64,000 nt of DNA, taken from positions 62,001 through 126,000 of the forward strand of contig JACCXH010000056.1 of NCBI GenBank assembly GCA_013697245.1, given 5' to 3'. A model generated the notes under the pieces. It was not told the DNA's origin. It ran no database searches and worked only from the letters and a program-made list of their open reading frames with translations. The translations under genes were made by a program, and so were the position numbers. Origin of the DNA: Bacteroidota bacterium (lineage in GTDB: Bacteria; Bacteroidota; Bacteroidia; B-17B0; Aurantibacillaceae). Shown one piece after another: positions 1 through 64,000 of this stretch (position 1 is the stretch's first letter; each line of letters begins with the position of its first letter).

Positions 1-2124
1 ATTTATTTTTACGAAATAAACACCGTTTGAAACATTGTCTAAATTTATTTTTTTAACCAGATTATCTTTTACTGTTTCGGTTTCATAAACTACTTCGCCA
101 ATTAAATTGTAGATCTTGATCTTTACAGTTTCGTTCCCTAATCCATCCATGGTTAATTCAAATTGTCCGTTATTTGGATTAGGATAGATGGCGTAATTAA
201 AGTTTTCAAATTCTACAGGATTAATTCCGGTAGTGGTTAAAGAAGGAGGAACAACATTGATGGTGATCATTTGCATATTTTGGCTTGAGGTTTTGTAAAT
301 AAATTGGTTTACACAAGTTGAAGCTGAGCTTCCGCAAGATACAGTAACTGATAAACAAACACTGTAGGTTCCTGAAGCAGAATAATTATGTGATGTATAT
401 AGTGTATTGCTAGTTGTGTTATCGCCCCAGTTCCATGTAGCGGCAACAACATTCCATGGCGATGCAGGAGTTGCATTCCAAACCAAAGTTGCTGTAGTTG
501 GCGCTAAACTAAAATTTGAATTCGCAATACAAGGAATGCCTGTAACATTTATTGATTGAATAATACTATCGTAACATCCGGGTTGCGATGCCAAAAAATA
601 GACGTTGTAAGCCCCGCTACTACCGTAGGTGTGGGAAGGCGACTGAGATGTACTAGTAAAACCATCGCCAAAATTCCAATAATAAACGGTATTAGAGTTT
701 GTTCCAGTGGCTGTGTTATTAAAATTAACTAAACCGTTTGCGCCAACCGTGTGCGTGTAATTCGCCGAAATATTACAAGTGTTTGAGGTTACTGTAATTA
801 CTTGCATGGTACTATCTGAGCAAGTTGCGCTATTTGAAGTAACAGTAAGGCTTACTGTATATGTTCCATTTGCAAAAGAATGATTTGTTGATGCCCCTGA
901 ACCAAAATTACTGTTGCCGAAATTCCAATAAAAAGTAGTGCCCGGATTTGTTCCTGTTGAAACACTTGTAAAATTTACCAAACCGTTAGTGCTTTGTGTG
1001 TATGTAAAGCCGGCATTTATATTGCAAGGCACATTTGTAACATTTATATAATAGCCCATTGAGTCTGTGCAAGTGCCATCTATTGCATATAAAATAGCCA
1101 AGTACCAGCCGCTTGCCTGATATGTATGACTCGCAGCTGCGCCTGTACCAAAAGGGGTCAGGTCGCCAAAATCCCATGAATAAGTAGTTGTTGGAGTTGT
1201 TGCGGTAGAGGTACTTTGAAAGTTAATGCTTCCCAAAGAACCTGTTGTATATGAATAATTTGAAATTAGATTACACGTATTAGTTGTAACAGTAATTACC
1301 TGCGTTGCTGTACTTGAACAAAATGTAAAAGAGCTGTTAGCGATCATTAGTGTTACGGTATAAGTTCCGTTAGTATATACTTTTGATGCATTTGCCCCCG
1401 AACCAAAAGTGCTGTTGCCAAAATCCCACGAATAAGATGTATTTGCAGCAGTACCCGTAGAAGTGCTGCTAAAATTAATCAATCCATTAACACCTTGTGT
1501 ATAAGTAAAACCGGCGTTTAATAAACATGGATATGAGTTGACCATAACCGCTATCTGCACAGAATCTGCACAGGTTGCGGTAAAATTATTATTGGCATAC
1601 AGCGTTACGTTATAAAAACCATTGGCGGCATACGTGTGAGATGTTGTGGCACCGCTTCCATTAGCACTGGCATCACCGTACATCCATGAATAAGTTGTGC
1701 CGGGAACCGTGCCGGTTGAAGTACTTGTAAAAGTAACTGCTCCATTACTACCTTGTGTATAAGAAAAATTGGCGTTAACATTACAGGTTGACGTGATAGC
1801 ATTTGAAATTGTTATTGTTTGTTGAGAATAAACCGAACATGTCGGAACTGTAGTAGTGTACCATAAGCCAACGATATAAGTTCCATTTGCTGTATAGGTT
1901 ATTGCTGGAAAATCGGTTATAGATCCTGTTGCGGTTGCTGAGTTTCCAAAATTCCATGAATAATAAGATGTAGTGGTTGGAGAAACAGCACTCATAAACT
2001 GTACATTTCCATTTGCATTTAAAGTATATGTAAAGTTGGCATTGCATTGCGCAACAGATCTTCCCGAATTTAACAAAAATAAAAAGCCAAGCACGAGGGG
2101 TAGATAAGTAAGAATGTTTTTCAT
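1..2124 (-). CDS. Multi-PKD surface protein with type A T9SS sorting domain (3' end cut by window)
   Basis: The frame is open from an ATG at 2122-2124 to base 1, giving 708 codons. It begins with a signal peptide ending near SVAQC. About seven repeats of roughly 90 residues follow. Each opens with a Cys-x-x-N/A-FxYT-like strand and holds a PKD signature such as YSWDFGN or YYWNFGDG, then a HTY-x-G-x-Y strand. The last visible part carries IYPNPNNGQFEL and NGVYFVKI, typical of type A T9SS C-terminal sorting domains; only about 15-25 residues should be missing beyond the window. It is probably exported by T9SS and attached to the cell surface, where tandem PKD domains usually serve adhesion or as spacers. 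It lies 108 bp after the PKD lipoprotein in the same direction, so it may be the last gene of the sigma-factor operon. The ligand is unknown. Confidence 0.88.
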   Translation of the reverse strand, partial: MKNILTYLPLVLGFLFLLNSGRSVAQCNANFTYTLNANGNVQFMSAVSPTTTSYYSWNFGNSATATGSITDFPAITYTANGTYIVGLWYTTTVPTCSVYSQQTITISNAITSTCNVNANFSYTQGSNGAVTFTSTSTGTVPGTTYSWMYGDASANGSGATTSHTYAANGFYNVTLYANNNFTATCADSVQIAVMVNSYPCLLNAGFTYTQGVNGLINFSSTSTGTAANTSYSWDFGNSTFGSGANASKVYTNGTYTVTLMIANSSFTFCSSTATQVITVTTNTCNLISNYSYTTGSLGSINFQSTSTATTPTTTYSWDFGDLTPFGTGAAASHTYQASGWYLAILYAIDGTCTDSMGYYINVTNVPCNINAGFTYTQSTNGLVNFTSVSTGTNPGTTFYWNFGNSNFGSGASTNHSFANGTYTVSLTVTSNSATCSDSTMQVITVTSNTCNISANYTHTVGANGLVNFNNTATGTNSNTVYYWNFGDGFTSTSQSPSHTYGSSGAYNVYFLASQPGCYDSIIQSINVTGIPCIANSNFSLAPTTATLVWNATPASPWNVVAATWNWGDNTTSNTLYTSHNYSASGTYSVCLSVTVSCGSSASTCVNQFIYKTSSQNMQMITINVVPPSLTTTGINPVEFENFNYAIYPNPNNGQFELTMDGLGNETVKIKIYNLIGEVVYETETVKDNLVKKINLDNVSNGVYFVKIN

Positions 2125-2232
2125 TGTTTTATTTTTAATATTTTGCCTACTCTTTTTTGGGGTTTTCGGCTTTTTCCCCTTCTTAATACACTTATACAAT
2201 CTCTATTTTTGAATAGTTGGGTCGAATAAAAA

Positions 2233-3354
2233 TTATTTATAGGCCACGCAAACTATTGCGTCGGCGTTAGTTAATACAATAGAGCTTGTACCATTATAAA
2301 CGGTACAGCTAAATTTAATATGTAATTTTTTTGTTAACTGGTTGCTATCGTTCTTCTGATAATCATTTACCGATACGATCGTAAAATAACTTGAAGCAGG
2401 TTGTAACGGATTTTTTGAAGTATAAACGGTTCCGTTAGCATCTGTCCAGTTGATAATAATATTTGATAAGCCTAAAGTATTAGGCGTAAGGTTGACTGAA
2501 GCAATGGTATAATTAGCAGCGCATGATGAAACATCACTTTGGGTAACCACGTTATAATGGGCATACGCAATGGCGCCGGTTCCATCAACAACTTTTAATG
2601 TTACAGGATAGCTGCCAACATAAGTATAATTATGTATTGGCGCAGCGCTGGTTGAAATAGCTGTACCATCACCAAAATTCCAGAAATAAGAATAGGGTGG
2701 AGTTCCTTGTGCATTATTTGCAACAAAACGTACGGTATTTCCAAAGCCACCGGAATCGATAATAGTTGTTCTGAATCCGCTATTTAAAAAACCAATATTT
2801 TGAAAACTGTTCACGTCGCTAACGCAAGAGTTTTGACCATTTACAGTTAAGCTGACCTTATAATTACCGGCTTTTTTATATACATGGCTTGGATTAAATG
2901 TGGATGAAGTTGCACCATCGCCAAAATTCCAAAGGTATGAAGCCACAGGTTTATTGTAGCTGGATTGAAATTGGGCCGTAAAATACGAGGCTGCATTGCT
3001 GGCCAAATAATTATAATTACCGGGAATAAGTGCCGAATCGATCAACGAATTGGCATTTAATGCCGAAACCTTAAAATCATTTATTTTTATTTGAATACTA
3101 TTTGGGCAGTTGCTACAGTTGGCTTGCTTTAATCCGGCAACAAAACCGTACACATTATTAGAGTCTTGTTGAAAAGATGAATACATGTAATAATTATTTA
3201 CGCCTGCTTCAAAAGTTGTAGGGTTGCCATTTACTTTCATTGAACAATTAAAAACCGGAGCACCTTCTACGGATGAAACCGGATATTCTTTCTTTTTACA
3301 CGAAACAAAAAGAAGGATAATAAATGTAATTATATAATAATTTTGTCCTTTCAT
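2233..3354 (-). CDS. PKD-domain lipoprotein
   Basis: 373 residues. The N-terminus has a hydrophobic stretch ending in the lipobox LFVSC followed by KKKE, so it should be a lipoprotein. Two PKD domains are visible, with YLWNFGDG near residue 140 and YFWNFGDG near 225, each followed by a HxYxxxGxYxVxL strand. The N-terminal 100 and C-terminal 90 residues match no family I recognise. Its ATG overlaps the stop of the upstream membrane-spanning protein in an ATGA, so the two are probably translationally coupled. It is likely an exposed or periplasmic accessory of the trans-envelope regulator upstream, or a surface protein the sigma factor controls. Coding status is secure; the role is inferred from context. 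Confidence 0.8.
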   Translation of the reverse strand: MKGQNYYIITFIILLFVSCKKKEYPVSSVEGAPVFNCSMKVNGNPTTFEAGVNNYYMYSSFQQDSNNVYGFVAGLKQANCSNCPNSIQIKINDFKVSALNANSLIDSALIPGNYNYLASNAASYFTAQFQSSYNKPVASYLWNFGDGATSSTFNPSHVYKKAGNYKVSLTVNGQNSCVSDVNSFQNIGFLNSGFRTTIIDSGGFGNTVRFVANNAQGTPPYSYFWNFGDGTAISTSAAPIHNYTYVGSYPVTLKVVDGTGAIAYAHYNVVTQSDVSSCAANYTIASVNLTPNTLGLSNIIINWTDANGTVYTSKNPLQPASSYFTIVSVNDYQKNDSNQLTKKLHIKFSCTVYNGTSSIVLTNADAIVCVAYK

Positions 3355-4769
3355 TTTTTAAATAAATTATAAATTAAAGTAAATTTAAAACCAACATTTT
3401 TTTCTTTTACACTCGAGCTAAAGAATGCATTATTCTTTACATCACTCATGCCATACATAAATTCGGTATGTAAACAAAGATCTTTACTTAAATTTCTTCT
3501 GTAAAAAACAGATAGTTGCGTATCAATTGTTTTAAAGCCCTGGAGATAACCGGAAGTTCTTAGAACAGTTGATGAACTTTTTTGATTAGCCGTTTGGCTA
3601 TACAACTCAACATTACTATTTACATTAAACAAATAACCAACGTTACAAGCTAAACCGAAAACATTTCTTGCATCAAGCGCGTAACTTACTCGTATTGGCG
3701 TCACTAAATAATGTAGGGTGGTTGGTGTAAAAACCATTACATCACTTTCTTCACCAAAATTATAACGCGTTGTTTTAACTGTATAATTACTGTATGAAAG
3801 ATTGCGCACTGTTGTGTAATGAATTCCAATAGAAAAATTTATTTTTTTGGTTACAATATTAGAATAATTTAATCCAACAACAAGGTTAAAACCGTTAGCG
3901 TCTTTTTTACCCGGATTATTCCATCCAAATAAATAATTTGTTCCGGCTTCAAAAGAAATAAAATGTACAGGTTCTTTAACTACTGGTTTTGGCAACGAAT
4001 CTTTTTTAGGGGTTTCGGTGGCAGCTATTGTGTTTTTTACAGAATCAATCGTGTTGTTATTTAAAGTTGTAACCGGTGTAATTTTTTGGGGCGTAACTTC
4101 AGATGGAAGAACATGGTTCGCTTCTGGAATTGTATTATTTGTTTTTACCTTTACCGTTTCGTTTTTAACTGTTTCTTCATTATCATGTTTAACCATCGAC
4201 TGCGTCGTAAAATTATTTTTGGAAACTGTATTCCTGCTTTTTTCTTTTTTAGGAGTTACGGCTACAAGATTATTCTCGTTTACTTTATTTTCTTTTTTTG
4301 TTTTACCGGTAACTTGCCTTGATTTTTTTGTTTTTGTATTTTTTGCTTTTACATTTATTTTATATGCAGTTGTGATTTTTTCTGTGCTATTGTTTATCGA
4401 TTTTTCAGTTTCATTGCTTGTTTTCAGATCCGTTTCTTTTGAAATAGAGGCTGAGTTTTTATTTGATCCTATAAAAGAAGTTGTTTCGCCGGTTAAGATC
4501 TGTTTTCTGGCAGCATTGTTTGCGCCGGTATTTGCAACAGCAATTTCTTTTGCAGAAGTTTCGCTTACAGGTTTAAAAATATAAAAACCAATAACTGATA
4601 CCAATACTAAAATACCACTTAACAGCAAGAAAGGGAAGGGACGTTTTTTCTCTTCTCTTGAAGCATCAAGCATTTGACTGGCTTTTTCCCAGCCGGCCTC
4701 ATCAAACTGAAAATGCTTTTCATTCAGTTTTGCTTTTAACGCGTCTTTAAAATCTTTTTCACTATTCAT
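3351..4769 (-). CDS. Putative dual-membrane-spanning anti-sigma factor (cytoplasmic domain, TM, linker, beta-barrel)
   Basis: 472 residues with four clear parts. Residues 1-45 are a charged cytoplasmic segment with a helix around FDEAGWEKASQML. Residues 46-66 are one hydrophobic helix. Residues 67-265 form a Lys/Thr/Asn-rich, low-complexity, probably disordered linker. Residues 266-472 alternate polar and aromatic/hydrophobic residues like a small outer-membrane beta-barrel of the PorT/OmpX-like kind and end FTLIYNLFKK. There is no cleavable signal peptide. The gene overlaps the ECF sigma gene by 8 bp and the next gene by 4 bp. From memory, the same architecture next to a sigma gene defines the Dma (dual membrane-spanning anti-sigma) proteins of Bacteroides. 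Inference: the N-terminus holds the sigma factor while the barrel senses outer-membrane state. An ordinary beta-barrel protein with an odd N-terminus is the alternative. Confidence 0.75.
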   Translation of the reverse strand: MNSEKDFKDALKAKLNEKHFQFDEAGWEKASQMLDASREEKKRPFPFLLLSGILVLVSVIGFYIFKPVSETSAKEIAVANTGANNAARKQILTGETTSFIGSNKNSASISKETDLKTSNETEKSINNSTEKITTAYKINVKAKNTKTKKSRQVTGKTKKENKVNENNLVAVTPKKEKSRNTVSKNNFTTQSMVKHDNEETVKNETVKVKTNNTIPEANHVLPSEVTPQKITPVTTLNNNTIDSVKNTIAATETPKKDSLPKPVVKEPVHFISFEAGTNYLFGWNNPGKKDANGFNLVVGLNYSNIVTKKINFSIGIHYTTVRNLSYSNYTVKTTRYNFGEESDVMVFTPTTLHYLVTPIRVSYALDARNVFGLACNVGYLFNVNSNVELYSQTANQKSSSTVLRTSGYLQGFKTIDTQLSVFYRRNLSKDLCLHTEFMYGMSDVKNNAFFSSSVKEKNVGFKFTLIYNLFKK

Positions 4770-5361
4770 GATATATTATGTGTTTTTCGTATAGATCATT
4801 TTTTTTTAATAATTCCTTTAATTTTTCTCTGGCCGAATTCAAATGCCATTTGGATGTTCCTTCGCTAATATCCAACATCTCTGCAATCTCTTTGTGTTTA
4901 AACCCGTCTACATAATACAAGTTAAAAACCTGCTGACTTGCAGGTGGCAATTGCGCAATGAAAGAATAGATCTGGTCTGCATCAATTTTTGTAATAGCAT
5001 TATTTATATCCGCGTATTTATCGGTCTCATAATACTCTTCAACATATTGCACATGGCTATAATGAATTTTTTCTTTTTTAAATTCGTTTATTAATGTGTT
5101 TATCATTACTCTTCTTATCCAGGCTTTAAAAGGCACTTCGGGTTTATATTTATCCAGATTTGTAATGATCTTAAGGAAGCCCATATTTAAAACTTCTTTG
5201 GCTTTATCTTCATTCCGCGTATATCTTATGCAAATGCTCATTAGGTAACTGTAGGTAAGTTTATACAATTCATATTCAGCCTTGCGGTCACGATTAATGC
5301 AACCATCAATCAGTTTTAGCTGAATATCCATGTCATTACTTATAAGTTCTCTATTAACCAT
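4762..5361 (-). CDS. ECF RNA polymerase sigma factor
   Basis: 199 residues. Sigma region 2 spans about 24-97 (core YLMSICIRYTRNEDKAKEV and FKAWIRRVMINTLIN). Region 4 spans about 131-185 and contains the helix-turn-helix KHKEIAEMLDISEGTSKWHL. The linker is short and no region 3 is present, as expected for group 4 (ECF) sigma factors. Translation may start at the first ATG or at Met11 (MDIQLKL). The gene opens an operon with a membrane-anchored anti-sigma candidate, a PKD lipoprotein and a PKD/T9SS protein, so these are its likely targets, possibly with autoregulation. Nothing ties it specifically to SigP of the PorXY pathway. Confidence 0.93.
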   Translation of the reverse strand: MVNRELISNDMDIQLKLIDGCINRDRKAEYELYKLTYSYLMSICIRYTRNEDKAKEVLNMGFLKIITNLDKYKPEVPFKAWIRRVMINTLINEFKKEKIHYSHVQYVEEYYETDKYADINNAITKIDADQIYSFIAQLPPASQQVFNLYYVDGFKHKEIAEMLDISEGTSKWHLNSAREKLKELLKKNDLYEKHIIYHE

Positions 5362-5441
5362 TACAAAATAAACACCTAAAAGGTTGGGCAGTTGGAATTC
5401 TTTTTTAATTAAACTAACTAGTTGATTTAGAGGCTAAAAAC

Positions 5442-5473
5442 AAAAAAGGCGAAGTTTTCGCTTCGCCTTTTTT
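5442..5473 (-). terminator. Rho-independent terminator after the PorE-like gene
   Basis: A perfect 13-bp inverted repeat (5442-5454 with 5461-5473) encloses a 6-base loop; the GC core is GGCGAAG/CTTCGCC. Flanking A and T runs let it work in both directions. It sits 13 bases after the stop of the minus-strand PorE-like gene and closes that operon. Confidence 0.9.
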
Positions 5474-5486
5474 GAAAGAATTTGTC

Positions 5487-7697
5487 TTACGATTTGATCT
5501 TTACGATCTTAAATTCGGTTCTCCTGTTTTGAGCATGTTGCTCTTCGCTACACGGAACCACAACTGCGCCTTCGCATTTACAATCGTTAATTAGTTTGGT
5601 TTCACCATAACCTTTTCCGTAAATACGTGTTGGACTAACTCCTTTAGAGATAACATAACCGGCAGATGCTTTTGCACGTCGGTCTGATAAAGCAAGATTT
5701 CCTGCTGCCCCGCCTCTACAATCTGAGTGAGAACTTAATTCGATTGTGATACTTGGATTTTGTGTTAGTAACTGAACGATTTTCTCTAACTCAATCTTAG
5801 CATCAGGCCTAACAACGGCTTTACCTAAGTCAAAATAGATAGGGTTCAAGTCAACCACTTTTCCAATATCAGCACCCAGTTTAATTTTATACATTTTTGT
5901 ATTTAAATAATCATGTAATAAAACATAACCTTCTTTTTTAATAGTAATATCCACCGGCTGTAACTTAGTTAAGTAACCTTCTTTTTCCATTTTAATCATG
6001 TAAGAAAGATCATCTCCTACTTTTTTGTCTTTATAGATATGTCTAAAGTCACCGTCCTTATCGGTTGTAAAGCTCATAAACTCTTTTTGGGTAAAGGCAT
6101 CGGTAATAGTTACTTTAACGCCTTCAATTGGCGAAAGATCATCCGCATCGGCAATTAAACCAAGTAAGCCAATAATTTTTTTCTCTACTAAAACTTCTTT
6201 TTTGGTGTTGGCCAAAGATGCAATATCTGCTTCTTTTATAACGCCTACACTTTCTTTATATCCATTTTTATTTGCTTTTAGCTTATAATCTTTGCCGGGT
6301 AAGACGTTTATTTTAATTTCGCCGTTATCGTCAGATTTAGCTTCGTAAACAGGTTTACCGCTATCATCAATAAAAACAACGGTTGCATTTGGAATAATTT
6401 CTTTTGAAAGATTATCTTTTACAATTAAATTAATGACGCTGCTTATTATTGGGCGTTTAGAAACAAAACTATAAATATCATCTTTAGTTGCGCCACCCCT
6501 ATTTGAAGTAATATAACCTGTGGTGGGGGTTCTCGCATAAAAGCCAAAATCATCAAATTGTGAATTTACAGGGTAACCCAAATTTTGTGCTTCAAAATAA
6601 GAATCTTCTGCAGGTACTGTATAAAATATATCTAAACCTCCTAAGCCAACTTTACCATCACTTGAATAAAATAAAACTTCATCTTCAAATAATTGCGGAA
6701 ACATTTCTCTGCCTTCAGAATTTACCGATTGGCCAAGATTTGTTGGTTTTGTCCAACTGTTATTTTCAAAAGTACTTACCCAAACATCGGTTAAACCTAA
6801 AGTGCCCGGCATATCCGAAACAAAATATAAAGTTTTGCCGTCTCCGCTTACTGCCGGGTGTCCGCAAGAATATTCATCGCTGTTAAAAGGAAACTCAATC
6901 CACTCGCCCCAATTCTCTCCTTCTTTTTTACGGCTGAAAATCTTAAGGTTTACGCGACCATCTTTTCCTTTTTTATATTTATTTTTTATAAAATTATTGC
7001 GTGTAATGTATTGTGTATTTCCGTCTTTTGTAAAACAAATTGGTCCTTCGTGCACTTTTGTTTTTAAGCCTTCTTTTACGGCATGTTCGTTCTTAACATC
7101 AGTTCCTTCAATATATCCTTTATAAACATCTAAATAATAAGAGTTATCCCAGCCATATTTACGGCCGGTAACAGAAGTGTTTCTTCTTGAAGAAAGAAAA
7201 TACATTTCGTTGTTTACAACATACGGACAAAAATCACCTTCTTCGGAATTGATCGACAACCTTTTTAATGTATAGTTGCTTGAATCTTTTTTTAATTCTT
7301 CAATAACTAATTTTTTTTGTGCGATATTATCCCTTATCAATTTATATTGATTGTCGTTGATCTTTGAAAAAACTTCGGTTGCTTTTGTGTAATTTGAATT
7401 ATATTTTAAAACCTGATAGTAATTATAAAGGTCTTTATCGGTCATGCCGGTATTAGAATACGCTTTATCATAATATACCTGAGCTTTGCGATAATCGCCC
7501 ATGTTTAAATTACTTTCGCCTGCGCGCACATAATATTTAATTTTTGGGTGTTTGCTTCGTGATAGTTCTTCATACATTTCTGATGCAGAAAAGAATTCCA
7601 AATTATCAAACCGTTTATCGGCAATTTTTTCTTTTACCGATTGTGCCTTTACTGCCAGTGTTGCAAAAATTAAAAGAGATATTACTAAATTTTTCAT
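5487..7697 (-). CDS. PorE-like OmpA-family protein (TPR, PD40 propeller, regulatory domain, OmpA)
   Basis: 736 residues. A signal peptide ends near VKAQS. Residues about 28-130 form TPR-like helices. Residues about 165-415 carry PD40/WD40-like blades, with signatures GDGKTLYFVSDMPG and DEVLFYSSDGKVGLGGLDIFY. Residues about 420-600 contain two carboxypeptidase-regulatory-like beta-sandwiches. From about 615 comes an OmpA peptidoglycan-binding domain (IYFDLGKAVVRPDA, SHSDCRGG, LSDRRAKA, NRRTEF). This order matches PorE of Porphyromonas gingivalis, which links the T9SS outer-membrane machinery to peptidoglycan. It lies 26 bp after porP/sprF and a strong terminator follows. Bacteroidota genomes carry many paralogues next to SprF-like genes, so this may be an adhesin-specific copy rather than the core PorE. 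Confidence 0.88.
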   Translation of the reverse strand: MKNLVISLLIFATLAVKAQSVKEKIADKRFDNLEFFSASEMYEELSRSKHPKIKYYVRAGESNLNMGDYRKAQVYYDKAYSNTGMTDKDLYNYYQVLKYNSNYTKATEVFSKINDNQYKLIRDNIAQKKLVIEELKKDSSNYTLKRLSINSEEGDFCPYVVNNEMYFLSSRRNTSVTGRKYGWDNSYYLDVYKGYIEGTDVKNEHAVKEGLKTKVHEGPICFTKDGNTQYITRNNFIKNKYKKGKDGRVNLKIFSRKKEGENWGEWIEFPFNSDEYSCGHPAVSGDGKTLYFVSDMPGTLGLTDVWVSTFENNSWTKPTNLGQSVNSEGREMFPQLFEDEVLFYSSDGKVGLGGLDIFYTVPAEDSYFEAQNLGYPVNSQFDDFGFYARTPTTGYITSNRGGATKDDIYSFVSKRPIISSVINLIVKDNLSKEIIPNATVVFIDDSGKPVYEAKSDDNGEIKINVLPGKDYKLKANKNGYKESVGVIKEADIASLANTKKEVLVEKKIIGLLGLIADADDLSPIEGVKVTITDAFTQKEFMSFTTDKDGDFRHIYKDKKVGDDLSYMIKMEKEGYLTKLQPVDITIKKEGYVLLHDYLNTKMYKIKLGADIGKVVDLNPIYFDLGKAVVRPDAKIELEKIVQLLTQNPSITIELSSHSDCRGGAAGNLALSDRRAKASAGYVISKGVSPTRIYGKGYGETKLINDCKCEGAVVVPCSEEQHAQNRRTEFKIVKIKS

Positions 7698-7723
7698 TGT
7701 ATTAAGTTCTTTATTGTATTAAA

Positions 7724-8653
7724 TTAAAAATAACGTGGTGATTTTAATGCTTTTTGGTTTGATAAGAAATCAAATCCAATAATTACTTCATGTGAGCTTG
7801 GACTGTATTTTCCCATATTATTAATTGAATAATCATAAGCATATCCAACACGTAATTGTTTTGTGAAATTATAAACGATGTTAGCACCTGCTGCTGAACC
7901 ATGACGATACATGACACCAAACCAGATCTTCTCGTTAAACAATACTGATAAGTTGGCATCAATTGATAATGGTGCGTTTTGTGTGTATTTAATAGCGCAG
8001 CCCGGTTTTAGATCCCATAAACTATTTAATTTAAATACATAGCCTGAAATTAAATAATAGTGTAACACTTGTGTTGAAGCGGCAAAAGCGGCATCTTTAC
8101 TTAATTTGCTAGGAATAACTTTTGGAGCGGTTAATCCAACAAAAAAACGTTTACCGTAATAATACACACCGGCACCAGTATTAAATGTGTTACTGTTAAA
8201 GTTGGTATTATTAATTACTAATGGATCCGTTGCATCATTTACCGCTAAACTTCCCAAATTATTTCTAATAAGATCGGCTCCGGCACGTACACCAAAACAC
8301 AAACGATCGTTTGCTTTATTTAAACGTATGCGGTAAGCAAAATCTCCAAAAATTGCTGTTTTATTTGTTGGCCCTATTACATCGTTCACAACATTTAAAC
8401 CTACACCAATAGATTCGTTCATGAGTGGTGTATGCATAATAAAACTGTTTGTTTTAGGAGCACCTTTCCAGCCTGTCCATTGGCTGCGGGCATCTACAAC
8501 AACGCTTAACGCATCGCGGCTACCTGCATAGGCAGGGTTTAAGATAGAGGAGTTAAACATGTAAAATGAGTTTTGTACCTCTTGCTGTGCAGATAGAGTC
8601 ATGCTTAAAAAGCTAAATACTATTAGGCCTGCTGTTTTTGTGTGCTTGATCAT
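7724..8653 (-). CDS. PorP/SprF family type IX secretion outer-membrane protein
   Basis: 309 residues with a signal peptide (SMTLSAQQ). The family hallmark follows directly: a segment NSFYMFNSSILNPAYAGS, then RSQWTGWKGAPKT and SIGVGLNVVNDVIGPT. The rest alternates strands of an outer-membrane barrel and ends near EVIIGFDF. PorP/SprF proteins assist export or attachment of T9SS cargo with type B C-terminal domains; in Flavobacterium johnsoniae SprF is needed for SprB display. Here the gene lies 35 bp after a giant type B adhesin and just before a PorE-like gene, so it probably serves that adhesin. Confidence 0.93.
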   Translation of the reverse strand: MIKHTKTAGLIVFSFLSMTLSAQQEVQNSFYMFNSSILNPAYAGSRDALSVVVDARSQWTGWKGAPKTNSFIMHTPLMNESIGVGLNVVNDVIGPTNKTAIFGDFAYRIRLNKANDRLCFGVRAGADLIRNNLGSLAVNDATDPLVINNTNFNSNTFNTGAGVYYYGKRFFVGLTAPKVIPSKLSKDAAFAASTQVLHYYLISGYVFKLNSLWDLKPGCAIKYTQNAPLSIDANLSVLFNEKIWFGVMYRHGSAAGANIVYNFTKQLRVGYAYDYSINNMGKYSPSSHEVIIGFDFLSNQKALKSPRYF

Positions 8654-8688
8654 TTGTTCCTTTTTTAATTTTTTTATTGCTTAAACTT

Positions 8689-11600
8689 TTAATACTGTAA
8701 TTGAATAAATCCTCTGATAATAGTTTTGTCATCATCTCCCAGGTCTAAAATATAAAAGTAGGTTCCTGTTGGTAATTTGTTTGATCCTGTTTTACCATTT
8801 GCGTTTGGCGAGCCATCCCAATCATTCTTATATGGCTTGGCAAAATAAACCTGGTTGCCCCAACGGTTAAAGATCTGCAAACTATTGTTTGGATAGGAGT
8901 CCAGGCCCGTGATCTCAAAAACATCATTGTGCCCATCTGAGTTTGGTGTGAACACCTCGGGTACGTTGCCTATCTTATTATTTACTTTTATCACCACTTC
9001 TGCCGTTGATGTACAAGCCCCATTCATCGATGTTAAAACTACTGTATAGGTGCCTGTAGGAAAGGTATTACTTGGATTGGTTTGTGTGGAGGTGCCATTA
9101 CCAAAACTCCATGAATATGTTGTTGCCCCTGTACTTTGATTACTAAAGTTCACTGTTAATGGCGCAAGGCCTGTGATTACATCAGGATTAAATGCTGCTA
9201 ACACAGAGGTACTGTTAACACCCACTGTTTGAGTAGATGAACATCCTGTTACATTATCCGTTACTAATACTGTATAAACTCCTGCTGCGCTTACTTGTGC
9301 ATTGGCAGTGTTGGAACCACTCGTGATCGCAGGGCCACTCCAGTTATAAATTGCGTTTGTATTGCTTGAGGTGGCATTTAATGTTGTTGTTCCAGAACCA
9401 CCGCATGGTAAGTTACCGGATGCTGCTGCTGTAAAACTTGGCGCGGTAGTATTGTTGGCCACCGCTATGGTTTGTGTCGCTGTGCAACCAGAGTTACTAT
9501 CCGTTACTGTGCAAGTATAGGTTCCTGCGTTGGCAGTATTTATCATTGCTGTTGTGGCTCCATTACTCCAACTGTAAGTAACCGCCCCGGATGACGATGC
9601 TGTTAAGTTAACAGTGCTGGTGTTTGGCTGGCAACCTATTCCAATACTGGAACTGATCGAGACATTTAATGTAGGTGGTACATTGGTACCTACTACCGGT
9701 ACGGTAATAGATGTGCTGCTGCAACCCGTCAATGTGTTAGTTACCGTTAAACTGTATGATCCGTTTTGGTTTACCTGTACGTTAGCGTTATTAGGACTTC
9801 CCACTATACCAGGGCCCGACCAGGTGTAAGTTAAGTTGGCTGCCGGGGTAAAGCTTGGGGCAATGGTTACTACTGTATTGCTGCAAGAAATACTTTGTGC
9901 CGTGCCTGTTCCTGCTACCATAGATGGTGCGATAGTGGCATTGGATACAGAGATCGTAGTAGTAGATATACAGCCATTGGTAGCCGTGATCATGCCTGTA
10001 TAAGTGCCTGCTGCTGTAAAGGTAACTACGCTTGTATTGGTTGGCCCTGAAATCCCTAATGAGGGGCTCCATGAATAAGATTGGATTGATACGGTTGAAG
10101 TTAAGCCTACCGTAACATTTGGTGAACTCGTTAAGCAGGTAATACTTGGGTTAGCATTGCTTAATGTAAAGGTTGGTGCATTGGTGTTTGGCGATACTGT
10201 AGCCGTTGCTGCTGCTGCTGAACATCCGTTAGATCCTGTTGCTATTAATGAGAAGGTACCAATACTTGAGCTGGTTACCTGTGCTGTGGCTGTTGTTGCT
10301 CCGCTTATGATAGAGCCGCCCGCAGGGGCTACCCATGAGTAACTTACCGCTCCCACGGCTGAACCGGTTATAAATGCTGTTTGTGCAGGACAGGCCAATA
10401 ACACATTGTTTGGGCTAATGCTTACTGCTGTTGGTGCCGCCGTATTAGCCGTGGCTTGTATCACCGCTGTGCCTGTACAGCCGTTAGATGGGTTAGTTAC
10501 TGTTACTGTATAATTTGTTGTAGCTGTTGGTGTAACCGCTATCGAAGAGGTAGTCGCTCCCGTACTCCAGCTATAGGTAAATGCCCCCGAGGTTGGCGTT
10601 GGCGCTGTCGAAATCGTTACCGTCGTCGCTATACAGTTTACCGTATTACTCGCTACAGCATTAGGCGTGATAGCCGTATTGTTCGCAAATAAATTATACG
10701 ATACGGTTGATTTACAGTTGTTGCTGGTGTTGGTCACTGTTAAGTTATAGGTGCCTGATAAGCTACCGCTTACTGCTGCAGCATTTGTTGCGCCCACTAT
10801 GCCGGGACCAGACCATGCATAGGTTACTCCTGCTGCAGGGTTAGAGGTTGCTGTTGTAGATAATATGGTTGTTGCACAAGTTACTGTACCCGATGGTGAC
10901 GATAAACTAACGGTTGGCGAGTTGACGTCAGGAATAACTGTGTAAGTTAACGATGTTGTACAACCTGTTACGGGGTGCGCTGATATTAATACATAAGTGG
11001 TTGCTGTTGTTACCGCTACCGTTGAAGCATTAACCCCACTGGCAAATCCGCCTCCTGAGGATGTCCATGTATAAGTGCTACCACCGGGATTACTATTACC
11101 CGTAAGGGCTACGCTGGTTGCTCCACATACTAAATTTGCTGTTTGGCTTGGTGCTGATAAAGTTGGTGTTACTAAATTAGAAGTAATATTTACTGTTGCT
11201 GCTGATGCAGATGTACAACCATTACTGGTACTGGTTACTGCTAATGAATAAACTGCTGTTGAACTTACGTTCGCATTATTATTATTAGGCGATCCAACTA
11301 TTGTTCCGCCACTCCATGTATAAGTGACGCCGGCTGCAGGGCCTCCGGTAATATTTACTGTTGGATTATTACAGGTTATTACAGGCGTGGTATTTATTAC
11401 CGCTATAGGCTTTACTGTTTGGGTAGTAACTGTAACCACATTAGTATTTGGACAACCATTTGTTGTATTGGTCACATTTAATGTATAAGTTCCGCCACCG
11501 CTGCCGCTTGCGCTATTAGTATTGCCACCACTACTGATAGAAGATCCCGCCGGAGCAACCCAGGTATAGGTTACGCCCGCTGTTGCCGAATTTAAATTTA

Positions 11601-13563
11601 CCGCGTTGCTGGCACAAGTTACTGTTCCTGTACTGGTAGCGTTTGGTACACCTTGAACCGTGTTTACAACTGCTGCTATTACACTGGTGGATGAACAGCC
11701 ATTGATAGTATTGAATACGGTTACTGAATACGTGCCTGAATTAGACCCTGTTGCTGCTGCCGAATTAACGCCCGCAGTAATAGCTGCTCCCGCAGGGGCT
11801 GTCCAGGTATAGGTTTGGCCACCTACTGCTGGTGTGTTTAAACTGATAAACATATTAGAACAGGTTACAGATCCTGTTGTAGAAGGTGTCACTATAATTG
11901 AATTATTAATTGCGGCAATAACAATACTTGTTCCATTTGAACAACCATTAACTGTAGCTGTCATTGTCACACTATATGTGCCGCCAGCATTTATTAATGG
12001 CGTGGATGTTGCACCTCCGGAAACAATACCCGGGCCCGTCCACGCATAAGTTACTCCACTTCCCGGTGTTGCATTTAAGTTCATAGTTGGGTTGCTACAA
12101 TTTAAAACTGTTGGGCTTGTTACGGCCGGACTAGGCTGTGTTGTATTAACCGGTACACTAACTGTTGCCACATTGGTAGAAGTACAGCCCGCGCCAGATG
12201 TTACTGTCAATGAAAAAGGGCCAGCCTGATTAATAACAGGGTTGGCTGTTGCACCACCGCTTACAATGCCGGTTCCACTCCACACATAAGTAACGCCTCC
12301 GGAACCGCTTAATGCCTGCGTTGGATTTGCACAGGTAATAGAAGCCGGGATTGTGCCAGCATTTGCAACTGGTAAAGCGTTTAATATTATTGAACGTGTA
12401 TAACTTTGAACGGCACAACCATTAGGCTGTGTAATAGTGACAGTGTATATGGTTGTACCAACAACAGTAGGGGTCGCTGTTATGCTTAATGACGTGGTTG
12501 AGCCTCCGATAGCTCCTGACGTACTCGCAGCCCAAACAAAGGTTGAGCCTCCAACAGTATTGCTCGTGGTTAAAATGGTTGTTTGATTTTGGCATAATGC
12601 GCCAACCCCAGCATTTAAAGTTGCAATCTGCACACCAGCTAAAGGAGTAACTGTATAATCACAATAATTTCCAGCGTACCCGTCTATCATAATATAATAA
12701 TCTGTACCAGGCGTGAGCAATGTAGTTGCTCCTACAGTAAAAGACGTAGCCGCCGCGCTCTGACTGATACAACTGGATACAGCTGAAAACGTATTACAGT
12801 TTGTACTGGCTAGCATTAACATTTGAATTCCCGTTGCAGAAGAGGCACAATTACCAACATTTACAGAAAAGGTTGGAGAAGGTGTGTTGGCAGTAAATAC
12901 CAGCCAACTATTGTTTTCTATACTTCCGCAAAATGTATTATTAGTAGCAAAGGTGTTTGGAATGTTATTAGCTTCAGCGTTTGTGGCAGCGATATTTTCA
13001 TGATCGGCAGTGAACCAGCCACCGGTGTTTCCACAATAAGGCTGCGTATCGCAAATTCTTGTTGTTGAAGAGCAATCATCGCCCGCAGGTAAATTAATTC
13101 CGCAACCAACTGGCGGACAACCAAGTATGGCTGTATATCCAGTTCCAACGTTATTATCTGAGTTCGTAGTAAATCTTATTGTAATTACTCCTGTTGTGGA
13201 TGTAACTGCAGTACCTAAAGTTGTATATGTATTTGTAAAGGTTGCTAGAAGGGGCCCGCCAGTACCTAAACCTTGGTATACTCTCACAAAATCACCTGTG
13301 TTTAGATCTAAAAAAGTGAAGTTCATTCTAATGGGCATCCCTGGTGTTCCACTCTGAAAGGTATTAAAGTGATTGTCACCTTGACAATAATAAACTACCG
13401 TACAAAAAGGCGGATCATAACAGCAAAGATCATTTTCAACAAAGCCTTTACAAGTAGTAAATACACTACCGCCAGGGGGTGTAAGGATATATGTCTGCGA
13501 TCTTAAATTACTTATGTTACATACTAAAAATACTATTGCTAGAAAATATAATTTTAATTTCAT
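8689..13563 (-). CDS. Giant Ig/PKD-repeat adhesin with type B T9SS (gliding-motility-type) C-terminus
   Basis: 1624 residues. After the signal peptide (NLRSQTY), residues about 30-150 look CUB-like (GDFVRVYQG, TGVITIRFTT). Residues about 155-310 form a Cys-rich domain common in such adhesins. Then come about fourteen Ig-like repeats of roughly 80 residues. Each has one Cys in an early strand, a VTYTWSGPGI-like core, and a second Cys in an NGC motif near the end, suggesting one disulphide per repeat. One true PKD domain (YSWSFGNGTSTQTNPS) precedes the CHU_C/type B sorting domain (EVFTPNSDGHNDVFEITG, FNRWGNQVYF). SprB of Flavobacterium is the closest concept. The gene sits in an operon with PorP/SprF and a PorE-like protein. 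The ligand is unknown. Confidence 0.93.
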   Translation of the reverse strand: MKLKLYFLAIVFLVCNISNLRSQTYILTPPGGSVFTTCKGFVENDLCCYDPPFCTVVYYCQGDNHFNTFQSGTPGMPIRMNFTFLDLNTGDFVRVYQGLGTGGPLLATFTNTYTTLGTAVTSTTGVITIRFTTNSDNNVGTGYTAILGCPPVGCGINLPAGDDCSSTTRICDTQPYCGNTGGWFTADHENIAATNAEANNIPNTFATNNTFCGSIENNSWLVFTANTPSPTFSVNVGNCASSATGIQMLMLASTNCNTFSAVSSCISQSAAATSFTVGATTLLTPGTDYYIMIDGYAGNYCDYTVTPLAGVQIATLNAGVGALCQNQTTILTTSNTVGGSTFVWAASTSGAIGGSTTSLSITATPTVVGTTIYTVTITQPNGCAVQSYTRSIILNALPVANAGTIPASITCANPTQALSGSGGVTYVWSGTGIVSGGATANPVINQAGPFSLTVTSGAGCTSTNVATVSVPVNTTQPSPAVTSPTVLNCSNPTMNLNATPGSGVTYAWTGPGIVSGGATSTPLINAGGTYSVTMTATVNGCSNGTSIVIAAINNSIIVTPSTTGSVTCSNMFISLNTPAVGGQTYTWTAPAGAAITAGVNSAAATGSNSGTYSVTVFNTINGCSSTSVIAAVVNTVQGVPNATSTGTVTCASNAVNLNSATAGVTYTWVAPAGSSISSGGNTNSASGSGGGTYTLNVTNTTNGCPNTNVVTVTTQTVKPIAVINTTPVITCNNPTVNITGGPAAGVTYTWSGGTIVGSPNNNNANVSSTAVYSLAVTSTSNGCTSASAATVNITSNLVTPTLSAPSQTANLVCGATSVALTGNSNPGGSTYTWTSSGGGFASGVNASTVAVTTATTYVLISAHPVTGCTTSLTYTVIPDVNSPTVSLSSPSGTVTCATTILSTTATSNPAAGVTYAWSGPGIVGATNAAAVSGSLSGTYNLTVTNTSNNCKSTVSYNLFANNTAITPNAVASNTVNCIATTVTISTAPTPTSGAFTYSWSTGATTSSIAVTPTATTNYTVTVTNPSNGCTGTAVIQATANTAAPTAVSISPNNVLLACPAQTAFITGSAVGAVSYSWVAPAGGSIISGATTATAQVTSSSIGTFSLIATGSNGCSAAAATATVSPNTNAPTFTLSNANPSITCLTSSPNVTVGLTSTVSIQSYSWSPSLGISGPTNTSVVTFTAAGTYTGMITATNGCISTTTISVSNATIAPSMVAGTGTAQSISCSNTVVTIAPSFTPAANLTYTWSGPGIVGSPNNANVQVNQNGSYSLTVTNTLTGCSSTSITVPVVGTNVPPTLNVSISSSIGIGCQPNTSTVNLTASSSGAVTYSWSNGATTAMINTANAGTYTCTVTDSNSGCTATQTIAVANNTTAPSFTAAASGNLPCGGSGTTTLNATSSNTNAIYNWSGPAITSGSNTANAQVSAAGVYTVLVTDNVTGCSSTQTVGVNSTSVLAAFNPDVITGLAPLTVNFSNQSTGATTYSWSFGNGTSTQTNPSNTFPTGTYTVVLTSMNGACTSTAEVVIKVNNKIGNVPEVFTPNSDGHNDVFEITGLDSYPNNSLQIFNRWGNQVYFAKPYKNDWDGSPNANGKTGSNKLPTGTYFYILDLGDDDKTIIRGFIQLQY

Positions 13564-13576
13564 GTTCTTGTATTTT

Positions 13577-14002
13577 TTAATTTCTTATTGCTTTATTATT
13601 AGGATTACGTTCAGGCGTAACAATTGGTTTGCCCGGAAGATCGTTTACACTTATTACAACATCATCATACTTAACTGTAGCAAATCCCAGTTGTTTTAGC
13701 AATGAATGGATATCTGTTAAATTAAAAGGTTTTGAAGAAGAATAATAAAGCGAACCTATTTTGTATTCAGTACTATAGCCACTTTTATAATTATTAAATA
13801 AGACAAAACCCTTTGATTTATTGTAATAGTCATCAAATGCAACTTGATTTACATCTAAGATTCTGAAATAAAAAGAACTACCTTTATCAGAGTTTTGAAT
13901 TCTTCCACTATAGACCTCTGCTATAGGGTTTTGAGAATAAATAAAAGAACTTAGCAGGACAAATGCAATTAAAAGAAAGCCATTTTTTTTTACACGCAGC
14001 AT
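13577..14002 (-). CDS. Small secreted protein of unknown function upstream of the adhesin
   Basis: 141 residues from the start chosen here, an ATG at 14000-14002 (MLRVKKNGFLLIAFVLL), which gives a clean signal peptide ending FIYSQ. An in-frame ATG at 14041 would add 13 residues before the signal peptide and is less likely. The mature part is mixed alpha/beta with no family I recognise; its C-terminal half contains LTDIHSLLKQLGFATVKYDDV. The gene is 13 bp upstream of the giant adhesin in the same direction, so it is probably the first gene of that operon and may assist adhesin display. Confidence 0.7.
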   Translation of the reverse strand: MLRVKKNGFLLIAFVLLSSFIYSQNPIAEVYSGRIQNSDKGSSFYFRILDVNQVAFDDYYNKSKGFVLFNNYKSGYSTEYKIGSLYYSSSKPFNLTDIHSLLKQLGFATVKYDDVVISVNDLPGKPIVTPERNPNNKAIRN

Positions 14003-14163
14003 TTTCGCAAGATTTTGATACCAATTAAAATTTAAAACCATTGTTTTGTTTTTTAACGTTTGAATTACGAAAATAGTGAAAAAAACGACTTAATAATGTC
14101 TAAATCGTGTTTAGTGTCCCTCTAATTCAATTTAGCGGTGGATTTTAACAAAAAAATAAGGGT

Positions 14164-15426
14164 TTACAGGCTTTTGAGGATAAACTTCCGCATAGTATTA
14201 AGGGCATAATTACTGGTCATCACAATATTCCGTTGCCTGTTATCGCCAAATATGAATTTAAAGGCTAAGGTTTTTTCTTTTGATGCAACAGCAATCCAAA
14301 CTGTGCCTACCGGCTTTTCGTCTGTACCGCCCGTTGGGCCGGCAATTCCTGACACCGATAAAGCAAAATCACTTCCAAACTTTTTTAATACATTTTGCGC
14401 CAACTGTTCCACGCATTGTTTACTAACAGCGCCAACACTATTAAAAAGGGCTTCATCTATTTCTAAAAGCTCATGTTTTGCCTCATTGGTGTATGGGATT
14501 ATAGCGCCTTTAAATACCTCAGAGGCTCCTGCAATGCCTGTGAGCATAGAAGAAATATAACCGCCGGTGCAACTTTCGGCCAGCGCAATAGTTTGTTTTT
14601 TCTCGCGCAATAATTGGCTTACTATTTCAGCTAAAGAAGGAGTTTCTTCACCATAATTTTCGTAACCAAAAATATAAGTATCAATAATTCCTTTTAATTT
14701 CTCTATTTCATTTTCAATATTCTTTATCAAAGCCTCTTTATCCGGACCGGTTGATGAGAGCCTTAATCTAACCACCCCGAGTTGTGGCAAATAGGCCAGT
14801 TTAATATTACTATTTATCAGGTTATCCTCCCAAACCTCTATCATTTCCGATAAGGCACTTTCGCCAATGCCATTGGTAAGAACGGTTTTATGATAAATGT
14901 GGGGAAGAGCATTTTCGCTTTTTATTTTTGGCAAAATGGTTTCTGCCATCATGGCTTTCATTTCGTAAGGCACACCGGGCATACTAATAAAAACGGTATT
15001 TTCTTTTTTCATCCACATGCCGGGCGCTGTACCGTTAGGGTTATGTATAACAGTACAGTCTTTTGGAACCAGAGCCTGGTTGCGGTTTATTTCGGTTACT
15101 TCTTTACCACGTTTAATAAAAAAAGAAGACACGTGCGCTAATACTTTTTCATCCAGAACCAATTCTGAATTAAAATATTTAGAAAAAGTTTTTTTTGTGA
15201 TATCATCTTTGGTAGGACCCAAACCACCCGTAATAAAAACAAGATCGGCTCGGGAAGCAGCGTTATTAAATGCATTTACAATTGCGGCTTCGTCATCGGC
15301 AACACTTGCCATATGCACAATTTTAATGCCAATTAGATTAAGTTCCTGCGCTATCCATACAGAATTTGTATTGGTTATCTGGCCAATTAATATCTCATCG
15401 CCAATGGTTAAAATTTCAGCCTTCAT
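14164..15426 (-). CDS. cinA: CinA family protein (nicotinamide-nucleotide amidase)
   Basis: 420 residues, the usual length for full CinA. Residues 1-165 form the molybdopterin-binding-like domain (MKAEILTIGDEILIGQITNT, FITGGLGPTKDDITKK, GVPYEMKAMM). A small linker domain follows. Residues about 250-415 form the CinA C-terminal (PncC) domain, with the catalytic ALAESCTGG and SGIAGPTGGT motifs. PncC deamidates nicotinamide mononucleotide to nicotinic acid mononucleotide in NAD recycling; the N-terminal domain has been linked to ADP-ribose pyrophosphatase activity. It stands alone, divergent from the plus-strand DUF4197 gene. Confidence 0.95.
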   Translation of the reverse strand: MKAEILTIGDEILIGQITNTNSVWIAQELNLIGIKIVHMASVADDEAAIVNAFNNAASRADLVFITGGLGPTKDDITKKTFSKYFNSELVLDEKVLAHVSSFFIKRGKEVTEINRNQALVPKDCTVIHNPNGTAPGMWMKKENTVFISMPGVPYEMKAMMAETILPKIKSENALPHIYHKTVLTNGIGESALSEMIEVWEDNLINSNIKLAYLPQLGVVRLRLSSTGPDKEALIKNIENEIEKLKGIIDTYIFGYENYGEETPSLAEIVSQLLREKKQTIALAESCTGGYISSMLTGIAGASEVFKGAIIPYTNEAKHELLEIDEALFNSVGAVSKQCVEQLAQNVLKKFGSDFALSVSGIAGPTGGTDEKPVGTVWIAVASKEKTLAFKFIFGDNRQRNIVMTSNYALNTMRKFILKSL

Positions 15427-15617
15427 AATTAAATGTAAAGAAAATTATATTTCATAAGTTAAATTATGTGTTTTTTAATTGCCTTATGGTTTACCCAGTT
15501 TTGTCTTTTTTTGTACTTTAGGCAAACATGGGTATTTCACAAATTTTAAAACCAAGCATAAAAGCAATAGTTTATATTTGCTATAAATTTATTAAAATAA
15601 TTTACAACAATATAAAT

Positions 15618-16373
15618 ATGAAAAAAGTAATTTTATTTGGCTGCATTCTGTTTTCTTTTTCGCTTTCATCACAAACCATGTTAGAAAAATTAAAACATAA
15701 AAAAGACAGTATTGAAAAGGCGGCGAAAGAAAAAGTGCATAATGCAACTGCCACCACACCTACATTAACCAATGAAGAGGTTATTAAGGGATTAAAAGAA
15801 GCCTTAACAGTTGGAACCAATAACTCTTCGGGACTTGCCAGCAAGATGGACGGTTTTTATAAGAACCCCAGGATCTTTATTCCGTGGCCGGAAGAGGCAC
15901 AGGATATGAAAGTAAAATTGACGAAAATGGGCATGAGCAAAAAAATTGCAGAGTTTGAAACCAGCCTGAACCGTGCCGCCGAAGAAGCCGCTTTAAAAGC
16001 CGCGCCTGTTTTTATTGATGCCGTAACAAATATGAGTGTACAAGATGGTTTTGCTATTTTAAAAGGAGTTGATACGGCTGCAACCAACTATTTACGCAAA
16101 ACAACTTACAGCCCATTAAAAGATAAATTTTTGCCTGTAGTAAAAGAAGCCGTTGCAAAAGTAAAAGTAACCAGTTACTGGCAGCCATTGGCAACAGCCT
16201 ATAATAAGCTGCCAGGCGTAAAAAAACAAAACCCAAATTTAGATGAGTATGTAACCAACAAAGCTATTAATGGTTTAATGTTGTTAATTGCCGATGAGGA
16301 GATTAAGATCCGTAAAGATCCGATGGCGCGCGTTACAGATTTGCTTAAAAAGGTTTTTGGGTTTGAAAAATAA
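15618..16373 (+). CDS. DUF4197 family secreted protein
   Basis: 251 residues from the ATG at 15618, chosen because MKKVILFGCILFSFSLSSQ is a standard signal peptide; an upstream in-frame ATG at 15528 would put 30 unlikely residues in front. The body is helical and matches DUF4197 as I know it: an early LTNEEVIKGLKEALTVGTN segment, then GFYKNPRIFIPWPEEA, and near the end NKAINGLMLLIADEEIKIRK. DUF4197 proteins are periplasmic or lipoproteins of unknown function in Proteobacteria and Bacteroidota. A TATATTTG at 15573 resembles a -7 element, but I see no matching -33. Probably monocistronic. Confidence 0.88.
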   Translation: MKKVILFGCILFSFSLSSQTMLEKLKHKKDSIEKAAKEKVHNATATTPTLTNEEVIKGLKEALTVGTNNSSGLASKMDGFYKNPRIFIPWPEEAQDMKVKLTKMGMSKKIAEFETSLNRAAEEAALKAAPVFIDAVTNMSVQDGFAILKGVDTAATNYLRKTTYSPLKDKFLPVVKEAVAKVKVTSYWQPLATAYNKLPGVKKQNPNLDEYVTNKAINGLMLLIADEEIKIRKDPMARVTDLLKKVFGFEK

Positions 16374-16507
16374 TTCGAAAAAGATTCTCACACCCGTCAG
16401 GTCTTTAAAAAGCTGATGACAAACGCTTATTTATTAAAAGCAAAAGTGGTTATTGGTTGTATGCATTAGTTATTGTTCATTTTATTAATTAGAAGAAAAT
16501 TAAAGAT

Positions 16508-17530
16508 ATGATAAAAGTGTACTTAGATTGGAATGTGATGTCGCAACTTAAAAACAAAAATATTGAGCCTGGTCTTTCTTTATTTGTAAAACTAAAAGAA
16601 TGTGAAAATAAACTTGAGCTACCTTATTCTCCAGCTCACATATCAGACTTAATAAAAGGATGGGATGATACCGTGGAAAAGGATACATATACAAGAAATG
16701 ATTTGAAGCACATCAGTGAAATTACTAAAAACCTGTTTTATGTTTTGTATTTTAAAGCCACAGGCGTTATAAATGAGTATAAGGACCCTGAACATTATTT
16801 TGATAGTGTTAAAGACGAGGAGAAAAAATCCATACCAAAAATGCTAGACTTTGAAACAATGTTTAAAGAAGCTGAATTTGATGAAGAGAGTTTGAAGAAT
16901 ATAAATGCGGAGATGGATAAGGTAATGGCTGGAATGAGGGCTTCAATGTCAACTGTTGACCTCTCATCTTTATCTGGCACTTCTGAATTGAAACAATTTT
17001 TGTCTCTTGTCCCAACAGAAGGTCAAACATTTACAGAGTATATGAAGGAAGCTGGGGGATACTTCGAAGGAATTATGAAAGACCCTGATATATATAGAGG
17101 CTTAAGAAATACTGTACAAAGTGGGCTTGGTTTAGACCCAAAAGTTATTTCAAATTGGCAAAACCCATATAAACAATTAGACGAACATTTACCGAATACA
17201 CTTTTAGGTAAATCCTTAACGCAATTTATATCTGAAAACAATAAAACTAAAACTACAGAGAATGTTTTATATGAGAATTTTTGCATGGTGTATCCTACAT
17301 TTGACATGTTTGGTTTCCGACCTGAAGATTTATCCAGCAAAAATACCTATGAAAATATGTCAAATGATTGCCAGCATGCTTTTTATGCAGCTCATTGTAA
17401 ATTTTTTTTAACCAATGATAAAAAGACAATTGCTAAGACTATTGCTACATACAAACATTTTGGCATTTTAACAGAGGTGTGCACTCCTGATGAATTTATT
17501 AAACGAATTGATTTATCAAAGGGGGTTTAA
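16508..17530 (+). CDS. PIN-like nuclease protein with large insertion, orphan
   Basis: 340 residues, no signal peptide or membrane segment. The N-terminus MIKVYLDWNVMSQL resembles the first strand of a PIN domain with acidic D7. D47 in SPAHISDLI is in the place of the second acidic residue. The C-terminus holds NDCQHAFYAAHCKFFLTND, with D287 and D304 matching the last two PIN acidic positions. Between them lie about 235 mostly helical, acidic residues, far longer than the usual insert; typical PIN proteins have 120-150 residues in total. PIN domains are metal-dependent RNases, many of them toxins. No antitoxin-like ORF is adjacent, so a toxin role is not supported. The fold call rests on my own motif reading. 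Neighbours are housekeeping genes, suggesting an isolated accessory insertion. Confidence 0.6.
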   Translation: MIKVYLDWNVMSQLKNKNIEPGLSLFVKLKECENKLELPYSPAHISDLIKGWDDTVEKDTYTRNDLKHISEITKNLFYVLYFKATGVINEYKDPEHYFDSVKDEEKKSIPKMLDFETMFKEAEFDEESLKNINAEMDKVMAGMRASMSTVDLSSLSGTSELKQFLSLVPTEGQTFTEYMKEAGGYFEGIMKDPDIYRGLRNTVQSGLGLDPKVISNWQNPYKQLDEHLPNTLLGKSLTQFISENNKTKTTENVLYENFCMVYPTFDMFGFRPEDLSSKNTYENMSNDCQHAFYAAHCKFFLTNDKKTIAKTIATYKHFGILTEVCTPDEFIKRIDLSKGV

Positions 17531-17535
17531 AAACA

Positions 17536-19377
17536 TCAGGCCCACTTCTCCAAACTCCCACCTTTTTTAAAAAAGCGTTCTATGCTTTTTTCTGTCTCCG
17601 GTAAAATTTTTAATTCAGGTGCGTGGTGGGGTTTTTTTCTTGCGTCAATGATCATTGGCCCTCTGCAGCCCCAGTGTTTATTTTCGGTCATCTCCTCTAC
17701 GCCGTAAATATCATGACTTGGATTACTTCTTGTATAAGTTACCCAAACATAATCGTTTAAATGTTTTGCATTTGAGTTAAAAATAAAATCGTCGTAAATA
17801 ACTATTTGCACAATACCATTAAACTCATTTTTATTTTGAGAAATAAATGAAGTTAATTGCTGCATTTCTTTTTTTGCAGTTTCATAGTTAGAGAATTTAT
17901 TTAGCTCTAAGCCTATAACACCTTCCATTAAAATTTTGGCATTAGAAATAAAATTAGCTCCAGAGATTGACTTTGGAATTTCGTTACTCAATTCTCTTTT
18001 TTTATCGCCATAAGCCGCAACAATTAATTTACTGCCTTCGTTTATACCGTCACCACTATAATCCAGCGTATCAATAGTTGTTTTGGTTTGAAAGTGAAGA
18101 TCGCGTATAAGATCTATTCTTTCAAAAACATGTTTAAAAAATGCCCGGATGTCGTGGCAATTTATTTCTTTAGTATCATCGCCACTTATAAATAAATATT
18201 TCGCCAAACTTAATTGCCCCGTTCCTAAAATACGGTTCGCCTGCGTTAATAATTCTGCCGGACGTTTATTTTTTAAATAGGGCGTGTACCGTTCGCTACC
18301 CACTGCTAATAATAAGGGATGTACGCCTGCAGCATCAACAGCATGCACTTCTTTTACGCCCGGAATTTCGTTTGGAATGGCGCTTCCACTAATTTCATGA
18401 ATGAGCGCGCCAAAAGCTGTATCTTCCTGCGGTGGCCTGCCTACAACTGTAAAAGGCCAAATGGCATTTTCTTTTGCATATACTTTGCGCACATGCATTA
18501 ACGGAAAATCGTGCGCTAAGCTGTAATAACCTAAATGATCGCCGAAAGGTCCTTCGGGTTTATTTTCATTTGGAAAAACTTCGCCGGTAATTACAAAATC
18601 TGCGTCCAGCGAAATACAAAAACCATCTACATAAGCATATCTAAATCTTCTGCCGCCAATAGCGCCTGCAAAAGTTAATTCGCTAATACCTTCGGGTAAA
18701 GGCATAACAGCAGCTAAAGAATGAGCCGGTGGCCCGCCCACAAAAATGCAAACCTTAAGCGGCACGTTTTTTTTATTTGTTTTGTTTTGATGAATTCCAA
18801 TACCGCGATGTAATTGATAATGTAAGCCTATCTCTTTATTTAATTCGTAATTATTTCCGCTCAATTGTATGCGATACATACCAACGTTAGAATTCATAAC
18901 ACCGGGTTTATCAAGATCTTCAGAATACACTTGAGGCAAAGTAACAAATGCGCCACCATCCATTGGCCAATGTTTTATGAGTGGCAGATCGCAAATTTTA
19001 ATTTCTTTAAACCTTGCAGAAGAAAAAGAACCTTTTTTTGGTAATGCTTTAATGGCAGAAATTCCTGTGCCAATAAATTTAAACGGACTTTTTAAAGCGG
19101 CAATTGGATTGTTGCGCAGTACAACCATGTTTTGTACTTTTTCCAAAGTATCTCTGAACATAAATTTACTACGCTCTAACGTGCCAAACAAATTACTTAC
19201 TGCTTTATATTTTGAACCCTTTACGTTCTCAAATAAAATTGCAGGACCACCTTTTTCGAAAATTTTTAAATGAATAGCCGTCATTTCCAGGTTTGGATCT
19301 ACCTCTTCTTTCACTCTCACCAACTTTCCGTTCTTCTCGAGGTCAAGGATACATTCATTTAAATTTTTGTAACTCAT
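17536..19377 (-). CDS. UbiD family prenylated-FMN-dependent decarboxylase (menaquinone-type)
   Basis: 613 residues. The N-terminus (LNECILDLEKNGKLVRVKEE, then NPNLEMTA-like PNLEMTAIH and FENVKGSKY) and the central PEGPFGDHLGYYS motif with acidic catalytic residues are typical of UbiD decarboxylases. GRPPQEDTAFG and the C-terminal HWGCRGPMIIDARKKP also fit. UbiD uses prenylated FMN to remove a carboxyl group from an aromatic ring; Bacteroidota copies of about 610 residues are usually assigned to menaquinone synthesis. No other menaquinone gene or UbiX is nearby, so the substrate is inferred only from lineage. The stop codon is 5 bp from that of the convergent PIN-like gene. Confidence 0.9.
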   Translation of the reverse strand: MSYKNLNECILDLEKNGKLVRVKEEVDPNLEMTAIHLKIFEKGGPAILFENVKGSKYKAVSNLFGTLERSKFMFRDTLEKVQNMVVLRNNPIAALKSPFKFIGTGISAIKALPKKGSFSSARFKEIKICDLPLIKHWPMDGGAFVTLPQVYSEDLDKPGVMNSNVGMYRIQLSGNNYELNKEIGLHYQLHRGIGIHQNKTNKKNVPLKVCIFVGGPPAHSLAAVMPLPEGISELTFAGAIGGRRFRYAYVDGFCISLDADFVITGEVFPNENKPEGPFGDHLGYYSLAHDFPLMHVRKVYAKENAIWPFTVVGRPPQEDTAFGALIHEISGSAIPNEIPGVKEVHAVDAAGVHPLLLAVGSERYTPYLKNKRPAELLTQANRILGTGQLSLAKYLFISGDDTKEINCHDIRAFFKHVFERIDLIRDLHFQTKTTIDTLDYSGDGINEGSKLIVAAYGDKKRELSNEIPKSISGANFISNAKILMEGVIGLELNKFSNYETAKKEMQQLTSFISQNKNEFNGIVQIVIYDDFIFNSNAKHLNDYVWVTYTRSNPSHDIYGVEEMTENKHWGCRGPMIIDARKKPHHAPELKILPETEKSIERFFKKGGSLEKWA

Positions 19378-19439
19378 AGTAGCGGTTATTGTTTTTTTGT
19401 CATACGGAATCGTAAAAGCAATTAAATTATCAGCTGTTT

Positions 19440-20531
19440 TTAAATGGCCAAGTAAAATTTTGTTTGTTGAAATTTTTTATAAAAGGCCGGCATTTTCGCA
19501 TTAAACCTCCATCCTATCATAAAATTACCGGTTATTGCTTTATTGGTTAAACCAACAAACTTACTATTATATACAGAAAAATCGGTTATACTTGAACCTA
19601 ACACATATAATCTTTTAAAGTTAAAACCTATTGAAGCTCTAAAATCGCCCGATACAGAAATATACGATAGTGGAACAGATCTTCCCTGGTAATTATAAGT
19701 ACGCCATTGTTGTTCGGGTCCAACTATAAACATGGCGCTTGCAAAAAAACCTTTTAAAATAACAATAGTTGCCGCTGCGCCAACGTTGGCCGAAATGCCA
19801 ACTACTTTTAATCCATTCATATTACCATAGTCGCCATAATAGGATCTTGATTTTATTGGAAAAAAAGAACTGTCGCTGCGGATATTGTTATAGCTAACGT
19901 TTGCGCCCAGTACCCAACTTGCCGCAGATTTTAACTGCCTGTAACTGCCATCATAACCTGATCTGAATGCATACTTATGGTGGTTGGTAAAAAATAAAAA
20001 TTTACTTCTGAATAAAGTGTTTTCTAAATTGGGTTGTTGTAAATAAACGCCTGTTTTTTTAAACGTGCTATCGTAAGCACCCGTATTTGTATCGTAAAAA
20101 CCTTTAAAGTAACGGATGGAATTTTCTAAGTACCATATGTTACCACCAAAATTAAAATTTGTGGTAAATGTTTTTGTATTGCCTTTGCCTTCGCTCTGTT
20201 TCGGTGGCGTAGTTCTTAAGCCAAGTGATATTGAAAATTTATCGTAACTAAATTCAAAGCCACTAACCAACCTTGATTCAGCAAAATAATTATTCTTTGA
20301 AACTCCTAAGGAATCTTTTTGACCATATTGCTGAAATTCGTTGCTAAAGTTTCGGTAAGATTGGAAGTAGCCAATGATCAAACGCGAATGGTATTTATTG
20401 TATTTTGTGGTATCCCATTTTGCCCGTTGATGCACTTTATCAGAAAGAGCTGTATCAACTTTAAACCAGCCCTGAGAAAAAACATTTCCGGATAGAAATA
20501 AACAAATTGAAATTATCAGTAAGGTTTTCAT
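19440..20531 (-). CDS. DUF4421-like outer-membrane protein
   Basis: 363 residues with a signal peptide (LSGNVFSQG). The mature part has repeated amphipathic strands rich in Tyr, Phe and Gly, for example RLIIGYFQSYRNFS, GFEFSYDKFSISLGLR and ISVSGDFRASIGFNFKR, which suggests an outer-membrane barrel. The layout resembles DUF4421 of Bacteroidota, whose function is unknown. It is divergent from mscS with only 38 bp between the two starts and stands apart from the ubiD gene, so it is probably transcribed alone. Confidence 0.7.
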   Translation of the reverse strand: MKTLLIISICLFLSGNVFSQGWFKVDTALSDKVHQRAKWDTTKYNKYHSRLIIGYFQSYRNFSNEFQQYGQKDSLGVSKNNYFAESRLVSGFEFSYDKFSISLGLRTTPPKQSEGKGNTKTFTTNFNFGGNIWYLENSIRYFKGFYDTNTGAYDSTFKKTGVYLQQPNLENTLFRSKFLFFTNHHKYAFRSGYDGSYRQLKSAASWVLGANVSYNNIRSDSSFFPIKSRSYYGDYGNMNGLKVVGISANVGAAATIVILKGFFASAMFIVGPEQQWRTYNYQGRSVPLSYISVSGDFRASIGFNFKRLYVLGSSITDFSVYNSKFVGLTNKAITGNFMIGWRFNAKMPAFYKKFQQTKFYLAI

Positions 20532-20539
20532 TTTTTATT

Positions 20540-20547
20540 TAGCTTTG
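20540..20547 (+). promoter_or_regulatory. Candidate -7 element upstream of mscS
   Basis: TAGCTTTG fits the Bacteroidota -7 consensus TAnnTTTG and lies 22 bases before the mscS ATG, inside the 38-bp divergent spacer. I find no TTTG or TTG at the proper distance upstream, so this is only half a promoter. Confidence 0.3.
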
Positions 20548-20569
20548 TGAAGGTATAAAATTTTATTAT

Positions 20570-21469
20570 ATGTTACATTTTTTAGAAACTACCGACGAGT
20601 TAAAAAAGCTGATTCCCACGGTAGGGGGTGTTGAAAAAACAGTTATTGAGGACGGGCATAAACTGCAAACCTATTTTGACAATATTGTTGAGGGTATTGT
20701 AGATTATACCCCTCGTGTGGTTTCGTCGATCTTGGTTTTGCTTATTGGGCTTTGGGTAATTAGCCGCCTGGCTAAAATAGCCGAGAAAACAATGACCAAA
20801 CGCGATCTGGAGGTAAGTTTAAGAACATTCCTAAAAAGTTTGCTAAGTATTGGCTTAAAAATCATTTTAATAGTTACCGTTGCCGGAATGATGGGTATTG
20901 GCACCGCCAGCTTTGTTACCATTTTAGGTGCTGCCGGCCTTGCTGTTGGGTTGGCTTTGCAGGGTTCGCTATCCAATTTTGCAGGTGGCGTTCTAATTTT
21001 AATATTTAAACCTTTTAAAGTTGGTGATGTAATTGAAGCGGGAGGCCAAACTGGGGAAGTAAAAGAGATACAGATCTTTAACACCATTTTATTAACGGCA
21101 GATCATAAAACGGTGATCCTACCTAATGGTCCGTTATCTAACGGCACTATTGTCAATATTTCGCGTTATGGAAGTTTAAGACTTGAAATAAATTTAGCTG
21201 TTAGTAGTGATAATAATTTAGAGGTGGTTAAAAAAGTAATTACAGACGTAATAAAAAACCATGAGAAAATACTGGTTACACCTGAGCCCGGAATTTTTAT
21301 TGGAAAAGTTACCGATGGTGCTGTAAACATTACAGTAAGGCCATATTGCTACCCTGAAGACGGGCCCCTGTTGACCAGTGATCTTTATAATGATATTAAG
21401 TCGGCGTTTGATAAGAATAAAATCAAAGCGCCAATTCAACAACGAATGATACACAATATAACCGGCTAG
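20570..21469 (+). CDS. mscS: Small-conductance mechanosensitive channel (MscS family)
   Basis: 299 residues, close to E. coli MscS length. An N-terminal helix (45 residues) precedes three membrane segments: about 49-67, 85-107 and the pore-lining TM3 with GAAGLAVGLALQGSLSNFAG and IFKPFKVGD. The cytoplasmic beta domain (TVILPNGPLSNGTIVNISRY) and the alpha/beta C-terminal domain follow. MscS opens under membrane tension to release solutes after hypo-osmotic shock. The mazG-like gene starts 5 bp after the stop, so the two are probably cotranscribed. Confidence 0.95.
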   Translation: MLHFLETTDELKKLIPTVGGVEKTVIEDGHKLQTYFDNIVEGIVDYTPRVVSSILVLLIGLWVISRLAKIAEKTMTKRDLEVSLRTFLKSLLSIGLKIILIVTVAGMMGIGTASFVTILGAAGLAVGLALQGSLSNFAGGVLILIFKPFKVGDVIEAGGQTGEVKEIQIFNTILLTADHKTVILPNGPLSNGTIVNISRYGSLRLEINLAVSSDNNLEVVKKVITDVIKNHEKILVTPEPGIFIGKVTDGAVNITVRPYCYPEDGPLLTSDLYNDIKSAFDKNKIKAPIQQRMIHNITG

Positions 21470-21474
21470 TTTTT

Positions 21475-21801
21475 ATGGAAATTACAGAAGCGCAAAAATT
21501 AGTTGATGAATGGATAAAAAAATACGGTGTGCGTTATTTTAATGAATTAACCAATACTGCAATTTTAATGGAAGAGGTTGGTGAGGTTGCGCGCATCATG
21601 GCCCGCAGGTATGGCGAGCAAAGCGAAAAAGAAAGCGATAAACAAAAAAAACTGGAAGATGAATTGGCAGACGTGTTATTTGTTTTAATGTGTATTGCCA
21701 ATCAAACAGGAGTTAATTTGGAGGAAGCTCTAAAGAAAAACCTGGATAAAAAAACAGTACGCGATTCTGAAAGGCATTTAAATAATGATAAGTTGAAATA
21801 A
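21475..21801 (+). CDS. MazG-like nucleotide pyrophosphohydrolase
   Basis: 108 residues, a single all-alpha MazG-type domain. The metal-binding pattern is visible as LMEEVGEVARIMARR (ExxE) and LEDELADVLFVLMC (ExxxD). Such small proteins hydrolyse (d)NTPs to monophosphates and pyrophosphate, often for house-cleaning. It starts 5 bp after mscS and ends 4 bp before the stop of a convergent gene. There is no adjacent MazEF-type toxin. The substrate cannot be told from sequence. Confidence 0.9.
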   Translation: MEITEAQKLVDEWIKKYGVRYFNELTNTAILMEEVGEVARIMARRYGEQSEKESDKQKKLEDELADVLFVLMCIANQTGVNLEEALKKNLDKKTVRDSERHLNNDKLK

Positions 21802-21805
21802 TTTT

Positions 21806-22753
21806 TTAATAAAAAATATTGGCGTTACTAAAAACATTCCAATACAATTCGGTTTTTTTTACCTTCTGTCCTTCATTAAATAAATATTGCTCGCCTTTAT
21901 CATCGATCATTGGAATATGACAATTGTGTGTTTTATTTAATTTTTTAGGCACAAAGCGCATATTGTGAATGAACCTGTTTTGCACAGCATTCCTCACCTG
22001 CTCGGCATCTACGCCAATATTTGCCTGTATGTTCTGAGATAGCCCTATGTTGTATTTGAACTGTGCGCTTAACAATCCGTGCGAGATGTTTGAGTAAACA
22101 CCGTTAGTTGTATCCATATAACATTTAGTATAGATCTTTGGGTGATCGATATCAACAGTGCGGCCCATTTTACCTGTCCACATAGTGCAATTAATTCCTG
22201 CCTGAAAAATATCTTTATATTGATATTGTATTAAAAAAGCACCGGTCCTAAAGCGATCCAATATGGGTTTGGCAAGAATATCGTTTTCAATTATAAAACT
22301 TATAGTTTTAAATTGAAAAGCCGCAATACCTGTAACCTGTTTGGTTTTAATTTTATTAAAATAATAATTATAAGAATAAGCTACAGAGTTTTTATAACCG
22401 GTTTGATTTGAAACTGAATTGATGAAAGGGTTATAAAAGTTTTGTTTGCTGCCATAACCTAAAATTAATCCTTGCGCTAAAACCATTTCTTCGTAAATAA
22501 AATTAGGTCCCAGATTTTTAAAACTAAAATACATTCTTAATTCTGAATTAGTCTGTATATTTTTGTTTAAATAAAAAAAATTAAAATTTAAACCAAAACG
22601 TTGAAAATGTGACCCAAAGGCAACATTAGCGCCAATGTTAAATCCAATGTTCTTGTTTTTATAAACCAGGTCGCCTTGCGCGCCAGCAGGTTTTAAAAAA
22701 ACAAAAAAAAGCACTATACTTATTGCTTTAGCTATCTTATTTTTTTTGATCAA
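21806..22753 (-). CDS. Outer-membrane-type protein of unknown function (TTG start)
   Basis: 315 residues. The signal peptide (KKNKIAKAISIVLFFVFL, cleaved after AGAQ) is followed by alternating strands rich in Tyr/Asn/Phe (GFNIGANVAFGSHFQRFGLN, then LRMYFSFKNLG), resembling an outer-membrane barrel. No family recognised. No in-frame ATG precedes the signal peptide: the frame opens after a TAA only 30 bases upstream, and TTG at 22751-22753 is the only normal start. That start lies 17 bp inside the 3' end of aroK, so translation is probably coupled. It is the last gene of the hemB-sia-aroK run. Confidence 0.72.
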   Translation of the reverse strand: MIKKNKIAKAISIVLFFVFLKPAGAQGDLVYKNKNIGFNIGANVAFGSHFQRFGLNFNFFYLNKNIQTNSELRMYFSFKNLGPNFIYEEMVLAQGLILGYGSKQNFYNPFINSVSNQTGYKNSVAYSYNYYFNKIKTKQVTGIAAFQFKTISFIIENDILAKPILDRFRTGAFLIQYQYKDIFQAGINCTMWTGKMGRTVDIDHPKIYTKCYMDTTNGVYSNISHGLLSAQFKYNIGLSQNIQANIGVDAEQVRNAVQNRFIHNMRFVPKKLNKTHNCHIPMIDDKGEQYLFNEGQKVKKTELYWNVFSNANIFY

Positions 22754-23261
22754 TAATTTTTTGTTGTAGCATCTGTGCCGTTAAATTTAATCCTGAAATG
22801 GTAATATGCGCTTTGTTATAAAAATTTTGTCTTTCGCTTAATTTATTATTTATAAAAGTAAGCAATTCCTCGCCTTTTAAATTTTTAAGCAAGGGTCGCT
22901 TATTCATCGATTTTTCAAGGCGCTGCATTAAAGTAACAGCTGGTAGTTCAAGATATATTAAAGTTCCGCTTTTTTTTATTTTTTCTAAATTATTTTCGTA
23001 ACAAATGGTTCCTCCGCCCAGCGAAACAACCCCTACACTATCCAAACTTAATAATTCATTTAAACAGGTTTGCTCGATCTTACGAAAAGTAGCTTCCCCA
23101 AAATTTTCAAAAAGTGTTTGTATTGTAAGTCTTTCTTTTTTTTCAATATAATCATCCAGATCTACAAAATCACATCTCAAAGATTTAGCCAGTTTTTTTC
23201 CTATAGTAGTTTTACCACTACCCATAAACCCGGTTAAAAAAATATTTTCGTTATGCTGCAT
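22737..23261 (-). CDS. aroK: Shikimate kinase
   Basis: 174 residues from ATG at 23259-23261; the TTG just before it is not needed. The P-loop GFMGSGKTT is near residue 11, followed by shikimate-binding DLDDYIE, ATFRKIE and SLGGGT, and the lid/adenine segment NKRPLL. The enzyme phosphorylates shikimate with ATP in aromatic amino-acid synthesis. Its start overlaps the stop of the PP2C sensor by one base (TGATG), so it is read from the same message. No other aro gene is near; the link to the signalling genes appears to be operonic only. Confidence 0.95.
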   Translation of the reverse strand: MQHNENIFLTGFMGSGKTTIGKKLAKSLRCDFVDLDDYIEKKERLTIQTLFENFGEATFRKIEQTCLNELLSLDSVGVVSLGGGTICYENNLEKIKKSGTLIYLELPAVTLMQRLEKSMNKRPLLKNLKGEELLTFINNKLSERQNFYNKAHITISGLNLTAQMLQQKIIDQKK

Positions 23262-26200
23262 CAAACAACCTCAACCACAAAAAGAGCAACATCATCAATT
23301 TGTTCTTTGTTCCCTTTAAAATTAATAAAATGCTCTTTTAACGAAGCAACTTGTTTATGCAATGGCAAATTCTTAGTTGCTACTATTTGTTTATTTAAAC
23401 CACTTTTATACATGCGCCTGTTGTCGGCTTCGCTCTTTTGATCATAATAACCATCCGAATAAAAATAAATACGATCTCCTTTTTTTACTTCCAGCTGAGT
23501 ATCAATAAAATTGCTTTTATTATAGATCAAAAATGAATTTTGCCCCTTTATTTCTTTTAATTCCTCGTCACTTAAAATAGAAATAGATTGGCTAATGCCG
23601 CTAAAATATATTTTTTTAAGATCTTGGCGATAGCCAATTAAGGAGATCGCAAAACTTTCTTTTACGTCCTGGTCTTTTATATAGATCTCCGAAAAACCTT
23701 CGAGCAATTTTTTAAGTATTGAAGATGGTTCTTTAAATTCGTTTAAATTATCGATAATGCCATGCAAAATGGAGTTTACCGAAAACGACAACAAAGCCCC
23801 CGGCACTCCGTGCCCTGTACAATCTACCAGTGCAAAATAATTATATTTATCTCCTTTGTAGGTATAGAAAAAATCGCCGCTTACAATATCTTTTGGCAGA
23901 TAAATAGCCGAAGTTTTTACGATCTTATCAAATTGCTTATCAAGATATTCCTGCGAAGGCAAAATACTTTCCTGGATCTTTTTTGCGTACTCTAAACTTT
24001 CTGTAATTAATTTATCTTTTTGCAATAATTCATTGTTGCTTTTTTCTAACTCTACCGATTTTAAATTTAATTGTTTTGTGCGATGTGTAACCTTTTGTTC
24101 AAGCACAGCATTTTGTAATTTAATATTTCTTGTGCGAAACAGGATTATACTATAAACAACCATGAGAATAATAATTCCTATTAAGGTTTTAAACCACCAC
24201 GTTAAATAAAAAGGTGGTTTAATATTAATTGTATAAGATACGATTTCGCCAAAATTGATTTTGCCATTTGAAGCCGATAACTCAAAAACATATTTACCCG
24301 GATTTAAATTCGCGTAAACCGCTTTTGTTTCGTTACTTGGTATACTCCAGTTGGCGTTAAAACCAATTAACCTGTAAGAATAAAATACATTATCCAATAA
24401 ATTATAATTGACCCCTTTAAATTCAATGGTAAAAGCATTATCCTTAAAATAAAGCTCTAATGGTATTGACGGATCTACGATTTGATTAGTGAAATTTTTT
24501 GACTTTCGAAACACTAAAGATTCATTATCGTTATAAATATTTGAAATATAAATTGGTATCTCCATTTTTAATTGGTTGCTTGGCTTATACCTGTAGGCAC
24601 CATTTTCATGAGCGATCCAAACATAGGTTGAATCAGAAAAAATGGCTTTATCGGTAAGATCAAAATCAATTAAACCATTCCGTTTATTTATTACCTGATA
24701 AATACAATTTTTGTTATGCTTTGGTTTAATAGCCACCTGTATTAATCCTTTATTAGTTGCGGCAAACAAAAAAGTATCAACAATAGCAATGTCCCAAATT
24801 TCGTTATTGGGAAAACCATCCTTCCTGTAATTTGAGAAGGTTTCTTTTCCTTCATAACAGAATAAGCCTCTGTCGGCCGCTATCCAGATGTGTTTGTATT
24901 TGTCAACTTCAATACTATTAATAATACCATCCGGAAAATTTTTTGTGGTTCGTTTAGACACCTCGGTAAATTTATTTTCATCATACTTTGTCAAGCCGTC
25001 TCCGGTAGCGAGCCAAACTGCTGACTCTTTTTTAAGAATATCCTGGAAATAATTTGCGTGAACTTTCCCTGTAATGGTGTCAATTTTATTTGTTGTAATA
25101 TTATATTTTAAAAGGCCGCGTTTAAAACCAAACCAAATAAACTCATCATCGTTCAAAAGCGTCATTGATGGGTTATCGGTTCTTGAAAATTTGTAATCGA
25201 AGAATGTTTTTTTTGTAGTTGTGTATTTAAGAACTCCTTTTTCGCCAACGGTTAAATAAATGGCATTGTTCTTGTCAAAACAAAAATGCCTGAAATTATC
25301 AAAACCGGGTAAGCTTAAATAGTTTATAAAATTATTAGAGTCTTTATTATAAATTTTTATAGAATTTTTTGTTAATGCATAAATATTTTTTTTTGAATCA
25401 GAAGCAAATGTGATTGGCTCTGCGGAAAAATTATATTTTATGATGTCGCTTTTTATCATTTTAAAAACGCCATTGCTTCCACTGCCTACCCACAACAAAC
25501 CATTTTTGTCAAGCGACATACATTTTATATCACACTCATCTATACCGTTTTTAGAATCAAAATCATTAAAATTTTCCAAGTCGGTTGTATTTACCAAGCC
25601 GTTTCTTGTGCCGAGCCAAAGCGTATTATTATCGGCTAACATGCAGCGCACGTGATCTTTCCGCAAACCACTTTTTTGGTTAATGACCTTAACGAGATTT
25701 AATTTATCAAAAACATAAATACCATTTCTAGTAGCAACAAGAATATAATTTTTATATTTTGTAATATCCAATATGCCAATAATGTCAAGGCCCTTGTCTT
25801 TCTTATAATCTATCCAGTTGCCATTGGCCAGTTTAATAAAAAGATTATTTCGGTTCGGTAACCATTGATTATTTTCGTTGTCAATTAAAAAACAAACGGG
25901 TATGGTTTTTCTTTCGACGCTTTGTTTTTTAAGATCAACCATTGTTACTAATCCATCCTGGGTAGATGCATAAACAGTATTGCCAACAACGGTTGTTAGA
26001 AGAACATTTGAATTAATTGAATCATTTAAAATTTTAGAGAGATTGATAACACTATCTCTGGTAATTACTTCAAACGCACCTTGCGAACCAACAAAGATCC
26101 TGTTATTTTTTTCATCTAATGCAATATTCCTTATCAAGTCGTTATTTAAACCATTGTCGGCATTAATGACCTTAAATTTAATACCATCATAGCAAGCAAT

Positions 26201-26374
26201 GCCGCCGCCAAAAGTTGCAATCCAAATACGGTTGTACTTATCCGTCTTAATATCATAAACGATCGATGATGGCAAACCATCTTCTACGCCAATTTTTTTA
26301 AAAGTTTGGGATTCTCCGGAAAATTTAAGGAGACTAAAAAAAAGTATCCAATAGAAATGATATCGCAGGATCAG
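23261..26374 (-). CDS. Beta-propeller sensor with PP2C/SpoIIE phosphatase output (SiaA-like role), probable CTG start
   Basis: 1037 residues with the start proposed here. Residues about 25-640 hold two-component-regulator-type propeller blades (GLPSSIVYDI near the beginning, repeated RIWIAT, LWLGTRNGL and IWIAADRGL motifs). A Y_Y_Y domain follows (YSYRLIGFNANWS, LNPGKYVFELSAS), one membrane helix after WW at 726, a coiled coil, and a PP2C/SpoIIE phosphatase from about 820 (GDFFYTY, DCTGHGVPGALLS, SDGYYDQ, QIDDVALFVV). The first normal start, TTG at 26275, lies inside the first blade and would remove the signal peptide. The frame is open back to CTG at 26372-26374, giving ILRYHFYWILFFSLL as signal sequence; this CTG overlaps the upstream TGA. 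It probably dephosphorylates the SiaC-like protein. Confidence 0.85.
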   Translation of the reverse strand: MILRYHFYWILFFSLLKFSGESQTFKKIGVEDGLPSSIVYDIKTDKYNRIWIATFGGGIACYDGIKFKVINADNGLNNDLIRNIALDEKNNRIFVGSQGAFEVITRDSVINLSKILNDSINSNVLLTTVVGNTVYASTQDGLVTMVDLKKQSVERKTIPVCFLIDNENNQWLPNRNNLFIKLANGNWIDYKKDKGLDIIGILDITKYKNYILVATRNGIYVFDKLNLVKVINQKSGLRKDHVRCMLADNNTLWLGTRNGLVNTTDLENFNDFDSKNGIDECDIKCMSLDKNGLLWVGSGSNGVFKMIKSDIIKYNFSAEPITFASDSKKNIYALTKNSIKIYNKDSNNFINYLSLPGFDNFRHFCFDKNNAIYLTVGEKGVLKYTTTKKTFFDYKFSRTDNPSMTLLNDDEFIWFGFKRGLLKYNITTNKIDTITGKVHANYFQDILKKESAVWLATGDGLTKYDENKFTEVSKRTTKNFPDGIINSIEVDKYKHIWIAADRGLFCYEGKETFSNYRKDGFPNNEIWDIAIVDTFLFAATNKGLIQVAIKPKHNKNCIYQVINKRNGLIDFDLTDKAIFSDSTYVWIAHENGAYRYKPSNQLKMEIPIYISNIYNDNESLVFRKSKNFTNQIVDPSIPLELYFKDNAFTIEFKGVNYNLLDNVFYSYRLIGFNANWSIPSNETKAVYANLNPGKYVFELSASNGKINFGEIVSYTINIKPPFYLTWWFKTLIGIIILMVVYSIILFRTRNIKLQNAVLEQKVTHRTKQLNLKSVELEKSNNELLQKDKLITESLEYAKKIQESILPSQEYLDKQFDKIVKTSAIYLPKDIVSGDFFYTYKGDKYNYFALVDCTGHGVPGALLSFSVNSILHGIIDNLNEFKEPSSILKKLLEGFSEIYIKDQDVKESFAISLIGYRQDLKKIYFSGISQSISILSDEELKEIKGQNSFLIYNKSNFIDTQLEVKKGDRIYFYSDGYYDQKSEADNRRMYKSGLNKQIVATKNLPLHKQVASLKEHFINFKGNKEQIDDVALFVVEVV

Positions 26375-26787
26375 GCTTTTGGGTTATAATTAAATTTTAA
26401 GCCACACATGCTTTCCATCTCCTTTCCGGCATCCAACATATCCGAGTCTTCGGCGTGATAAAACCACTCGATCTCAAAATTAATTTTAAATTTTTCTTTG
26501 CCAACGTTCTTTAAGAGCATAAAAAGATCGAAAAGAACTTTAGCCGAAGTGGAGTTAAAATATTCCAAGTCGACCTTTAATTTTTTTGAAATATGAACGT
26601 TCGAGTTTTCAAGATCATTTAAAATATAGATATAATTAAAATAATCGTTAAACCATTTAAATGCTGTATCATAATACTTTAAAGGGTTTTCGGGTCTGCT
26701 CTCGCCTGTTATTGAGAATTTGTTTTCAAGATGATCCAGATGAATACTTGGGTTTATCTCATCTCCTTTTATATCTAAAGTTTCCAT
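26371..26787 (-). CDS. siaC: SiaC-family regulatory phosphoprotein (DUF1987)
   Basis: 138 residues. The conserved early motif TGESRPENPLKYYD (27-40) and the central YFNSTSAKVLFDLFM (77-90) are the DUF1987/SiaC signatures. In Pseudomonas aeruginosa SiaC is phosphorylated on a threonine by SiaB and dephosphorylated by the PP2C phosphatase SiaA; the matching site here should be S79, T80 or S81. Unphosphorylated SiaC activates the diguanylate cyclase SiaD there. No GGDEF protein is encoded in this window, so the target here is unknown. It starts 3 bp after the SiaB-like gene, and its stop overlaps the presumed CTG start of the phosphatase. Confidence 0.88.
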   Translation of the reverse strand: METLDIKGDEINPSIHLDHLENKFSITGESRPENPLKYYDTAFKWFNDYFNYIYILNDLENSNVHISKKLKVDLEYFNSTSAKVLFDLFMLLKNVGKEKFKINFEIEWFYHAEDSDMLDAGKEMESMCGLKFNYNPKA

Positions 26788-26790
26788 ATG

Positions 26791-27318
26791 TTAGTTGCTG
26801 GTATTTATTTTAAAATTTATGCTGAATAAAAAATTATCGTTGTATTCTTTAAAATGAAAATTAAAATCGTTGGTCTTTAAAACAAGGTCCACTAAACCTA
26901 AACCTGCCGTTGACACCTCGGAATACTGGTTATTAGAGATTATTTTTGATTTAATATCTAATAACTCGTCTTTAGATTTTGTATTTAAAAAATTTAATTT
27001 CTCGATGATGGCTTCTTTTTGTTTTGCATTAACAACATTTATGGTGTCTATTAAATAACACTTTTCAGACATGGATACCAGTAACAATGATTTGTAATGC
27101 AATAATGCATCTTCGGGGAAAAAATTATGTTTGATGATGTTTTCAACGCATTCGTTAATGGCGTTATATACCCTTTTAATTACTACTACATTCTCTTTAT
27201 TGCTTTCGAGTTTACTTTTGGTAATATTTAAAACCTGAGTTAAAACTTTACCATCAATAAATCCATAATAACTAAAAAGTACATTGTTAGTGTATAATAT
27301 TTCGCTTAATGATCTCAT
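26791..27318 (-). CDS. siaB: SiaB-family protein kinase (DUF6272-like)
   Basis: 175 residues, soluble. It resembles a degenerate GHKL ATPase: a helix with NECVENIIKHN (55-65) in the place of the N box and STAGLGLVDLV (136-146) as a glycine box. This matches DUF6272/SiaB kinases, which phosphorylate SiaC-type proteins. The order siaB, siaC, PP2C with gaps of 3 and -4 bp supports the assignment strongly. It lies 19 bp after hemB. Specific catalytic residues cannot be confirmed without an alignment. Confidence 0.82.
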   Translation of the reverse strand: MRSLSEILYTNNVLFSYYGFIDGKVLTQVLNITKSKLESNKENVVVIKRVYNAINECVENIIKHNFFPEDALLHYKSLLLVSMSEKCYLIDTINVVNAKQKEAIIEKLNFLNTKSKDELLDIKSKIISNNQYSEVSTAGLGLVDLVLKTNDFNFHFKEYNDNFLFSINFKINTSN

Positions 27319-27337
27319 ATACCTTTACTAAAATAAT

Positions 27338-28315
27338 TTATTTTTTTGACAACGCAAATTCTTTCGCGAAATAAGTTAGTATAACCGAAGCACCTGCGCG
27401 TTTTATGCTTAATAATATTTCATCTCGTATTTTATCGCCATCTATCCACTTTTTGGCTGCAGCCGCTTTTACCATAGCATATTCGCCACTCACATTGTAC
27501 GCGGCAATTGGTAAATTAAAATTATCGTTTAATAATTTAATAACATCTAAATAACTTAATGCGGGTTTTACCATTAAAAAATCGGCGCCTTCATTAAAGT
27601 CCAGGTCAGCTTCTAATAAAGCTTCGCGACTGTTTGCCGGATCCATTTGATATGTTTTTTTATCGCCAAATTTTGGGGCACTATCCAACGCATCTCTAAA
27701 TGGGCCATAAAAAGCGCTGGCATATTTTGCGGTATAACTCATAATAGAAACATCACTAAAACCGGCATCGTCTAAAGCTTCTCGTATAAAACCAACGCGT
27801 CCATCCATCATATCGCTTGGACCAATAATATCTGCGCCGGCTTCTGCCTGCACCAATGCCATTTTTGCAAGAATGTGCAACGTTTCATCATTTACGATAT
27901 GTCCGTTTTTTACATAACCATCGTGTCCATCGCTGCTATATGGATCCATGGCTACATCGGTCATTATTATTGCTTCTGGAAATCTTTTTTTAATTTCTTT
28001 GATGGTAGTTGGGTAAAGCCCTTTTTGATTGAATGATTCTGTGGCTTTTTTATCTTTTAATTTATCGCTCAAACTTGGAAACAAACAAAATGTATTTAAG
28101 TCTAATTTTAAACAGCTTTCTATTTCTTTTAATAACAAGTCGCTACTGTACCTGTAAATATTTGGCATTGAATTTATCTCGGATCTTTTGTTCTTGCCTT
28201 CGGTTAAAAAAAGTGGAAATATAAGGTCATCAACCGAAACAGAGTTTTCCTGCACCAAACTTCTGATAGTAGCATTTTTACGATTTCTCCTAGGACGTTG
28301 CGGTAAATTTATCAT
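27338..28315 (-). CDS. hemB: Delta-aminolevulinic acid dehydratase (porphobilinogen synthase)
   Basis: 325 residues, the normal length. The two active-site lysines are K197 (MSYTAKYASAFYGPF) and K250 (FLMVKPALSYLD), the latter forming the Schiff base. The enzyme condenses two 5-aminolevulinate molecules to porphobilinogen in haem synthesis. The metal loop around 120-132 (TDVAMDPYSSDGHDG) has A/D/D where zinc enzymes have three cysteines, so this is the magnesium-type, zinc-independent form. The siaB gene follows after 19 bp. hemA is far away at 57477 on the other strand. Confidence 0.96.
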   Translation of the reverse strand: MINLPQRPRRNRKNATIRSLVQENSVSVDDLIFPLFLTEGKNKRSEINSMPNIYRYSSDLLLKEIESCLKLDLNTFCLFPSLSDKLKDKKATESFNQKGLYPTTIKEIKKRFPEAIIMTDVAMDPYSSDGHDGYVKNGHIVNDETLHILAKMALVQAEAGADIIGPSDMMDGRVGFIREALDDAGFSDVSIMSYTAKYASAFYGPFRDALDSAPKFGDKKTYQMDPANSREALLEADLDFNEGADFLMVKPALSYLDVIKLLNDNFNLPIAAYNVSGEYAMVKAAAAKKWIDGDKIRDEILLSIKRAGASVILTYFAKEFALSKK

Positions 28316-28383
28316 AAAATAATTTAGATAAAATTACGGCATTTTTATTAAATAATTCAGGATTTTATTTTGGCTAAATGCTA

Positions 28384-29373
28384 TTAGTTCTTTGCAAGCA
28401 TAGCTCTCTCATTCATTTCGAGCATGGCCGCTAAAACCAATTGAGAATAGTTTTGAGAAGCATTTTTAAATCTTGCTGTTTGTGCCTGCCACAGATTATA
28501 GATAAGGTCCATATTACCGTGTTGCGGTTTGAATGTGAATAATGCGCTTTGTACGTTATATGCGCCGGCATGATAGGCATGCATTACCAAAAGCCTAAAC
28601 CATAGGTCCTGCTCATTATAACCTGTAATATTTAAAGAATCGAGCATTTTATGCACTTTAGGGATACAAATTCTTTTTATTAAGCTGCTGGATGCATAAG
28701 CACTTCTTTCAAAATCGGCACGTTCATCTATTTGCCTGTTTACTTTTAAACCAAACAATCTTGCTACTTCTTTCATTAATTGAAATGGGCCATAAGCACC
28801 CGCATTTGATTTTTGTAATTTATTGGGACTTTCTATTAAGAGAATTGCTTGTGCAAACCAGGGATCTACGCCATTTTCAACAAAACAATTAATACCGTTG
28901 TGAAAATTTTGCGAGGTCTTATCAAAATCGTAAAAGAATTTTTTACCGGTAGTAATTAAAACCCGACTTGTAGAATCCAGATTATACGCCAGTTTTACAC
29001 TATCGCGATAGAATTTTTTTGAAGAGTCGGATCTTTGGTTCCACTCTTTCATATTTATTTTTTGAACAACTGTTCTTGTACCTGCAAAATTTACAATGGC
29101 ACTATCTTGATGAAGGTTCATGATACTTCTCCAGAATTTAACCTGGGCAACCGTATCTAATTTATATTCATAGATCGCTTTATCCAACACATAATTTTCA
29201 TTCAATTTTGTTTTTGGATTAATTACCCCAACAACATTGTGGCACAAGGTTTTTGGTTCCTCGATCTTATTCTCTGTAATCGTGCTGGTTTTCTTTGCAA
29301 TTGGCTCGGTAGAGTTTATTGCATGGTTACTGCAAGAGAATAAAAAAACAGATATTAATAATAGAAGTCTCAA
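28384..29373 (-). CDS. Lytic transglycosylase lipoprotein (SLT domain, MltD-like), TTG start
   Basis: 329 residues from TTG at 29371-29373, which gives MRLLLLISVFLFSC, a compact lipoprotein signal with the lipid Cys at 14. A TTG at 29415 would extend it by 14 residues; no ATG is available, since the frame opens only 12 bases further upstream. The catalytic region is LLIESPNKLQKSNAGAYG followed by PFQLM, with the Glu of ES as acid catalyst, and VMHAYHAGAYNV corresponds to the late SLT motif. The enzyme cleaves the MurNAc-GlcNAc bond to anhydromuropeptides in the periplasm. An N-terminal segment of about 140 residues has no known domain. It ends 68 bp before hemB. Confidence 0.85.
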   Translation of the reverse strand: MRLLLLISVFLFSCSNHAINSTEPIAKKTSTITENKIEEPKTLCHNVVGVINPKTKLNENYVLDKAIYEYKLDTVAQVKFWRSIMNLHQDSAIVNFAGTRTVVQKINMKEWNQRSDSSKKFYRDSVKLAYNLDSTSRVLITTGKKFFYDFDKTSQNFHNGINCFVENGVDPWFAQAILLIESPNKLQKSNAGAYGPFQLMKEVARLFGLKVNRQIDERADFERSAYASSSLIKRICIPKVHKMLDSLNITGYNEQDLWFRLLVMHAYHAGAYNVQSALFTFKPQHGNMDLIYNLWQAQTARFKNASQNYSQLVLAAMLEMNERAMLAKN

Positions 29374-29508
29374 CTTTAGTAAGCCTAAATTTAAGGAATA
29401 ATCCAATGACTTCAAACACCAAAGAGGTTAAAAAATTAAAAGGAAATTGTTATTAATTTTAAGTGAGGTAGAGTATTAAAAGATTTACCAATTATTTTTT
29501 TGAAATAA

Positions 29509-32500
29509 TTACTTCATCAGCGTTACATGTCCGGTATATTCTTTTCTGCCTTCGCCGTTAATGCCTACTGCTTTTATTTTGTAAATGTAAACACCATCTT
29601 GTGCCACTTGGCCTTTTACTGTGCCATCCCAGCCCTTGGTAACATCTTTGCTAAAATACATCGAATGGCCCCAACGATCGAACAATTCCATGCTAAAGCC
29701 TTCGGGTTTAAAACCTAGACCTTTTACATTAAACACATCATTTAGACCATCGCCATTTGGTGTGAACGAGTTAGGAATGTATAATACCATTTCATCCGTT
29801 ACATCAATGATCTTTATGATCGAGTCGGTACAACCGTGATCTGTTGTTTGTATTAACATAATAGGGTATTTGCCCACTGTTTCAAAGGTTCTTATCGGGT
29901 TCTTTACATTGGTAGAATCGTAACCGATGATACCTGTGCCGCTAAAGAGCCAGTTAATATGGGTAATAGGGCCATATTTGGCCAGTGGGTTAAAGGTAAT
30001 TTGGTTGTTGCTGGTTGTAATAACATCCGGGTCCCAGTTAAAATCAGAATGTGGTTTTGGCCATACTACAATGGGTGATGGAAAATCGTAAGTGCCTTTA
30101 CAGCCATTTTTTCCTAATGATGTTATTTTTAAATTATACGTTCCAGGCTCTGTTAAACAATAGGTAAAACTATCTGCCTGCATAACGTTGGTGCCTCCAA
30201 AATCGTAAGTGGTTATAGCCGCCTGGTTTTGTGTTTGGGTATTGTAAAATAAACATAACGCTTCGCAGCCTTCCGTTTTATCTAATTGTAAGTTGGGTTG
30301 TGGGGGTTGGTTCACCTGCACAGTAAAGCTATGGAAAACGGTATAGTTAGGGCAGGCAATATCATAGCCAGCTAAATTATAAATAGTGGTTCCTATTGGA
30401 TGACCATATTGTACGCTTCCGGTTGGTGATCCTAAGAACGAGCCCGGGGTCCATACATAGGCATAGTTCTGGCTACCCCCTGTTGATCCCGCTATCAAGG
30501 CTATACTATCGCCTCTACAGATAGTTCTGCTTTGTGGGGTTAGTGTAAATGCCAATGGGGTTAATACATCTATTTGTATGTTTTGTGTACTGTTACATGG
30601 GCCAAGTGAAGCTGTAAGTGTATAGCTGCCTGACTGGTTAGGTTGTATGCCTGGAATAGTTAAATTTTGTGCGTTAGAGGTAAAGCCTGTTGAGCTGGTC
30701 CAGGTGTAAGAGGTTGCTCCTGCTGGGCCGGGTACATTTAATAATGTATTATAGCACATTTGTTTGTAGGCATCTAAGGTAAAGGTCAGTTTTGGGTATA
30801 TGGTCAGCTGTACCGTGTTAGTGTTATAACAGGTGAGTTGTCCGTTATTATATGATGTGGTTACCTGATAGATACCATTGGCCACCGGACTTGGTGCAAA
30901 TATTACAGGGTTTGCTACTGCGGATGTAAAGCTGTTTGGTCCTGTCCAGCTATAAGTGGCTGCCCCATTGGAGGTGGCAGAAAGCTGTGCATTATTAGGT
31001 TGGCAGGTAGCAACTGTTGGGGTAACTATTACAGGATTTACCGGCACTACATTTATTTGCGCTGAGCCGGTAGTGGTGCAGCTTACAGTACCGATAGCAA
31101 AGGTAGAGGTAGCATAGTATACACCGGCTGATGCGGGCTGAATATTATTAATGGCCGAAGCCTGAGTATTAGATGAAAAGTTGTTTGGCCCTACCCACGA
31201 AAAAGCAATGGCGCCAGGTGCGCTAGCGCTGATGTTAGCGTTGGTGAACTGGCATAAGTTATTTGGGTTGGCTGTTACAGTTGTACCTGACGTGCCCACT
31301 ACCTGCACATTAGAGGTTGCCGTGGATGTACATACCAGCGTGCTTACCGGACTGGTATAATACGCTGTTACGCTATACAGCCCCGAATTGGCCGGCATGA
31401 CATTACTAATAGTTGGGTTTTGTTGTACTGAGTTATAAGGCCCCGGCCCTGTCCATGAATAAGAGGTTGGCGCCGGATTAGCATTGGAGATAAGGTTCAA
31501 AGCAGCCCCCTGGCATAAGGTAAAGTTAGGGGTGGCTGTTAATGTGCCGCTTGGCACTATGCCAACTGTTGTTGTGCCCTGTGCTGCACACTGAAAACCT
31601 CCTGGAAATGTATTGATTACAGTTAAACTATAGGTACCCGAGCTGCCGGACTGAGCATTAGGAATGACCGGGTTCTGTACATTAGACACAAAGCCCCCGG
31701 GGCCATTCCAGCTATAGCTTGGTACTCCCGCCGTAGCGGCATTGGTGTTAAAGTTCAATGTCGTGCCTTGGCATACTGGGCCTGTATTAGTTAACGTGTT
31801 AATGGTGGGGGTGGCATTAACCGTAATAGAAATAGTTTGTGTTGCGGTACAAGCAATGTTTGATCCTGTAACTGTATAAATTGTAGTTACCGAAGGAGCC
31901 AAAGCAATTGAAGGCGTAGTAGGCCCGGTGTTCCAAGTATACGTTACAACTGTTGTTGCTGTTGAGTTTGCAGTTAAAGTTGTTTGTTGACCGGAACATA
32001 ATGTGTTAGTACCTGCAATAGTAATTGGTAAGGCGCTGTATGGTAGAGCGGGGCTTGGTAAATTTGCTAATGATCCGCCATTAAGGCCAGCAACAGCGCC
32101 AAAAGTAGTATTAAAGCATGTGCTTGCAGGATTAAGAACAAGACCTGCCGCACCACCTGTTGTAAGATATGTAACGGTTCCGGGAATTACCGCACCGCTA
32201 AATGCGTAAAGTCCTCCGCCACCGCCACCACCGGGCCCATGGCAGTTTCCAGGAAAAATAGTATTGTTATTGCTACCTCCACTACCGCCGCTAGTATTTA
32301 CGGTTAAATTTCCAACATAATTATTGCACTCAATAAAAATTGTGCCACCGGCACCACCGCCACCCGAACCTTCATCATTAGCAATAATAGTAACGCTTCC
32401 TCCACAGGAGGCAATAATTCTATTATTGCAAATTATTTGATTTGCTTTGATATAAATAATACCACCACCGTTACCACCAGCTGTAGCTACCTGTCCATTA

Positions 32501-33321
32501 TCCCTGAAACCTCCACCCCCGGCACCTCCTAAAAACAAAGATCCAAAAGAAGGTGCGAGATTTAATCCGCCAACTCCTCTTTCGTTTGTAACACCGCAAC
32601 CGTTATATTCATTTCCACCTAAACCACCGCCACCGACATTGCCGCCACCGCCGCCGCCGGAGTTTCCACAGTTAGAACCGCCGCCGCCATTAGCCTGTTT
32701 GCCTTTCATGCCATCCTGCCCTACAATCCATTTTGAAATACTTTCTCCTTTTTGTCCGCCATTTGCATTAAAAGCCCCTGCGAAACTTCCATTGTTACAG
32801 CAAAAACCGCTGGTTGCAAAATTCCCCCCCCTAAAACCCAATGCGTTTACAATGATATCAGAATTTAAAGTAAGCGTTCCGGCTTCAAGCGCTAAGACCC
32901 CACCAATTGTGCCATTCCAGGCAGTGCAATTAAGTGTACTTGTTACTGTAGCGGAACAATATTTTGGTACGCGCACTATTTGTGTAGCGCCGGTTGCTGT
33001 ATTATAGGCATTGGTGAGAGCGGCATTAACCGTAATAACATTTCCTGCAATGGCTGTAATATTTTTAAACTCGTAAACCCCTGCGCCACCCATGGCGCTA
33101 ATGTTTCCAAAAGTTGCATTATTAGCAGTAATAATGGAGGTGCCCTGCATTTGAATAACAAGTATCTGATCGCCAACCGCAAAACCCACGGCAGAGATAA
33201 CAGTGATGTTAGATCCGGCAACGCTTGTAACAGAAGCATAATTATTAATTATACCGCTAATACTTTGAGCAGAAACTACTCTTAAAAAAAGGGAAAATAT
33301 TATTAGGAAATAAAATTTCAT
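29509..33321 (-). CDS. Second large Ig/PKD adhesin with Gly-rich domain and type B T9SS C-terminus
   Basis: 1270 residues. A signal peptide (FLRVVSAQS) and a beta-rich region come first. Residues about 170-400 form a glycine- and Asn/Cys-rich segment with runs such as SGGGGGGNVGGGGLGGN, suggesting a parallel beta structure with loop glycines. About seven Ig-like repeats of roughly 80 residues follow, each with an early Cys and a SYSWTGPNGF-like core. PKD-like domains (SDFNWDPDV) precede the CHU_C/type B domain (IPNSFTPNGDGLNDVFNVKG, LFDRWGHSMYF, DGVYIYKI). It should be exported by T9SS and displayed on the surface. No PorP/SprF gene is adjacent, so it may use the partner at 7724 or one elsewhere. 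Confidence 0.92.
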   Translation of the reverse strand: MKFYFLIIFSLFLRVVSAQSISGIINNYASVTSVAGSNITVISAVGFAVGDQILVIQMQGTSIITANNATFGNISAMGGAGVYEFKNITAIAGNVITVNAALTNAYNTATGATQIVRVPKYCSATVTSTLNCTAWNGTIGGVLALEAGTLTLNSDIIVNALGFRGGNFATSGFCCNNGSFAGAFNANGGQKGESISKWIVGQDGMKGKQANGGGGSNCGNSGGGGGGNVGGGGLGGNEYNGCGVTNERGVGGLNLAPSFGSLFLGGAGGGGFRDNGQVATAGGNGGGIIYIKANQIICNNRIIASCGGSVTIIANDEGSGGGGAGGTIFIECNNYVGNLTVNTSGGSGGSNNNTIFPGNCHGPGGGGGGGLYAFSGAVIPGTVTYLTTGGAAGLVLNPASTCFNTTFGAVAGLNGGSLANLPSPALPYSALPITIAGTNTLCSGQQTTLTANSTATTVVTYTWNTGPTTPSIALAPSVTTIYTVTGSNIACTATQTISITVNATPTINTLTNTGPVCQGTTLNFNTNAATAGVPSYSWNGPGGFVSNVQNPVIPNAQSGSSGTYSLTVINTFPGGFQCAAQGTTTVGIVPSGTLTATPNFTLCQGAALNLISNANPAPTSYSWTGPGPYNSVQQNPTISNVMPANSGLYSVTAYYTSPVSTLVCTSTATSNVQVVGTSGTTVTANPNNLCQFTNANISASAPGAIAFSWVGPNNFSSNTQASAINNIQPASAGVYYATSTFAIGTVSCTTTGSAQINVVPVNPVIVTPTVATCQPNNAQLSATSNGAATYSWTGPNSFTSAVANPVIFAPSPVANGIYQVTTSYNNGQLTCYNTNTVQLTIYPKLTFTLDAYKQMCYNTLLNVPGPAGATSYTWTSSTGFTSNAQNLTIPGIQPNQSGSYTLTASLGPCNSTQNIQIDVLTPLAFTLTPQSRTICRGDSIALIAGSTGGSQNYAYVWTPGSFLGSPTGSVQYGHPIGTTIYNLAGYDIACPNYTVFHSFTVQVNQPPQPNLQLDKTEGCEALCLFYNTQTQNQAAITTYDFGGTNVMQADSFTYCLTEPGTYNLKITSLGKNGCKGTYDFPSPIVVWPKPHSDFNWDPDVITTSNNQITFNPLAKYGPITHINWLFSGTGIIGYDSTNVKNPIRTFETVGKYPIMLIQTTDHGCTDSIIKIIDVTDEMVLYIPNSFTPNGDGLNDVFNVKGLGFKPEGFSMELFDRWGHSMYFSKDVTKGWDGTVKGQVAQDGVYIYKIKAVGINGEGRKEYTGHVTLMK

Positions 33322-33418
33322 GAGTTGTAAAAATAGTGATCAAAAATGACCTGAACTAATCTTCTTTCCTCTGATTGAGTGAAAGAATAGTTTTACCTAT
33401 TAAGACAAAATTAACATT

Positions 33419-34378
33419 TTATTTTTTGCTGAATGAAGCCAGTTCTTTTCCAATGCCTGTAAAGGAAACAACATTTAAAGGGAATTCTAAAAACACATGT
33501 AAAAAACTTAAAAAGAAAAGAACCTGTAAGCCTAAATTATAGTCGTAAATATATAATGAAATAGAAAGCAACCAGGCAGCAATAGTTCCTATTAAAATAT
33601 TTTTTGGAACTAAGTGCCATTTGATAACCGATGTTTTTGAGAACCAATTAAGATAATGGTAAGTATAAGCAAAAGCAATAAAACGCATGATTACAAAACC
33701 TGCATTGGTGTTAAATATTTGTTTGATGTTGGTTAACTGATCCATATTAAAAAAATTGATCAATCTGTAATTTAACTCTCCAAATTGTGTGTAGCTTTTT
33801 TGCGAATAATCGCTCACTGTATAAAATAAATTACCGGGTTGCACAACAATAATTATTACCGAACAAATAATTAAAACCAATATAGAAATTAAGCCCGCCC
33901 AGGATCTTTCTTTTAAAACACCATACAACATAAACGCCCATGTAAAAATAAAAACATGAATAATGGTAGGAAGAAAAACCGCTACCCATGTAAAGAACAT
34001 GGGCGAGTTATTTAAAAAACCAACAAATACCAAAGCAAGTGCAATAATTACAAAACGATAGAGCCAGTCTTTAATAAAAACAAAAGCAATGCACGAAAGA
34101 AGGCTGAATAAAATAATATCGGCCGTTAAGCCATAATTTTTTGGTGGATTATAATTCCAATAAACAAGAATGACGCAGGCAACTACCAAAAAAATAAAAT
34201 CGTATTTTCCTTTTGTGAAATAATTTTTTTTATGAAGCCACCCTATTTCTGTCAGGTAATGTAAGGGGCCAAGGATACCATAGGAAAATAAAAATAACTC
34301 GAACGGAATAAAGAACGATACAATACAGGAAAGAATAATTAAACCGGTATTTAAATGATGAATAGTGGCTGCTTTCAT
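33419..34378 (-). CDS. Polytopic membrane protein of unknown function
   Basis: 319 residues with about eight or nine hydrophobic helices (for example ILSCIVSFFIPFELFLFSYG and VFLPTIIHVFIFTWAFML). A conserved-looking loop, GPLHYLTEIGWLHKKN, sits after the first helices; a HY/H pair in a membrane protein hints at metal or quinone binding but proves nothing. A long loop around 190-235 contains DYSQKSYTQFGELNYRL. No family recognised. Its ATG overlaps the stop of the double-thioredoxin gene (ATGA), so the two are probably made together. Confidence 0.8.
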   Translation of the reverse strand: MKAATIHHLNTGLIILSCIVSFFIPFELFLFSYGILGPLHYLTEIGWLHKKNYFTKGKYDFIFLVVACVILVYWNYNPPKNYGLTADIILFSLLSCIAFVFIKDWLYRFVIIALALVFVGFLNNSPMFFTWVAVFLPTIIHVFIFTWAFMLYGVLKERSWAGLISILVLIICSVIIIVVQPGNLFYTVSDYSQKSYTQFGELNYRLINFFNMDQLTNIKQIFNTNAGFVIMRFIAFAYTYHYLNWFSKTSVIKWHLVPKNILIGTIAAWLLSISLYIYDYNLGLQVLFFLSFLHVFLEFPLNVVSFTGIGKELASFSKK

Positions 34379-35406
34379 TTTTTATTTAAGTTAACCGGTG
34401 TTTTTTTATATTCTTTAATAAAATCGGCCCATGGTTTTGTTTTATAATTATTGCTTCCAATAAAATATAAAATAGGTTTTAATTGTTCGGGCGATTGGTA
34501 AAAATTTAAAGCATCAATAGATTTAAGCTGTTCGTCTAAAATACAAAGTACAGGTAAACTAAATCGGTTATTAGCCAATTTTAAAGTTAAATTATGTAAT
34601 GGATAATTATTTAACAATTGCTTATAATATTTATTTCCTTTAAATAAAACGGTGTCGCTAGATTCAGCGTCAAAATTAACAAAATAAAAATTCTTATTTA
34701 AATAATTTGCAAGACTGGTGTCAACAAAAGTAGTTTTGGTCATTACCCTGCATGAATTACAGAAAGCGGCACTTATATTTATTAGAACTTTTTTCGGTTT
34801 CTTTTTTTGTAGTTTTTCTAATTCATGAATTGTGTAAATGTTAATTTTTCCTTTTGCAAAAGCCGTATCAGTAAAAGCATTGGCAAAGTGTTTGTTAAAT
34901 TCATCAAAAGAACTTGTCCTCCAAACGTTTTCCACCATAAAGACTAAAATAGGTTCTATTTTTTTGTCTTCTAAAAAACCCTGGGTCAATAAATTATATT
35001 CAAAATTATTTGTAATAAACATTGTAGAGGGGTAACTCAGATTGTTTCCTAAAAACTTAATAGCTAGCTCATGTGGGGTTTTAGGCTCTTTAGACAGTGG
35101 TTTATATATTTTCCCATTGTATTGAATGGTATCTTTTGTTTCTGCATCAAATTTTACGGCATAAAAATTAGTGTTAATATAGTTTGCAAGCCCTTCGTTT
35201 GAGTAGGTGGTCTTCATCATATGCTTGCACCAGCCGCACCAATCGGTATAAATATCCACCAAAAAAGGTTTTTGAACCAATTTATTCTTTTCTTGCGCCT
35301 CCTTAAATGTGAGCCATTTAACAAGCCCATCCTTCTCGTTTTGTGAAAAAGTAAGGTTTATTAAGCTAAAAAAACAAATTAAACATACAAGCACTTTATT
35401 TAACAT
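34375..35406 (-). CDS. Secreted tandem-thioredoxin protein
   Basis: 343 residues from the ATG at 35404-35406, chosen because MLNKVLVCLICFFSLINL gives a signal peptide ending TFSQ; a TTG 24 bases upstream is less likely. Two thioredoxin-like domains are visible. The first has TDWCGWCKHM (Cys57, Cys60) and a YPST cis-proline loop. The second has AAFCNSCRVM (Cys216, Cys219) and LPVL. Both share a KFDAE/NFDAE...Y-NGKIYK/KGNKYYK segment, so they arose by duplication. It probably acts on disulphides in the periplasm. It is translationally coupled to the following membrane protein (4-bp overlap). Confidence 0.88.
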   Translation of the reverse strand: MLNKVLVCLICFFSLINLTFSQNEKDGLVKWLTFKEAQEKNKLVQKPFLVDIYTDWCGWCKHMMKTTYSNEGLANYINTNFYAVKFDAETKDTIQYNGKIYKPLSKEPKTPHELAIKFLGNNLSYPSTMFITNNFEYNLLTQGFLEDKKIEPILVFMVENVWRTSSFDEFNKHFANAFTDTAFAKGKINIYTIHELEKLQKKKPKKVLINISAAFCNSCRVMTKTTFVDTSLANYLNKNFYFVNFDAESSDTVLFKGNKYYKQLLNNYPLHNLTLKLANNRFSLPVLCILDEQLKSIDALNFYQSPEQLKPILYFIGSNNYKTKPWADFIKEYKKTPVNLNKK

Positions 35407-35435
35407 ACATTTAACCTTACTAAAATACAAATTCT

Positions 35436-35443
35436 TAATTTTG
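35436..35443 (+). promoter_or_regulatory. Candidate -7 element in the 60-bp divergent spacer
   Basis: TAATTTTG fits TAnnTTTG and lies 23 bases before the ATG of the type A T9SS gene at 35467. No good -33 TTTG is visible at 19-21 bases upstream. The spacer must hold promoters for two divergent genes. Confidence 0.3.
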
Positions 35444-35466
35444 TATAAATTTAAAAACTATTTATC

Positions 35467-36447
35467 ATGATTAAAAAATTACTTTCGATTGCATTAGTAG
35501 CGGTTGGTGTTAAAACAATTAACGCGCAGAGTTTCTCTTTGTATTACCCGTTTACATCGGTTCAGGGAACCGTTGCCTTAATAACAACCGATCCTACGCC
35601 CGCTCCAGTAGCTACAGGGGTTACATCCGGCTCTTTTACCGCAGTTGGAACAGGAACAGGTTCTACAACTAATGGCGTGTTTTCTTTTGTTGGCTGGGGA
35701 ACCGGTGCCACTACCGGAAATAATACGACTTTTACAGGTGCCATTGATCTAAATAAATATTACCAAATTACGCTTACGCCTCAAGCAAATTATATTGTTA
35801 CTTTAAATAGCATGTCGTTTGGCGCAACCCGTTCAGGTACAGGTGTTCGTCATTGGGCAGTAAGAACTAATAAAGATGCATATACTGCTAATGTTGCTGC
35901 AACTTATACGGCATACAGCTCAGCTGCATCCAGCACACCGCAACCAATATCAGTACAAGGTGGTAACACATTTTTCTGGAACGATGATGCAGTTATAAAC
36001 CCTGCTGCATTTGCAACCTATAATATGTGTGGTGTTACTTTTGGAGCTAATTGCGCCAATCAATTCACGCCTTTTAATATTCGTATGTATGCATGGGATG
36101 CTGAAGCTGCTACCGGAACTTTCCGTATCGACACTTTAACTATTAATGGTATTGCTACTATGTCGTTAGGTGTTGGTTTACCAACTATCTCACATGACAT
36201 AAATGCGAAGATAAAATTATACCCAAACCCTAACACTGATGGAATCGTTATTGTAGAACCTGCAACAACAGATTACTCAAAAATTGAAGTGGTTAATATT
36301 TTAGGTGCTGTAGTAGCTTCACAAAATAATGCTTTAGCTGAAGAAAAAATTAGATTAGATCTTACCTCTTTACCGATTGGAACTTATTTTGTAAAAATAA
36401 CTTCAGGAGATAAAGTTTATACTGAGAAATTAATTATTGCAAAATAA
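35467..36447 (+). CDS. Secreted protein with type A T9SS sorting domain
   Basis: 326 residues: signal peptide ending TINAQS, then a Thr/Gly/Ala-rich beta-sandwich-like region (residues about 22-235) with a single Cys pair (NMCGVTFGANCANQF). The C-terminal sorting domain is clear: IKLYPNPNTDG, VVNILGAVV, LPIGTYFVKI and final KLIIAK. T9SS removes this domain and anchors or releases the protein. The cargo domain resembles lamin-tail/choice-of-anchor modules of Bacteroidota, but I cannot name it. A strong terminator follows 17 bp after the stop, so it is monocistronic. Confidence 0.9.
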   Translation: MIKKLLSIALVAVGVKTINAQSFSLYYPFTSVQGTVALITTDPTPAPVATGVTSGSFTAVGTGTGSTTNGVFSFVGWGTGATTGNNTTFTGAIDLNKYYQITLTPQANYIVTLNSMSFGATRSGTGVRHWAVRTNKDAYTANVAATYTAYSSAASSTPQPISVQGGNTFFWNDDAVINPAAFATYNMCGVTFGANCANQFTPFNIRMYAWDAEAATGTFRIDTLTINGIATMSLGVGLPTISHDINAKIKLYPNPNTDGIVIVEPATTDYSKIEVVNILGAVVASQNNALAEEKIRLDLTSLPIGTYFVKITSGDKVYTEKLIIAK

Positions 36448-36464
36448 ATTTATTTTAATTAGAT

Positions 36465-36498
36465 AAAAAGTCCCTGATCAAATGATCAGGGACTTTTT
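36465..36498 (+). terminator. Rho-independent terminator
   Basis: Inverted repeat 36465-36480 with 36483-36498 (core GTCCCTGATC / GATCAGGGAC, A-run before and T-run after). It lies 17 bases after the stop of the plus-strand T9SS gene and could also act on minus-strand transcripts from the permease gene. Confidence 0.9.
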
Positions 36499-36590
36499 TT
36501 TATGCTTTTAAACATAGTTATTGAGACAATTAAAAGAGCCCGTCGTGTTAAACTTTAGAAACATCAATAAAGACTTTTAGTATTCTTCGA

Positions 36591-36617
36591 CATCCCAATA
36601 GCTATCGGATCAGGATG
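36591..36617. repeat. Degenerate palindromic intergenic element
   Basis: The centre ATAGCTAT with flanking CC/GG, inside CATCC...GGATG, resembles the palindrome CCCGATAGCTATCGGG that I recall as a frequent intergenic element in Bacteroidota. Two internal mismatches make it a degraded copy. It sits between convergent gene ends, just before the stop of the permease gene. Confidence 0.45.
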
Positions 36618-36625
36618 ATAATACA

Positions 36626-39600
36626 CTATTCTGATTTTACAACCACCCCACTTAACGGATCTGCTGCGGTTCCGGAATCTTTACCATTTACATCTTTAAT
36701 ATTATTTACCGTTTCTTTATCAATTATTTTATTGTACGGGTCGATACCAATCATGTAAGGTTCTTTATCCACAATAAATTCTATAGTCTGTTCTTTACTA
36801 GTGATCTTATGTTTTTTAATATACACTACCTCACCTAATTGTTTTGCATTTGTTTTTCCTTTAGAAAATACTGCCATATCGAACCAATTTGACGGAACAA
36901 CTTCTTTTGCTTTGCCAAGACTATCGCTTTGCGTTTTTATACAAGAAATTTTTGCGGTAATTTTAAATTTGCCTTCTGCTGTTTTTTTAAAGCTCCAACT
37001 CTTGATACTATTATCATAAACAACAATTCGCTCAAACATATCTTTTACTGTTTCCTTTAAGCTATCGGGTGTTACGTGTTTAATAAAATCGTAGAACTGG
37101 TAAGAGGTTGTATAAGGCGGTTCCTGGAAGGCTATTTTTTTTATGTATCTTTTTAACGCGGCATTCAAAGTATCTTCGCCTAAATAATCTTTTAGCGCGT
37201 ACATAATTACACTACCCTTATTGTAATGTATATATTGTTGGTTCTCACACAATAATAACGGCACTTCTTTTTTTCCTTCACTTACACGGCCTTTTAAATA
37301 GGAGTTCATTTCGTAACGTAGGAATTTACTCATAGACGCCTGCCCATATTCATCTTCCATTACCATCAGAGCGCTGTATTGGCTCATGGTCTCACTCATT
37401 ACGGTACAACCTTGTACATTGGCACCAATTACCTGGTGCGCCCACCATTGATGAGCCACTTCGTGGGCGGTAACATAAAAAGGATAATCTACTTTGTTCG
37501 GATCTGTTTCATCTACTTTTGCAATAAAACCAATGCCTTCTGAAAAAGGAATTGTGTTTGGAAACGACTGCGCAAAAGTTTGGTACCTTGGAAACTCTAA
37601 TATGCGAACTTGTTTGTGCTGGTATGGACTAAAATTTTTGGTATAGTAATTTAAAGATTTTTTTATGCCTTTTATCATATCGTCAATATTATACTCATGG
37701 CCTTTGGTATAATAAATTTCAATATTCACGCTATTTGTTTTATCTAAAGGGTTTATCCATTTATCTTTTTTAATTTCATATCTGGCAGATAAAAAAGAGT
37801 AAAAATTTAAGATCGGCGCATCCATTTTATATTGAAAATAATGGCGGTCATTCTCTTTCCAATCTTTTTGCAAATAACCCGGCGCAATGGCAGTTTGGCC
37901 TTCAGTAGTTGAAACAATGCATTGAAAGCGGATCCAGTCGGCATCATGTGAGATATATGTATTTGCGTAAGCAGCAGTATCTGTAATACCCGCCATACGC
38001 GGTTTTATTGAAAGGCCGTATTTTTTACGCGAAGCGTTCTCTGAAATTTCAGAATCTTTATTATAACCAATTGAAGGAAAGATGCCGCTATTTAAAAAAG
38101 AGCCATTCTCTACAACTTCAGACCCATTATCGCGCATGATAAAATTCTTTGGAAAAAACTCTATATCAAAATCAAACTTTATTGAATCGTTTGGCTGCAA
38201 TGCTGTTATTAACTCGTAACCGTAAAACCCATTTTTTTTATCTTCTACAAATAATTTTGCAGGTAGATTAAATGCTAAATTATTGATCGTTATTTTGCTA
38301 TAATAATTAATGAATATTTTTGTTAAAGGCTGTTTGTGTTTGTTCTTTAAATAATAAAAACCTTTTGCCTTTGCGCCATATTTATTCGGATAGATGTCTA
38401 CATTCACATTTGATTCTACAACTCTTGGTTGTAATTCTTTCTCGTATTTTTTGTACTTTTTTTCGAATTCAGCCATTTGCTTTTCTTCTTCTTGATCCGT
38501 TTTATAAATATTTAAAACGCGTGTATTATAGTAAATAACAGAACCAAAACCTAAAAAACAAATTAGCCCCAAAATAAAAGTCATCTTATAGGAGCGTTTA
38601 AACCCCTTTTTTGCACTTTTCCACCTTATCGAAAATTTTTGTTCTTTTCCACGTTGATAAAGTGCAATAGCAAGAGTTCCGATCATTAAAGTAAAACCTA
38701 TCCAATAGGCTTTAAATACAAAATAATTTGGCAGTGTTTGCCCATGTCCATTCATATCTGAATATTTCATGGCTTCGCCGGTCGAGTTAAATTTAAACAA
38801 GTCGTTATCATAATCCATTGCCCTTAATATTAAAGGGAAACCCAAAACAATAAATGCCATTATAAAAAATGCCACATAACGGTTCTTAAAAAACACCTGC
38901 ATAGATAAACCCAAGGCAACTAATAACGCAACACTAAAAATCTTTAAAAGAATAAGGTCTGTAAAATATAAGCCAAGTTCAAATTTTGTGTAACCATGCA
39001 GGCTTTGAATAAATATGCAGGTACAAATACAAACAAGATTTATTATTAATGCCACGGCTACTAAAGAAAAGAATTTGGAAATAAATAAGATCCAGTTTTT
39101 TACAGGTGTTGAGCCAATGAGCTCATCTATTTTAGCATCCTTTTCTCGCCAAATAAGGATACCAGAATAAAAAACGATCATGATCATTTGAAAAAAACCA
39201 AAAGTACCACTCGCTAATTCGATCTGCATATAAGTTACAGGATAAGTTTCGGTACCATAAATAAGGCCTGAAAATTGTGAAACAACCACTACTAACAAAA
39301 CCGATAGACCAAGAATAATAACAAAGAAAATAGACTTAAAGATCTTTGAAAACTCAAACTTGGTTAAAAACAATAATTGTTCCATTGCCAGTTTACGATC
39401 GAACACCTGCGTTACTTTTGGCAAATGACCTATTGATTGAATGGCTTTTGAAGGTTGCGATTTAGTTTCTTTCGATTTGCGTTTAAAAATACTTACAGGA
39501 TTTAAGAATTGGTTAAAATCAAACCTGTAATAAGTAATCATCAATAAAGCAAATGATAAGCCTATCCATAACAAACGGTTATATAAGAGATAACCGCTAA

Positions 39601-40327
39601 ATGGAATAAGTCTCGTATTACTTTCAGCAGGCGTCCAATATTCTGTAATAGAAGACAGGGCTTGCGCCCCAAAGGGGTCCAATAACGCAGCAACCGTTTT
39701 ATTATCAATGTCAGACACTATGCTTCTTGAAATACCTGCCACCACAATAAACACAAGGCTACCCACGTAACCGCTTGTCATGTTTCGGGTAAAAGTTACG
39801 AGACTAAAAAATAATGTGCCAATAAAAAATACATTGGGTAATAAAAAATAAATAAAGGGTTGAAAAAAATTTATGAAATTAAATTCGCCTAATTGCCCGT
39901 TATCGTTATTGGCTAAAAGAAAAGCAATAAAAATTCCAAATACAATTCCTGTTAGTACAAAAGCTGTTAGTAAGAAGGAAGCGCTAAACCTGCCAAACAA
40001 ATAACTAAACTTTGTAATTGGTTTTGTAAAATAAAAAGAAAAGCAATTGTACTGGAAGTCTTTTTGTACACAGCCTGCCATTAAAGCCACACAAATTAAA
40101 AGTGTAATAAGGCCAAATAAATAATCGGTATTAAAGCTGGTTAAAATGCCGGCAATAGTTGTAGCTGAATTAATATAAGAGTTTGTATCTGCCGAAACAC
40201 CACTAAAAATGCCGGAAATGGCCGCGCCTAATAAAAAAGCGAGGGCAAGAAAAACAAAAAAATAAATATAAACGCCCGGTCGTTTTAACCATTGTTTTAA
40301 TTCGTAAGCAAAAATTTCTTTGAACAT
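36626..40327 (-). CDS. ABC-2 permease fused to an M1-type metallopeptidase
   Basis: 1233 residues. The N-terminal half is two sets of ABC-2 permease helices (FAYELKQWLKRPGVYIYFFV at the start and a second set beginning near LLFLTKFEFSKIFKSIFFV), with a further helix near residue 580. The C-terminal half (about 650-1200) is an M1 aminopeptidase-like domain with the zinc motif HEVAHQWWAH and a downstream SETMSQY glutamate. It starts 8 bp after the partner ATPase gene. This permease/M1 fusion is a known Bacteroidota architecture of unclear substrate; the peptidase half should face the periplasm. The ATP needed comes from the adjacent ATPase. Confidence 0.92.
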   Translation of the reverse strand: MFKEIFAYELKQWLKRPGVYIYFFVFLALAFLLGAAISGIFSGVSADTNSYINSATTIAGILTSFNTDYLFGLITLLICVALMAGCVQKDFQYNCFSFYFTKPITKFSYLFGRFSASFLLTAFVLTGIVFGIFIAFLLANNDNGQLGEFNFINFFQPFIYFLLPNVFFIGTLFFSLVTFTRNMTSGYVGSLVFIVVAGISRSIVSDIDNKTVAALLDPFGAQALSSITEYWTPAESNTRLIPFSGYLLYNRLLWIGLSFALLMITYYRFDFNQFLNPVSIFKRKSKETKSQPSKAIQSIGHLPKVTQVFDRKLAMEQLLFLTKFEFSKIFKSIFFVIILGLSVLLVVVVSQFSGLIYGTETYPVTYMQIELASGTFGFFQMIMIVFYSGILIWREKDAKIDELIGSTPVKNWILFISKFFSLVAVALIINLVCICTCIFIQSLHGYTKFELGLYFTDLILLKIFSVALLVALGLSMQVFFKNRYVAFFIMAFIVLGFPLILRAMDYDNDLFKFNSTGEAMKYSDMNGHGQTLPNYFVFKAYWIGFTLMIGTLAIALYQRGKEQKFSIRWKSAKKGFKRSYKMTFILGLICFLGFGSVIYYNTRVLNIYKTDQEEEKQMAEFEKKYKKYEKELQPRVVESNVNVDIYPNKYGAKAKGFYYLKNKHKQPLTKIFINYYSKITINNLAFNLPAKLFVEDKKNGFYGYELITALQPNDSIKFDFDIEFFPKNFIMRDNGSEVVENGSFLNSGIFPSIGYNKDSEISENASRKKYGLSIKPRMAGITDTAAYANTYISHDADWIRFQCIVSTTEGQTAIAPGYLQKDWKENDRHYFQYKMDAPILNFYSFLSARYEIKKDKWINPLDKTNSVNIEIYYTKGHEYNIDDMIKGIKKSLNYYTKNFSPYQHKQVRILEFPRYQTFAQSFPNTIPFSEGIGFIAKVDETDPNKVDYPFYVTAHEVAHQWWAHQVIGANVQGCTVMSETMSQYSALMVMEDEYGQASMSKFLRYEMNSYLKGRVSEGKKEVPLLLCENQQYIHYNKGSVIMYALKDYLGEDTLNAALKRYIKKIAFQEPPYTTSYQFYDFIKHVTPDSLKETVKDMFERIVVYDNSIKSWSFKKTAEGKFKITAKISCIKTQSDSLGKAKEVVPSNWFDMAVFSKGKTNAKQLGEVVYIKKHKITSKEQTIEFIVDKEPYMIGIDPYNKIIDKETVNNIKDVNGKDSGTAADPLSGVVVKSE

Positions 40328-40335
40328 ATTTTTAT

Positions 40336-41205
40336 TTATTTTGCATTAATATATGAGAAATAAACATCTTCCAGATCACCTTCAATAGCTGTAAATTTAT
40401 CTCCCGGTAACGAATCGCTTAAAACATGTACCAAAATTTTTCCTTCGGCAACACGTGTAGAAATAACATTGTATTTTTCTTTGTACTCGGCAATTTCTTC
40501 TTTTGCGATAGTTACTTCATAAACTTTTCCTTTTAAAAGATTTAATGCCTCTGTAGTTTTACCGTTAAACATTACCTGGCCTAAATTCATTACCGCCATT
40601 TTATTACAAAGGTTGCTTACGTCTTCTACAATGTGGGTAGATAGAATAACAATAATATTTTCGCCTACCTCGCTTAATAAATTATGAAAACGATTTCTTT
40701 CCTGTGGATCTAAACCCGCTGTTGGTTCATCTACAATTACCACTTTAGGGTTGCCAAGTAAAGCTTGGGCTATGCCAAAACGTTGACGCATACCACCACT
40801 ATAATCACCAATGTAACGGTTACGCACTTCATACAAATTTGTTTGATGCAATAAAGCGTCGCACACTTCTTTACGCTCGGCCTTATTTGAAATGCCTTTT
40901 AAAATAGCAAAGTGATGCAACATATCATCCGCACTTACTTTTGGATAAAAACCAAAATCCTGTGGTAAGTATCCAAGGGCCTTTCGCATTTCTTCCTTAT
41001 TATTTATCACATCCAGTGCATCTAAAAAAATGGTGCCTTCGCTTGGTTCCTGCAATGTAGCGATCGTACGCATTAAACTTGACTTGCCGGCACCATTAGG
41101 GCCAAGCAATCCAAACATACCGTTTGAGATTTCTAAATTGACATTTGATAAAGCTTTTAACCCTCCCGGATAAACTTTACTAAGGTTTGCTATTTTTAAT
41201 TCCAT
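40336..41205 (-). CDS. ABC transporter ATP-binding protein (partner of the M1-permease)
   Basis: 289 residues with a full ABC-type ATPase: Walker A GPNGAGKSS, Q-loop LPQDFGFYP, signature YSGGMRQRFG, Walker B VVIVDEPTAGLDP and H-loop STHIVED. The C-terminal 70 residues form the extra domain often found in ABC-2 ATPases. It lies 8 bp before the permease-peptidase gene and surely forms one transporter with it. Upstream, 192 bp separate it from the divergent propeller gene; no clear promoter was found there. Confidence 0.95.
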   Translation of the reverse strand: MELKIANLSKVYPGGLKALSNVNLEISNGMFGLLGPNGAGKSSLMRTIATLQEPSEGTIFLDALDVINNKEEMRKALGYLPQDFGFYPKVSADDMLHHFAILKGISNKAERKEVCDALLHQTNLYEVRNRYIGDYSGGMRQRFGIAQALLGNPKVVIVDEPTAGLDPQERNRFHNLLSEVGENIIVILSTHIVEDVSNLCNKMAVMNLGQVMFNGKTTEALNLLKGKVYEVTIAKEEIAEYKEKYNVISTRVAEGKILVHVLSDSLPGDKFTAIEGDLEDVYFSYINAK

Positions 41206-41397
41206 AATTGTATTAAAGGTAAAAGTTTATGTGAATGTGCACATATAATAGTTATAAGGTGTAAAAAACTTACATGAACAGTAAAAAAACGGGATGGAAT
41301 TTTCTGATTTCAACCGTTTATGCAATTAATCTAACCAAATAAACAAGAAATTACCTTTTCACTTACCATGCATTTAACTTTAGCAAAAATACTGATC

Positions 41398-44097
41398 ATG
41401 AGAAAATATATACTTTTACTTTTATTCTGCAGCAGTTTAACTGGAATATCACAAACTACAGGCGTTACTACTCATACATCTAATCGCTTTACAAACGATA
41501 ATTTAAATACCATCCGGCAAATAGTTTCACAATCACCTAATGGTGATATATGGATCTACGATTTTAACGGAGGCCTTGTAAAATTTTCAGGTAATACATT
41601 TACAACATATACAAACACTTTTGGTGTATTGCCAGATATGAATGTTTTTGGAACTAATACTGGGGCTTGGATGTTTTCTAATTACGGATTTTTTTATTAT
41701 TATAATGGTAGCACTTTTATAGATTATTCATCAAATATAACAAGCCTTATTGGAACGCTTTCTTCGGCCAATCCAATTAATTATATTGGCAATAATGGTA
41801 CTGATATTTTAATTGCGACTAATAAGGGGATTATAAAGTATAATGGCTCTACCTTTTCTATTATTAATGCATCAAACAGCAACCTTGCTTGCGATACAGT
41901 TAGCTGCATCCTTAGTAATGGTGCGACTACTTTTATAGGTACAGATAAAGGCTTATGTACATATAATGGAAGTACATTTTCCGCATTAATTACTTTTTCA
42001 GGCGCCGCCACTCATGCTGTTAGTTATATCTTTTCAAATGGTGTAAAAACAATTGTTATCCGAAAATCATCAACTTCAGATTTTGATTATTATAACCTAA
42101 ATGCAAATCAATTAATAAGGATTCCGGCATTTCCAGATAGCGTAAAATTTACAAGCAAAAAATGCAGGAATATTTCTTTTGTAAATAATAATCCTGCCTT
42201 TCCTTCTATTTATGCTGGTAATAATATAAGAGTGACAAATTCAGTCTCAACGTATACGGATTATTCTGGTCTGCAAGGCTCCTTTCCAATGCACTCGTTC
42301 AAACATCCTTCTAATTCTCAAAAATTTTATGCTGTAGCAACAGATGGATCAAACTCAAACAAATTTGTTGTAAATGAAATTGATGTTACAAATTATGCAA
42401 CGCTTTCCATCAGCGGTTCACCCAATCAAGTAAAATATTTAGACACAAATAATGTAAACGCCTTAATTAGCGAAGTGAATATAAAGCATTGCGACATTTT
42501 TGGTAATGGTGGTGGAGGTTATATTGTTCCAAAAAACCCACTTAATAATATGCAGAGCCCTGTCTTTGCTACCGCCTTATGGGTTGGTGGATTAGATAAT
42601 ACTAACCAAATACACATGGCCGCACAAACATACAGGCAAACAGGTTATGATTTCTGGCCCGGTCCATTAGATACCATAAATGGCCAAACATCGGTTAGCA
42701 GCGGATCGCCATATAACAAGGTTTGGAAAATTTCGTGTAATCAACTCAACCAATTTGCCAGCAATTATAATTCTTTTAACGCCACGGCAAATACAGTGGC
42801 AACGTATAGTGACATTACTACCTTTTTACCTAATGGAAACAGTATAAATAATTTTGCAAAACAATTGTATCCATTTAAAGACTGGAATGCAAATGGACTC
42901 TATGAACCTTCCCTTGGAGAATATCCCATAATTAAAGGACATCAACAAATTTATTCGGTTTATAATGATGCTTTTTCAACACATACTGAAACCGGTGGAC
43001 TACCGTTAGGTATTGAGGTTCACGATAGATCATTTGCTTATAATGAGCCAACCATTGTAGATAGTATGAAAGTTATTAATTATGCTACCTTTTATAACTA
43101 TGAAATAATAAACAGAAGCAACAACAATTACAATAACATATATATGACACTTTGGATAGATCCGGATCTTGGTTATTATCTTGACGATTATATTGGAACA
43201 GATACCTTAAATAATTTTGGTTATGCTTATAATGGCGACAATTATGATGACCTCGCAGCAAGCACGAGCGCTTACGGCAACAAACTACCAATGATGGCGT
43301 TTGCCCTTATTCCAAACTCATCCGCATTAACAGATGGTATTGATAATAACAATAATGGTTTGATCGACGAGCCCGGAGAAAATTTTAAATTGAATTTAAC
43401 TACTTATTATAATAATAACATTGGGGCCTTTCCACCCGCAACTACTAATCCCGACACCACCTATCAATATTATAATTATATGAAAGGAATATGGAAGGAT
43501 AGCTCACCCTTTAAACCTGTTGGCACCGCTTATAATCCAACTCTTAGTGTCAGTCCAACACATTATGTTTATACAGGTAACCCGCAAACAAATGCCGGTT
43601 GGACGGAAGGCACCGCTAATAATTTAAAAGGCGACAGAAGAATATTATGTACAGTCGGGCCGTTTAATTTTCCGGCGAAAAAGAAAGTTGAATTTGAATA
43701 TGCTTTTGTATTTAGTAGGGATACTTCTTTAAATAATGTAAATAATAATTTTTCTTTATTACAAAAGGATGTTAAAAATGTACGCTATTATCGCAATTTA
43801 CAATCTGCACCTTGTACCCCTTTGGTAAGCGTGGGTTTAAAAGAAAATAGAATTGTTAGCCAAAACTTATGGATATACCCAAACCCAACAACCGGAAACA
43901 TAATTGTAAATCTTGATCATAATGCAGAAAACGCTTCCTTAAAACTATACGATATTGCCGGAAAAATAATTTATGAAAGTACTATAAACGATACCTATCG
44001 AACACAAGTTAGCCTCGATAATTTTTCGGCGGGAGTGTATTTTTTAGTGGTAAAAGAAGGCGAATTTAAAAGGGTGGAAAAGATTATTAAACAATAA
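41398..44097 (+). CDS. Secreted propeller protein with type A T9SS sorting domain
   Basis: 899 residues from ATG at 41398, which opens a signal peptide (MRKYILLLLFCSSLTGISQ); an ATG at 41368 would add ten residues before it. Residues about 25-350 carry propeller-like repeats (GDIWIYDFNGGLVKFSGNTF, ILIATNKGIIKYNGSTF, TFIGTDKGLCTYNGSTF) like those of the PP2C sensor. The middle has DWNANGLYEPSLGEYP and a calcium-loop-like DGIDNNNNGLIDEPGEN, common in Bacteroidota surface proteins. The end is a type A sorting domain (LWIYPNPTTGN, FSAGVYFLVV, final KIIKQ). Function unknown; likely surface-attached or released. Confidence 0.9.
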   Translation: MRKYILLLLFCSSLTGISQTTGVTTHTSNRFTNDNLNTIRQIVSQSPNGDIWIYDFNGGLVKFSGNTFTTYTNTFGVLPDMNVFGTNTGAWMFSNYGFFYYYNGSTFIDYSSNITSLIGTLSSANPINYIGNNGTDILIATNKGIIKYNGSTFSIINASNSNLACDTVSCILSNGATTFIGTDKGLCTYNGSTFSALITFSGAATHAVSYIFSNGVKTIVIRKSSTSDFDYYNLNANQLIRIPAFPDSVKFTSKKCRNISFVNNNPAFPSIYAGNNIRVTNSVSTYTDYSGLQGSFPMHSFKHPSNSQKFYAVATDGSNSNKFVVNEIDVTNYATLSISGSPNQVKYLDTNNVNALISEVNIKHCDIFGNGGGGYIVPKNPLNNMQSPVFATALWVGGLDNTNQIHMAAQTYRQTGYDFWPGPLDTINGQTSVSSGSPYNKVWKISCNQLNQFASNYNSFNATANTVATYSDITTFLPNGNSINNFAKQLYPFKDWNANGLYEPSLGEYPIIKGHQQIYSVYNDAFSTHTETGGLPLGIEVHDRSFAYNEPTIVDSMKVINYATFYNYEIINRSNNNYNNIYMTLWIDPDLGYYLDDYIGTDTLNNFGYAYNGDNYDDLAASTSAYGNKLPMMAFALIPNSSALTDGIDNNNNGLIDEPGENFKLNLTTYYNNNIGAFPPATTNPDTTYQYYNYMKGIWKDSSPFKPVGTAYNPTLSVSPTHYVYTGNPQTNAGWTEGTANNLKGDRRILCTVGPFNFPAKKKVEFEYAFVFSRDTSLNNVNNNFSLLQKDVKNVRYYRNLQSAPCTPLVSVGLKENRIVSQNLWIYPNPTTGNIIVNLDHNAENASLKLYDIAGKIIYESTINDTYRTQVSLDNFSAGVYFLVVKEGEFKRVEKIIKQ

Positions 44098-44113
44098 AGA
44101 ATTATTGTTTTTT
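44089..44113. terminator. Putative bidirectional terminator spanning two convergent stop codons
   Basis: A perfect 9-bp inverted repeat (44089-44097, AAACAATAA; 44102-44110, TTATTGTTT) with a 4-base loop is followed by a T run. It contains the stop codons of both convergent genes. The stem is AT-rich apart from one C-G pair, so its strength is uncertain. Confidence 0.45.
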
Positions 44114-44731
44114 GTATTCCATTACATTCAACTGCTTATCGCAGATAAAAAATTCATCCTGTATAGCATTTGAGGCAACAATAATAGTACGGTTCTGCGA
44201 ATAATTCTTCACCAAGTTCTTGTACCATTCAATGGCGTTTGCATCCAGGTTAGAAACCGGTTCATCTAACAATAATAAAGGTGTATCGCACAAGATAGCA
44301 ACGCCTAATTTTAACCGCTGTTTCATACCGCTGCTAAATTGTTTTATTAATTTATTTCTTGCTTTGGTAAGATCTAACAATTCAATAATTTGTTCTGTAG
44401 AAAGATCTTTTACAAAAGGTTTAAAAATTTTTGTGTGATCGATCATTTCGGTTAAAGTAAACTCTTCTACCAAGTGAATATAGGGTGATGCAAAAGAAAT
44501 GTAATTTTTTATTTTGTCAACCGGCACCACTTTATCATTTACTTTATAAATAACCTCGCCTTCATTTTCGGTAATAAATCCAGAAATTACTTGCAATAAA
44601 GTTGATTTACCGGATCCGTTACCACCTAATATCACTACTTTATCGCCCGCGTTTATGGTGTAAGAAAGATCTTTAAAGATCCACTCTTTATTAAATTTTT
44701 TACTGAGGTGATTAAGTTGAACCGATAGCAT
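44102..44731 (-). CDS. Stand-alone ABC ATPase, H-loop altered
   Basis: 209 residues. Walker A GGNGSGKST, signature FSSGMKQRLK and Walker B LLLLDEPVSNLDA are intact. The H-loop position reads IIVASNAIQDE, with Asn where the switch histidine is expected. There is no adjacent permease; the convergent neighbour is a T9SS protein and the next gene upstream is lpxA (15 bp away). It could work with a membrane protein encoded elsewhere, for example in a CcmA-like exporter. Cotranscription with lpxC-fabZ and lpxA is likely. Confidence 0.88.
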   Translation of the reverse strand: MLSVQLNHLSKKFNKEWIFKDLSYTINAGDKVVILGGNGSGKSTLLQVISGFITENEGEVIYKVNDKVVPVDKIKNYISFASPYIHLVEEFTLTEMIDHTKIFKPFVKDLSTEQIIELLDLTKARNKLIKQFSSGMKQRLKLGVAILCDTPLLLLDEPVSNLDANAIEWYKNLVKNYSQNRTIIVASNAIQDEFFICDKQLNVMEYKKQ

Positions 44732-44746
44732 TTTTATTTTTACTTA

Positions 44747-45520
44747 TTAAATTCCTTTAACAATACCATCTTTTTGGTTACGGATAAAATCCACGATCTG
44801 TTTTCTTACCGCTGTATCGGGCATTTCGTTCTCAACAATTTCTAATGCATTGCTGATGTTATGGCCACGAACAAAAATAATACGGTAGATATCTTCTATT
44901 TGTTTGATAAGATCTTTATCAAATCCTCTTCTTGCCAAACCAATAGTATTAACGCCAATAAATTGTAATGGCTCTCTTGCCACGCGGCAATATGGCGGCA
45001 CACTTTTTCTTACTAAGGATGCGCCTGCAATAAATGAATGTGCGCCAATGTTTACAAATTGTTGTGCGGCAACAACACCTTCAATAATTACAAAATCTTC
45101 AACAGTAATGTGCCCGGCTAAACTGCCGTTGTTGGCAATAATCACATTGTTACCAATAGCGCAATCGTGACCTAAATGTGTGTAGCACATAATTAAACAA
45201 TTGTCGCCCACTTTAGTGGTCATACGATCGGCTGTTCCTTTATGAATGGTTGCGAATTCGCGAATGGTCGTATTTTTTCCGATAACGGTATTTGACTTTT
45301 CGCCTTTGTATTTAAGATCCTGATTAATGATACCGATAACAGCACCGGGAAAAATTTTGCAGCCACTACCAATAATTGTGTCGGGATAAATGATTGCGTT
45401 GGGATGTATAAAACAATCGTCACCAATTTCAACATCTTCGTAAACCGTTGCGAATGCTTCTATGGTTACGTTTTTGCCGATCTTAGCCTTTGGGCTTACG
45501 TTTGCAAGAGGTGAGATCAT
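44747..45520 (-). CDS. lpxA: Acyl-[ACP]-UDP-N-acetylglucosamine O-acyltransferase
   Basis: 257 residues, the normal length. The left-handed beta-helix hexapeptides are obvious (VSPKAKIGKNVTIEAFATV, IHPNAIIYPDTIIGSG), and CYTHLGHDCAIGNNVIIAN carries the catalytic-histidine region. The C-terminal helical part (GLARRGFDKDLIKQIEDIYR) fits LpxA. It transfers a 3-hydroxyacyl group to UDP-GlcNAc, the first step of lipid A synthesis. It lies 3 bp after lpxC-fabZ and is cotranscribed with it. Confidence 0.96.
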   Translation of the reverse strand: MISPLANVSPKAKIGKNVTIEAFATVYEDVEIGDDCFIHPNAIIYPDTIIGSGCKIFPGAVIGIINQDLKYKGEKSNTVIGKNTTIREFATIHKGTADRMTTKVGDNCLIMCYTHLGHDCAIGNNVIIANNGSLAGHITVEDFVIIEGVVAAQQFVNIGAHSFIAGASLVRKSVPPYCRVAREPLQFIGVNTIGLARRGFDKDLIKQIEDIYRIIFVRGHNISNALEIVENEMPDTAVRKQIVDFIRNQKDGIVKGI

Positions 45521-45523
45521 AAA

Positions 45524-46954
45524 TTAAGTTAGTTGCGGTTCTGGTATTTTAGACTCTATATTTTTTACTTTTACAATTTGCGCCATCATTTCGGCTTCCA
45601 TTACCGGTTTGTTATTTACATAAGCAACGCCGCGCATATGACAAATGCCTCTGCGAATTGGTGTTACCAATACCAAACTAAAAACAACGGTATCTCCGGG
45701 AATTACCATCTTCTTAAATTTAACGCCATCAATTTTCATGAAATAGGTTAAATAATTCTCGGGATCGGGAACTGTTTTTAAAACCAGAACGCCGCCGCAC
45801 TGTGCCATAGCTTCTATTAGCATTACACCGGGCATTACAGGGTTCTCGGGAAAATGGCCTTTAAAGAATTCTTCGTTAAGGGTGACGTTTTTTACACCAA
45901 TAACATGCTCAGATGATAACTCCATAATTTTATCTACCAACAACATGGGCTGACGGTGAGGTAAAATTTTCATGATATCTGTGATATTTAAAAGCGGCGG
46001 TTTATTAAGATCTATTTTTGGATAATCTTTTTCTGCTTTTTGTTTTTTAGCTAATGCTTTTAATTTTTTTGCAAAGTCTACATTTCCTGCATGTCCGGGG
46101 CGCGCAGCTAAAACATGAATCTTCATTGGTTTACCAACAAGGGCAAGATCGCCAACAATATCTAATAATTTATGACGGGCGGGCTCATTATAAAAATGCA
46201 ATTTGGTATTGTTTAAAACACCACGGCCTTTCACTTCTACATTTGGTCTATTAAATACTTTGCGTAAATAATCTAATTTTTCTTCGGGCAATTCGCTATC
46301 CACTAAAACAATGGCGTTATCCAGATCGCCGCCTTTAATTAAATTGTGTTGTAATAAAGCCTCTAACTCACGTAAAAAAACAAAGGTTCTGCAAGGCGCA
46401 ATCTGAGATTTGAACTCGCGCAGGTTATACATGGAAGCATGTTGTGTTCCTAATACTTCACTCCCATAATCTACCATTACTGTCACACGAAACTCATCTT
46501 GTGGCACAGCTAACATTTCTACTTTTTTAACCGAATCTTCAAAAGTTAAATTCTCGGTCAATTCAAAATATTCACGTTCTGCTTCCTGCTCAACTATACC
46601 TGCTTTTTCTAAAAGTTCAACAAATTTTAAAGAGCTGCCATCCATAATTGGCATTTCGGGACCGGTAACCTGGATCAGGCAATTATCAATACTTAATCCC
46701 ATCAATGCTGCCAACACATGCTCGGTGGTGTGAACTTTTGCGCCATTCTTTTCAAGTGTTGTTCCCCTTGAAGTATCAACCGCAAGATCTGCATCCGCTT
46801 CAATAATTGGCGCTCCCTCAAGGTCAACGCGCTGAAATTTATACCAATGATTTTCGGGTGCCGGATTAAATGTAATTGAAACAGGTTTACCTGTGTGCAA
46901 ACCTACGCCCGATATTGAAACAGGCCCTTTTATGGTTCTTTGTTTATCGCTCAT
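45524..46954 (-). CDS. lpxC-fabZ: Bifunctional LpxC deacetylase / FabZ dehydratase
   Basis: 476 residues. Residues 1 to about 300 are LpxC (KGPVSISGVGLHTGKPV; zinc residues in HTTEHVLAALMG and HKLLDIVGDLALVG). Residues about 325-465 are FabZ with the active-site pair ILPHRQPMLLVD and FPENPVMPGVMLIEAMAQ. LpxC removes the acetyl group from UDP-3-acyl-GlcNAc, the committed lipid A step; FabZ dehydrates 3-hydroxyacyl-ACP. This fusion is characteristic of Bacteroidota. lpxD, often next to it, is not here: upstream lies a repeat element and a comEA-like gene. Confidence 0.97.
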   Translation of the reverse strand: MSDKQRTIKGPVSISGVGLHTGKPVSITFNPAPENHWYKFQRVDLEGAPIIEADADLAVDTSRGTTLEKNGAKVHTTEHVLAALMGLSIDNCLIQVTGPEMPIMDGSSLKFVELLEKAGIVEQEAEREYFELTENLTFEDSVKKVEMLAVPQDEFRVTVMVDYGSEVLGTQHASMYNLREFKSQIAPCRTFVFLRELEALLQHNLIKGGDLDNAIVLVDSELPEEKLDYLRKVFNRPNVEVKGRGVLNNTKLHFYNEPARHKLLDIVGDLALVGKPMKIHVLAARPGHAGNVDFAKKLKALAKKQKAEKDYPKIDLNKPPLLNITDIMKILPHRQPMLLVDKIMELSSEHVIGVKNVTLNEEFFKGHFPENPVMPGVMLIEAMAQCGGVLVLKTVPDPENYLTYFMKIDGVKFKKMVIPGDTVVFSLVLVTPIRRGICHMRGVAYVNNKPVMEAEMMAQIVKVKNIESKIPEPQLT

Positions 46955-47010
46955 GTTACTAAAAAATCGTGTTTTGTAAATGTAGTTAAAATTACTAAAT
47001 TTTACTAGAA

Positions 47011-47165
47011 TATTTCGTCCCTACGGGACTCGTTTTAAACAATAATATGTTGCTATAATGTTCCATCCCTAAAGGGATTGTAGTTGTATTAAATTATATG
47101 TCCCGTAGGGCCGAAATCTAATATAAAAACCAAAAGCAGGGCTTAAGTCCAGGAGGGACGAAATA
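47011..47165. repeat. Nested inverted-repeat element (REP/MITE-like)
   Basis: About 155 bp bounded by a perfect 12-bp inverted repeat, TATTTCGTCCCT (47011-47022) and AGGGACGAAATA (47154-47165). Inside are more palindromes: CCCTACGGG (47019-47027), ATCCCTAAAGGGAT (47065-47078) and TCCCGTAGGG (47101-47110). A 17-base stretch at 47101-47117 is also the inverted copy of 47013-47029 with one mismatch. It fills most of the 214-bp gap between lpxC-fabZ and the ComEA-like gene. It resembles REP elements mobilised by TnpA-REP (Y1) transposases, but no such gene is in the window. Confidence 0.7.
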
Positions 47166-47168
47166 AAA

Positions 47169-48065
47169 TTAAAAAACTAAATAAGGCATCAGTTTATTGT
47201 AAACAGGCTCATCGTTAATAATCTCCTTTATATTGGCGCTTGTTATGGGAGTCTTTTTGCGCCAATTGCAGATGGTTTTTGTTAATTCATAACTCAGGTA
47301 AGGGTGTTTATTAATGGTCTTAAAATCGTCTTTATTCAGGTCTATCTTTTTTATGTTTGCGGCATCTATACTTACAAAAGGCCTTATTTTTTCATAAAGT
47401 TCGTCGGTAAATCCATACACTTCTTTTAGCTGTTCAATATTTGTATATCCCCCAAGAATGCTTTTGTATTTTAAGATGCGTTTTGCAAAAGTGGGGCCAA
47501 CTCCATTTATTTCTAATAACATTAAACTATCTGCCGAATTTAACTCGATCATTATCTTCGTCTTACTTTTTACAGGTGTTGAAACTGAACTGATGTTGTT
47601 TGTGTTTTTTTGTTCGCCGGCACTTTTATTCTCGATTAAAACATAAGGTTCTAATTGCGCATAAAAATTATCTGAGATGCCAAATACTTTTTGCAGATCT
47701 TTCTTTTGTTTGAACACAAAACCTTTTTCCCTGAACTTTAAAAATGTTTTTGCCAGTTTTTCCTTAAACCCTAATTGCAGTAATTGATCAAACGAAACCG
47801 TATTTGGATCGAAAACAAATCGATTTACAATATTTTTGTTGTTATTATACTTACCTGAATAATTTTTGGCGGAGTGTTCAAAAGAACTATCCAGCTTACG
47901 TTCAATAAGCGGAAGATTTTGAATAACAATATTTCCGGGACTAATAAAATATGGATAGATGATCCTGACCAAAAATAAAGTAAAGCTAATAAGTGCAAGC
48001 ACTAACAAACCATTACGCTGTTGTTTATTAAATCCAAAATAATTATTCAGAAAGCTGCCCACCAT
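47169..48065 (-). CDS. ComEA-like membrane protein with three helix-hairpin-helix units
   Basis: 298 residues: short cytoplasmic N-terminus, one membrane helix (residues about 19-40), a linker, then three ComEA-type helix-hairpin-helix units. The clearest is IELNSADSLMLLEINGVGPT at about 173-192 followed by FAKRILKYK; others are FDPNTVSFDQLLQLGFKEK and IDLNKDDFKTINKHPYLSYE. Such repeats bind DNA and in ComEA help DNA uptake in competence, but in Bacteroidota long versions are of unproven role. It overlaps the APC permease gene by 23 bp and ends next to the repeat element. Confidence 0.88.
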   Translation of the reverse strand: MVGSFLNNYFGFNKQQRNGLLVLALISFTLFLVRIIYPYFISPGNIVIQNLPLIERKLDSSFEHSAKNYSGKYNNNKNIVNRFVFDPNTVSFDQLLQLGFKEKLAKTFLKFREKGFVFKQKKDLQKVFGISDNFYAQLEPYVLIENKSAGEQKNTNNISSVSTPVKSKTKIMIELNSADSLMLLEINGVGPTFAKRILKYKSILGGYTNIEQLKEVYGFTDELYEKIRPFVSIDAANIKKIDLNKDDFKTINKHPYLSYELTKTICNWRKKTPITSANIKEIINDEPVYNKLMPYLVF

Positions 48066-49488
48066 TTTTATGCATCTTAAAAATATAAAAAATAGGAATA
48101 CCCAGCAACATGATTAATACGCCCAAACCTGTGTTCACCGTTTTAAATATTAAAAGGTCGATACAAATAGCAGATGCCAACAAAATATATAAAGCAGGTA
48201 GTATTGGATAACCAATGGCTTTATATGGACGAGGAGTATTGGGCTCTTTTTTACGTAAATAAAACAGGGCGGAAATAGTTACGATATAAAATACCAGCGA
48301 TGAAAAAGTACAGTAATCCAACAGCGAACCGTAAGATCCGCTTAAGCATAAAATAGAAGCCCAAACAGCCTGGAACCAAAGGGCTTTTGACGGTACATGA
48401 TTTTTATTGATATAAGTTGCCGACTTAAAGAATAGTCCTTCTTTTGCCATAGATTGAAATAAACGCGAGCCCGATAAAATAAGGCCATTGTTGCAACCAA
48501 AAGTGGATATGATAATTAATAATGCCATAATGTAAGCCGACACATCTCCAAAAACCGCGAACATGGCGGCTGTGCCTACTCTATCGTTTTGCGCATAAGC
48601 AATTCCTTTTTCAAAAACAGTTGATCCTTCGGGGGTGCCTAATGCCGGCAATAACATAAAATACGCCACGTTTGCCAAAACATATAAAACCGTAACTATT
48701 AAAACACCAATTAATAAACCCAACGGGATATTTTTTTGTGGCTCCTTTACTTCGCCGGCAATAAAAGTGACATTGTTCCAGGCATCGCTGCTAAAAAGAG
48801 AACCAATAAGCGCAACACCAATGGCACTAAATAAAGTAACTATATTTATGTTAGAACCCGTTGGCGCATTAACATTTCCTGATCCTGAAAATGGTAATTG
48901 CATATTACTTTGCCAATACCCGGTTTTATAACCAACAAAAAAACCAATACCAATAAGGCCTAATAATGCCAGCAATTTTGCGCTTGTAAAAAAGCGTTGA
49001 ATGATCTTGCCGTTATTTATGCCAAGCGTATTTAAATAGGTAAGAAAAAGAACAGAGCCAACCCCTAAAACCTGCGTGGTGGATATGGAGAAACTTCCTA
49101 TTTCGAGCAATTTATGCTGCTCATCAAAAAAAGGAATAAAAACACCAACAAATCTCGCAAAAGCAACCGCCACGGCAGCAATAACCCCTGTTTGTATTAC
49201 CGTAAAAACAGTCCAGCCATATACAAAGGCCGTTAATTGGCCGTAAGCCCGCTGTATATATATGAACTGACCGCCGGCCTTTGGCATCATGCCTGCCAGC
49301 TCGCCATAACTTAAAGCGGCAAATAATGTAATAACGCCGCTTATAAGCCAGCACATTAGTACCCAAAATGGAGAACCAAGGGTTCGCATCATATCTGCAC
49401 TCACAATAAAAATGCCTGAACCGATCATACTTCCGGAAACGATCATAATGGTATCAAACAGATTTAAACTTCTTTTTAATTCGCTCAT
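48043..49488 (-). CDS. APC superfamily amino-acid permease
   Basis: 481 residues with about twelve membrane helices. The first helix has the substrate-binding signature GSMIGSGIFIVSADM of the LAT/APC family. KAGGQFIYIQRAYG and FSSDAWNNVTFIAGEVKEP are other family segments. It imports or exchanges amino acids across the cytoplasmic membrane; the specific substrate cannot be told. The final 23 bp overlap the start of the comEA-like gene, so the two are cotranscribed. A divergent plus-strand gene starts 66 bp away. Confidence 0.93.
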   Translation of the reverse strand: MSELKRSLNLFDTIMIVSGSMIGSGIFIVSADMMRTLGSPFWVLMCWLISGVITLFAALSYGELAGMMPKAGGQFIYIQRAYGQLTAFVYGWTVFTVIQTGVIAAVAVAFARFVGVFIPFFDEQHKLLEIGSFSISTTQVLGVGSVLFLTYLNTLGINNGKIIQRFFTSAKLLALLGLIGIGFFVGYKTGYWQSNMQLPFSGSGNVNAPTGSNINIVTLFSAIGVALIGSLFSSDAWNNVTFIAGEVKEPQKNIPLGLLIGVLIVTVLYVLANVAYFMLLPALGTPEGSTVFEKGIAYAQNDRVGTAAMFAVFGDVSAYIMALLIIISTFGCNNGLILSGSRLFQSMAKEGLFFKSATYINKNHVPSKALWFQAVWASILCLSGSYGSLLDYCTFSSLVFYIVTISALFYLRKKEPNTPRPYKAIGYPILPALYILLASAICIDLLIFKTVNTGLGVLIMLLGIPIFYIFKMHKNGGQLSE

Positions 49489-49554
49489 AGTTGGTTTATG
49501 GATTTAAAGATACTTAAATTTGTAAATAATTAAGAAAAAGAGGTTTTAAGTAAA

Positions 49555-50103
49555 ATGAAAGTTATTGGCGATAGAATAAGCATTTTAAAAAAAGAAGATC
49601 TGTTAAGTATCGTTATTTTACCAACTACTGATAAAAAAAAATTAAGCATCATGTTCCTGTGGCTTTTTGCATGGACCGTTTGCGGGGTAATTGTTTTGGT
49701 TAGTTATTTTAAAATGGTAGATAAGGATACTAAATTATTTATGTTAGTATACCTTTCTTTTTGGGGTTATTTTGAATTTAAGATCGCACGCGCATTTATT
49801 TGGAAAAAAAATGGGAAAGAAAAATTCTGGATCCAAAATGGCGTTATACATTATCAACGCGAATTAAATAAAAAAGGAAAGATAAAAGAGTATAATCTTG
49901 AACTAGTTGATGATTTTAAAATTATTGACGTGAGCAATACCAGTTGGGCCGATAACATTAACCAAAGTTTTTGGATAAAAGGCGGCGAACGTTTAGAGTT
50001 TATTTCACAAGGCAAAGCCATTCGCTTTGCTATGCAGGTAAGTGATGAAGAGGCGCGTACTGTTTTTAACGAAATAGATAAATTTATTTTCAGGAAAAAG
50101 TAA
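49555..50103 (+). CDS. Two-helix membrane protein of unknown function
   Basis: 182 residues. Two hydrophobic helices (about 31-52 and 61-80) follow an N-terminal stretch; the last 100 residues are soluble and mixed beta/alpha (KFWIQNGVIHYQREL, ERLEFISQGKAIRFA, final helix DEEARTVFNEIDKF). The layout is like small membrane-anchored PH-type proteins, but no motif settles it. It is a single gene between divergent apcs and convergent small-protein genes. Confidence 0.75.
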   Translation: MKVIGDRISILKKEDLLSIVILPTTDKKKLSIMFLWLFAWTVCGVIVLVSYFKMVDKDTKLFMLVYLSFWGYFEFKIARAFIWKKNGKEKFWIQNGVIHYQRELNKKGKIKEYNLELVDDFKIIDVSNTSWADNINQSFWIKGGERLEFISQGKAIRFAMQVSDEEARTVFNEIDKFIFRKK

Positions 50104-50128
50104 ATTAAATTTTATAATACATGATGTA

Positions 50129-50449
50129 TTACCAATTCGCCAAAATAAAAGCGGTATTTAATATTATACTCGCGTAAAATATTACTAAACATAATTTTTT
50201 ATCACCAAGTGCAATAAATACAGCATTGCTTGCCATTGATATTGCAGCGCAAGAACACAGCATCCAGATGTTTGCATTATTTTGAAGTATAAATGCGGCG
50301 GCAATAGCGCCTAAACAACTTTGAATGGTTATATAAAAAGTCATCCATCCAAAACGTGCCTTTTCAAAAATATCGGCTTGCTGATTAAACAACGCAATTA
50401 ATAAATTTTCTTGTTTGTGCTCTCTTGTGATTTTGCTTGTTGCTTCCAT
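50129..50449 (-). CDS. Small three-helix membrane protein
   Basis: 106 residues. A charged N-terminal 35 residues (REHKQENLLIALFNQQADIF) precede three hydrophobic segments near 37-57, 62-83 and 86-104. No family recognised. It lies 72 bp after the Rrf2 regulator in the same direction, so it may be read through from the Rrf2 promoter and be part of its response. Confidence 0.65.
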   Translation of the reverse strand: MEATSKITREHKQENLLIALFNQQADIFEKARFGWMTFYITIQSCLGAIAAAFILQNNANIWMLCSCAAISMASNAVFIALGDKKLCLVIFYASIILNTAFILANW

Positions 50450-50521
50450 GATTTTATTTTTTTAGTTCAACGTTAATAAAGTATATTAAGATCTTTTTAT
50501 CCTTTTATAAGTTAATTTTTT

Positions 50522-50956
50522 TTAAAGTTTTAAAAAAGTTGATCCATCTTTTAGCCCTAATGAAAGTTCGTACACGCTTGTATTCTCAAGCATCTGCTTT
50601 AATTCATTGCGAATCTTCTTAAATTTATAATGTACTGGGCAAGGCTGCACCTCTGAACAATCTTTTAAACCAAGGCCACAACCTTTAAAAATAGAGTCGC
50701 CATCAATTGCTAAAACAATATGACTAAGCTTTATTTTTGCCATTTTCTTTTTTTCTATTTCAAATCCTCCATTAGGCCCTTTTATAGAATCAATGATATC
50801 GCTTTTTGCTAATTGCTGTAAGATCTTTGCTGTAAAAGCCTCCGGTGAATGTATCTCTTTAGATATATCTTTCAGACTAGTACGTATGTTATTATTTGAC
50901 CGAACAGCAATGTGTATTACAGCCCTAATCCCATATTCGCAAGCTTTAGAAAACAT
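50522..50956 (-). CDS. Rrf2-family transcriptional regulator, probable iron-sulphur sensor
   Basis: 144 residues. The N-terminal winged helix (FSKACEYGIRAVIHIAV and EAFTAKILQQLAKSDII, wing KGPNGGF) is typical of Rrf2. Three cysteines, C93, C100 and C106, with H109 (GCGLGLKDCSEVQPCPVH) sit where IscR/NsrR bind [2Fe-2S] or [4Fe-4S], so it probably senses iron-sulphur status, nitric oxide or redox stress. Upstream is a promoter with a palindrome over its -33 part, suggesting autorepression. Target genes beyond the small membrane protein downstream are not evident. Confidence 0.93.
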   Translation of the reverse strand: MFSKACEYGIRAVIHIAVRSNNNIRTSLKDISKEIHSPEAFTAKILQQLAKSDIIDSIKGPNGGFEIEKKKMAKIKLSHIVLAIDGDSIFKGCGLGLKDCSEVQPCPVHYKFKKIRNELKQMLENTSVYELSLGLKDGSTFLKL

Positions 50957-50973
50957 CTTTTTAAATTATTGTA

Positions 50974-51005
50974 CAAATATACAATAAATTTTATATTCGG
51001 ACAAA
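50974..51005 (-). promoter_or_regulatory. Bacteroidota-type promoter of the Rrf2 gene
   Basis: On the minus strand TTTG (51002-51005) and TATATTTG (50974-50981) are separated by 20 bases, matching the TTTG-N19-21-TAnnTTTG consensus of Bacteroidota sigma A. The ATG lies 17 bases downstream of the -7 element. Confidence 0.75.
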
Positions 51006-51018
51006 TTTATCCGAATAT
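50993..51018. promoter_or_regulatory. Palindromic operator upstream of rrf2
   Basis: A perfect 9-bp inverted repeat ATATTCGGA (50993-51001) and TCCGAATAT (51010-51018) with an 8-base AT-rich spacer. The -33 TTTG of the rrf2 promoter lies in its spacer, so a bound protein would block RNA polymerase. Rrf2 proteins bind as dimers to such sites; autoregulation is inferred. Confidence 0.65.
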
Positions 51019-51033
51019 TTTAACAGATCGTAA

Positions 51034-51061
51034 AAAAGCCGGTTAAATATATCCGGCTTTT
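51034..51061 (-). terminator. Rho-independent terminator after the DUF4349 gene
   Basis: Inverted repeat AAAAGCCGG (51034-51042) and CCGGCTTTT (51053-51061) with a 10-base loop; on the minus strand it is followed by a T run. It lies 23 bases after the DUF4349 stop and insulates the rrf2 promoter. Confidence 0.8.
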
Positions 51062-51084
51062 ACTCATTTATTAAAGTCTATTCG

Positions 51085-52086
51085 CTAAGAAACAGTATTA
51101 ACTTTTCTATTTATATAAACAATCAACCATTTTATAGAAAAGCCAACTGCTGCCAGAATTATAAGTAAGCCCCAAATATTTACTAAAAACAAAACGAAAT
51201 TCTTTAATACTTGGAAGCCGTTTAAAAAAGAATCTCCAAGTTTGCTAAAAAAAGAGGGTTGGTAAGGTTGTACCTGTTCTTGTATCGGTAATAATTGTTT
51301 CATGACGGTTTGCGCCTGGTAAGTTTCGAGTTTAATGGTGCTGTAATTTACCTGGTCGGCAAGATCATAGGATTCAATTCTTTTATCATCGGCCATGGTT
51401 TGTTTTTCTAATACATTTTCAACAGTGCTTAAAACCTGTGCTTGTTTTGTTGTTACCTTCTCTGCTTTTTGCTGCAGTTTTGTATTGTAATTCTTATAAC
51501 GATTTTCGGCCAGCTTATTGGCGAACAATTTCATTTTTACATCATCTGAATGTAAGTTCCTGAAATCAATAAATAAAGCAAGATCGCTAATTTGTCTTAA
51601 CACTGTATCTAATTTTTGATTTGGAACGCGAAGTGTTATATAATTAACCGTTGTATAAAACGTTTGTTCTAAAATAGAATCTTTATTTATTTGTGTTGAC
51701 TGTGTATGGTTTTTGTTAGAAGTTAATTCGCTTGAAGAAATGTAACCGCCATAACCGGTAACAATGTCTTCGATCTTTTTGCTGGAGTTAAGAACATCCT
51801 GTACTTTAAATTTAAGATCGGCCTTACGAATAAAATTATGTGTAACACCATTAATTGTATCGGTGGCAATGCCTTTTGAATAAGCGGAAACCGAATCGGC
51901 AACTGCACGATTTGCGGCTGCATAACTTTCACGTTCTGCCATCTTTTCTGCTGAAGGCCCACAACTATACAAAAGCGAAGAAACAACTAAGAATACAAAT
52001 ACTTTAATTCCTAAATATTGAGGCAATACTATTCCCGTTCTAACAAAAGCCTTGCTTGGGTTAGAACAATTTTTTGAATTGTTCAT
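51085..52086 (-). CDS. DUF4349 family lipoprotein
   Basis: 333 residues. After an unusually long N-terminal extension (about 28 residues, NNSKNCSNPSKAF and onwards) comes a hydrophobic stretch and lipobox SLLYSC. The body matches DUF4349: FIRKADLKFKVQDVLNSSKK, GYGGYISSSEL, YITLRVPNQKLD, a coiled-coil region, and a late membrane helix (NFVLFLVNIWGLLIILAAVG). DUF4349 proteins are envelope proteins of unknown function. The long pre-signal extension may mean a later non-ATG start. The gene stands alone, ending in a terminator, with a repeat element upstream. Confidence 0.85.
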   Translation of the reverse strand: MNNSKNCSNPSKAFVRTGIVLPQYLGIKVFVFLVVSSLLYSCGPSAEKMAERESYAAANRAVADSVSAYSKGIATDTINGVTHNFIRKADLKFKVQDVLNSSKKIEDIVTGYGGYISSSELTSNKNHTQSTQINKDSILEQTFYTTVNYITLRVPNQKLDTVLRQISDLALFIDFRNLHSDDVKMKLFANKLAENRYKNYNTKLQQKAEKVTTKQAQVLSTVENVLEKQTMADDKRIESYDLADQVNYSTIKLETYQAQTVMKQLLPIQEQVQPYQPSFFSKLGDSFLNGFQVLKNFVLFLVNIWGLLIILAAVGFSIKWLIVYINRKVNTVS

Positions 52087-52147
52087 ACGTTATTGATTTT
52101 ATTATTTATACCGGTTCTTTAAAAAGGTAACCTTTTAATGAGATATT

Positions 52148-52222
52148 AAGCCACAAAAACACGAAGACTCAAAGTTACACAAAAGACCTTAGTGAACCTT
52201 TGTGTTTTGGTGCCTTAGTGGC
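52148..52222. repeat. Imperfect inverted repeat, probable dispersed intergenic element
   Basis: The ends GCCAC (52150) and GTGGC (52222) pair, and the inner arms CAAAAACACGAAGACTCA and CCAAAACACAAAGGTTCA (inverse strand) match at 14 of 18 places. Strings such as CACAAAGGTTCACTAAGG on the minus strand remind me of a widespread intergenic element in environmental bacteria. It fills most of the space between holA and the DUF4349 gene. Confidence 0.5.
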
Positions 52223-52230
52223 GATAAAAA

Positions 52231-53295
52231 TTAATGCAGGATTTTAAACACCAACTCCTTTAAAAGCTCTCCGCTATCAATAGTACTGTTCTCAACGCCT
52301 TTACTCTTCAGGTCGCATTCTTTTAAACAAGCAAATATATGTTTGAGTTTGGAAGTATTATAATTTAAAGCGGCTTTTGCATAGCCATCTACAAAATATG
52401 GATTCACACCTAAAGCACCTGCTGCTGCAAATTTACTTTTGTCGGGTAAAAAATGATACTTTAATATTTTGCTAAAATAACCGTACAAAGAACTTAATAT
52501 CAAAACCGATGGGTGTTCTTTTTCATTAAAAGCAAAATAATTAATTATTTGGTTGGCTTTTAATATATCTTTTTTCGCAAGGGCGTCTTGCAGTTCAAAC
52601 ACATTAAAGTCTTTGCTTATACCAATATTATCCTGTACAAGATCTGCCGTTATTTCTTTTCCTTTTGGTAAACTTATTACCAGTTTGTTTATTTCGTTGG
52701 TAATTTTACTAAGATCATTTCCTAAAAATTCGGATAATAGGAAACTTGCCTTTGGCGCAATGGCATAACCACTATCTTTTACATAATTATTGATCCATTC
52801 GGGTACCTGGTTATCGTATAATTTTCCTGACTCAAAATAAACAGCGTGCTTTTGAAGCGCTTTTGCCATAGCACTTCGTTTATCAATAGTTTTATATTTA
52901 AAACAAAATACCAAAATAGTTGTGGGTTGTGGATTAGCAATATAATTTACAAATTGTTGTACCGCAGAGTTTGGATTATTTTTTGCTACCGCAGAACTAT
53001 CATCACCGCCTGCGCTTTTGTTGAGCTCTTTTATATTTTGTGCTTCTTTTACAATTACCACCTGGTATTCGCTCATCATCGGAAATTGTTTTGCAAGCCC
53101 AAGTATGCTTACAAAATCTATATCCTTTCCATAAACAATATTCTGGTTAAATTCCCTGTCGGCTTCATCCAAAACATTATTCTCAATATAATCGCTTATT
53201 TGGTCAATATAAAAAGGTTCTTCGCCTGATAAAAAATAAATGGGTTTAAAAATGCGGCGTTTAAGGTCGAGTAGTATTTGATTTGCTTCTTTCAA
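52231..53295 (-). CDS. holA: DNA polymerase III subunit delta
   Basis: 354 residues, standard for HolA. The N-terminus (ILLDLKRRIFKPIYFLSGEE, PFYIDQISDYIE) and KQFPMMSEYQVVIVKEAQN are typical, followed by the domain with FLGNDLSKITNEINKLVI and KDFNVFELQDALAKKD. Delta opens the beta sliding clamp as part of the clamp loader. It ends before a 144-bp gap with a repeat, and starts 13 bp after the histidine-kinase gene, so those two are probably cotranscribed. Confidence 0.93.
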   Translation of the reverse strand: MKEANQILLDLKRRIFKPIYFLSGEEPFYIDQISDYIENNVLDEADREFNQNIVYGKDIDFVSILGLAKQFPMMSEYQVVIVKEAQNIKELNKSAGGDDSSAVAKNNPNSAVQQFVNYIANPQPTTILVFCFKYKTIDKRSAMAKALQKHAVYFESGKLYDNQVPEWINNYVKDSGYAIAPKASFLLSEFLGNDLSKITNEINKLVISLPKGKEITADLVQDNIGISKDFNVFELQDALAKKDILKANQIINYFAFNEKEHPSVLILSSLYGYFSKILKYHFLPDKSKFAAAGALGVNPYFVDGYAKAALNYNTSKLKHIFACLKECDLKSKGVENSTIDSGELLKELVFKILH

Positions 53296-53308
53296 TTTTT
53301 GAGTTCTA

Positions 53309-55276
53309 TTAAAATTTCATTTCAATTATAAATGTTGTTCCGTTTGTTTTTTCGATCTTTAAATTAGCATCCAATTGTTCTGCTAAAATATGGATCAATT
53401 CCATGCCCATGGATTTTTGATTTAAATTTTCAAAATTTTCGGGCAAGCCTTTTCCATTATCGCTGATCTTTAAAATGCAACCACTTTCTTTATCTGCAAG
53501 TGAAACGGAAACATGTCCTTTTTTACTTTCAGAAAAAGCATGCTTATAAGCATTGGTTAATATTTCGTTTATCATTAAACCCAAAGGTACAGCGGTATCA
53601 ATATTTATTTTACGGTTACGCGAGGCAATAGAAGTACTAAGTTCAATATTACTTGAGAAAATGGTGACCTCTATCTGGCTAACTAAATTCTCAACATAAT
53701 CGCCCAAACTAATTGTTGAGATATTATCTTTTTGATACAGCATTTGGTGCGTTAAAGAAATAGCATTGATTCTTTGCTGCGCATCTTTTAAAATAGATTC
53801 AATGTTCTCATCATCTACCTTTCCCATCTGCAAGCTTAACATGCTTGAAATTATCTGCAAATTATTTTTTACCCGGTGGTGGATCTCTTTTATTAAAGCT
53901 TCCTTTTCTTTGAGTGACTGTTCAATTAAAAAATTTTGAGAGCCGATCTGTTTATTCTTTAACGATAACTGCACTTCACGCTTTTTTGAATTACGATTAT
54001 TTAAAATTAAAAAGATAATAACCGTTAAAAGTATAATGATGCCCGCTAACAAATATGCCCTGAATGTGCGTTGTTTTGCTTCTTCAAATTTATTCTGCTC
54101 TATCACACGGTCTTTTTCGTTTAATTCAATTTCTGATTTTTCAATACTAATTGCAACACCCTGGTTATGCACCTGTCTTTCTTTTTCCATCAACTGAAAA
54201 CTATCATTAATACTTACATATTGTTGATAGCACTCATTCGATTTGTAAAAATCTTTTACCGAGTTATAATAACTGGCGCAGGTTAACAACAGTCTTAATT
54301 TTGGTGCAATACCCTTCACCTTTTCGTTTAAAAGATTTTGAGCTGAATCTAAATAATTTTTTGCCAGTTGTTTTTGTTTTAAATTCACATAACATTTGGT
54401 TAAAAGATTATAGCTATTAAATGCGCTTTCATAATTCTGAACTTTTAAGCTGTAATAAACATCCACTTTTAAAAGCGGAATGGCCCTTACGGCATCGCCC
54501 TGATTAAAATAGCTAAGAGCCAAATTCCCATCAATTAAAGCAATAAAAAAATTATAAAATGTTTCTTTTTCTTTACTTACTTTTTTTTGAAGCAATAGCT
54601 CTTTTGCTTTTAAAAAATAAAATTGCGCGCTATCGGATTTTTTTTTGGCGTTAAAAAAAAACCCGATATCATTGTAAAGATTTGCGTAACCATCTGTATC
54701 ATTCTTTAAAACATACTTTTTTCCCTCTGCCCTTCTTTCGCTAATTGCCTGGTCGGTTAGGCCTATCATATTATATAAAGTGCTTTTTTGATGGCCATAA
54801 TCAATAATAACAGTATCGCTTTTCCTATCCCATTTATTTTCCATTAAATGATGGATCTCGAAAGCTTTATTAATATCGCGGATCTTAACGAAAGCATTTT
54901 TAAGCATGGAGTAACACCTTAAAGAATCCTGAATATTAGAGGCGTGATTGCGCAAACTATTCTCTAAAATAAAAATGGCCTTCGTGTAATTTTGATTATA
55001 GAGCTCTATATCTGCTTCGATCTTATCCAATAAAAATTTAGCTTCTTTACTTTGAGAGCGCATGTAAACCAAACTTTTTACTTTTTCTAAAGTGTCTTTT
55101 ATTTGGGGATAGATATCTTTTATTTCAGAAAATGGTACTGAGGCCAGCAAACGTACTTTATTTTTAAGATCGGCTTTATTGAATTTTTCTAAAAATAATT
55201 TAGGATCAGTTTCTGCCTTAAAAAATAGAGGCAGAAAAAGTACGGCAAAATAAATATGTCTTAAATTTATTTTCAA
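53309..55276 (-). CDS. TPR sensor histidine kinase (HisKA_2 type)
   Basis: 655 residues. A signal-like N-terminus is followed by TPR-like helices to about 370, one membrane helix (about 404-426, YLLAGIIILLTVIIFLIL), a coiled coil, and a HisKA_2 kinase. The phosphoacceptor is expected at H467 in EIHHRVKNNLQIISSMLSLQ. The ATPase has NEILTNAYKHAF, ISDNGKGLPENF and KSMGMELIHIL. Such TPR kinases sense from the periplasm. No response regulator is adjacent, so it is an orphan in this window. It starts 6 bp after comM/yifB. Confidence 0.92.
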   Translation of the reverse strand: MKINLRHIYFAVLFLPLFFKAETDPKLFLEKFNKADLKNKVRLLASVPFSEIKDIYPQIKDTLEKVKSLVYMRSQSKEAKFLLDKIEADIELYNQNYTKAIFILENSLRNHASNIQDSLRCYSMLKNAFVKIRDINKAFEIHHLMENKWDRKSDTVIIDYGHQKSTLYNMIGLTDQAISERRAEGKKYVLKNDTDGYANLYNDIGFFFNAKKKSDSAQFYFLKAKELLLQKKVSKEKETFYNFFIALIDGNLALSYFNQGDAVRAIPLLKVDVYYSLKVQNYESAFNSYNLLTKCYVNLKQKQLAKNYLDSAQNLLNEKVKGIAPKLRLLLTCASYYNSVKDFYKSNECYQQYVSINDSFQLMEKERQVHNQGVAISIEKSEIELNEKDRVIEQNKFEEAKQRTFRAYLLAGIIILLTVIIFLILNNRNSKKREVQLSLKNKQIGSQNFLIEQSLKEKEALIKEIHHRVKNNLQIISSMLSLQMGKVDDENIESILKDAQQRINAISLTHQMLYQKDNISTISLGDYVENLVSQIEVTIFSSNIELSTSIASRNRKINIDTAVPLGLMINEILTNAYKHAFSESKKGHVSVSLADKESGCILKISDNGKGLPENFENLNQKSMGMELIHILAEQLDANLKIEKTNGTTFIIEMKF

Positions 55277-55282
55277 TGTATA

Positions 55283-56824
55283 TTATCCGGCCCAACCATC
55301 GCGGTCTAAACTCCTGTATTGAATAGCCTCGGCAATATGATTGGTTTCAATATTTTGTGAATTGTCAAGATCAGCAATAGTGCGTGCAACTTTTAAAATT
55401 CTATCGTAAGCTCTTGCGCTTAAACCCAAACGCTCCATCGCGTTTTTTAAAAGTGTGTTTCCAGTTTCATTTAGTTCGCAATAGGTTTTAAGATCTTTGG
55501 TACGCATTTGGGCGTTGCAGTGTACATTCTCATCTTCATTAAATCTATTGCTCTGTATCAACCTTGCTAGTATAACACGCTCTCGGATAACTTTACTAGA
55601 TTCGGCATTGGTTTGTTTACTTAATTCGCTAAAAGGTACCGGTGTTACTTCAATATGCAGGTCTATCCTGTCTAACAAAGGGCCACTTACCTTATTTAAA
55701 TATTTTTGTACTATTCCCGGGGCGCAAACGCATTCTTTTTCGGGATGATTGTAATAACCGCAGGGGCAAGGGTTCATACTGGCAATGAGCATAAAGCTTG
55801 CCGGATAATCAACACTAAATTTTGCGCGACTAATATTTACAACTCTATCTTCTAACGGTTGGCGCATTACCTCAAGTACCGTTCTTTTAAACTCCGGCAA
55901 TTCATCTAAAAATAAAACACCATTATGTGCCAAACTTATTTCACCGGGTTGAGGATTATTTCCACCACCAACCAAGGCTATATCGCTAATAGTATGGTGC
56001 GGACTGCGAAAGGGGCGTTGCGTTACAAGGCCTTTGCCACCTTTACCTGTTTTACCGGCAACACTGTGAATTTTTGTTGTTTCTAAAGCCTCCTGCATGG
56101 TAAGAGGCGGTAAAATGCTTGGCAAGCGTTTGCTTAGCATGGTTTTGCCAGCGCCGGGCGGACCAATTAAAATGGCGTTGTGGCCGCCTGCCGCTGCTAT
56201 CTCGAGTGCGCGTTTTATATTCTCTTGTCCTTTTACATCCGAAAAATCGAACTCAATATTCTCTAATTGATTTAAAAAGGCTGTGTTAAGGTCTATCTTT
56301 GCTTGTGGCAAAGCCTCTCCGGTGTTAAAAAATTCAATAACCTGTTTAATGTTTTTGGCATATAAAACTTCCAAACCATCCACAACAGCAGCTTCGCCGG
56401 AGTTAATTTCCGGTAGAATGATGCCTTTAAAACCTTCTTTTTTTGCTTGAATGGCAATAGGCAAAGCCCCTTTAATTGGCCTGATCTCGCCATCCAGCGC
56501 CAGTTCGCCCATGATCACATAATCCGTAATTGTATCTGAAGTAATTTGTTCGCTGGAAGCTAAAATTCCCACTGCAATGGTTAGATCGTAGGCGGAGCCC
56601 TCTTTACGGATATCTGCCGGAGCCATATTAACTGTAATTTGTTTGCCGGGGATCTTATAACCATTCTGTTTTAATGCCGTATGGATCCGGTGATGGCTCT
56701 CCTTTACCGCACTATCAGGCAATCCCACTAAATAAAAATTGATACCCGTTCCCATACTAACCTCAACTGTAACTTTGGTAGCGCTTATGCCTTGCACCGC
56801 ATACCCAAATGTTTTCACCAACAT
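55283..56824 (-). CDS. comM: YifB/ComM family Mg-chelatase-like AAA ATPase
   Basis: 513 residues, typical length. The N-terminal ChlI domain (GINFYLVGLPDSAVKESHHR, VNMAPADIRKEGSAYDL) is followed by the AAA core: Walker A GPPGAGKTML, Walker B LFLDELPEF, sensor SMNPCPCGYY and a Mg-chelatase C-terminal domain with ARAYDRILKVARTIADL. A four-Cys cluster (CPCGYYNHPEKECVC) is visible. In Vibrio and Haemophilus ComM is a helicase needed for branch migration in natural transformation. The presence of ComEA-like and CinA proteins in the window is consistent with, but does not prove, competence. Confidence 0.93.
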   Translation of the reverse strand: MLVKTFGYAVQGISATKVTVEVSMGTGINFYLVGLPDSAVKESHHRIHTALKQNGYKIPGKQITVNMAPADIRKEGSAYDLTIAVGILASSEQITSDTITDYVIMGELALDGEIRPIKGALPIAIQAKKEGFKGIILPEINSGEAAVVDGLEVLYAKNIKQVIEFFNTGEALPQAKIDLNTAFLNQLENIEFDFSDVKGQENIKRALEIAAAGGHNAILIGPPGAGKTMLSKRLPSILPPLTMQEALETTKIHSVAGKTGKGGKGLVTQRPFRSPHHTISDIALVGGGNNPQPGEISLAHNGVLFLDELPEFKRTVLEVMRQPLEDRVVNISRAKFSVDYPASFMLIASMNPCPCGYYNHPEKECVCAPGIVQKYLNKVSGPLLDRIDLHIEVTPVPFSELSKQTNAESSKVIRERVILARLIQSNRFNEDENVHCNAQMRTKDLKTYCELNETGNTLLKNAMERLGLSARAYDRILKVARTIADLDNSQNIETNHIAEAIQYRSLDRDGWAG

Positions 56825-56909
56825 AAATGCAAGTTAACCAATTTATCGAATATTTAATTTTTGAGTTTTTAATTTTTTTTGTAGGTTTGATTTAAATATT
56901 ATCCTAAAA

Positions 56910-57344
56910 ATGAAAAATTTACTACTGGCTACATCGCTTTTTTTGACATTAACTTCTTTTTCGCAAGACAAAGCCATAGAGCTGAACTGCTATAACAAAT
57001 GGGCAGCCAAGTTTGAAGACAGGGGAGCAGAGGATGTTAAAGATGGTGTTTATGATGATGTAATCATTACTAACCGCCAGGGTGCCAAAGCTGTTTGTAA
57101 TAACGGCAAAGCTGAAGTAATAAAGGGAAAACTGACAAAATTTTATATTTTATTAAGTGATGGTACTTATGAAGAAGTAAAAAGAACATGGAAAAATGCT
57201 TCTAACGAGAATGTGACCATCATTAATGGTATTAGCAAAAGCATGATCTCGGTTCATAATGAACTTATTAATGTTTTATGGCCATCTAAAATAAAAGCTA
57301 AAAAAGCAAAACCAACTACTGCTCCTGAGCCAACAGACGACTAA
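56910..57344 (+). CDS. Small secreted protein of unknown function
   Basis: 144 residues: signal peptide MKNLLLATSLFLTLTSFSQ, then a mixed alpha/beta domain with two Cys (ELNCYNKW and AVCNNGK) and a Lys/Pro-rich tail ending PEPTDD. GVYDDVIITNRQG and KFYILLSDGTYEEVKR look like beta hairpins. No family recognised. It is divergent from comM with 85 bp between starts; a palindromic repeat separates it from hemA. Confidence 0.75.
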   Translation: MKNLLLATSLFLTLTSFSQDKAIELNCYNKWAAKFEDRGAEDVKDGVYDDVIITNRQGAKAVCNNGKAEVIKGKLTKFYILLSDGTYEEVKRTWKNASNENVTIINGISKSMISVHNELINVLWPSKIKAKKAKPTTAPEPTDD

Positions 57345-57350
57345 ACTAAT

Positions 57351-57413
57351 GGAAGATGGAAAAGGTAAGATGGAAGGTTGATCTCATTTTACATTTGCCA
57401 TTTTACATATTCC
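57351..57413. repeat. Imperfect inverted repeat between small secreted gene and hemA
   Basis: The left arm GGAAGATGGAAAAGGTAAGA and the inverse of the right arm GGAATATGTAAAATGGCAAA align with about 24 matches over 34 places, centred on TTGATCTC. It could form a long weak hairpin after the upstream stop. Whether it is a dispersed element or a terminator is not clear. Confidence 0.4.
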
Positions 57414-57476
57414 CTTCAGTAAATGACAGTTTTATGACAAATAAAAGTCAATTATGTACCATCTTTGCGGTACACA

Positions 57477-58706
57477 TTGGATTCTTTTAAAATAATAGCT
57501 TTTACACACAAAAATTTGCCGTTCGACCTGATCGGTAAATTACATTTGAACCCCGAAGAACAAACTACCGTTTTAGGCGCCGTAAAATTAAATTTTGGTT
57601 TTGATGAGTTTCTTTTTTTAAGCACCTGCAACAGGGTGGAGCTTTTTATTACCACCCAGCAGGAATTAAATAAAATTTTTATTAAAGAATTAGTACTGTT
57701 CTTAAACAGTCGTTTAAATAATATTGAAGCGAATACCTTATCAGAAAACGCCGAATTATATTTTGGTGATGAGGCCGTTGAACATCTTTTAAAAGTTGCC
57801 TCCTCTTTAGATTCTTTAGTGGTTGGTGAGCGCGAAATTATTACACAGGTTAGAAAAGCTTATGATTTTTGTAATATGTTGGGTTTAACCGGCGATTTTA
57901 TTCGTTTACTTACCAAACAAACTATTGAAACGGCTAAAGATATTTACACCAATACCGATATTGCCAAGAATCCGGTTTCGGTGGCATCATTAGCCTACAG
58001 GCAATTACGTAATTTAGGCATTAAGAACGACGCCCGAATTATTTTTGTTGGCAGTGGCGAAACAAATACTGTATTGGCCAGTTATTTGCAAAAACATAAG
58101 TTCGCCAATTTTACCGTGTTTAATCGCTCGTTAGAAAATGGCGGCAAATTAGCTAAAATTGTAAATGGCAAAGCTTTTGAGTTGTCAAAATTAGCAGATT
58201 TTGAAGAAGGTTTTGATGTGTTGATCGTTTGTACGTCAAGCAGCGAACCGTTAATAACCAAAGTTGTTTTTGATAAATTAAATGGCAAAGAAATTTCTAA
58301 AAAAGTAATTATAGACCTTGCCTTACCGGCCAATGTAGAAGAGGTTGTTGCCAAAGATAAATTGGTGCGTTACATTGATATTAATTCGTTAAAGGCGCAG
58401 GCCGAAGCTAATTTAGAATTGCGCAAGAACGAAATTGATAAATGCGAACAGATCATAAAAAATAAAACGGAACAATTCCGGTGGTTACACAAAGAGCGCC
58501 GTATTGAACTGGCCTTTGGCGAAGTGCCAAAACAGGTAAAAGCCATAAAAGACCTTGCCGTAAATGAAGTGTTTGCCAAAGAAATTAATTTGTTAGATAA
58601 CCAAAGCAAAGAAGTTTTAGAAAAAGTACTTAGCTACGTTGAGAAAAAATACAACGCGGTTGCCATCAAAACGGCTAAGGAGTTATTGTTGAATTCGAAG
58701 AATTAA
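57477..58706 (+). CDS. hemA: Glutamyl-tRNA reductase (TTG start)
   Basis: 409 residues from TTG at 57477 (MDSFKIIAFTHKNLPFDLI), which aligns with the usual GluTR N-terminus; another TTG at 57465 would add four residues. No ATG is possible because the frame opens at a TGA at 57435. Catalytic Cys lies in LSTCNRVELF, the NADPH motif is FVGSGETN, and VVGEREIITQVRKAYD is the tRNA/linker signature. It reduces glutamyl-tRNA to glutamate-1-semialdehyde, the first step of haem synthesis by the C5 route. It is followed by a strong bidirectional terminator. Weak start codon and position suggest controlled translation. Confidence 0.94.
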   Translation: MDSFKIIAFTHKNLPFDLIGKLHLNPEEQTTVLGAVKLNFGFDEFLFLSTCNRVELFITTQQELNKIFIKELVLFLNSRLNNIEANTLSENAELYFGDEAVEHLLKVASSLDSLVVGEREIITQVRKAYDFCNMLGLTGDFIRLLTKQTIETAKDIYTNTDIAKNPVSVASLAYRQLRNLGIKNDARIIFVGSGETNTVLASYLQKHKFANFTVFNRSLENGGKLAKIVNGKAFELSKLADFEEGFDVLIVCTSSSEPLITKVVFDKLNGKEISKKVIIDLALPANVEEVVAKDKLVRYIDINSLKAQAEANLELRKNEIDKCEQIIKNKTEQFRWLHKERRIELAFGEVPKQVKAIKDLAVNEVFAKEINLLDNQSKEVLEKVLSYVEKKYNAVAIKTAKELLLNSKN

Positions 58707-58726
58707 TTATAAAATTTTTATAAAAC

Positions 58727-58760
58727 AAAAATCCTCCTTGAAATTTCAAGGAGGATTTTT
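58727..58760. terminator. Bidirectional Rho-independent terminator
   Basis: A perfect 14-bp inverted repeat (58727-58740 with 58747-58760, core ATCCTCCTTG / CAAGGAGGAT) with a 6-base loop, A run on one side and T run on the other. It lies between the convergent hemA and glycoside hydrolase genes and serves both. Confidence 0.92.
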
Positions 58761-58762
58761 TA

Positions 58763-61621
58763 TTAATTACTAAGTGTTATTTTTTTAGAAATGATCGTTG
58801 TTTCTGTTTGAAATTGTAACTGGTACAACCCATTTGAAAAATTACCGAGGTCGATAAATGTGGGTTTATTATTAATTGTTTTAATTACGCTACCCATATT
58901 GTCAATTATACTTACTGACAACACTTTTATATCTTCAGGATATTTAATATTAAAAACAGCATTACTTGGGTTTGGATAAATTTTTATATCCACATCTGCA
59001 AACTGAATTTCATTTTCTGTAATTGGTGATAAAGAATTTACAGAACCGTTATTTGCCATTCTCTCTGGATGACCCAAACCGTAAGGATATATTTTAAATG
59101 CATACTCTTGGTTGTGACAACCATAAAATGGTGGTGGAGTAATATTACTCCCTCCCCAAAAACCCGTAGTAGATATATATTGTGGAGGATCACTATAAGT
59201 ATCGTACCAAAAAACTTCATAATAAGTGAGTGGGTTTAATCCTTGAATTTGAATTGTTCCAAGATTTCCTGACGTGACGCTACCAATCGTAGAAATATCA
59301 ATGGGCGGCCCTGCAGGATACAGGTTATCAAATTGCGTTTTAAGAGTTGCATCATAATATGGCGCTCCACTACTAGAGTTTGCAAAACTAGTCCACCAAA
59401 AGGTACGATTTCGCACATACCCTATGGCAAAATTGGCTCCAATCCCCAAATTATCGACAAGATAAAATGTTTCTATACCTTGGTCACCTGTTTTATAATA
59501 TTTAGGAACATAATTTCCCTGATCAAAATTTCCGTCTTTTATAAATGCTTGCAATGGTTTAAAATGCTGAACGTACCCATCACCACCGCAACTGTGTGCT
59601 TGCGGAGCAGGGCCGGTCGGATTTGATGTTGCATTATAAGGAGTTGTATTATTCGGGTCGATCTTTAATCCTACATCCCACATTTCTAAACCTGAAGTTA
59701 GGCCTCCAATAAATGTTGTTGACCATAACAATGAGTGAAAAGTAGGACCCATTAATTCGGGAAATCCAAGACCGCTAGCTCCAGCCCAACCAGACCTTAT
59801 TCCCATCTCGCCAGCCTGACAAGGTTTGCCATTGTACATTGTTTTAAAGGTTTTAGTGTCTAAGTAAGCTCTTTCAAATGAGTTATCAACGTAATTGTCA
59901 GGATAAGGATGAGTGGCAAAAAAATCTAAGTCAGTAAGTGTACCAACTTGGTCTCCACCGAAACCTATTTGATATGATGCAGTGCATAAATGATCTTTAT
60001 GGTTTAAATAATTAGGGTTTTTTATGTAGTCTAACATCTCTTGTAGCCAAGGTTTAAAGACATTATCTATGTTCATTTGACTTTGAAGATGATGAAATTC
60101 GTTAAACATTTCAAAAGCAGTAATGCTTGTAGCATAACCATAACGCGCAATCAGGTAACGTAATTTCTTTTTGTACATTTTTTTAGCGTTTACATCGGTA
60201 AAAAATTGAGTGCATGAGTTTGGGTCCAGCGGTGGGCTTACCAAATTACGATAAGGATGAGTGGCACTCCATGTGGGGTAGCCTGGGTAGTTTGTATTTA
60301 AAAATCCATTTGATACATCTTCAAAAACCCACTGCAAATACAAATTCTTATTTTTTGCCATATCCACTAAACTATCAAATTCCCATAAAATTGCCTGGCG
60401 ATTAGTGCCTTTATAAAATACAGCAGGAGGATTTGCATTGTCTGGAATTCCACTTGCGAGTGGTTTTATAGGATCCGCATCGTACACACCGGCCTTTTCC
60501 CATTCAAAATCATATCCACAATATATATTGTACACTCTCGTATAATTGGCGCCCTGATTGGCCAGTCGTTCTCTTATTGTTTTGCGGTGTTTATAATACC
60601 GGGAGGGATAAGTATAGTTGTGAGCATAAATACATCCACCAGGCCCATCACTGTATGGAACATCGTCATCTTTTCCATTTCCACTTGCATCACTAAACGG
60701 TATGCCGTCTGAAGGAAATGTGTTACAGGTTCCAATAGGAACTATTGTTTTTTGTGGTTGGTTTTCGTCTGGTTGCGTAACTAAAAATTTTCCTTTCACG
60801 CCTAGTTTTACAAAACCCAAACTGTTTGAGGTTACCGTGCTAAATGTTTGTCCTATATTATCCTGATACGCAATGGTAGTGCCGTTGTTTGTTTTGATCT
60901 TCCATGTTACTGTATAGTTACCTATATATTTTGGTGCAAAGCGTACCCGCCAATGGTATTGTAAATTGGTGTTTTCTAACCAATTTACATTTGTGTAACT
61001 CATTGTATTTCCTGAATTGTATTGATAAGTATACTCTCTGTAGTAAAAACCATAAATAGTTTGAGAGGGTTGACCTGGAAACGAAAAAGTAGCTTCTACG
61101 CTAATTTGATCGGGATCATATGGGTTGATATAGTTTGCGCCCGTATTAAATTGATTGCCGTAGCCATTTGGGCATGGATATGATATTGCACCAGCATCTA
61201 CATAATTAGTGTTTCCAAAAAAATCATTTATATTTTTAGTAATACCATCTGGTAACTTTATCCCAAGTTCAAACTTATCGTATAACGGAATATTATTAAA
61301 ACCACCTGGATGATAAGATACAACTTCAAAAGGTGGAGGATCAATGTGTGCAGCAAAAGATCCGCTTGAAAAATTTGCTGCCGAAGAGCCGGCTAATATA
61401 CCAATAGAATTACTTGCTTTTATATCATAGGCAACCGCACTACTTGCATTTACAGTATTCAACGTTGCATTGTAAGAGTAATTATTTTGTGTTCCCGAAG
61501 AATAGTTTCCCGAAAAATTTGCCGGCGTAGGATTATATGGTATTTGGCTTGTTAAACTGCAACTTAAAGCGCAGGAAATAACAACCAAAATATTTTTTGG
61601 AATGCAGAGTTTATTTACCAT
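58763..61621 (-). CDS. Secreted DUF5060-type glycoside hydrolase (clan GH-A) with type A T9SS tag
   Basis: 952 residues. After a signal peptide (SCALSCSLTSQ), residues about 110-270 look like a DUF5060 beta-sandwich (YDKFELGIKL, YHWRVRFAPKYIGNYTVTW). A TIM-barrel follows with the acid/base pair N507-E508 (FEMFNEFHH) and a nucleophile candidate E605 (CQAGEMGIRSGW), the GH5-like spacing. The end is a type A sorting domain (VDIKIYPNPSNAVFNI, LYQLQFQ, ITLSN). It should be secreted by T9SS and cleave a beta-linked polysaccharide such as mannan or glucan; substrate not determined. No PUL genes (SusC/D) are nearby. It starts 2 bp after the tail-fibre-like gene. Confidence 0.85.
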   Translation of the reverse strand: MVNKLCIPKNILVVISCALSCSLTSQIPYNPTPANFSGNYSSGTQNNYSYNATLNTVNASSAVAYDIKASNSIGILAGSSAANFSSGSFAAHIDPPPFEVVSYHPGGFNNIPLYDKFELGIKLPDGITKNINDFFGNTNYVDAGAISYPCPNGYGNQFNTGANYINPYDPDQISVEATFSFPGQPSQTIYGFYYREYTYQYNSGNTMSYTNVNWLENTNLQYHWRVRFAPKYIGNYTVTWKIKTNNGTTIAYQDNIGQTFSTVTSNSLGFVKLGVKGKFLVTQPDENQPQKTIVPIGTCNTFPSDGIPFSDASGNGKDDDVPYSDGPGGCIYAHNYTYPSRYYKHRKTIRERLANQGANYTRVYNIYCGYDFEWEKAGVYDADPIKPLASGIPDNANPPAVFYKGTNRQAILWEFDSLVDMAKNKNLYLQWVFEDVSNGFLNTNYPGYPTWSATHPYRNLVSPPLDPNSCTQFFTDVNAKKMYKKKLRYLIARYGYATSITAFEMFNEFHHLQSQMNIDNVFKPWLQEMLDYIKNPNYLNHKDHLCTASYQIGFGGDQVGTLTDLDFFATHPYPDNYVDNSFERAYLDTKTFKTMYNGKPCQAGEMGIRSGWAGASGLGFPELMGPTFHSLLWSTTFIGGLTSGLEMWDVGLKIDPNNTTPYNATSNPTGPAPQAHSCGGDGYVQHFKPLQAFIKDGNFDQGNYVPKYYKTGDQGIETFYLVDNLGIGANFAIGYVRNRTFWWTSFANSSSGAPYYDATLKTQFDNLYPAGPPIDISTIGSVTSGNLGTIQIQGLNPLTYYEVFWYDTYSDPPQYISTTGFWGGSNITPPPFYGCHNQEYAFKIYPYGLGHPERMANNGSVNSLSPITENEIQFADVDIKIYPNPSNAVFNIKYPEDIKVLSVSIIDNMGSVIKTINNKPTFIDLGNFSNGLYQLQFQTETTIISKKITLSN

Positions 61622-61623
61622 GA

Positions 61624-62928
61624 TTACTTAATTTTAGTTTTCAACTCATCAATTTCTCTTTGTTGTTTCACCATTAAAATGGTCATTTCTTCAATCTTCT
61701 TTAATAGCAGCGTATTCATTTCGCCGACATTAATTCCATTTTCTTTTACTTCAGCTGCACTAGGTATTTCCGGCAAATGTTTGTTGGCCTGGTAATATTT
61801 TTCAATGTCGTATAAGTTTGGTAATTTATAGTTGTCAGCAAAAACATAATCGGCCCAATCGGTTACAGGCCTTACGTAAAGCGAATTACAAACCACTTTT
61901 CCGTCAACACTTAGCATTGTAGTATTATAATGAGGGCTTGTAGAATTTAAGCCTTTACCAATTTGAACAGCACCAGATCCTTTTATTGTAAACACATTAA
62001 CGTTATTATACGCAGCCGATGTATTAAACAATTCAAAAACAGGCAAGGCATTGTTCCATGTTTTTACTCTAATAGCTTTTCCGTCATTTACATGCATATC
62101 CAGTGCGACATTTGTTGGCGCACTTACAATTCCACCTGTTGGGTCTCCAATCTCAACATGCGTTCTGGCGCTTAAAAAACCACCGACATATACTTTGCCG
62201 GCGCTTCCTGTGCATAGGAGAACGTCATTTCCGGTATAATAATTGAATAGGAGTTGACGAGTTCCACTTGAAGCAATATTTGCCTGCGCTGATGCAATTT
62301 CTGCCATATCAATTACAGGACTATTTGATCCGTTTACCATGTGAAATTCAGTTGATCTTAACGTACCATTCACATCTAATTTAAATTGAGGCGAAGTTGT
62401 TCCAATACCGACTTTCCCGCCCGTTGGGTTAATATATAAATTACCGGAAGAGGTTGTTTGAAGATCGGAAAATATACTGCTTGAATAGGATAATCTTAAT
62501 TGGTTTGTTGTACTTAAAATGTCAAGCTTAGCCGCCGGTGCTGTTGTTCCAACACCCATAAATCCAGCTGTTGCACCGACGCCACTAAAAAAAAGATTAT
62601 ACTTGTTGTTAATATAATCATATAAAACAAAATGTCCTGGTCCTTCAGCACTTCCAGCGCCTGTTGCACAAAAGCCGAAATAACTGGGAGTTGTAGAATT
62701 ATTATAAAATTTCAAAGTAGCGTGTCCAGTAGTGGTTTGCTTGATAATTACGCCGTCATTAGCTACACCACTTTCAATATGTAAGGCACTTGCTGGTGCG
62801 CTTGTTCCAATTCCGACTTTTCCGGTTCTATAAGCATCACTCGAAGTGCTTGATCCGTTCCAAACTGTTTGAGAGATACTAATTGTTACTAAAGCTAAAA
62901 AGCCTCCTAAGATTATTTGTTTTTTCAT
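61624..62928 (-). CDS. Secreted tail-fibre-like protein with C-terminal coiled coil
   Basis: 434 residues with a signal peptide (LALVTISISQT). Repeated GKVGIGTSAPASALHIESG / MGVGTTAPAAKLDILS / KVGIGTTSPQFKLDVNG segments are typical of beta-structured tail-fibre-like modules in Bacteroidota. The C-terminal 80 residues contain DWADYVFADNYKLPNLYDIE and HLPEIPSAAEV, then a coiled coil (EMNTLLLKKIEEMTILMVKQ), which resembles phage-fibre chaperone-associated ends. It lacks a T9SS tag. It precedes the glycoside hydrolase by 2 bp, so the two are probably cotranscribed; it may form surface trimers. Confidence 0.82.
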   Translation of the reverse strand: MKKQIILGGFLALVTISISQTVWNGSSTSSDAYRTGKVGIGTSAPASALHIESGVANDGVIIKQTTTGHATLKFYNNSTTPSYFGFCATGAGSAEGPGHFVLYDYINNKYNLFFSGVGATAGFMGVGTTAPAAKLDILSTTNQLRLSYSSSIFSDLQTTSSGNLYINPTGGKVGIGTTSPQFKLDVNGTLRSTEFHMVNGSNSPVIDMAEIASAQANIASSGTRQLLFNYYTGNDVLLCTGSAGKVYVGGFLSARTHVEIGDPTGGIVSAPTNVALDMHVNDGKAIRVKTWNNALPVFELFNTSAAYNNVNVFTIKGSGAVQIGKGLNSTSPHYNTTMLSVDGKVVCNSLYVRPVTDWADYVFADNYKLPNLYDIEKYYQANKHLPEIPSAAEVKENGINVGEMNTLLLKKIEEMTILMVKQQREIDELKTKIK

Positions 62929-63251
62929 ATCCGTTTTTATTAATAATATTCAAAACTAAATTATTAGTTTGTTGTATTTTTTATAGCCACCTATTTAATG
63001 GAGGGTTTTTTATATGTGGTATAGTTTTTTGAGTGGTTGAAAAAAAACGCCTTTTGCCCATGAAACGTTGCTAAATTGATGAAGCAAGTATAGTATACCC
63101 GTTCTGTTTTATAAGTGCCCAAGGTTTATTGAGTACTTATAAAAAAATAACATGGTTGCAATAAAAAGGCTAAAAAATTATTCTTGAATTTGAATAATTG
63201 AATATTAAAAGTATTTACGTTAAATACTTTTAAAAAAAATTGAGAGTAAAA
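62929..63251. other. 323-bp gene-free interval
   Basis: AT-rich, with no ORF of note. On the minus strand it should hold the promoter of the tail-fibre-like gene: TAGTTTTG (62951-62958) fits the -7 consensus, but no -33 is found. Near the right end is the terminator described separately. I see no other structure. Confidence 0.6.
63207..63231 (-). terminator. Probable terminator of the type B T9SS gene
   Basis: A perfect 11-bp stem (AAAAGTATTTA, 63207-63217; TAAATACTTTT, 63221-63231) with a 3-base loop, 20 bases after the stop of the minus-strand gene. The stem is AT-rich and the T run on the minus strand is short, so efficiency is uncertain. Confidence 0.5.
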
Positions 63252-64000
63252 TTAATATTGCACTACCACAAAGCCCGTTCTGGTTTCTTTGTCACCATCA
63301 AGAAATTCAATGATGTAGTAATAGGTGGCCGCAGGCACTTTGTTATTGCCAAGTACTAAACCTGTAGCATTTACAAAACCATTCCATGAATTATCATAAT
63401 CAGATTTCTCGTAAACTTTATTTCCCCATCGGTTAAAGATGGTAAGTTTTATAGATCTTCCATTTAAGCCCTTAATAAAGAAAAGATCATTCTTGCCATC
63501 TCCATTAGGGGTAAATCCATCCGGAATAAAAAGATCAATGGGCGGTAAATTAATAATCGTAATAGTGTCGTTATTTGTTGGATCTCCATCATTATCAGGG
63601 TCCCAGGCAAAACCATTATTTGAACTATCAGATACAGTTATACTATTTAAAACATCTGCAAAGCCTATTACCGAATTTTTAAATGGGCCAAAATAGCCTT
63701 TAGGATCGATTCTAACAGTAAATACCAATGTGTCGCGTTTATTGGCTAACAATGTACTTGTTGTAGGAGAGGTTAAACTGATCTGTGACACACCATCAAA
63801 TAACGGATGAACACTTAACCCACTGTTTTGCGACGTGATTACTGGTTGACTAACAACAGAAAAGGAACTGGGATAAGGAAAAGCGATGCTTAAATTTTCG
63901 TTTAATAGCACATTCGTTACATTTAATGAAGAAGCATTTACCGCTGTAATTGTAAACGTGACATTGTAAAAACTATTATTTACTAAAACAGGTTTGCTTG
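63252..64000 (-). CDS. Type B T9SS surface protein, C-terminal part (5' end outside window)
   Basis: The frame is open to the right edge, so about 250 C-terminal residues are visible and the start lies beyond; the GTG at 63911 is internal. The visible part holds a beta-sandwich module (residues with NVTFTITAVNASS and DTLVFTVRIDPKGYFG), an Asp-rich DPDNDGDPTNNDT stretch and a CHU_C/type B sorting domain (FIPDGFTPNGDGKNDLFFIK, IFNRWGNKVYEK, AATYYYIIEF, GFVVVQY). It is exported by T9SS; like other type B cargo it should need a PorP/SprF partner. Confidence 0.9.
   Translation of the reverse strand, partial: SKPVLVNNSFYNVTFTITAVNASSLNVTNVLLNENLSIAFPYPSSFSVVSQPVITSQNSGLSVHPLFDGVSQISLTSPTTSTLLANKRDTLVFTVRIDPKGYFGPFKNSVIGFADVLNSITVSDSSNNGFAWDPDNDGDPTNNDTITIINLPPIDLFIPDGFTPNGDGKNDLFFIKGLNGRSIKLTIFNRWGNKVYEKSDYDNSWNGFVNATGLVLGNNKVPAATYYYIIEFLDGDKETRTGFVVVQY

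Follow-up and report, generated by a model that had tools for sequence, protein, structure and literature searches.

A probable SiaA/SiaB/SiaC-type partner switch apart from c-di-GMP signalling in a Bacteroidota genome, with an ABC exporter as candidate SiaC target in its class

The three-gene SiaABC system is an on/off switch known from the control of Pseudomonas biofilms, and DUF1987/SiaC proteins are widespread. In the accessible parts of the literature a single SiaC target has been demonstrated, one cyclase (PMC7647112, PMC8457831), and the accessible text of PMC8457831 proposes that DUF1987/SiaC proteins modulate adjacent proteins in general. An operon of this type, found in a 64,000-nucleotide stretch of a Bacteroidota genome (the window), raises the question of what SiaC acts upon in a host that encodes no such cyclase.

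The operon and its three products

The sequence-only reading of the window had described a tight operon of a SiaB-like kinase, a SiaC-like phosphoprotein and a PP2C phosphatase. This description held, the three genes lying on the minus strand with short gaps and matching the family profiles. The features of the region are as follows:

22737..23264, minus strand: aroK (shikimate kinase), downstream neighbour (Pfam SKI, 140 bits)
23261..26368, minus strand: SiaA-like sensor phosphatase, 1035 aa counted from the proposed CTG start, with propeller repeats, Y_Y_Y, one hydrophobic segment and a SpoIIE/PP2C domain in that order
26366..26368, minus strand: CTG proposed as start codon for the phosphatase
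26371..26787, minus strand: siaC, SiaC-family phosphoprotein, 138 aa
26551..26553, minus strand: Ser79 codon of SiaC, the equivalent of Pseudomonas SiaC Thr68 in alignments (place computed from the gene start)
26791..27318, minus strand: siaB, SiaB-family (DUF6272) kinase, 175 aa
27338..28315, minus strand: hemB-like upstream neighbour (named by eye)

From these coordinates, 19 nt separate hemB from siaB, 3 nt siaB from siaC and 2 nt siaC from the proposed phosphatase start, and the phosphatase gene runs 4 nt into aroK. A scan of 21700-29600 found no terminator-like site, and a promoter scan was uninformative (38 sites against 37.7 expected). The gene names hemB, fba, accD, CheR and CheB were assigned by eye.

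SiaB matches Pfam DUF6272 with 73.9 bits (cut-off 26.6) and the NCBIfam SiaB-family kinase model with 72.9 bits, below its cut-off of 85. An 18-protein SiaB profile, through which the window protein was aligned with Pseudomonas SiaB, matches the latter (6kko_A) at 1.6e-31. Glu56 and Asn60 are invariant across the 18 sequences and would provide the required catalytic Glu and neighbouring Asn; for Pseudomonas SiaB, the accessible literature gives Glu61 as the predicted catalytic residue. SiaC scores 84.4 bits against Pfam SiaC (PF09345; cut-off 24.5), and its AF2 model (pLDDT 82.5) resembles Pseudomonas SiaC (Z 17.7-17.8 over four SiaC entries), the next fold standing at 8.1; STAS proteins are also similar, including MlaB of the Mla ABC complex (Z 6.9). 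The phosphorylation sites suggested earlier, S79, T80 and S81, were narrowed by the alignments to one, because Ser79 takes the place of Pseudomonas Thr68, keeping a Ser/Thr there, but T80 and S81 are not its equivalents. Ser79 is also the first residue of the helix predicted at 79-98.

The phosphatase has Pfam Reg_prop, Y_Y_Y and SpoIIE matches, each above cut-off (SpoIIE 59.3 bits, cut-off 25), which agrees with the propeller and Y_Y_Y domain attributed to it from the outset, and its hydrophobic 19-residue windows begin at 719-731. The first ATG/GTG/TTG of the ORF (26275) would remove a signal-peptide-like stretch. Since an in-frame CTG occurs at the matching place in four of five orthologous loci (G000, G397, G412 and G415; TTG in G405, by eye), the CTG listed above is proposed as the start.

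The operon shares with SiaABCD of Pseudomonas aeruginosa, as described in the accessible text of PMC7647112 and PMC8457831, a SiaB-type kinase, a Ser/Thr at the start of the same SiaC helix, a membrane PP2C phosphatase and genes in one run. It differs in its propeller/Y_Y_Y sensor, in the lack of SiaD or any other GGDEF protein in the genome, in the presence of several paralogous sets, and in scores well short of the NCBIfam equivalog cut-offs for SiaA (C-terminal part of the phosphatase, 117.9 of 700 bits), SiaB (33.7 of 225) and SiaC (50.3 of 150). The same kinase/phosphatase/STAS logic is seen in the STAS/GHKL partner switches (SpoIIAA/AB, RsbV/W, HsbA, BgrV and the Campylobacterota sets of PMC9239204), for which the accessible text of PMC9239204 already proposes outputs beyond sigma factors, namely a c-di-GMP enzyme and a chemoreceptor. 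A role for SiaC as a plain anti-sigma antagonist was rejected, as no sigma or anti-sigma gene was recognised by eye beside the operon and the SiaC fold score sets it far apart from plain STAS proteins (17.8 against 8.1), although elsewhere in the genome a sigma-like gene was noted by eye near the C43 set. Judged from the sequences and the structural model, the operon very probably encodes a SiaA/SiaB/SiaC-type partner switch.

Absence of c-di-GMP enzymes

SiaD had been reported missing from the window, and the proposed genome search for GGDEF proteins extended this absence to the entire assembly (a draft of 74 contigs), where no GGDEF match was found. Across 60 genomes (this one and 59 relatives) there was likewise no GGDEF and no EAL match, the searches being positive in 8/14 and 6/14 control genomes, respectively. 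SiaC was matched in 50 of these 60 genomes at the sensitivity afforded by the window SiaC as query. The lack of GGDEF in the genome and its 59 relatives implies a SiaC target other than SiaD, as the earlier reading had anticipated, and the system almost certainly does not control c-di-GMP. The accompanying remark that c-di-GMP signalling is uncommon in Bacteroidota applies to the window's own class, of which only G037 and G166 are among the genomes listed with GGDEF, but not to the phylum sample, in which 189/392 genomes were positive (a single match in most rows, some matches weak).

An ABC exporter beside other SiaB-SiaC pairs

Other SiaB-SiaC pairs of the class adjoin a gene for an ABCG-like ABC exporter of ~1020 aa with an N-terminal TerB/FHA-like module. 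The exporter was found at 24 of 80 named loci, which are the best 80 of at least 565 relatives of one SiaC query, scanned with a profile (A3) that included exporter-linked SiaC. All 24 arrangements are convergent, and 21 have no intervening ORF of at least 70 aa; one locus (L164), whose contig holds the ATPase/membrane part only, was counted by hand. GGDEF was sought at the 80 loci with a single reference sequence. At ten loci (L095, L103-L105, L114, L211-L215) the exporter and SiaB-SiaC lie in same-strand runs, and at two others (L216, L217) a propeller-Y_Y_Y-SpoIIE phosphatase, SiaB and SiaC face the exporter. The TerB/FHA-like module is moreover fused to SiaC in two proteins (G418, G419). 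Among four N-extended SiaC proteins tested, it was matched in L095|6 and L213|6 and gave no match in L114|6 and L094|4.

Genome content follows the same trend, the exporter being present in 48/50 genomes with SiaC versus 1/10 without, at a threshold (E 1e-20) chosen after the scores were seen. Three genomes of the phylum sample and five of the relatives contributed rows to profile A1 and match it by construction; exclusion of the five leaves 43/45 versus 1/10. SiaC occurs without a full-length exporter in G424 (60% complete) and G447 (7 SiaC), and the exporter without SiaC in G337 and G446.

The TerB part reaches 26.8 bits in the L103 copy (Pfam cut-off 24.4) and 22.2 bits in C43, one of the two exporters of the window's genome, the other (C46) being unlisted. 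Model residues ~150-245 match mostly FHA chains at a moderate level (Foldseek best E 2.5e-3, Z ~7), and by profile the module matches the MEK1 FHA domain at E 0.008, without a Pfam FHA match. A pattern search, with a pattern composed after the sequences were seen, found no SiaD-like stalk in the exporter. In the cases tested, Pfam and NCBIfam gave no name to the genes beside it, which encode a lipoprotein-like protein of ~300 aa and proteins of ~140 aa and 1508 aa. Literature searches, which covered few subscription papers, found no earlier report of a SiaC-exporter link and nothing relevant under the family names, TerB/FHA, Reg_prop/Y_Y_Y/SpoIIE or SiaC plus ABC transporter.

These linkages make the exporter the leading and fairly probable candidate for the SiaC output of the group as a whole. 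A precedent is offered by MlaB-MlaF (PMC7367683), in which, according to the accessible text, a STAS-fold protein sits on an ABC ATPase, the contact surface includes a Ser/Thr (Thr52), a Thr52Glu phosphomimetic lowered binding, and the question whether phosphorylation regulates such a STAS-transporter pairing is left open. MlaB has no known kinase or phosphatase, whereas here both are encoded with SiaC; the exporter, on the other hand, is ABCG-like, and SiaC binding to it is inferred.

The window paralogue and the proposed switch

The window SiaC is a divergent paralogue of the group's SiaC, and the survey of conserved neighbours that had been suggested gave a divided answer: the exporter adjoins paralogous SiaB-SiaC pairs, but neither it nor any other output gene is linked to the operon at the 8 orthologous loci. 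The expectation of a new SiaC target thus gained a named candidate for the group, though one unlinked to the window paralogue, for which the exporter is a tentative assignment with chances somewhat short of even. Most likely, the window SiaC either acts on one of the genome's two exporters or has a separate target.

The latter alternative, in which the window-type SiaC has an unlinked target and the exporter serves only other paralogues, has a comparable standing, itself below even. It draws on the missing output at 8/8 loci, on the divergence of the clade (8 rows, support 100/100, long branch 3.7) and on G447, where a related SiaC is present but a full-length exporter is missing. Against it stand the exporter linkage of paralogues and of loci with the same propeller phosphatase, and the two exporters of the genome itself. 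Several observations count against the exporter in turn. In this genome the copy closest to a SiaB-SiaC pair is separated from it by 4.7 kb and a 1508-aa gene, and the 6 kb around SiaC genes of other families that share the YFNSTSAK motif (L093, L110, L111, L112) contain no exporter. All 8 window-type genomes carry the exporter, which does not track the operon, since 35/37 genus genomes have it anyway.

The genome holds 7 SiaC and 55 SpoIIE phosphatases, with 5 DUF6272 matches spread over 4 genes, so the window operon is not solitary. SiaB and SiaC might then mainly feed a wider SiaC/PP2C network, as a shared kinase or a phosphate-dependent competitor served by any of many phosphatases. This is rather unlikely: 3/8 orthologous loci do lack the linked phosphatase, with siaB and siaC still under constraint (dN/dS ~0.01 and ~0.03, G412 versus G410), but where kept the phosphatase is itself constrained (dN/dS 0.06-0.07) and tightly coupled to siaC. 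Much less probable still is that SiaC targets the product of an adjacent gene, HemB or AroK: hemB is linked to siaB-siaC in 8/8 orthologous loci, but the linkage is not seen at L093, L110, L111 and L112, and the canonical SiaC of the genus adjoins aldolase-like and accD-like genes instead, so that such housekeeping neighbours look like gene order and were rejected. A diguanylate cyclase or SiaD-like protein hidden in the draft is highly improbable and was rejected from the GGDEF and EAL searches and from a SiaD-type stalk profile, whose best match in the genome (E 0.012) falls in a 38-aa reading frame interrupted by stops.

In the switch proposed here, SiaB would phosphorylate SiaC on Ser79, and an external signal sensed by the propeller/Y_Y_Y part would set the PP2C domain to strip the phosphate. 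Dephosphorylated SiaC would then bind its target through the helix starting at Ser79. In this class the usual target is most likely the TerB/FHA-like ABC exporter in place of the cyclase SiaD, in a manner akin to MlaB binding MlaF. The complete explanation, that is, a partner switch off c-di-GMP whose usual SiaC target in the class is most likely this exporter, is given about an even chance. The broader reading is just as evenly poised: in Bacteroidota lacking c-di-GMP enzymes, an ABCG-like exporter may have replaced a diguanylate cyclase as the target of SiaC-family phosphoproteins, and a dedicated kinase/phosphatase pair, equipped with an outside propeller sensor, would switch this exporter through Ser/Thr phosphorylation of a STAS-like protein docking on the TerB/FHA-like module. 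This would be a phospho-controlled counterpart of MlaB-MlaF, with the window operon as one of several parallel inputs.

Testable SiaC targets can now be named: for the window's class an ABCG-like exporter and, for other classes, stalk-bearing proteins, most of which are not cyclases. The joint occurrence of kinase, phosphatase, SiaC and exporter genes at many loci bears on whether STAS proteins docked on ABC transporters are under phospho-control, and the outside sensor would let a surface signal reach export by a path that needs neither transcription nor c-di-GMP.

The operon and its SiaABC-like proteins

The genes under study belong to a reverse-strand run (21806-28315) arranged in the following order.

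Start of the run, before siaB, reverse strand: hemB-like gene (named by eye)
26791-27318, reverse strand: SiaB-family kinase (Pfam DUF6272)
26371-26787, reverse strand: SiaC-family phosphoprotein (Pfam SiaC)
23261 to about 26368, reverse strand: propeller/Y_Y_Y/SpoIIE phosphatase (Pfam matches)
Next after the phosphatase, reverse strand: aroK
21806-22753, reverse strand: 315-aa protein matching Pfam Ntox23 (98.5 bits), last of the run

The tight SiaB/SiaC/PP2C arrangement described in the sequence-only reading was borne out, the intergenic gaps being 19 nt (hemB-like gene to siaB), 3 nt (siaB to siaC) and 2 nt (siaC to phosphatase), with a 4-nt phosphatase/aroK overlap and no terminator-like site found across 21700-29600. 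The Ntox23-match protein is retained 3' of aroK at several orthologous loci.

The window SiaC and SiaB scored 84.4 bits with Pfam SiaC (cut-off 24.5) and 73.9 bits with DUF6272 (cut-off 26.6), respectively. SiaB reached 72.9 bits with the NCBIfam SiaB-family model, below its cut-off of 85, and the three window proteins remained so far below the cut-offs of the NCBIfam equivalog models for SiaA, SiaB and SiaC that, judged by sequence, they are relatives and not orthologues of these proteins. The predicted structure of the window SiaC (pLDDT 82.5) matched Pseudomonas SiaC along 121-125 residues at Z 17.7-17.8, against 8.1 for STAS, the next fold. Thr68 of Pseudomonas SiaC sits in LLYLNTSSIK (excerpt of PMC7647112), which aligned with LEYFNSTSAK of the window SiaC, meaning that its equivalent is Ser79, the residue opening predicted helix 79-98. 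A profile of 18 SiaB proteins, with Glu56 and Asn60 invariant in 18/18, found Pseudomonas SiaB (6kko_A) at 1.6e-31. Against near relatives, siaB gave dN/dS values of 0.03-0.05 over three pairs and siaC 0.03 in the one pair that was not saturated; two phosphatase pairs gave 0.06-0.07. All are rough ratios because synonymous change exceeded 1 in the pairs used. The operon is best read as a partner switch built on the Pseudomonas plan with a different output.

Since the phosphatase ORF lacks ATG, GTG and TTG ahead of 26275, and an in-frame CTG occupies the equivalent place (by eye) in four of the five orthologous loci retaining the phosphatase (TTG in the fifth), CTG at 26366-26368 is proposed as a possible start, which gene calling based on ATG/GTG/TTG would miss. 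Counted from this codon the protein has 1035 aa and includes a SpoIIE domain (Pfam 59.3 bits, cut-off 25) as well as a single strongly hydrophobic segment, seen in 19-residue windows that begin at 719-731. The large propeller and Y_Y_Y part attributed earlier to the phosphatase was recovered in the propeller/Y_Y_Y/SpoIIE architecture and would lie outside the cell, with the PP2C domain inside.

Cyclase absence and an ABC exporter beside SiaB-SiaC pairs

The lack of SiaD, previously noted for the window, extends to the whole source genome (4.44 Mb, 74 contigs, listed completeness 100), where the GGDEF search gave 0 matches. In this genome plus 59 relatives, GGDEF and EAL were each found in 0/60, while the window SiaC query matched 50/60; among control genomes, GGDEF matched in 8/14 and EAL in 6/14. 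The idea that c-di-GMP signalling is uncommon in Bacteroidota needs refining, as GGDEF is present in 189/392 genomes of the phylum sample (mostly one match per genome, some weak), of which only G037 and G166 belong to the window's class.

Beside other SiaB-SiaC pairs stands a gene, here called the exporter, whose product of about 1020 aa combines a TerB-like part with an ABC ATPase and a membrane part of the ABC-2 type. Its closest NCBIfam model is the ABCG-type TIGR00955 (258 and 259 bits, below cut-off). The two own-genome copies match the exporter profile A1 at 2.4e-116 and 1.6e-76; Pfam TerB is above cut-off in the copy of locus L103 and not in these two. In the predicted N-terminal structure (pLDDT 85.1), residues 1-142 match PG1108 of P. 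gingivalis (Z 9.1) and residues ~150-245 match mostly FHA chains, a likely but not firm assignment because Z is ~7 and the best Foldseek E 2.5e-3.

The named loci correspond to the best 80 of at least 565 relatives of one SiaC query. Of these, 76 contain SiaB, 27 a SpoIIE domain and 0 GGDEF; 23 contain the exporter, and L164, located at a contig end, raises that count to 24. The exporter is convergent with SiaC in 24/24 of these linked loci, 21 of them without an intervening ORF of at least 70 aa. In a second arrangement, SiaC and the exporter share same-strand runs at ten loci (L095, L103, L104, L105, L114, L211, L212, L213, L214 and L215). At loci L216 and L217 the exporter directly faces SiaB, SiaC and a phosphatase of the propeller-Y_Y_Y-SpoIIE type, that is, the window's set plus an output, and in genomes G418 and G419 a TerB/FHA-like module fused to SiaC is placed between siaC and the exporter gene. 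CheR-like and CheB-like genes (by eye) adjoin the sensor phosphatase at the exporter-linked sets L103, L104, L105, L095, L211 and L213.

With presence set at E <1e-20, the exporter occurs, among the 60 genomes, in 48/50 with SiaC and 1/10 without (43/45 and 1/10 after removal of five profile-source genomes). The exceptions are G424 (60% complete) and G447, with SiaC and no full exporter, and G446, with the exporter only. Counted by genus, the figures are 14/15 and 1/9 (p 1e-4). In the 392-genome sample SiaC is present in 22: the five of the window's class have the exporter in 5/5 and GGDEF in 0/5, whereas the 17 outside it have the exporter in 0/17 (three weak, partial matches) and GGDEF in 16/17, several families with a single weak match only. 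The exporter was found in 1/370 SiaC-less genomes (G337); removing three profile-source genomes leaves 2/19 with SiaC vs 1/370 without (p 0.007).

Adjacency in two arrangements, the fusion and the matching presence/absence make the exporter the leading candidate SiaC target for the group. A precedent for a STAS protein bound to an ABC ATPase is MlaB on MlaF, with Ser/Thr at the interface (excerpt of PMC7367683). The partner-switch plan is already known, as are non-sigma, non-cyclase outputs as an idea, since STAS/kinase/PP2C sets acting on a chemoreceptor were proposed before (portion of PMC9239204). No paper on SiaC (PF09345) from Bacteroidota, or on its association with an exporter, appeared in the literature searched.

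The window's SiaC within a paralogue network

The earlier suggestion of a SiaC target other than SiaD agrees with the lack of GGDEF in this genome and with the exporter standing beside related pairs. The survey of conserved neighbours gave a divided answer, linking the exporter to other SiaB-SiaC pairs but neither own-genome exporter to the window operon: one lies 4.7 kb from the SiaB/SiaC pair of contig C46, across a 1508-aa gene, and the other ~43 kb from the SiaC of C43. Exporters occur in 35/37 genus genomes, so their presence does not track the window operon. That the exporter is the output of the window's own paralogue is a tentative proposal backed by indirect evidence and put at somewhat under an even chance, and a private target for this SiaC is nearly as probable.

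The window operon is part of a network and not a lone operon: the genome holds 7 SiaC above cut-off, 5 DUF6272 matches across 4 genes (one a tandem) and 55 SpoIIE-type phosphatases. The tandem SiaB protein has 376 aa and two DUF6272 stretches (L043 6749-7879, C46), and 8/55 phosphatases lie within ~20 kb on contig C53 (304892-325288). One SiaC paralogue (L044 7934-8308, C30), adjoining a TPR-like SpoIIE phosphatase, has YYNSVFHK as its site region, unlike the NTSS-like motif that is usual there.

Close relatives of the window SiaC (E <=1e-59) occur in 8/37 genus genomes, own included. In a tree built from 121 SiaC they group as a single clade (100/100) with a long branch; the alignment has few columns and the deep forks are unsure. 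The hemB-siaB-siaC order is conserved at 8/8 of these loci; the phosphatase adjoins siaC at 5/8 and is absent there in G410, G393 and G427. Between G412, which kept it, and G410, siaB and siaC are still constrained (dN/dS ~0.01 and 0.03).

Stalk-bearing neighbours outside the class

Among 11 SiaC loci from outside the class (L115-L125), 7 have a neighbour with a short helix bearing [SG]-D-x-x-Q, the same spacing as SiaD residues S82, D83 and Q86, which contact SiaC (excerpt of PMC8457831). Of the seven, the neighbour at L115 carries a GGDEF domain and that at L122 combines a stalk with a PP2C-like part; another four are proteins of 85-99 aa, and a ~1260-aa protein lies next to three of these. 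At L124 (6297-6773, G160) the motif lies in a 158-aa protein with hydrophobic stretches, between siaC and flagellar-looking genes (by eye); this protein could be a SiaC target related to motility. The link of these neighbours to SiaD-type SiaC binding is suggestive, as their profile recovers SiaD at E 1.1 only.

Two further SiaC records stood out. In G441 (L096 6406-7251) a single chain of 281 aa contains two SiaC stretches, and a record titled Candidatus Saccharibacteria (L145), whose contig is probably mis-assigned, carries a SiaB-SiaC pair with 83% identity to SiaC of Bacteroidota.
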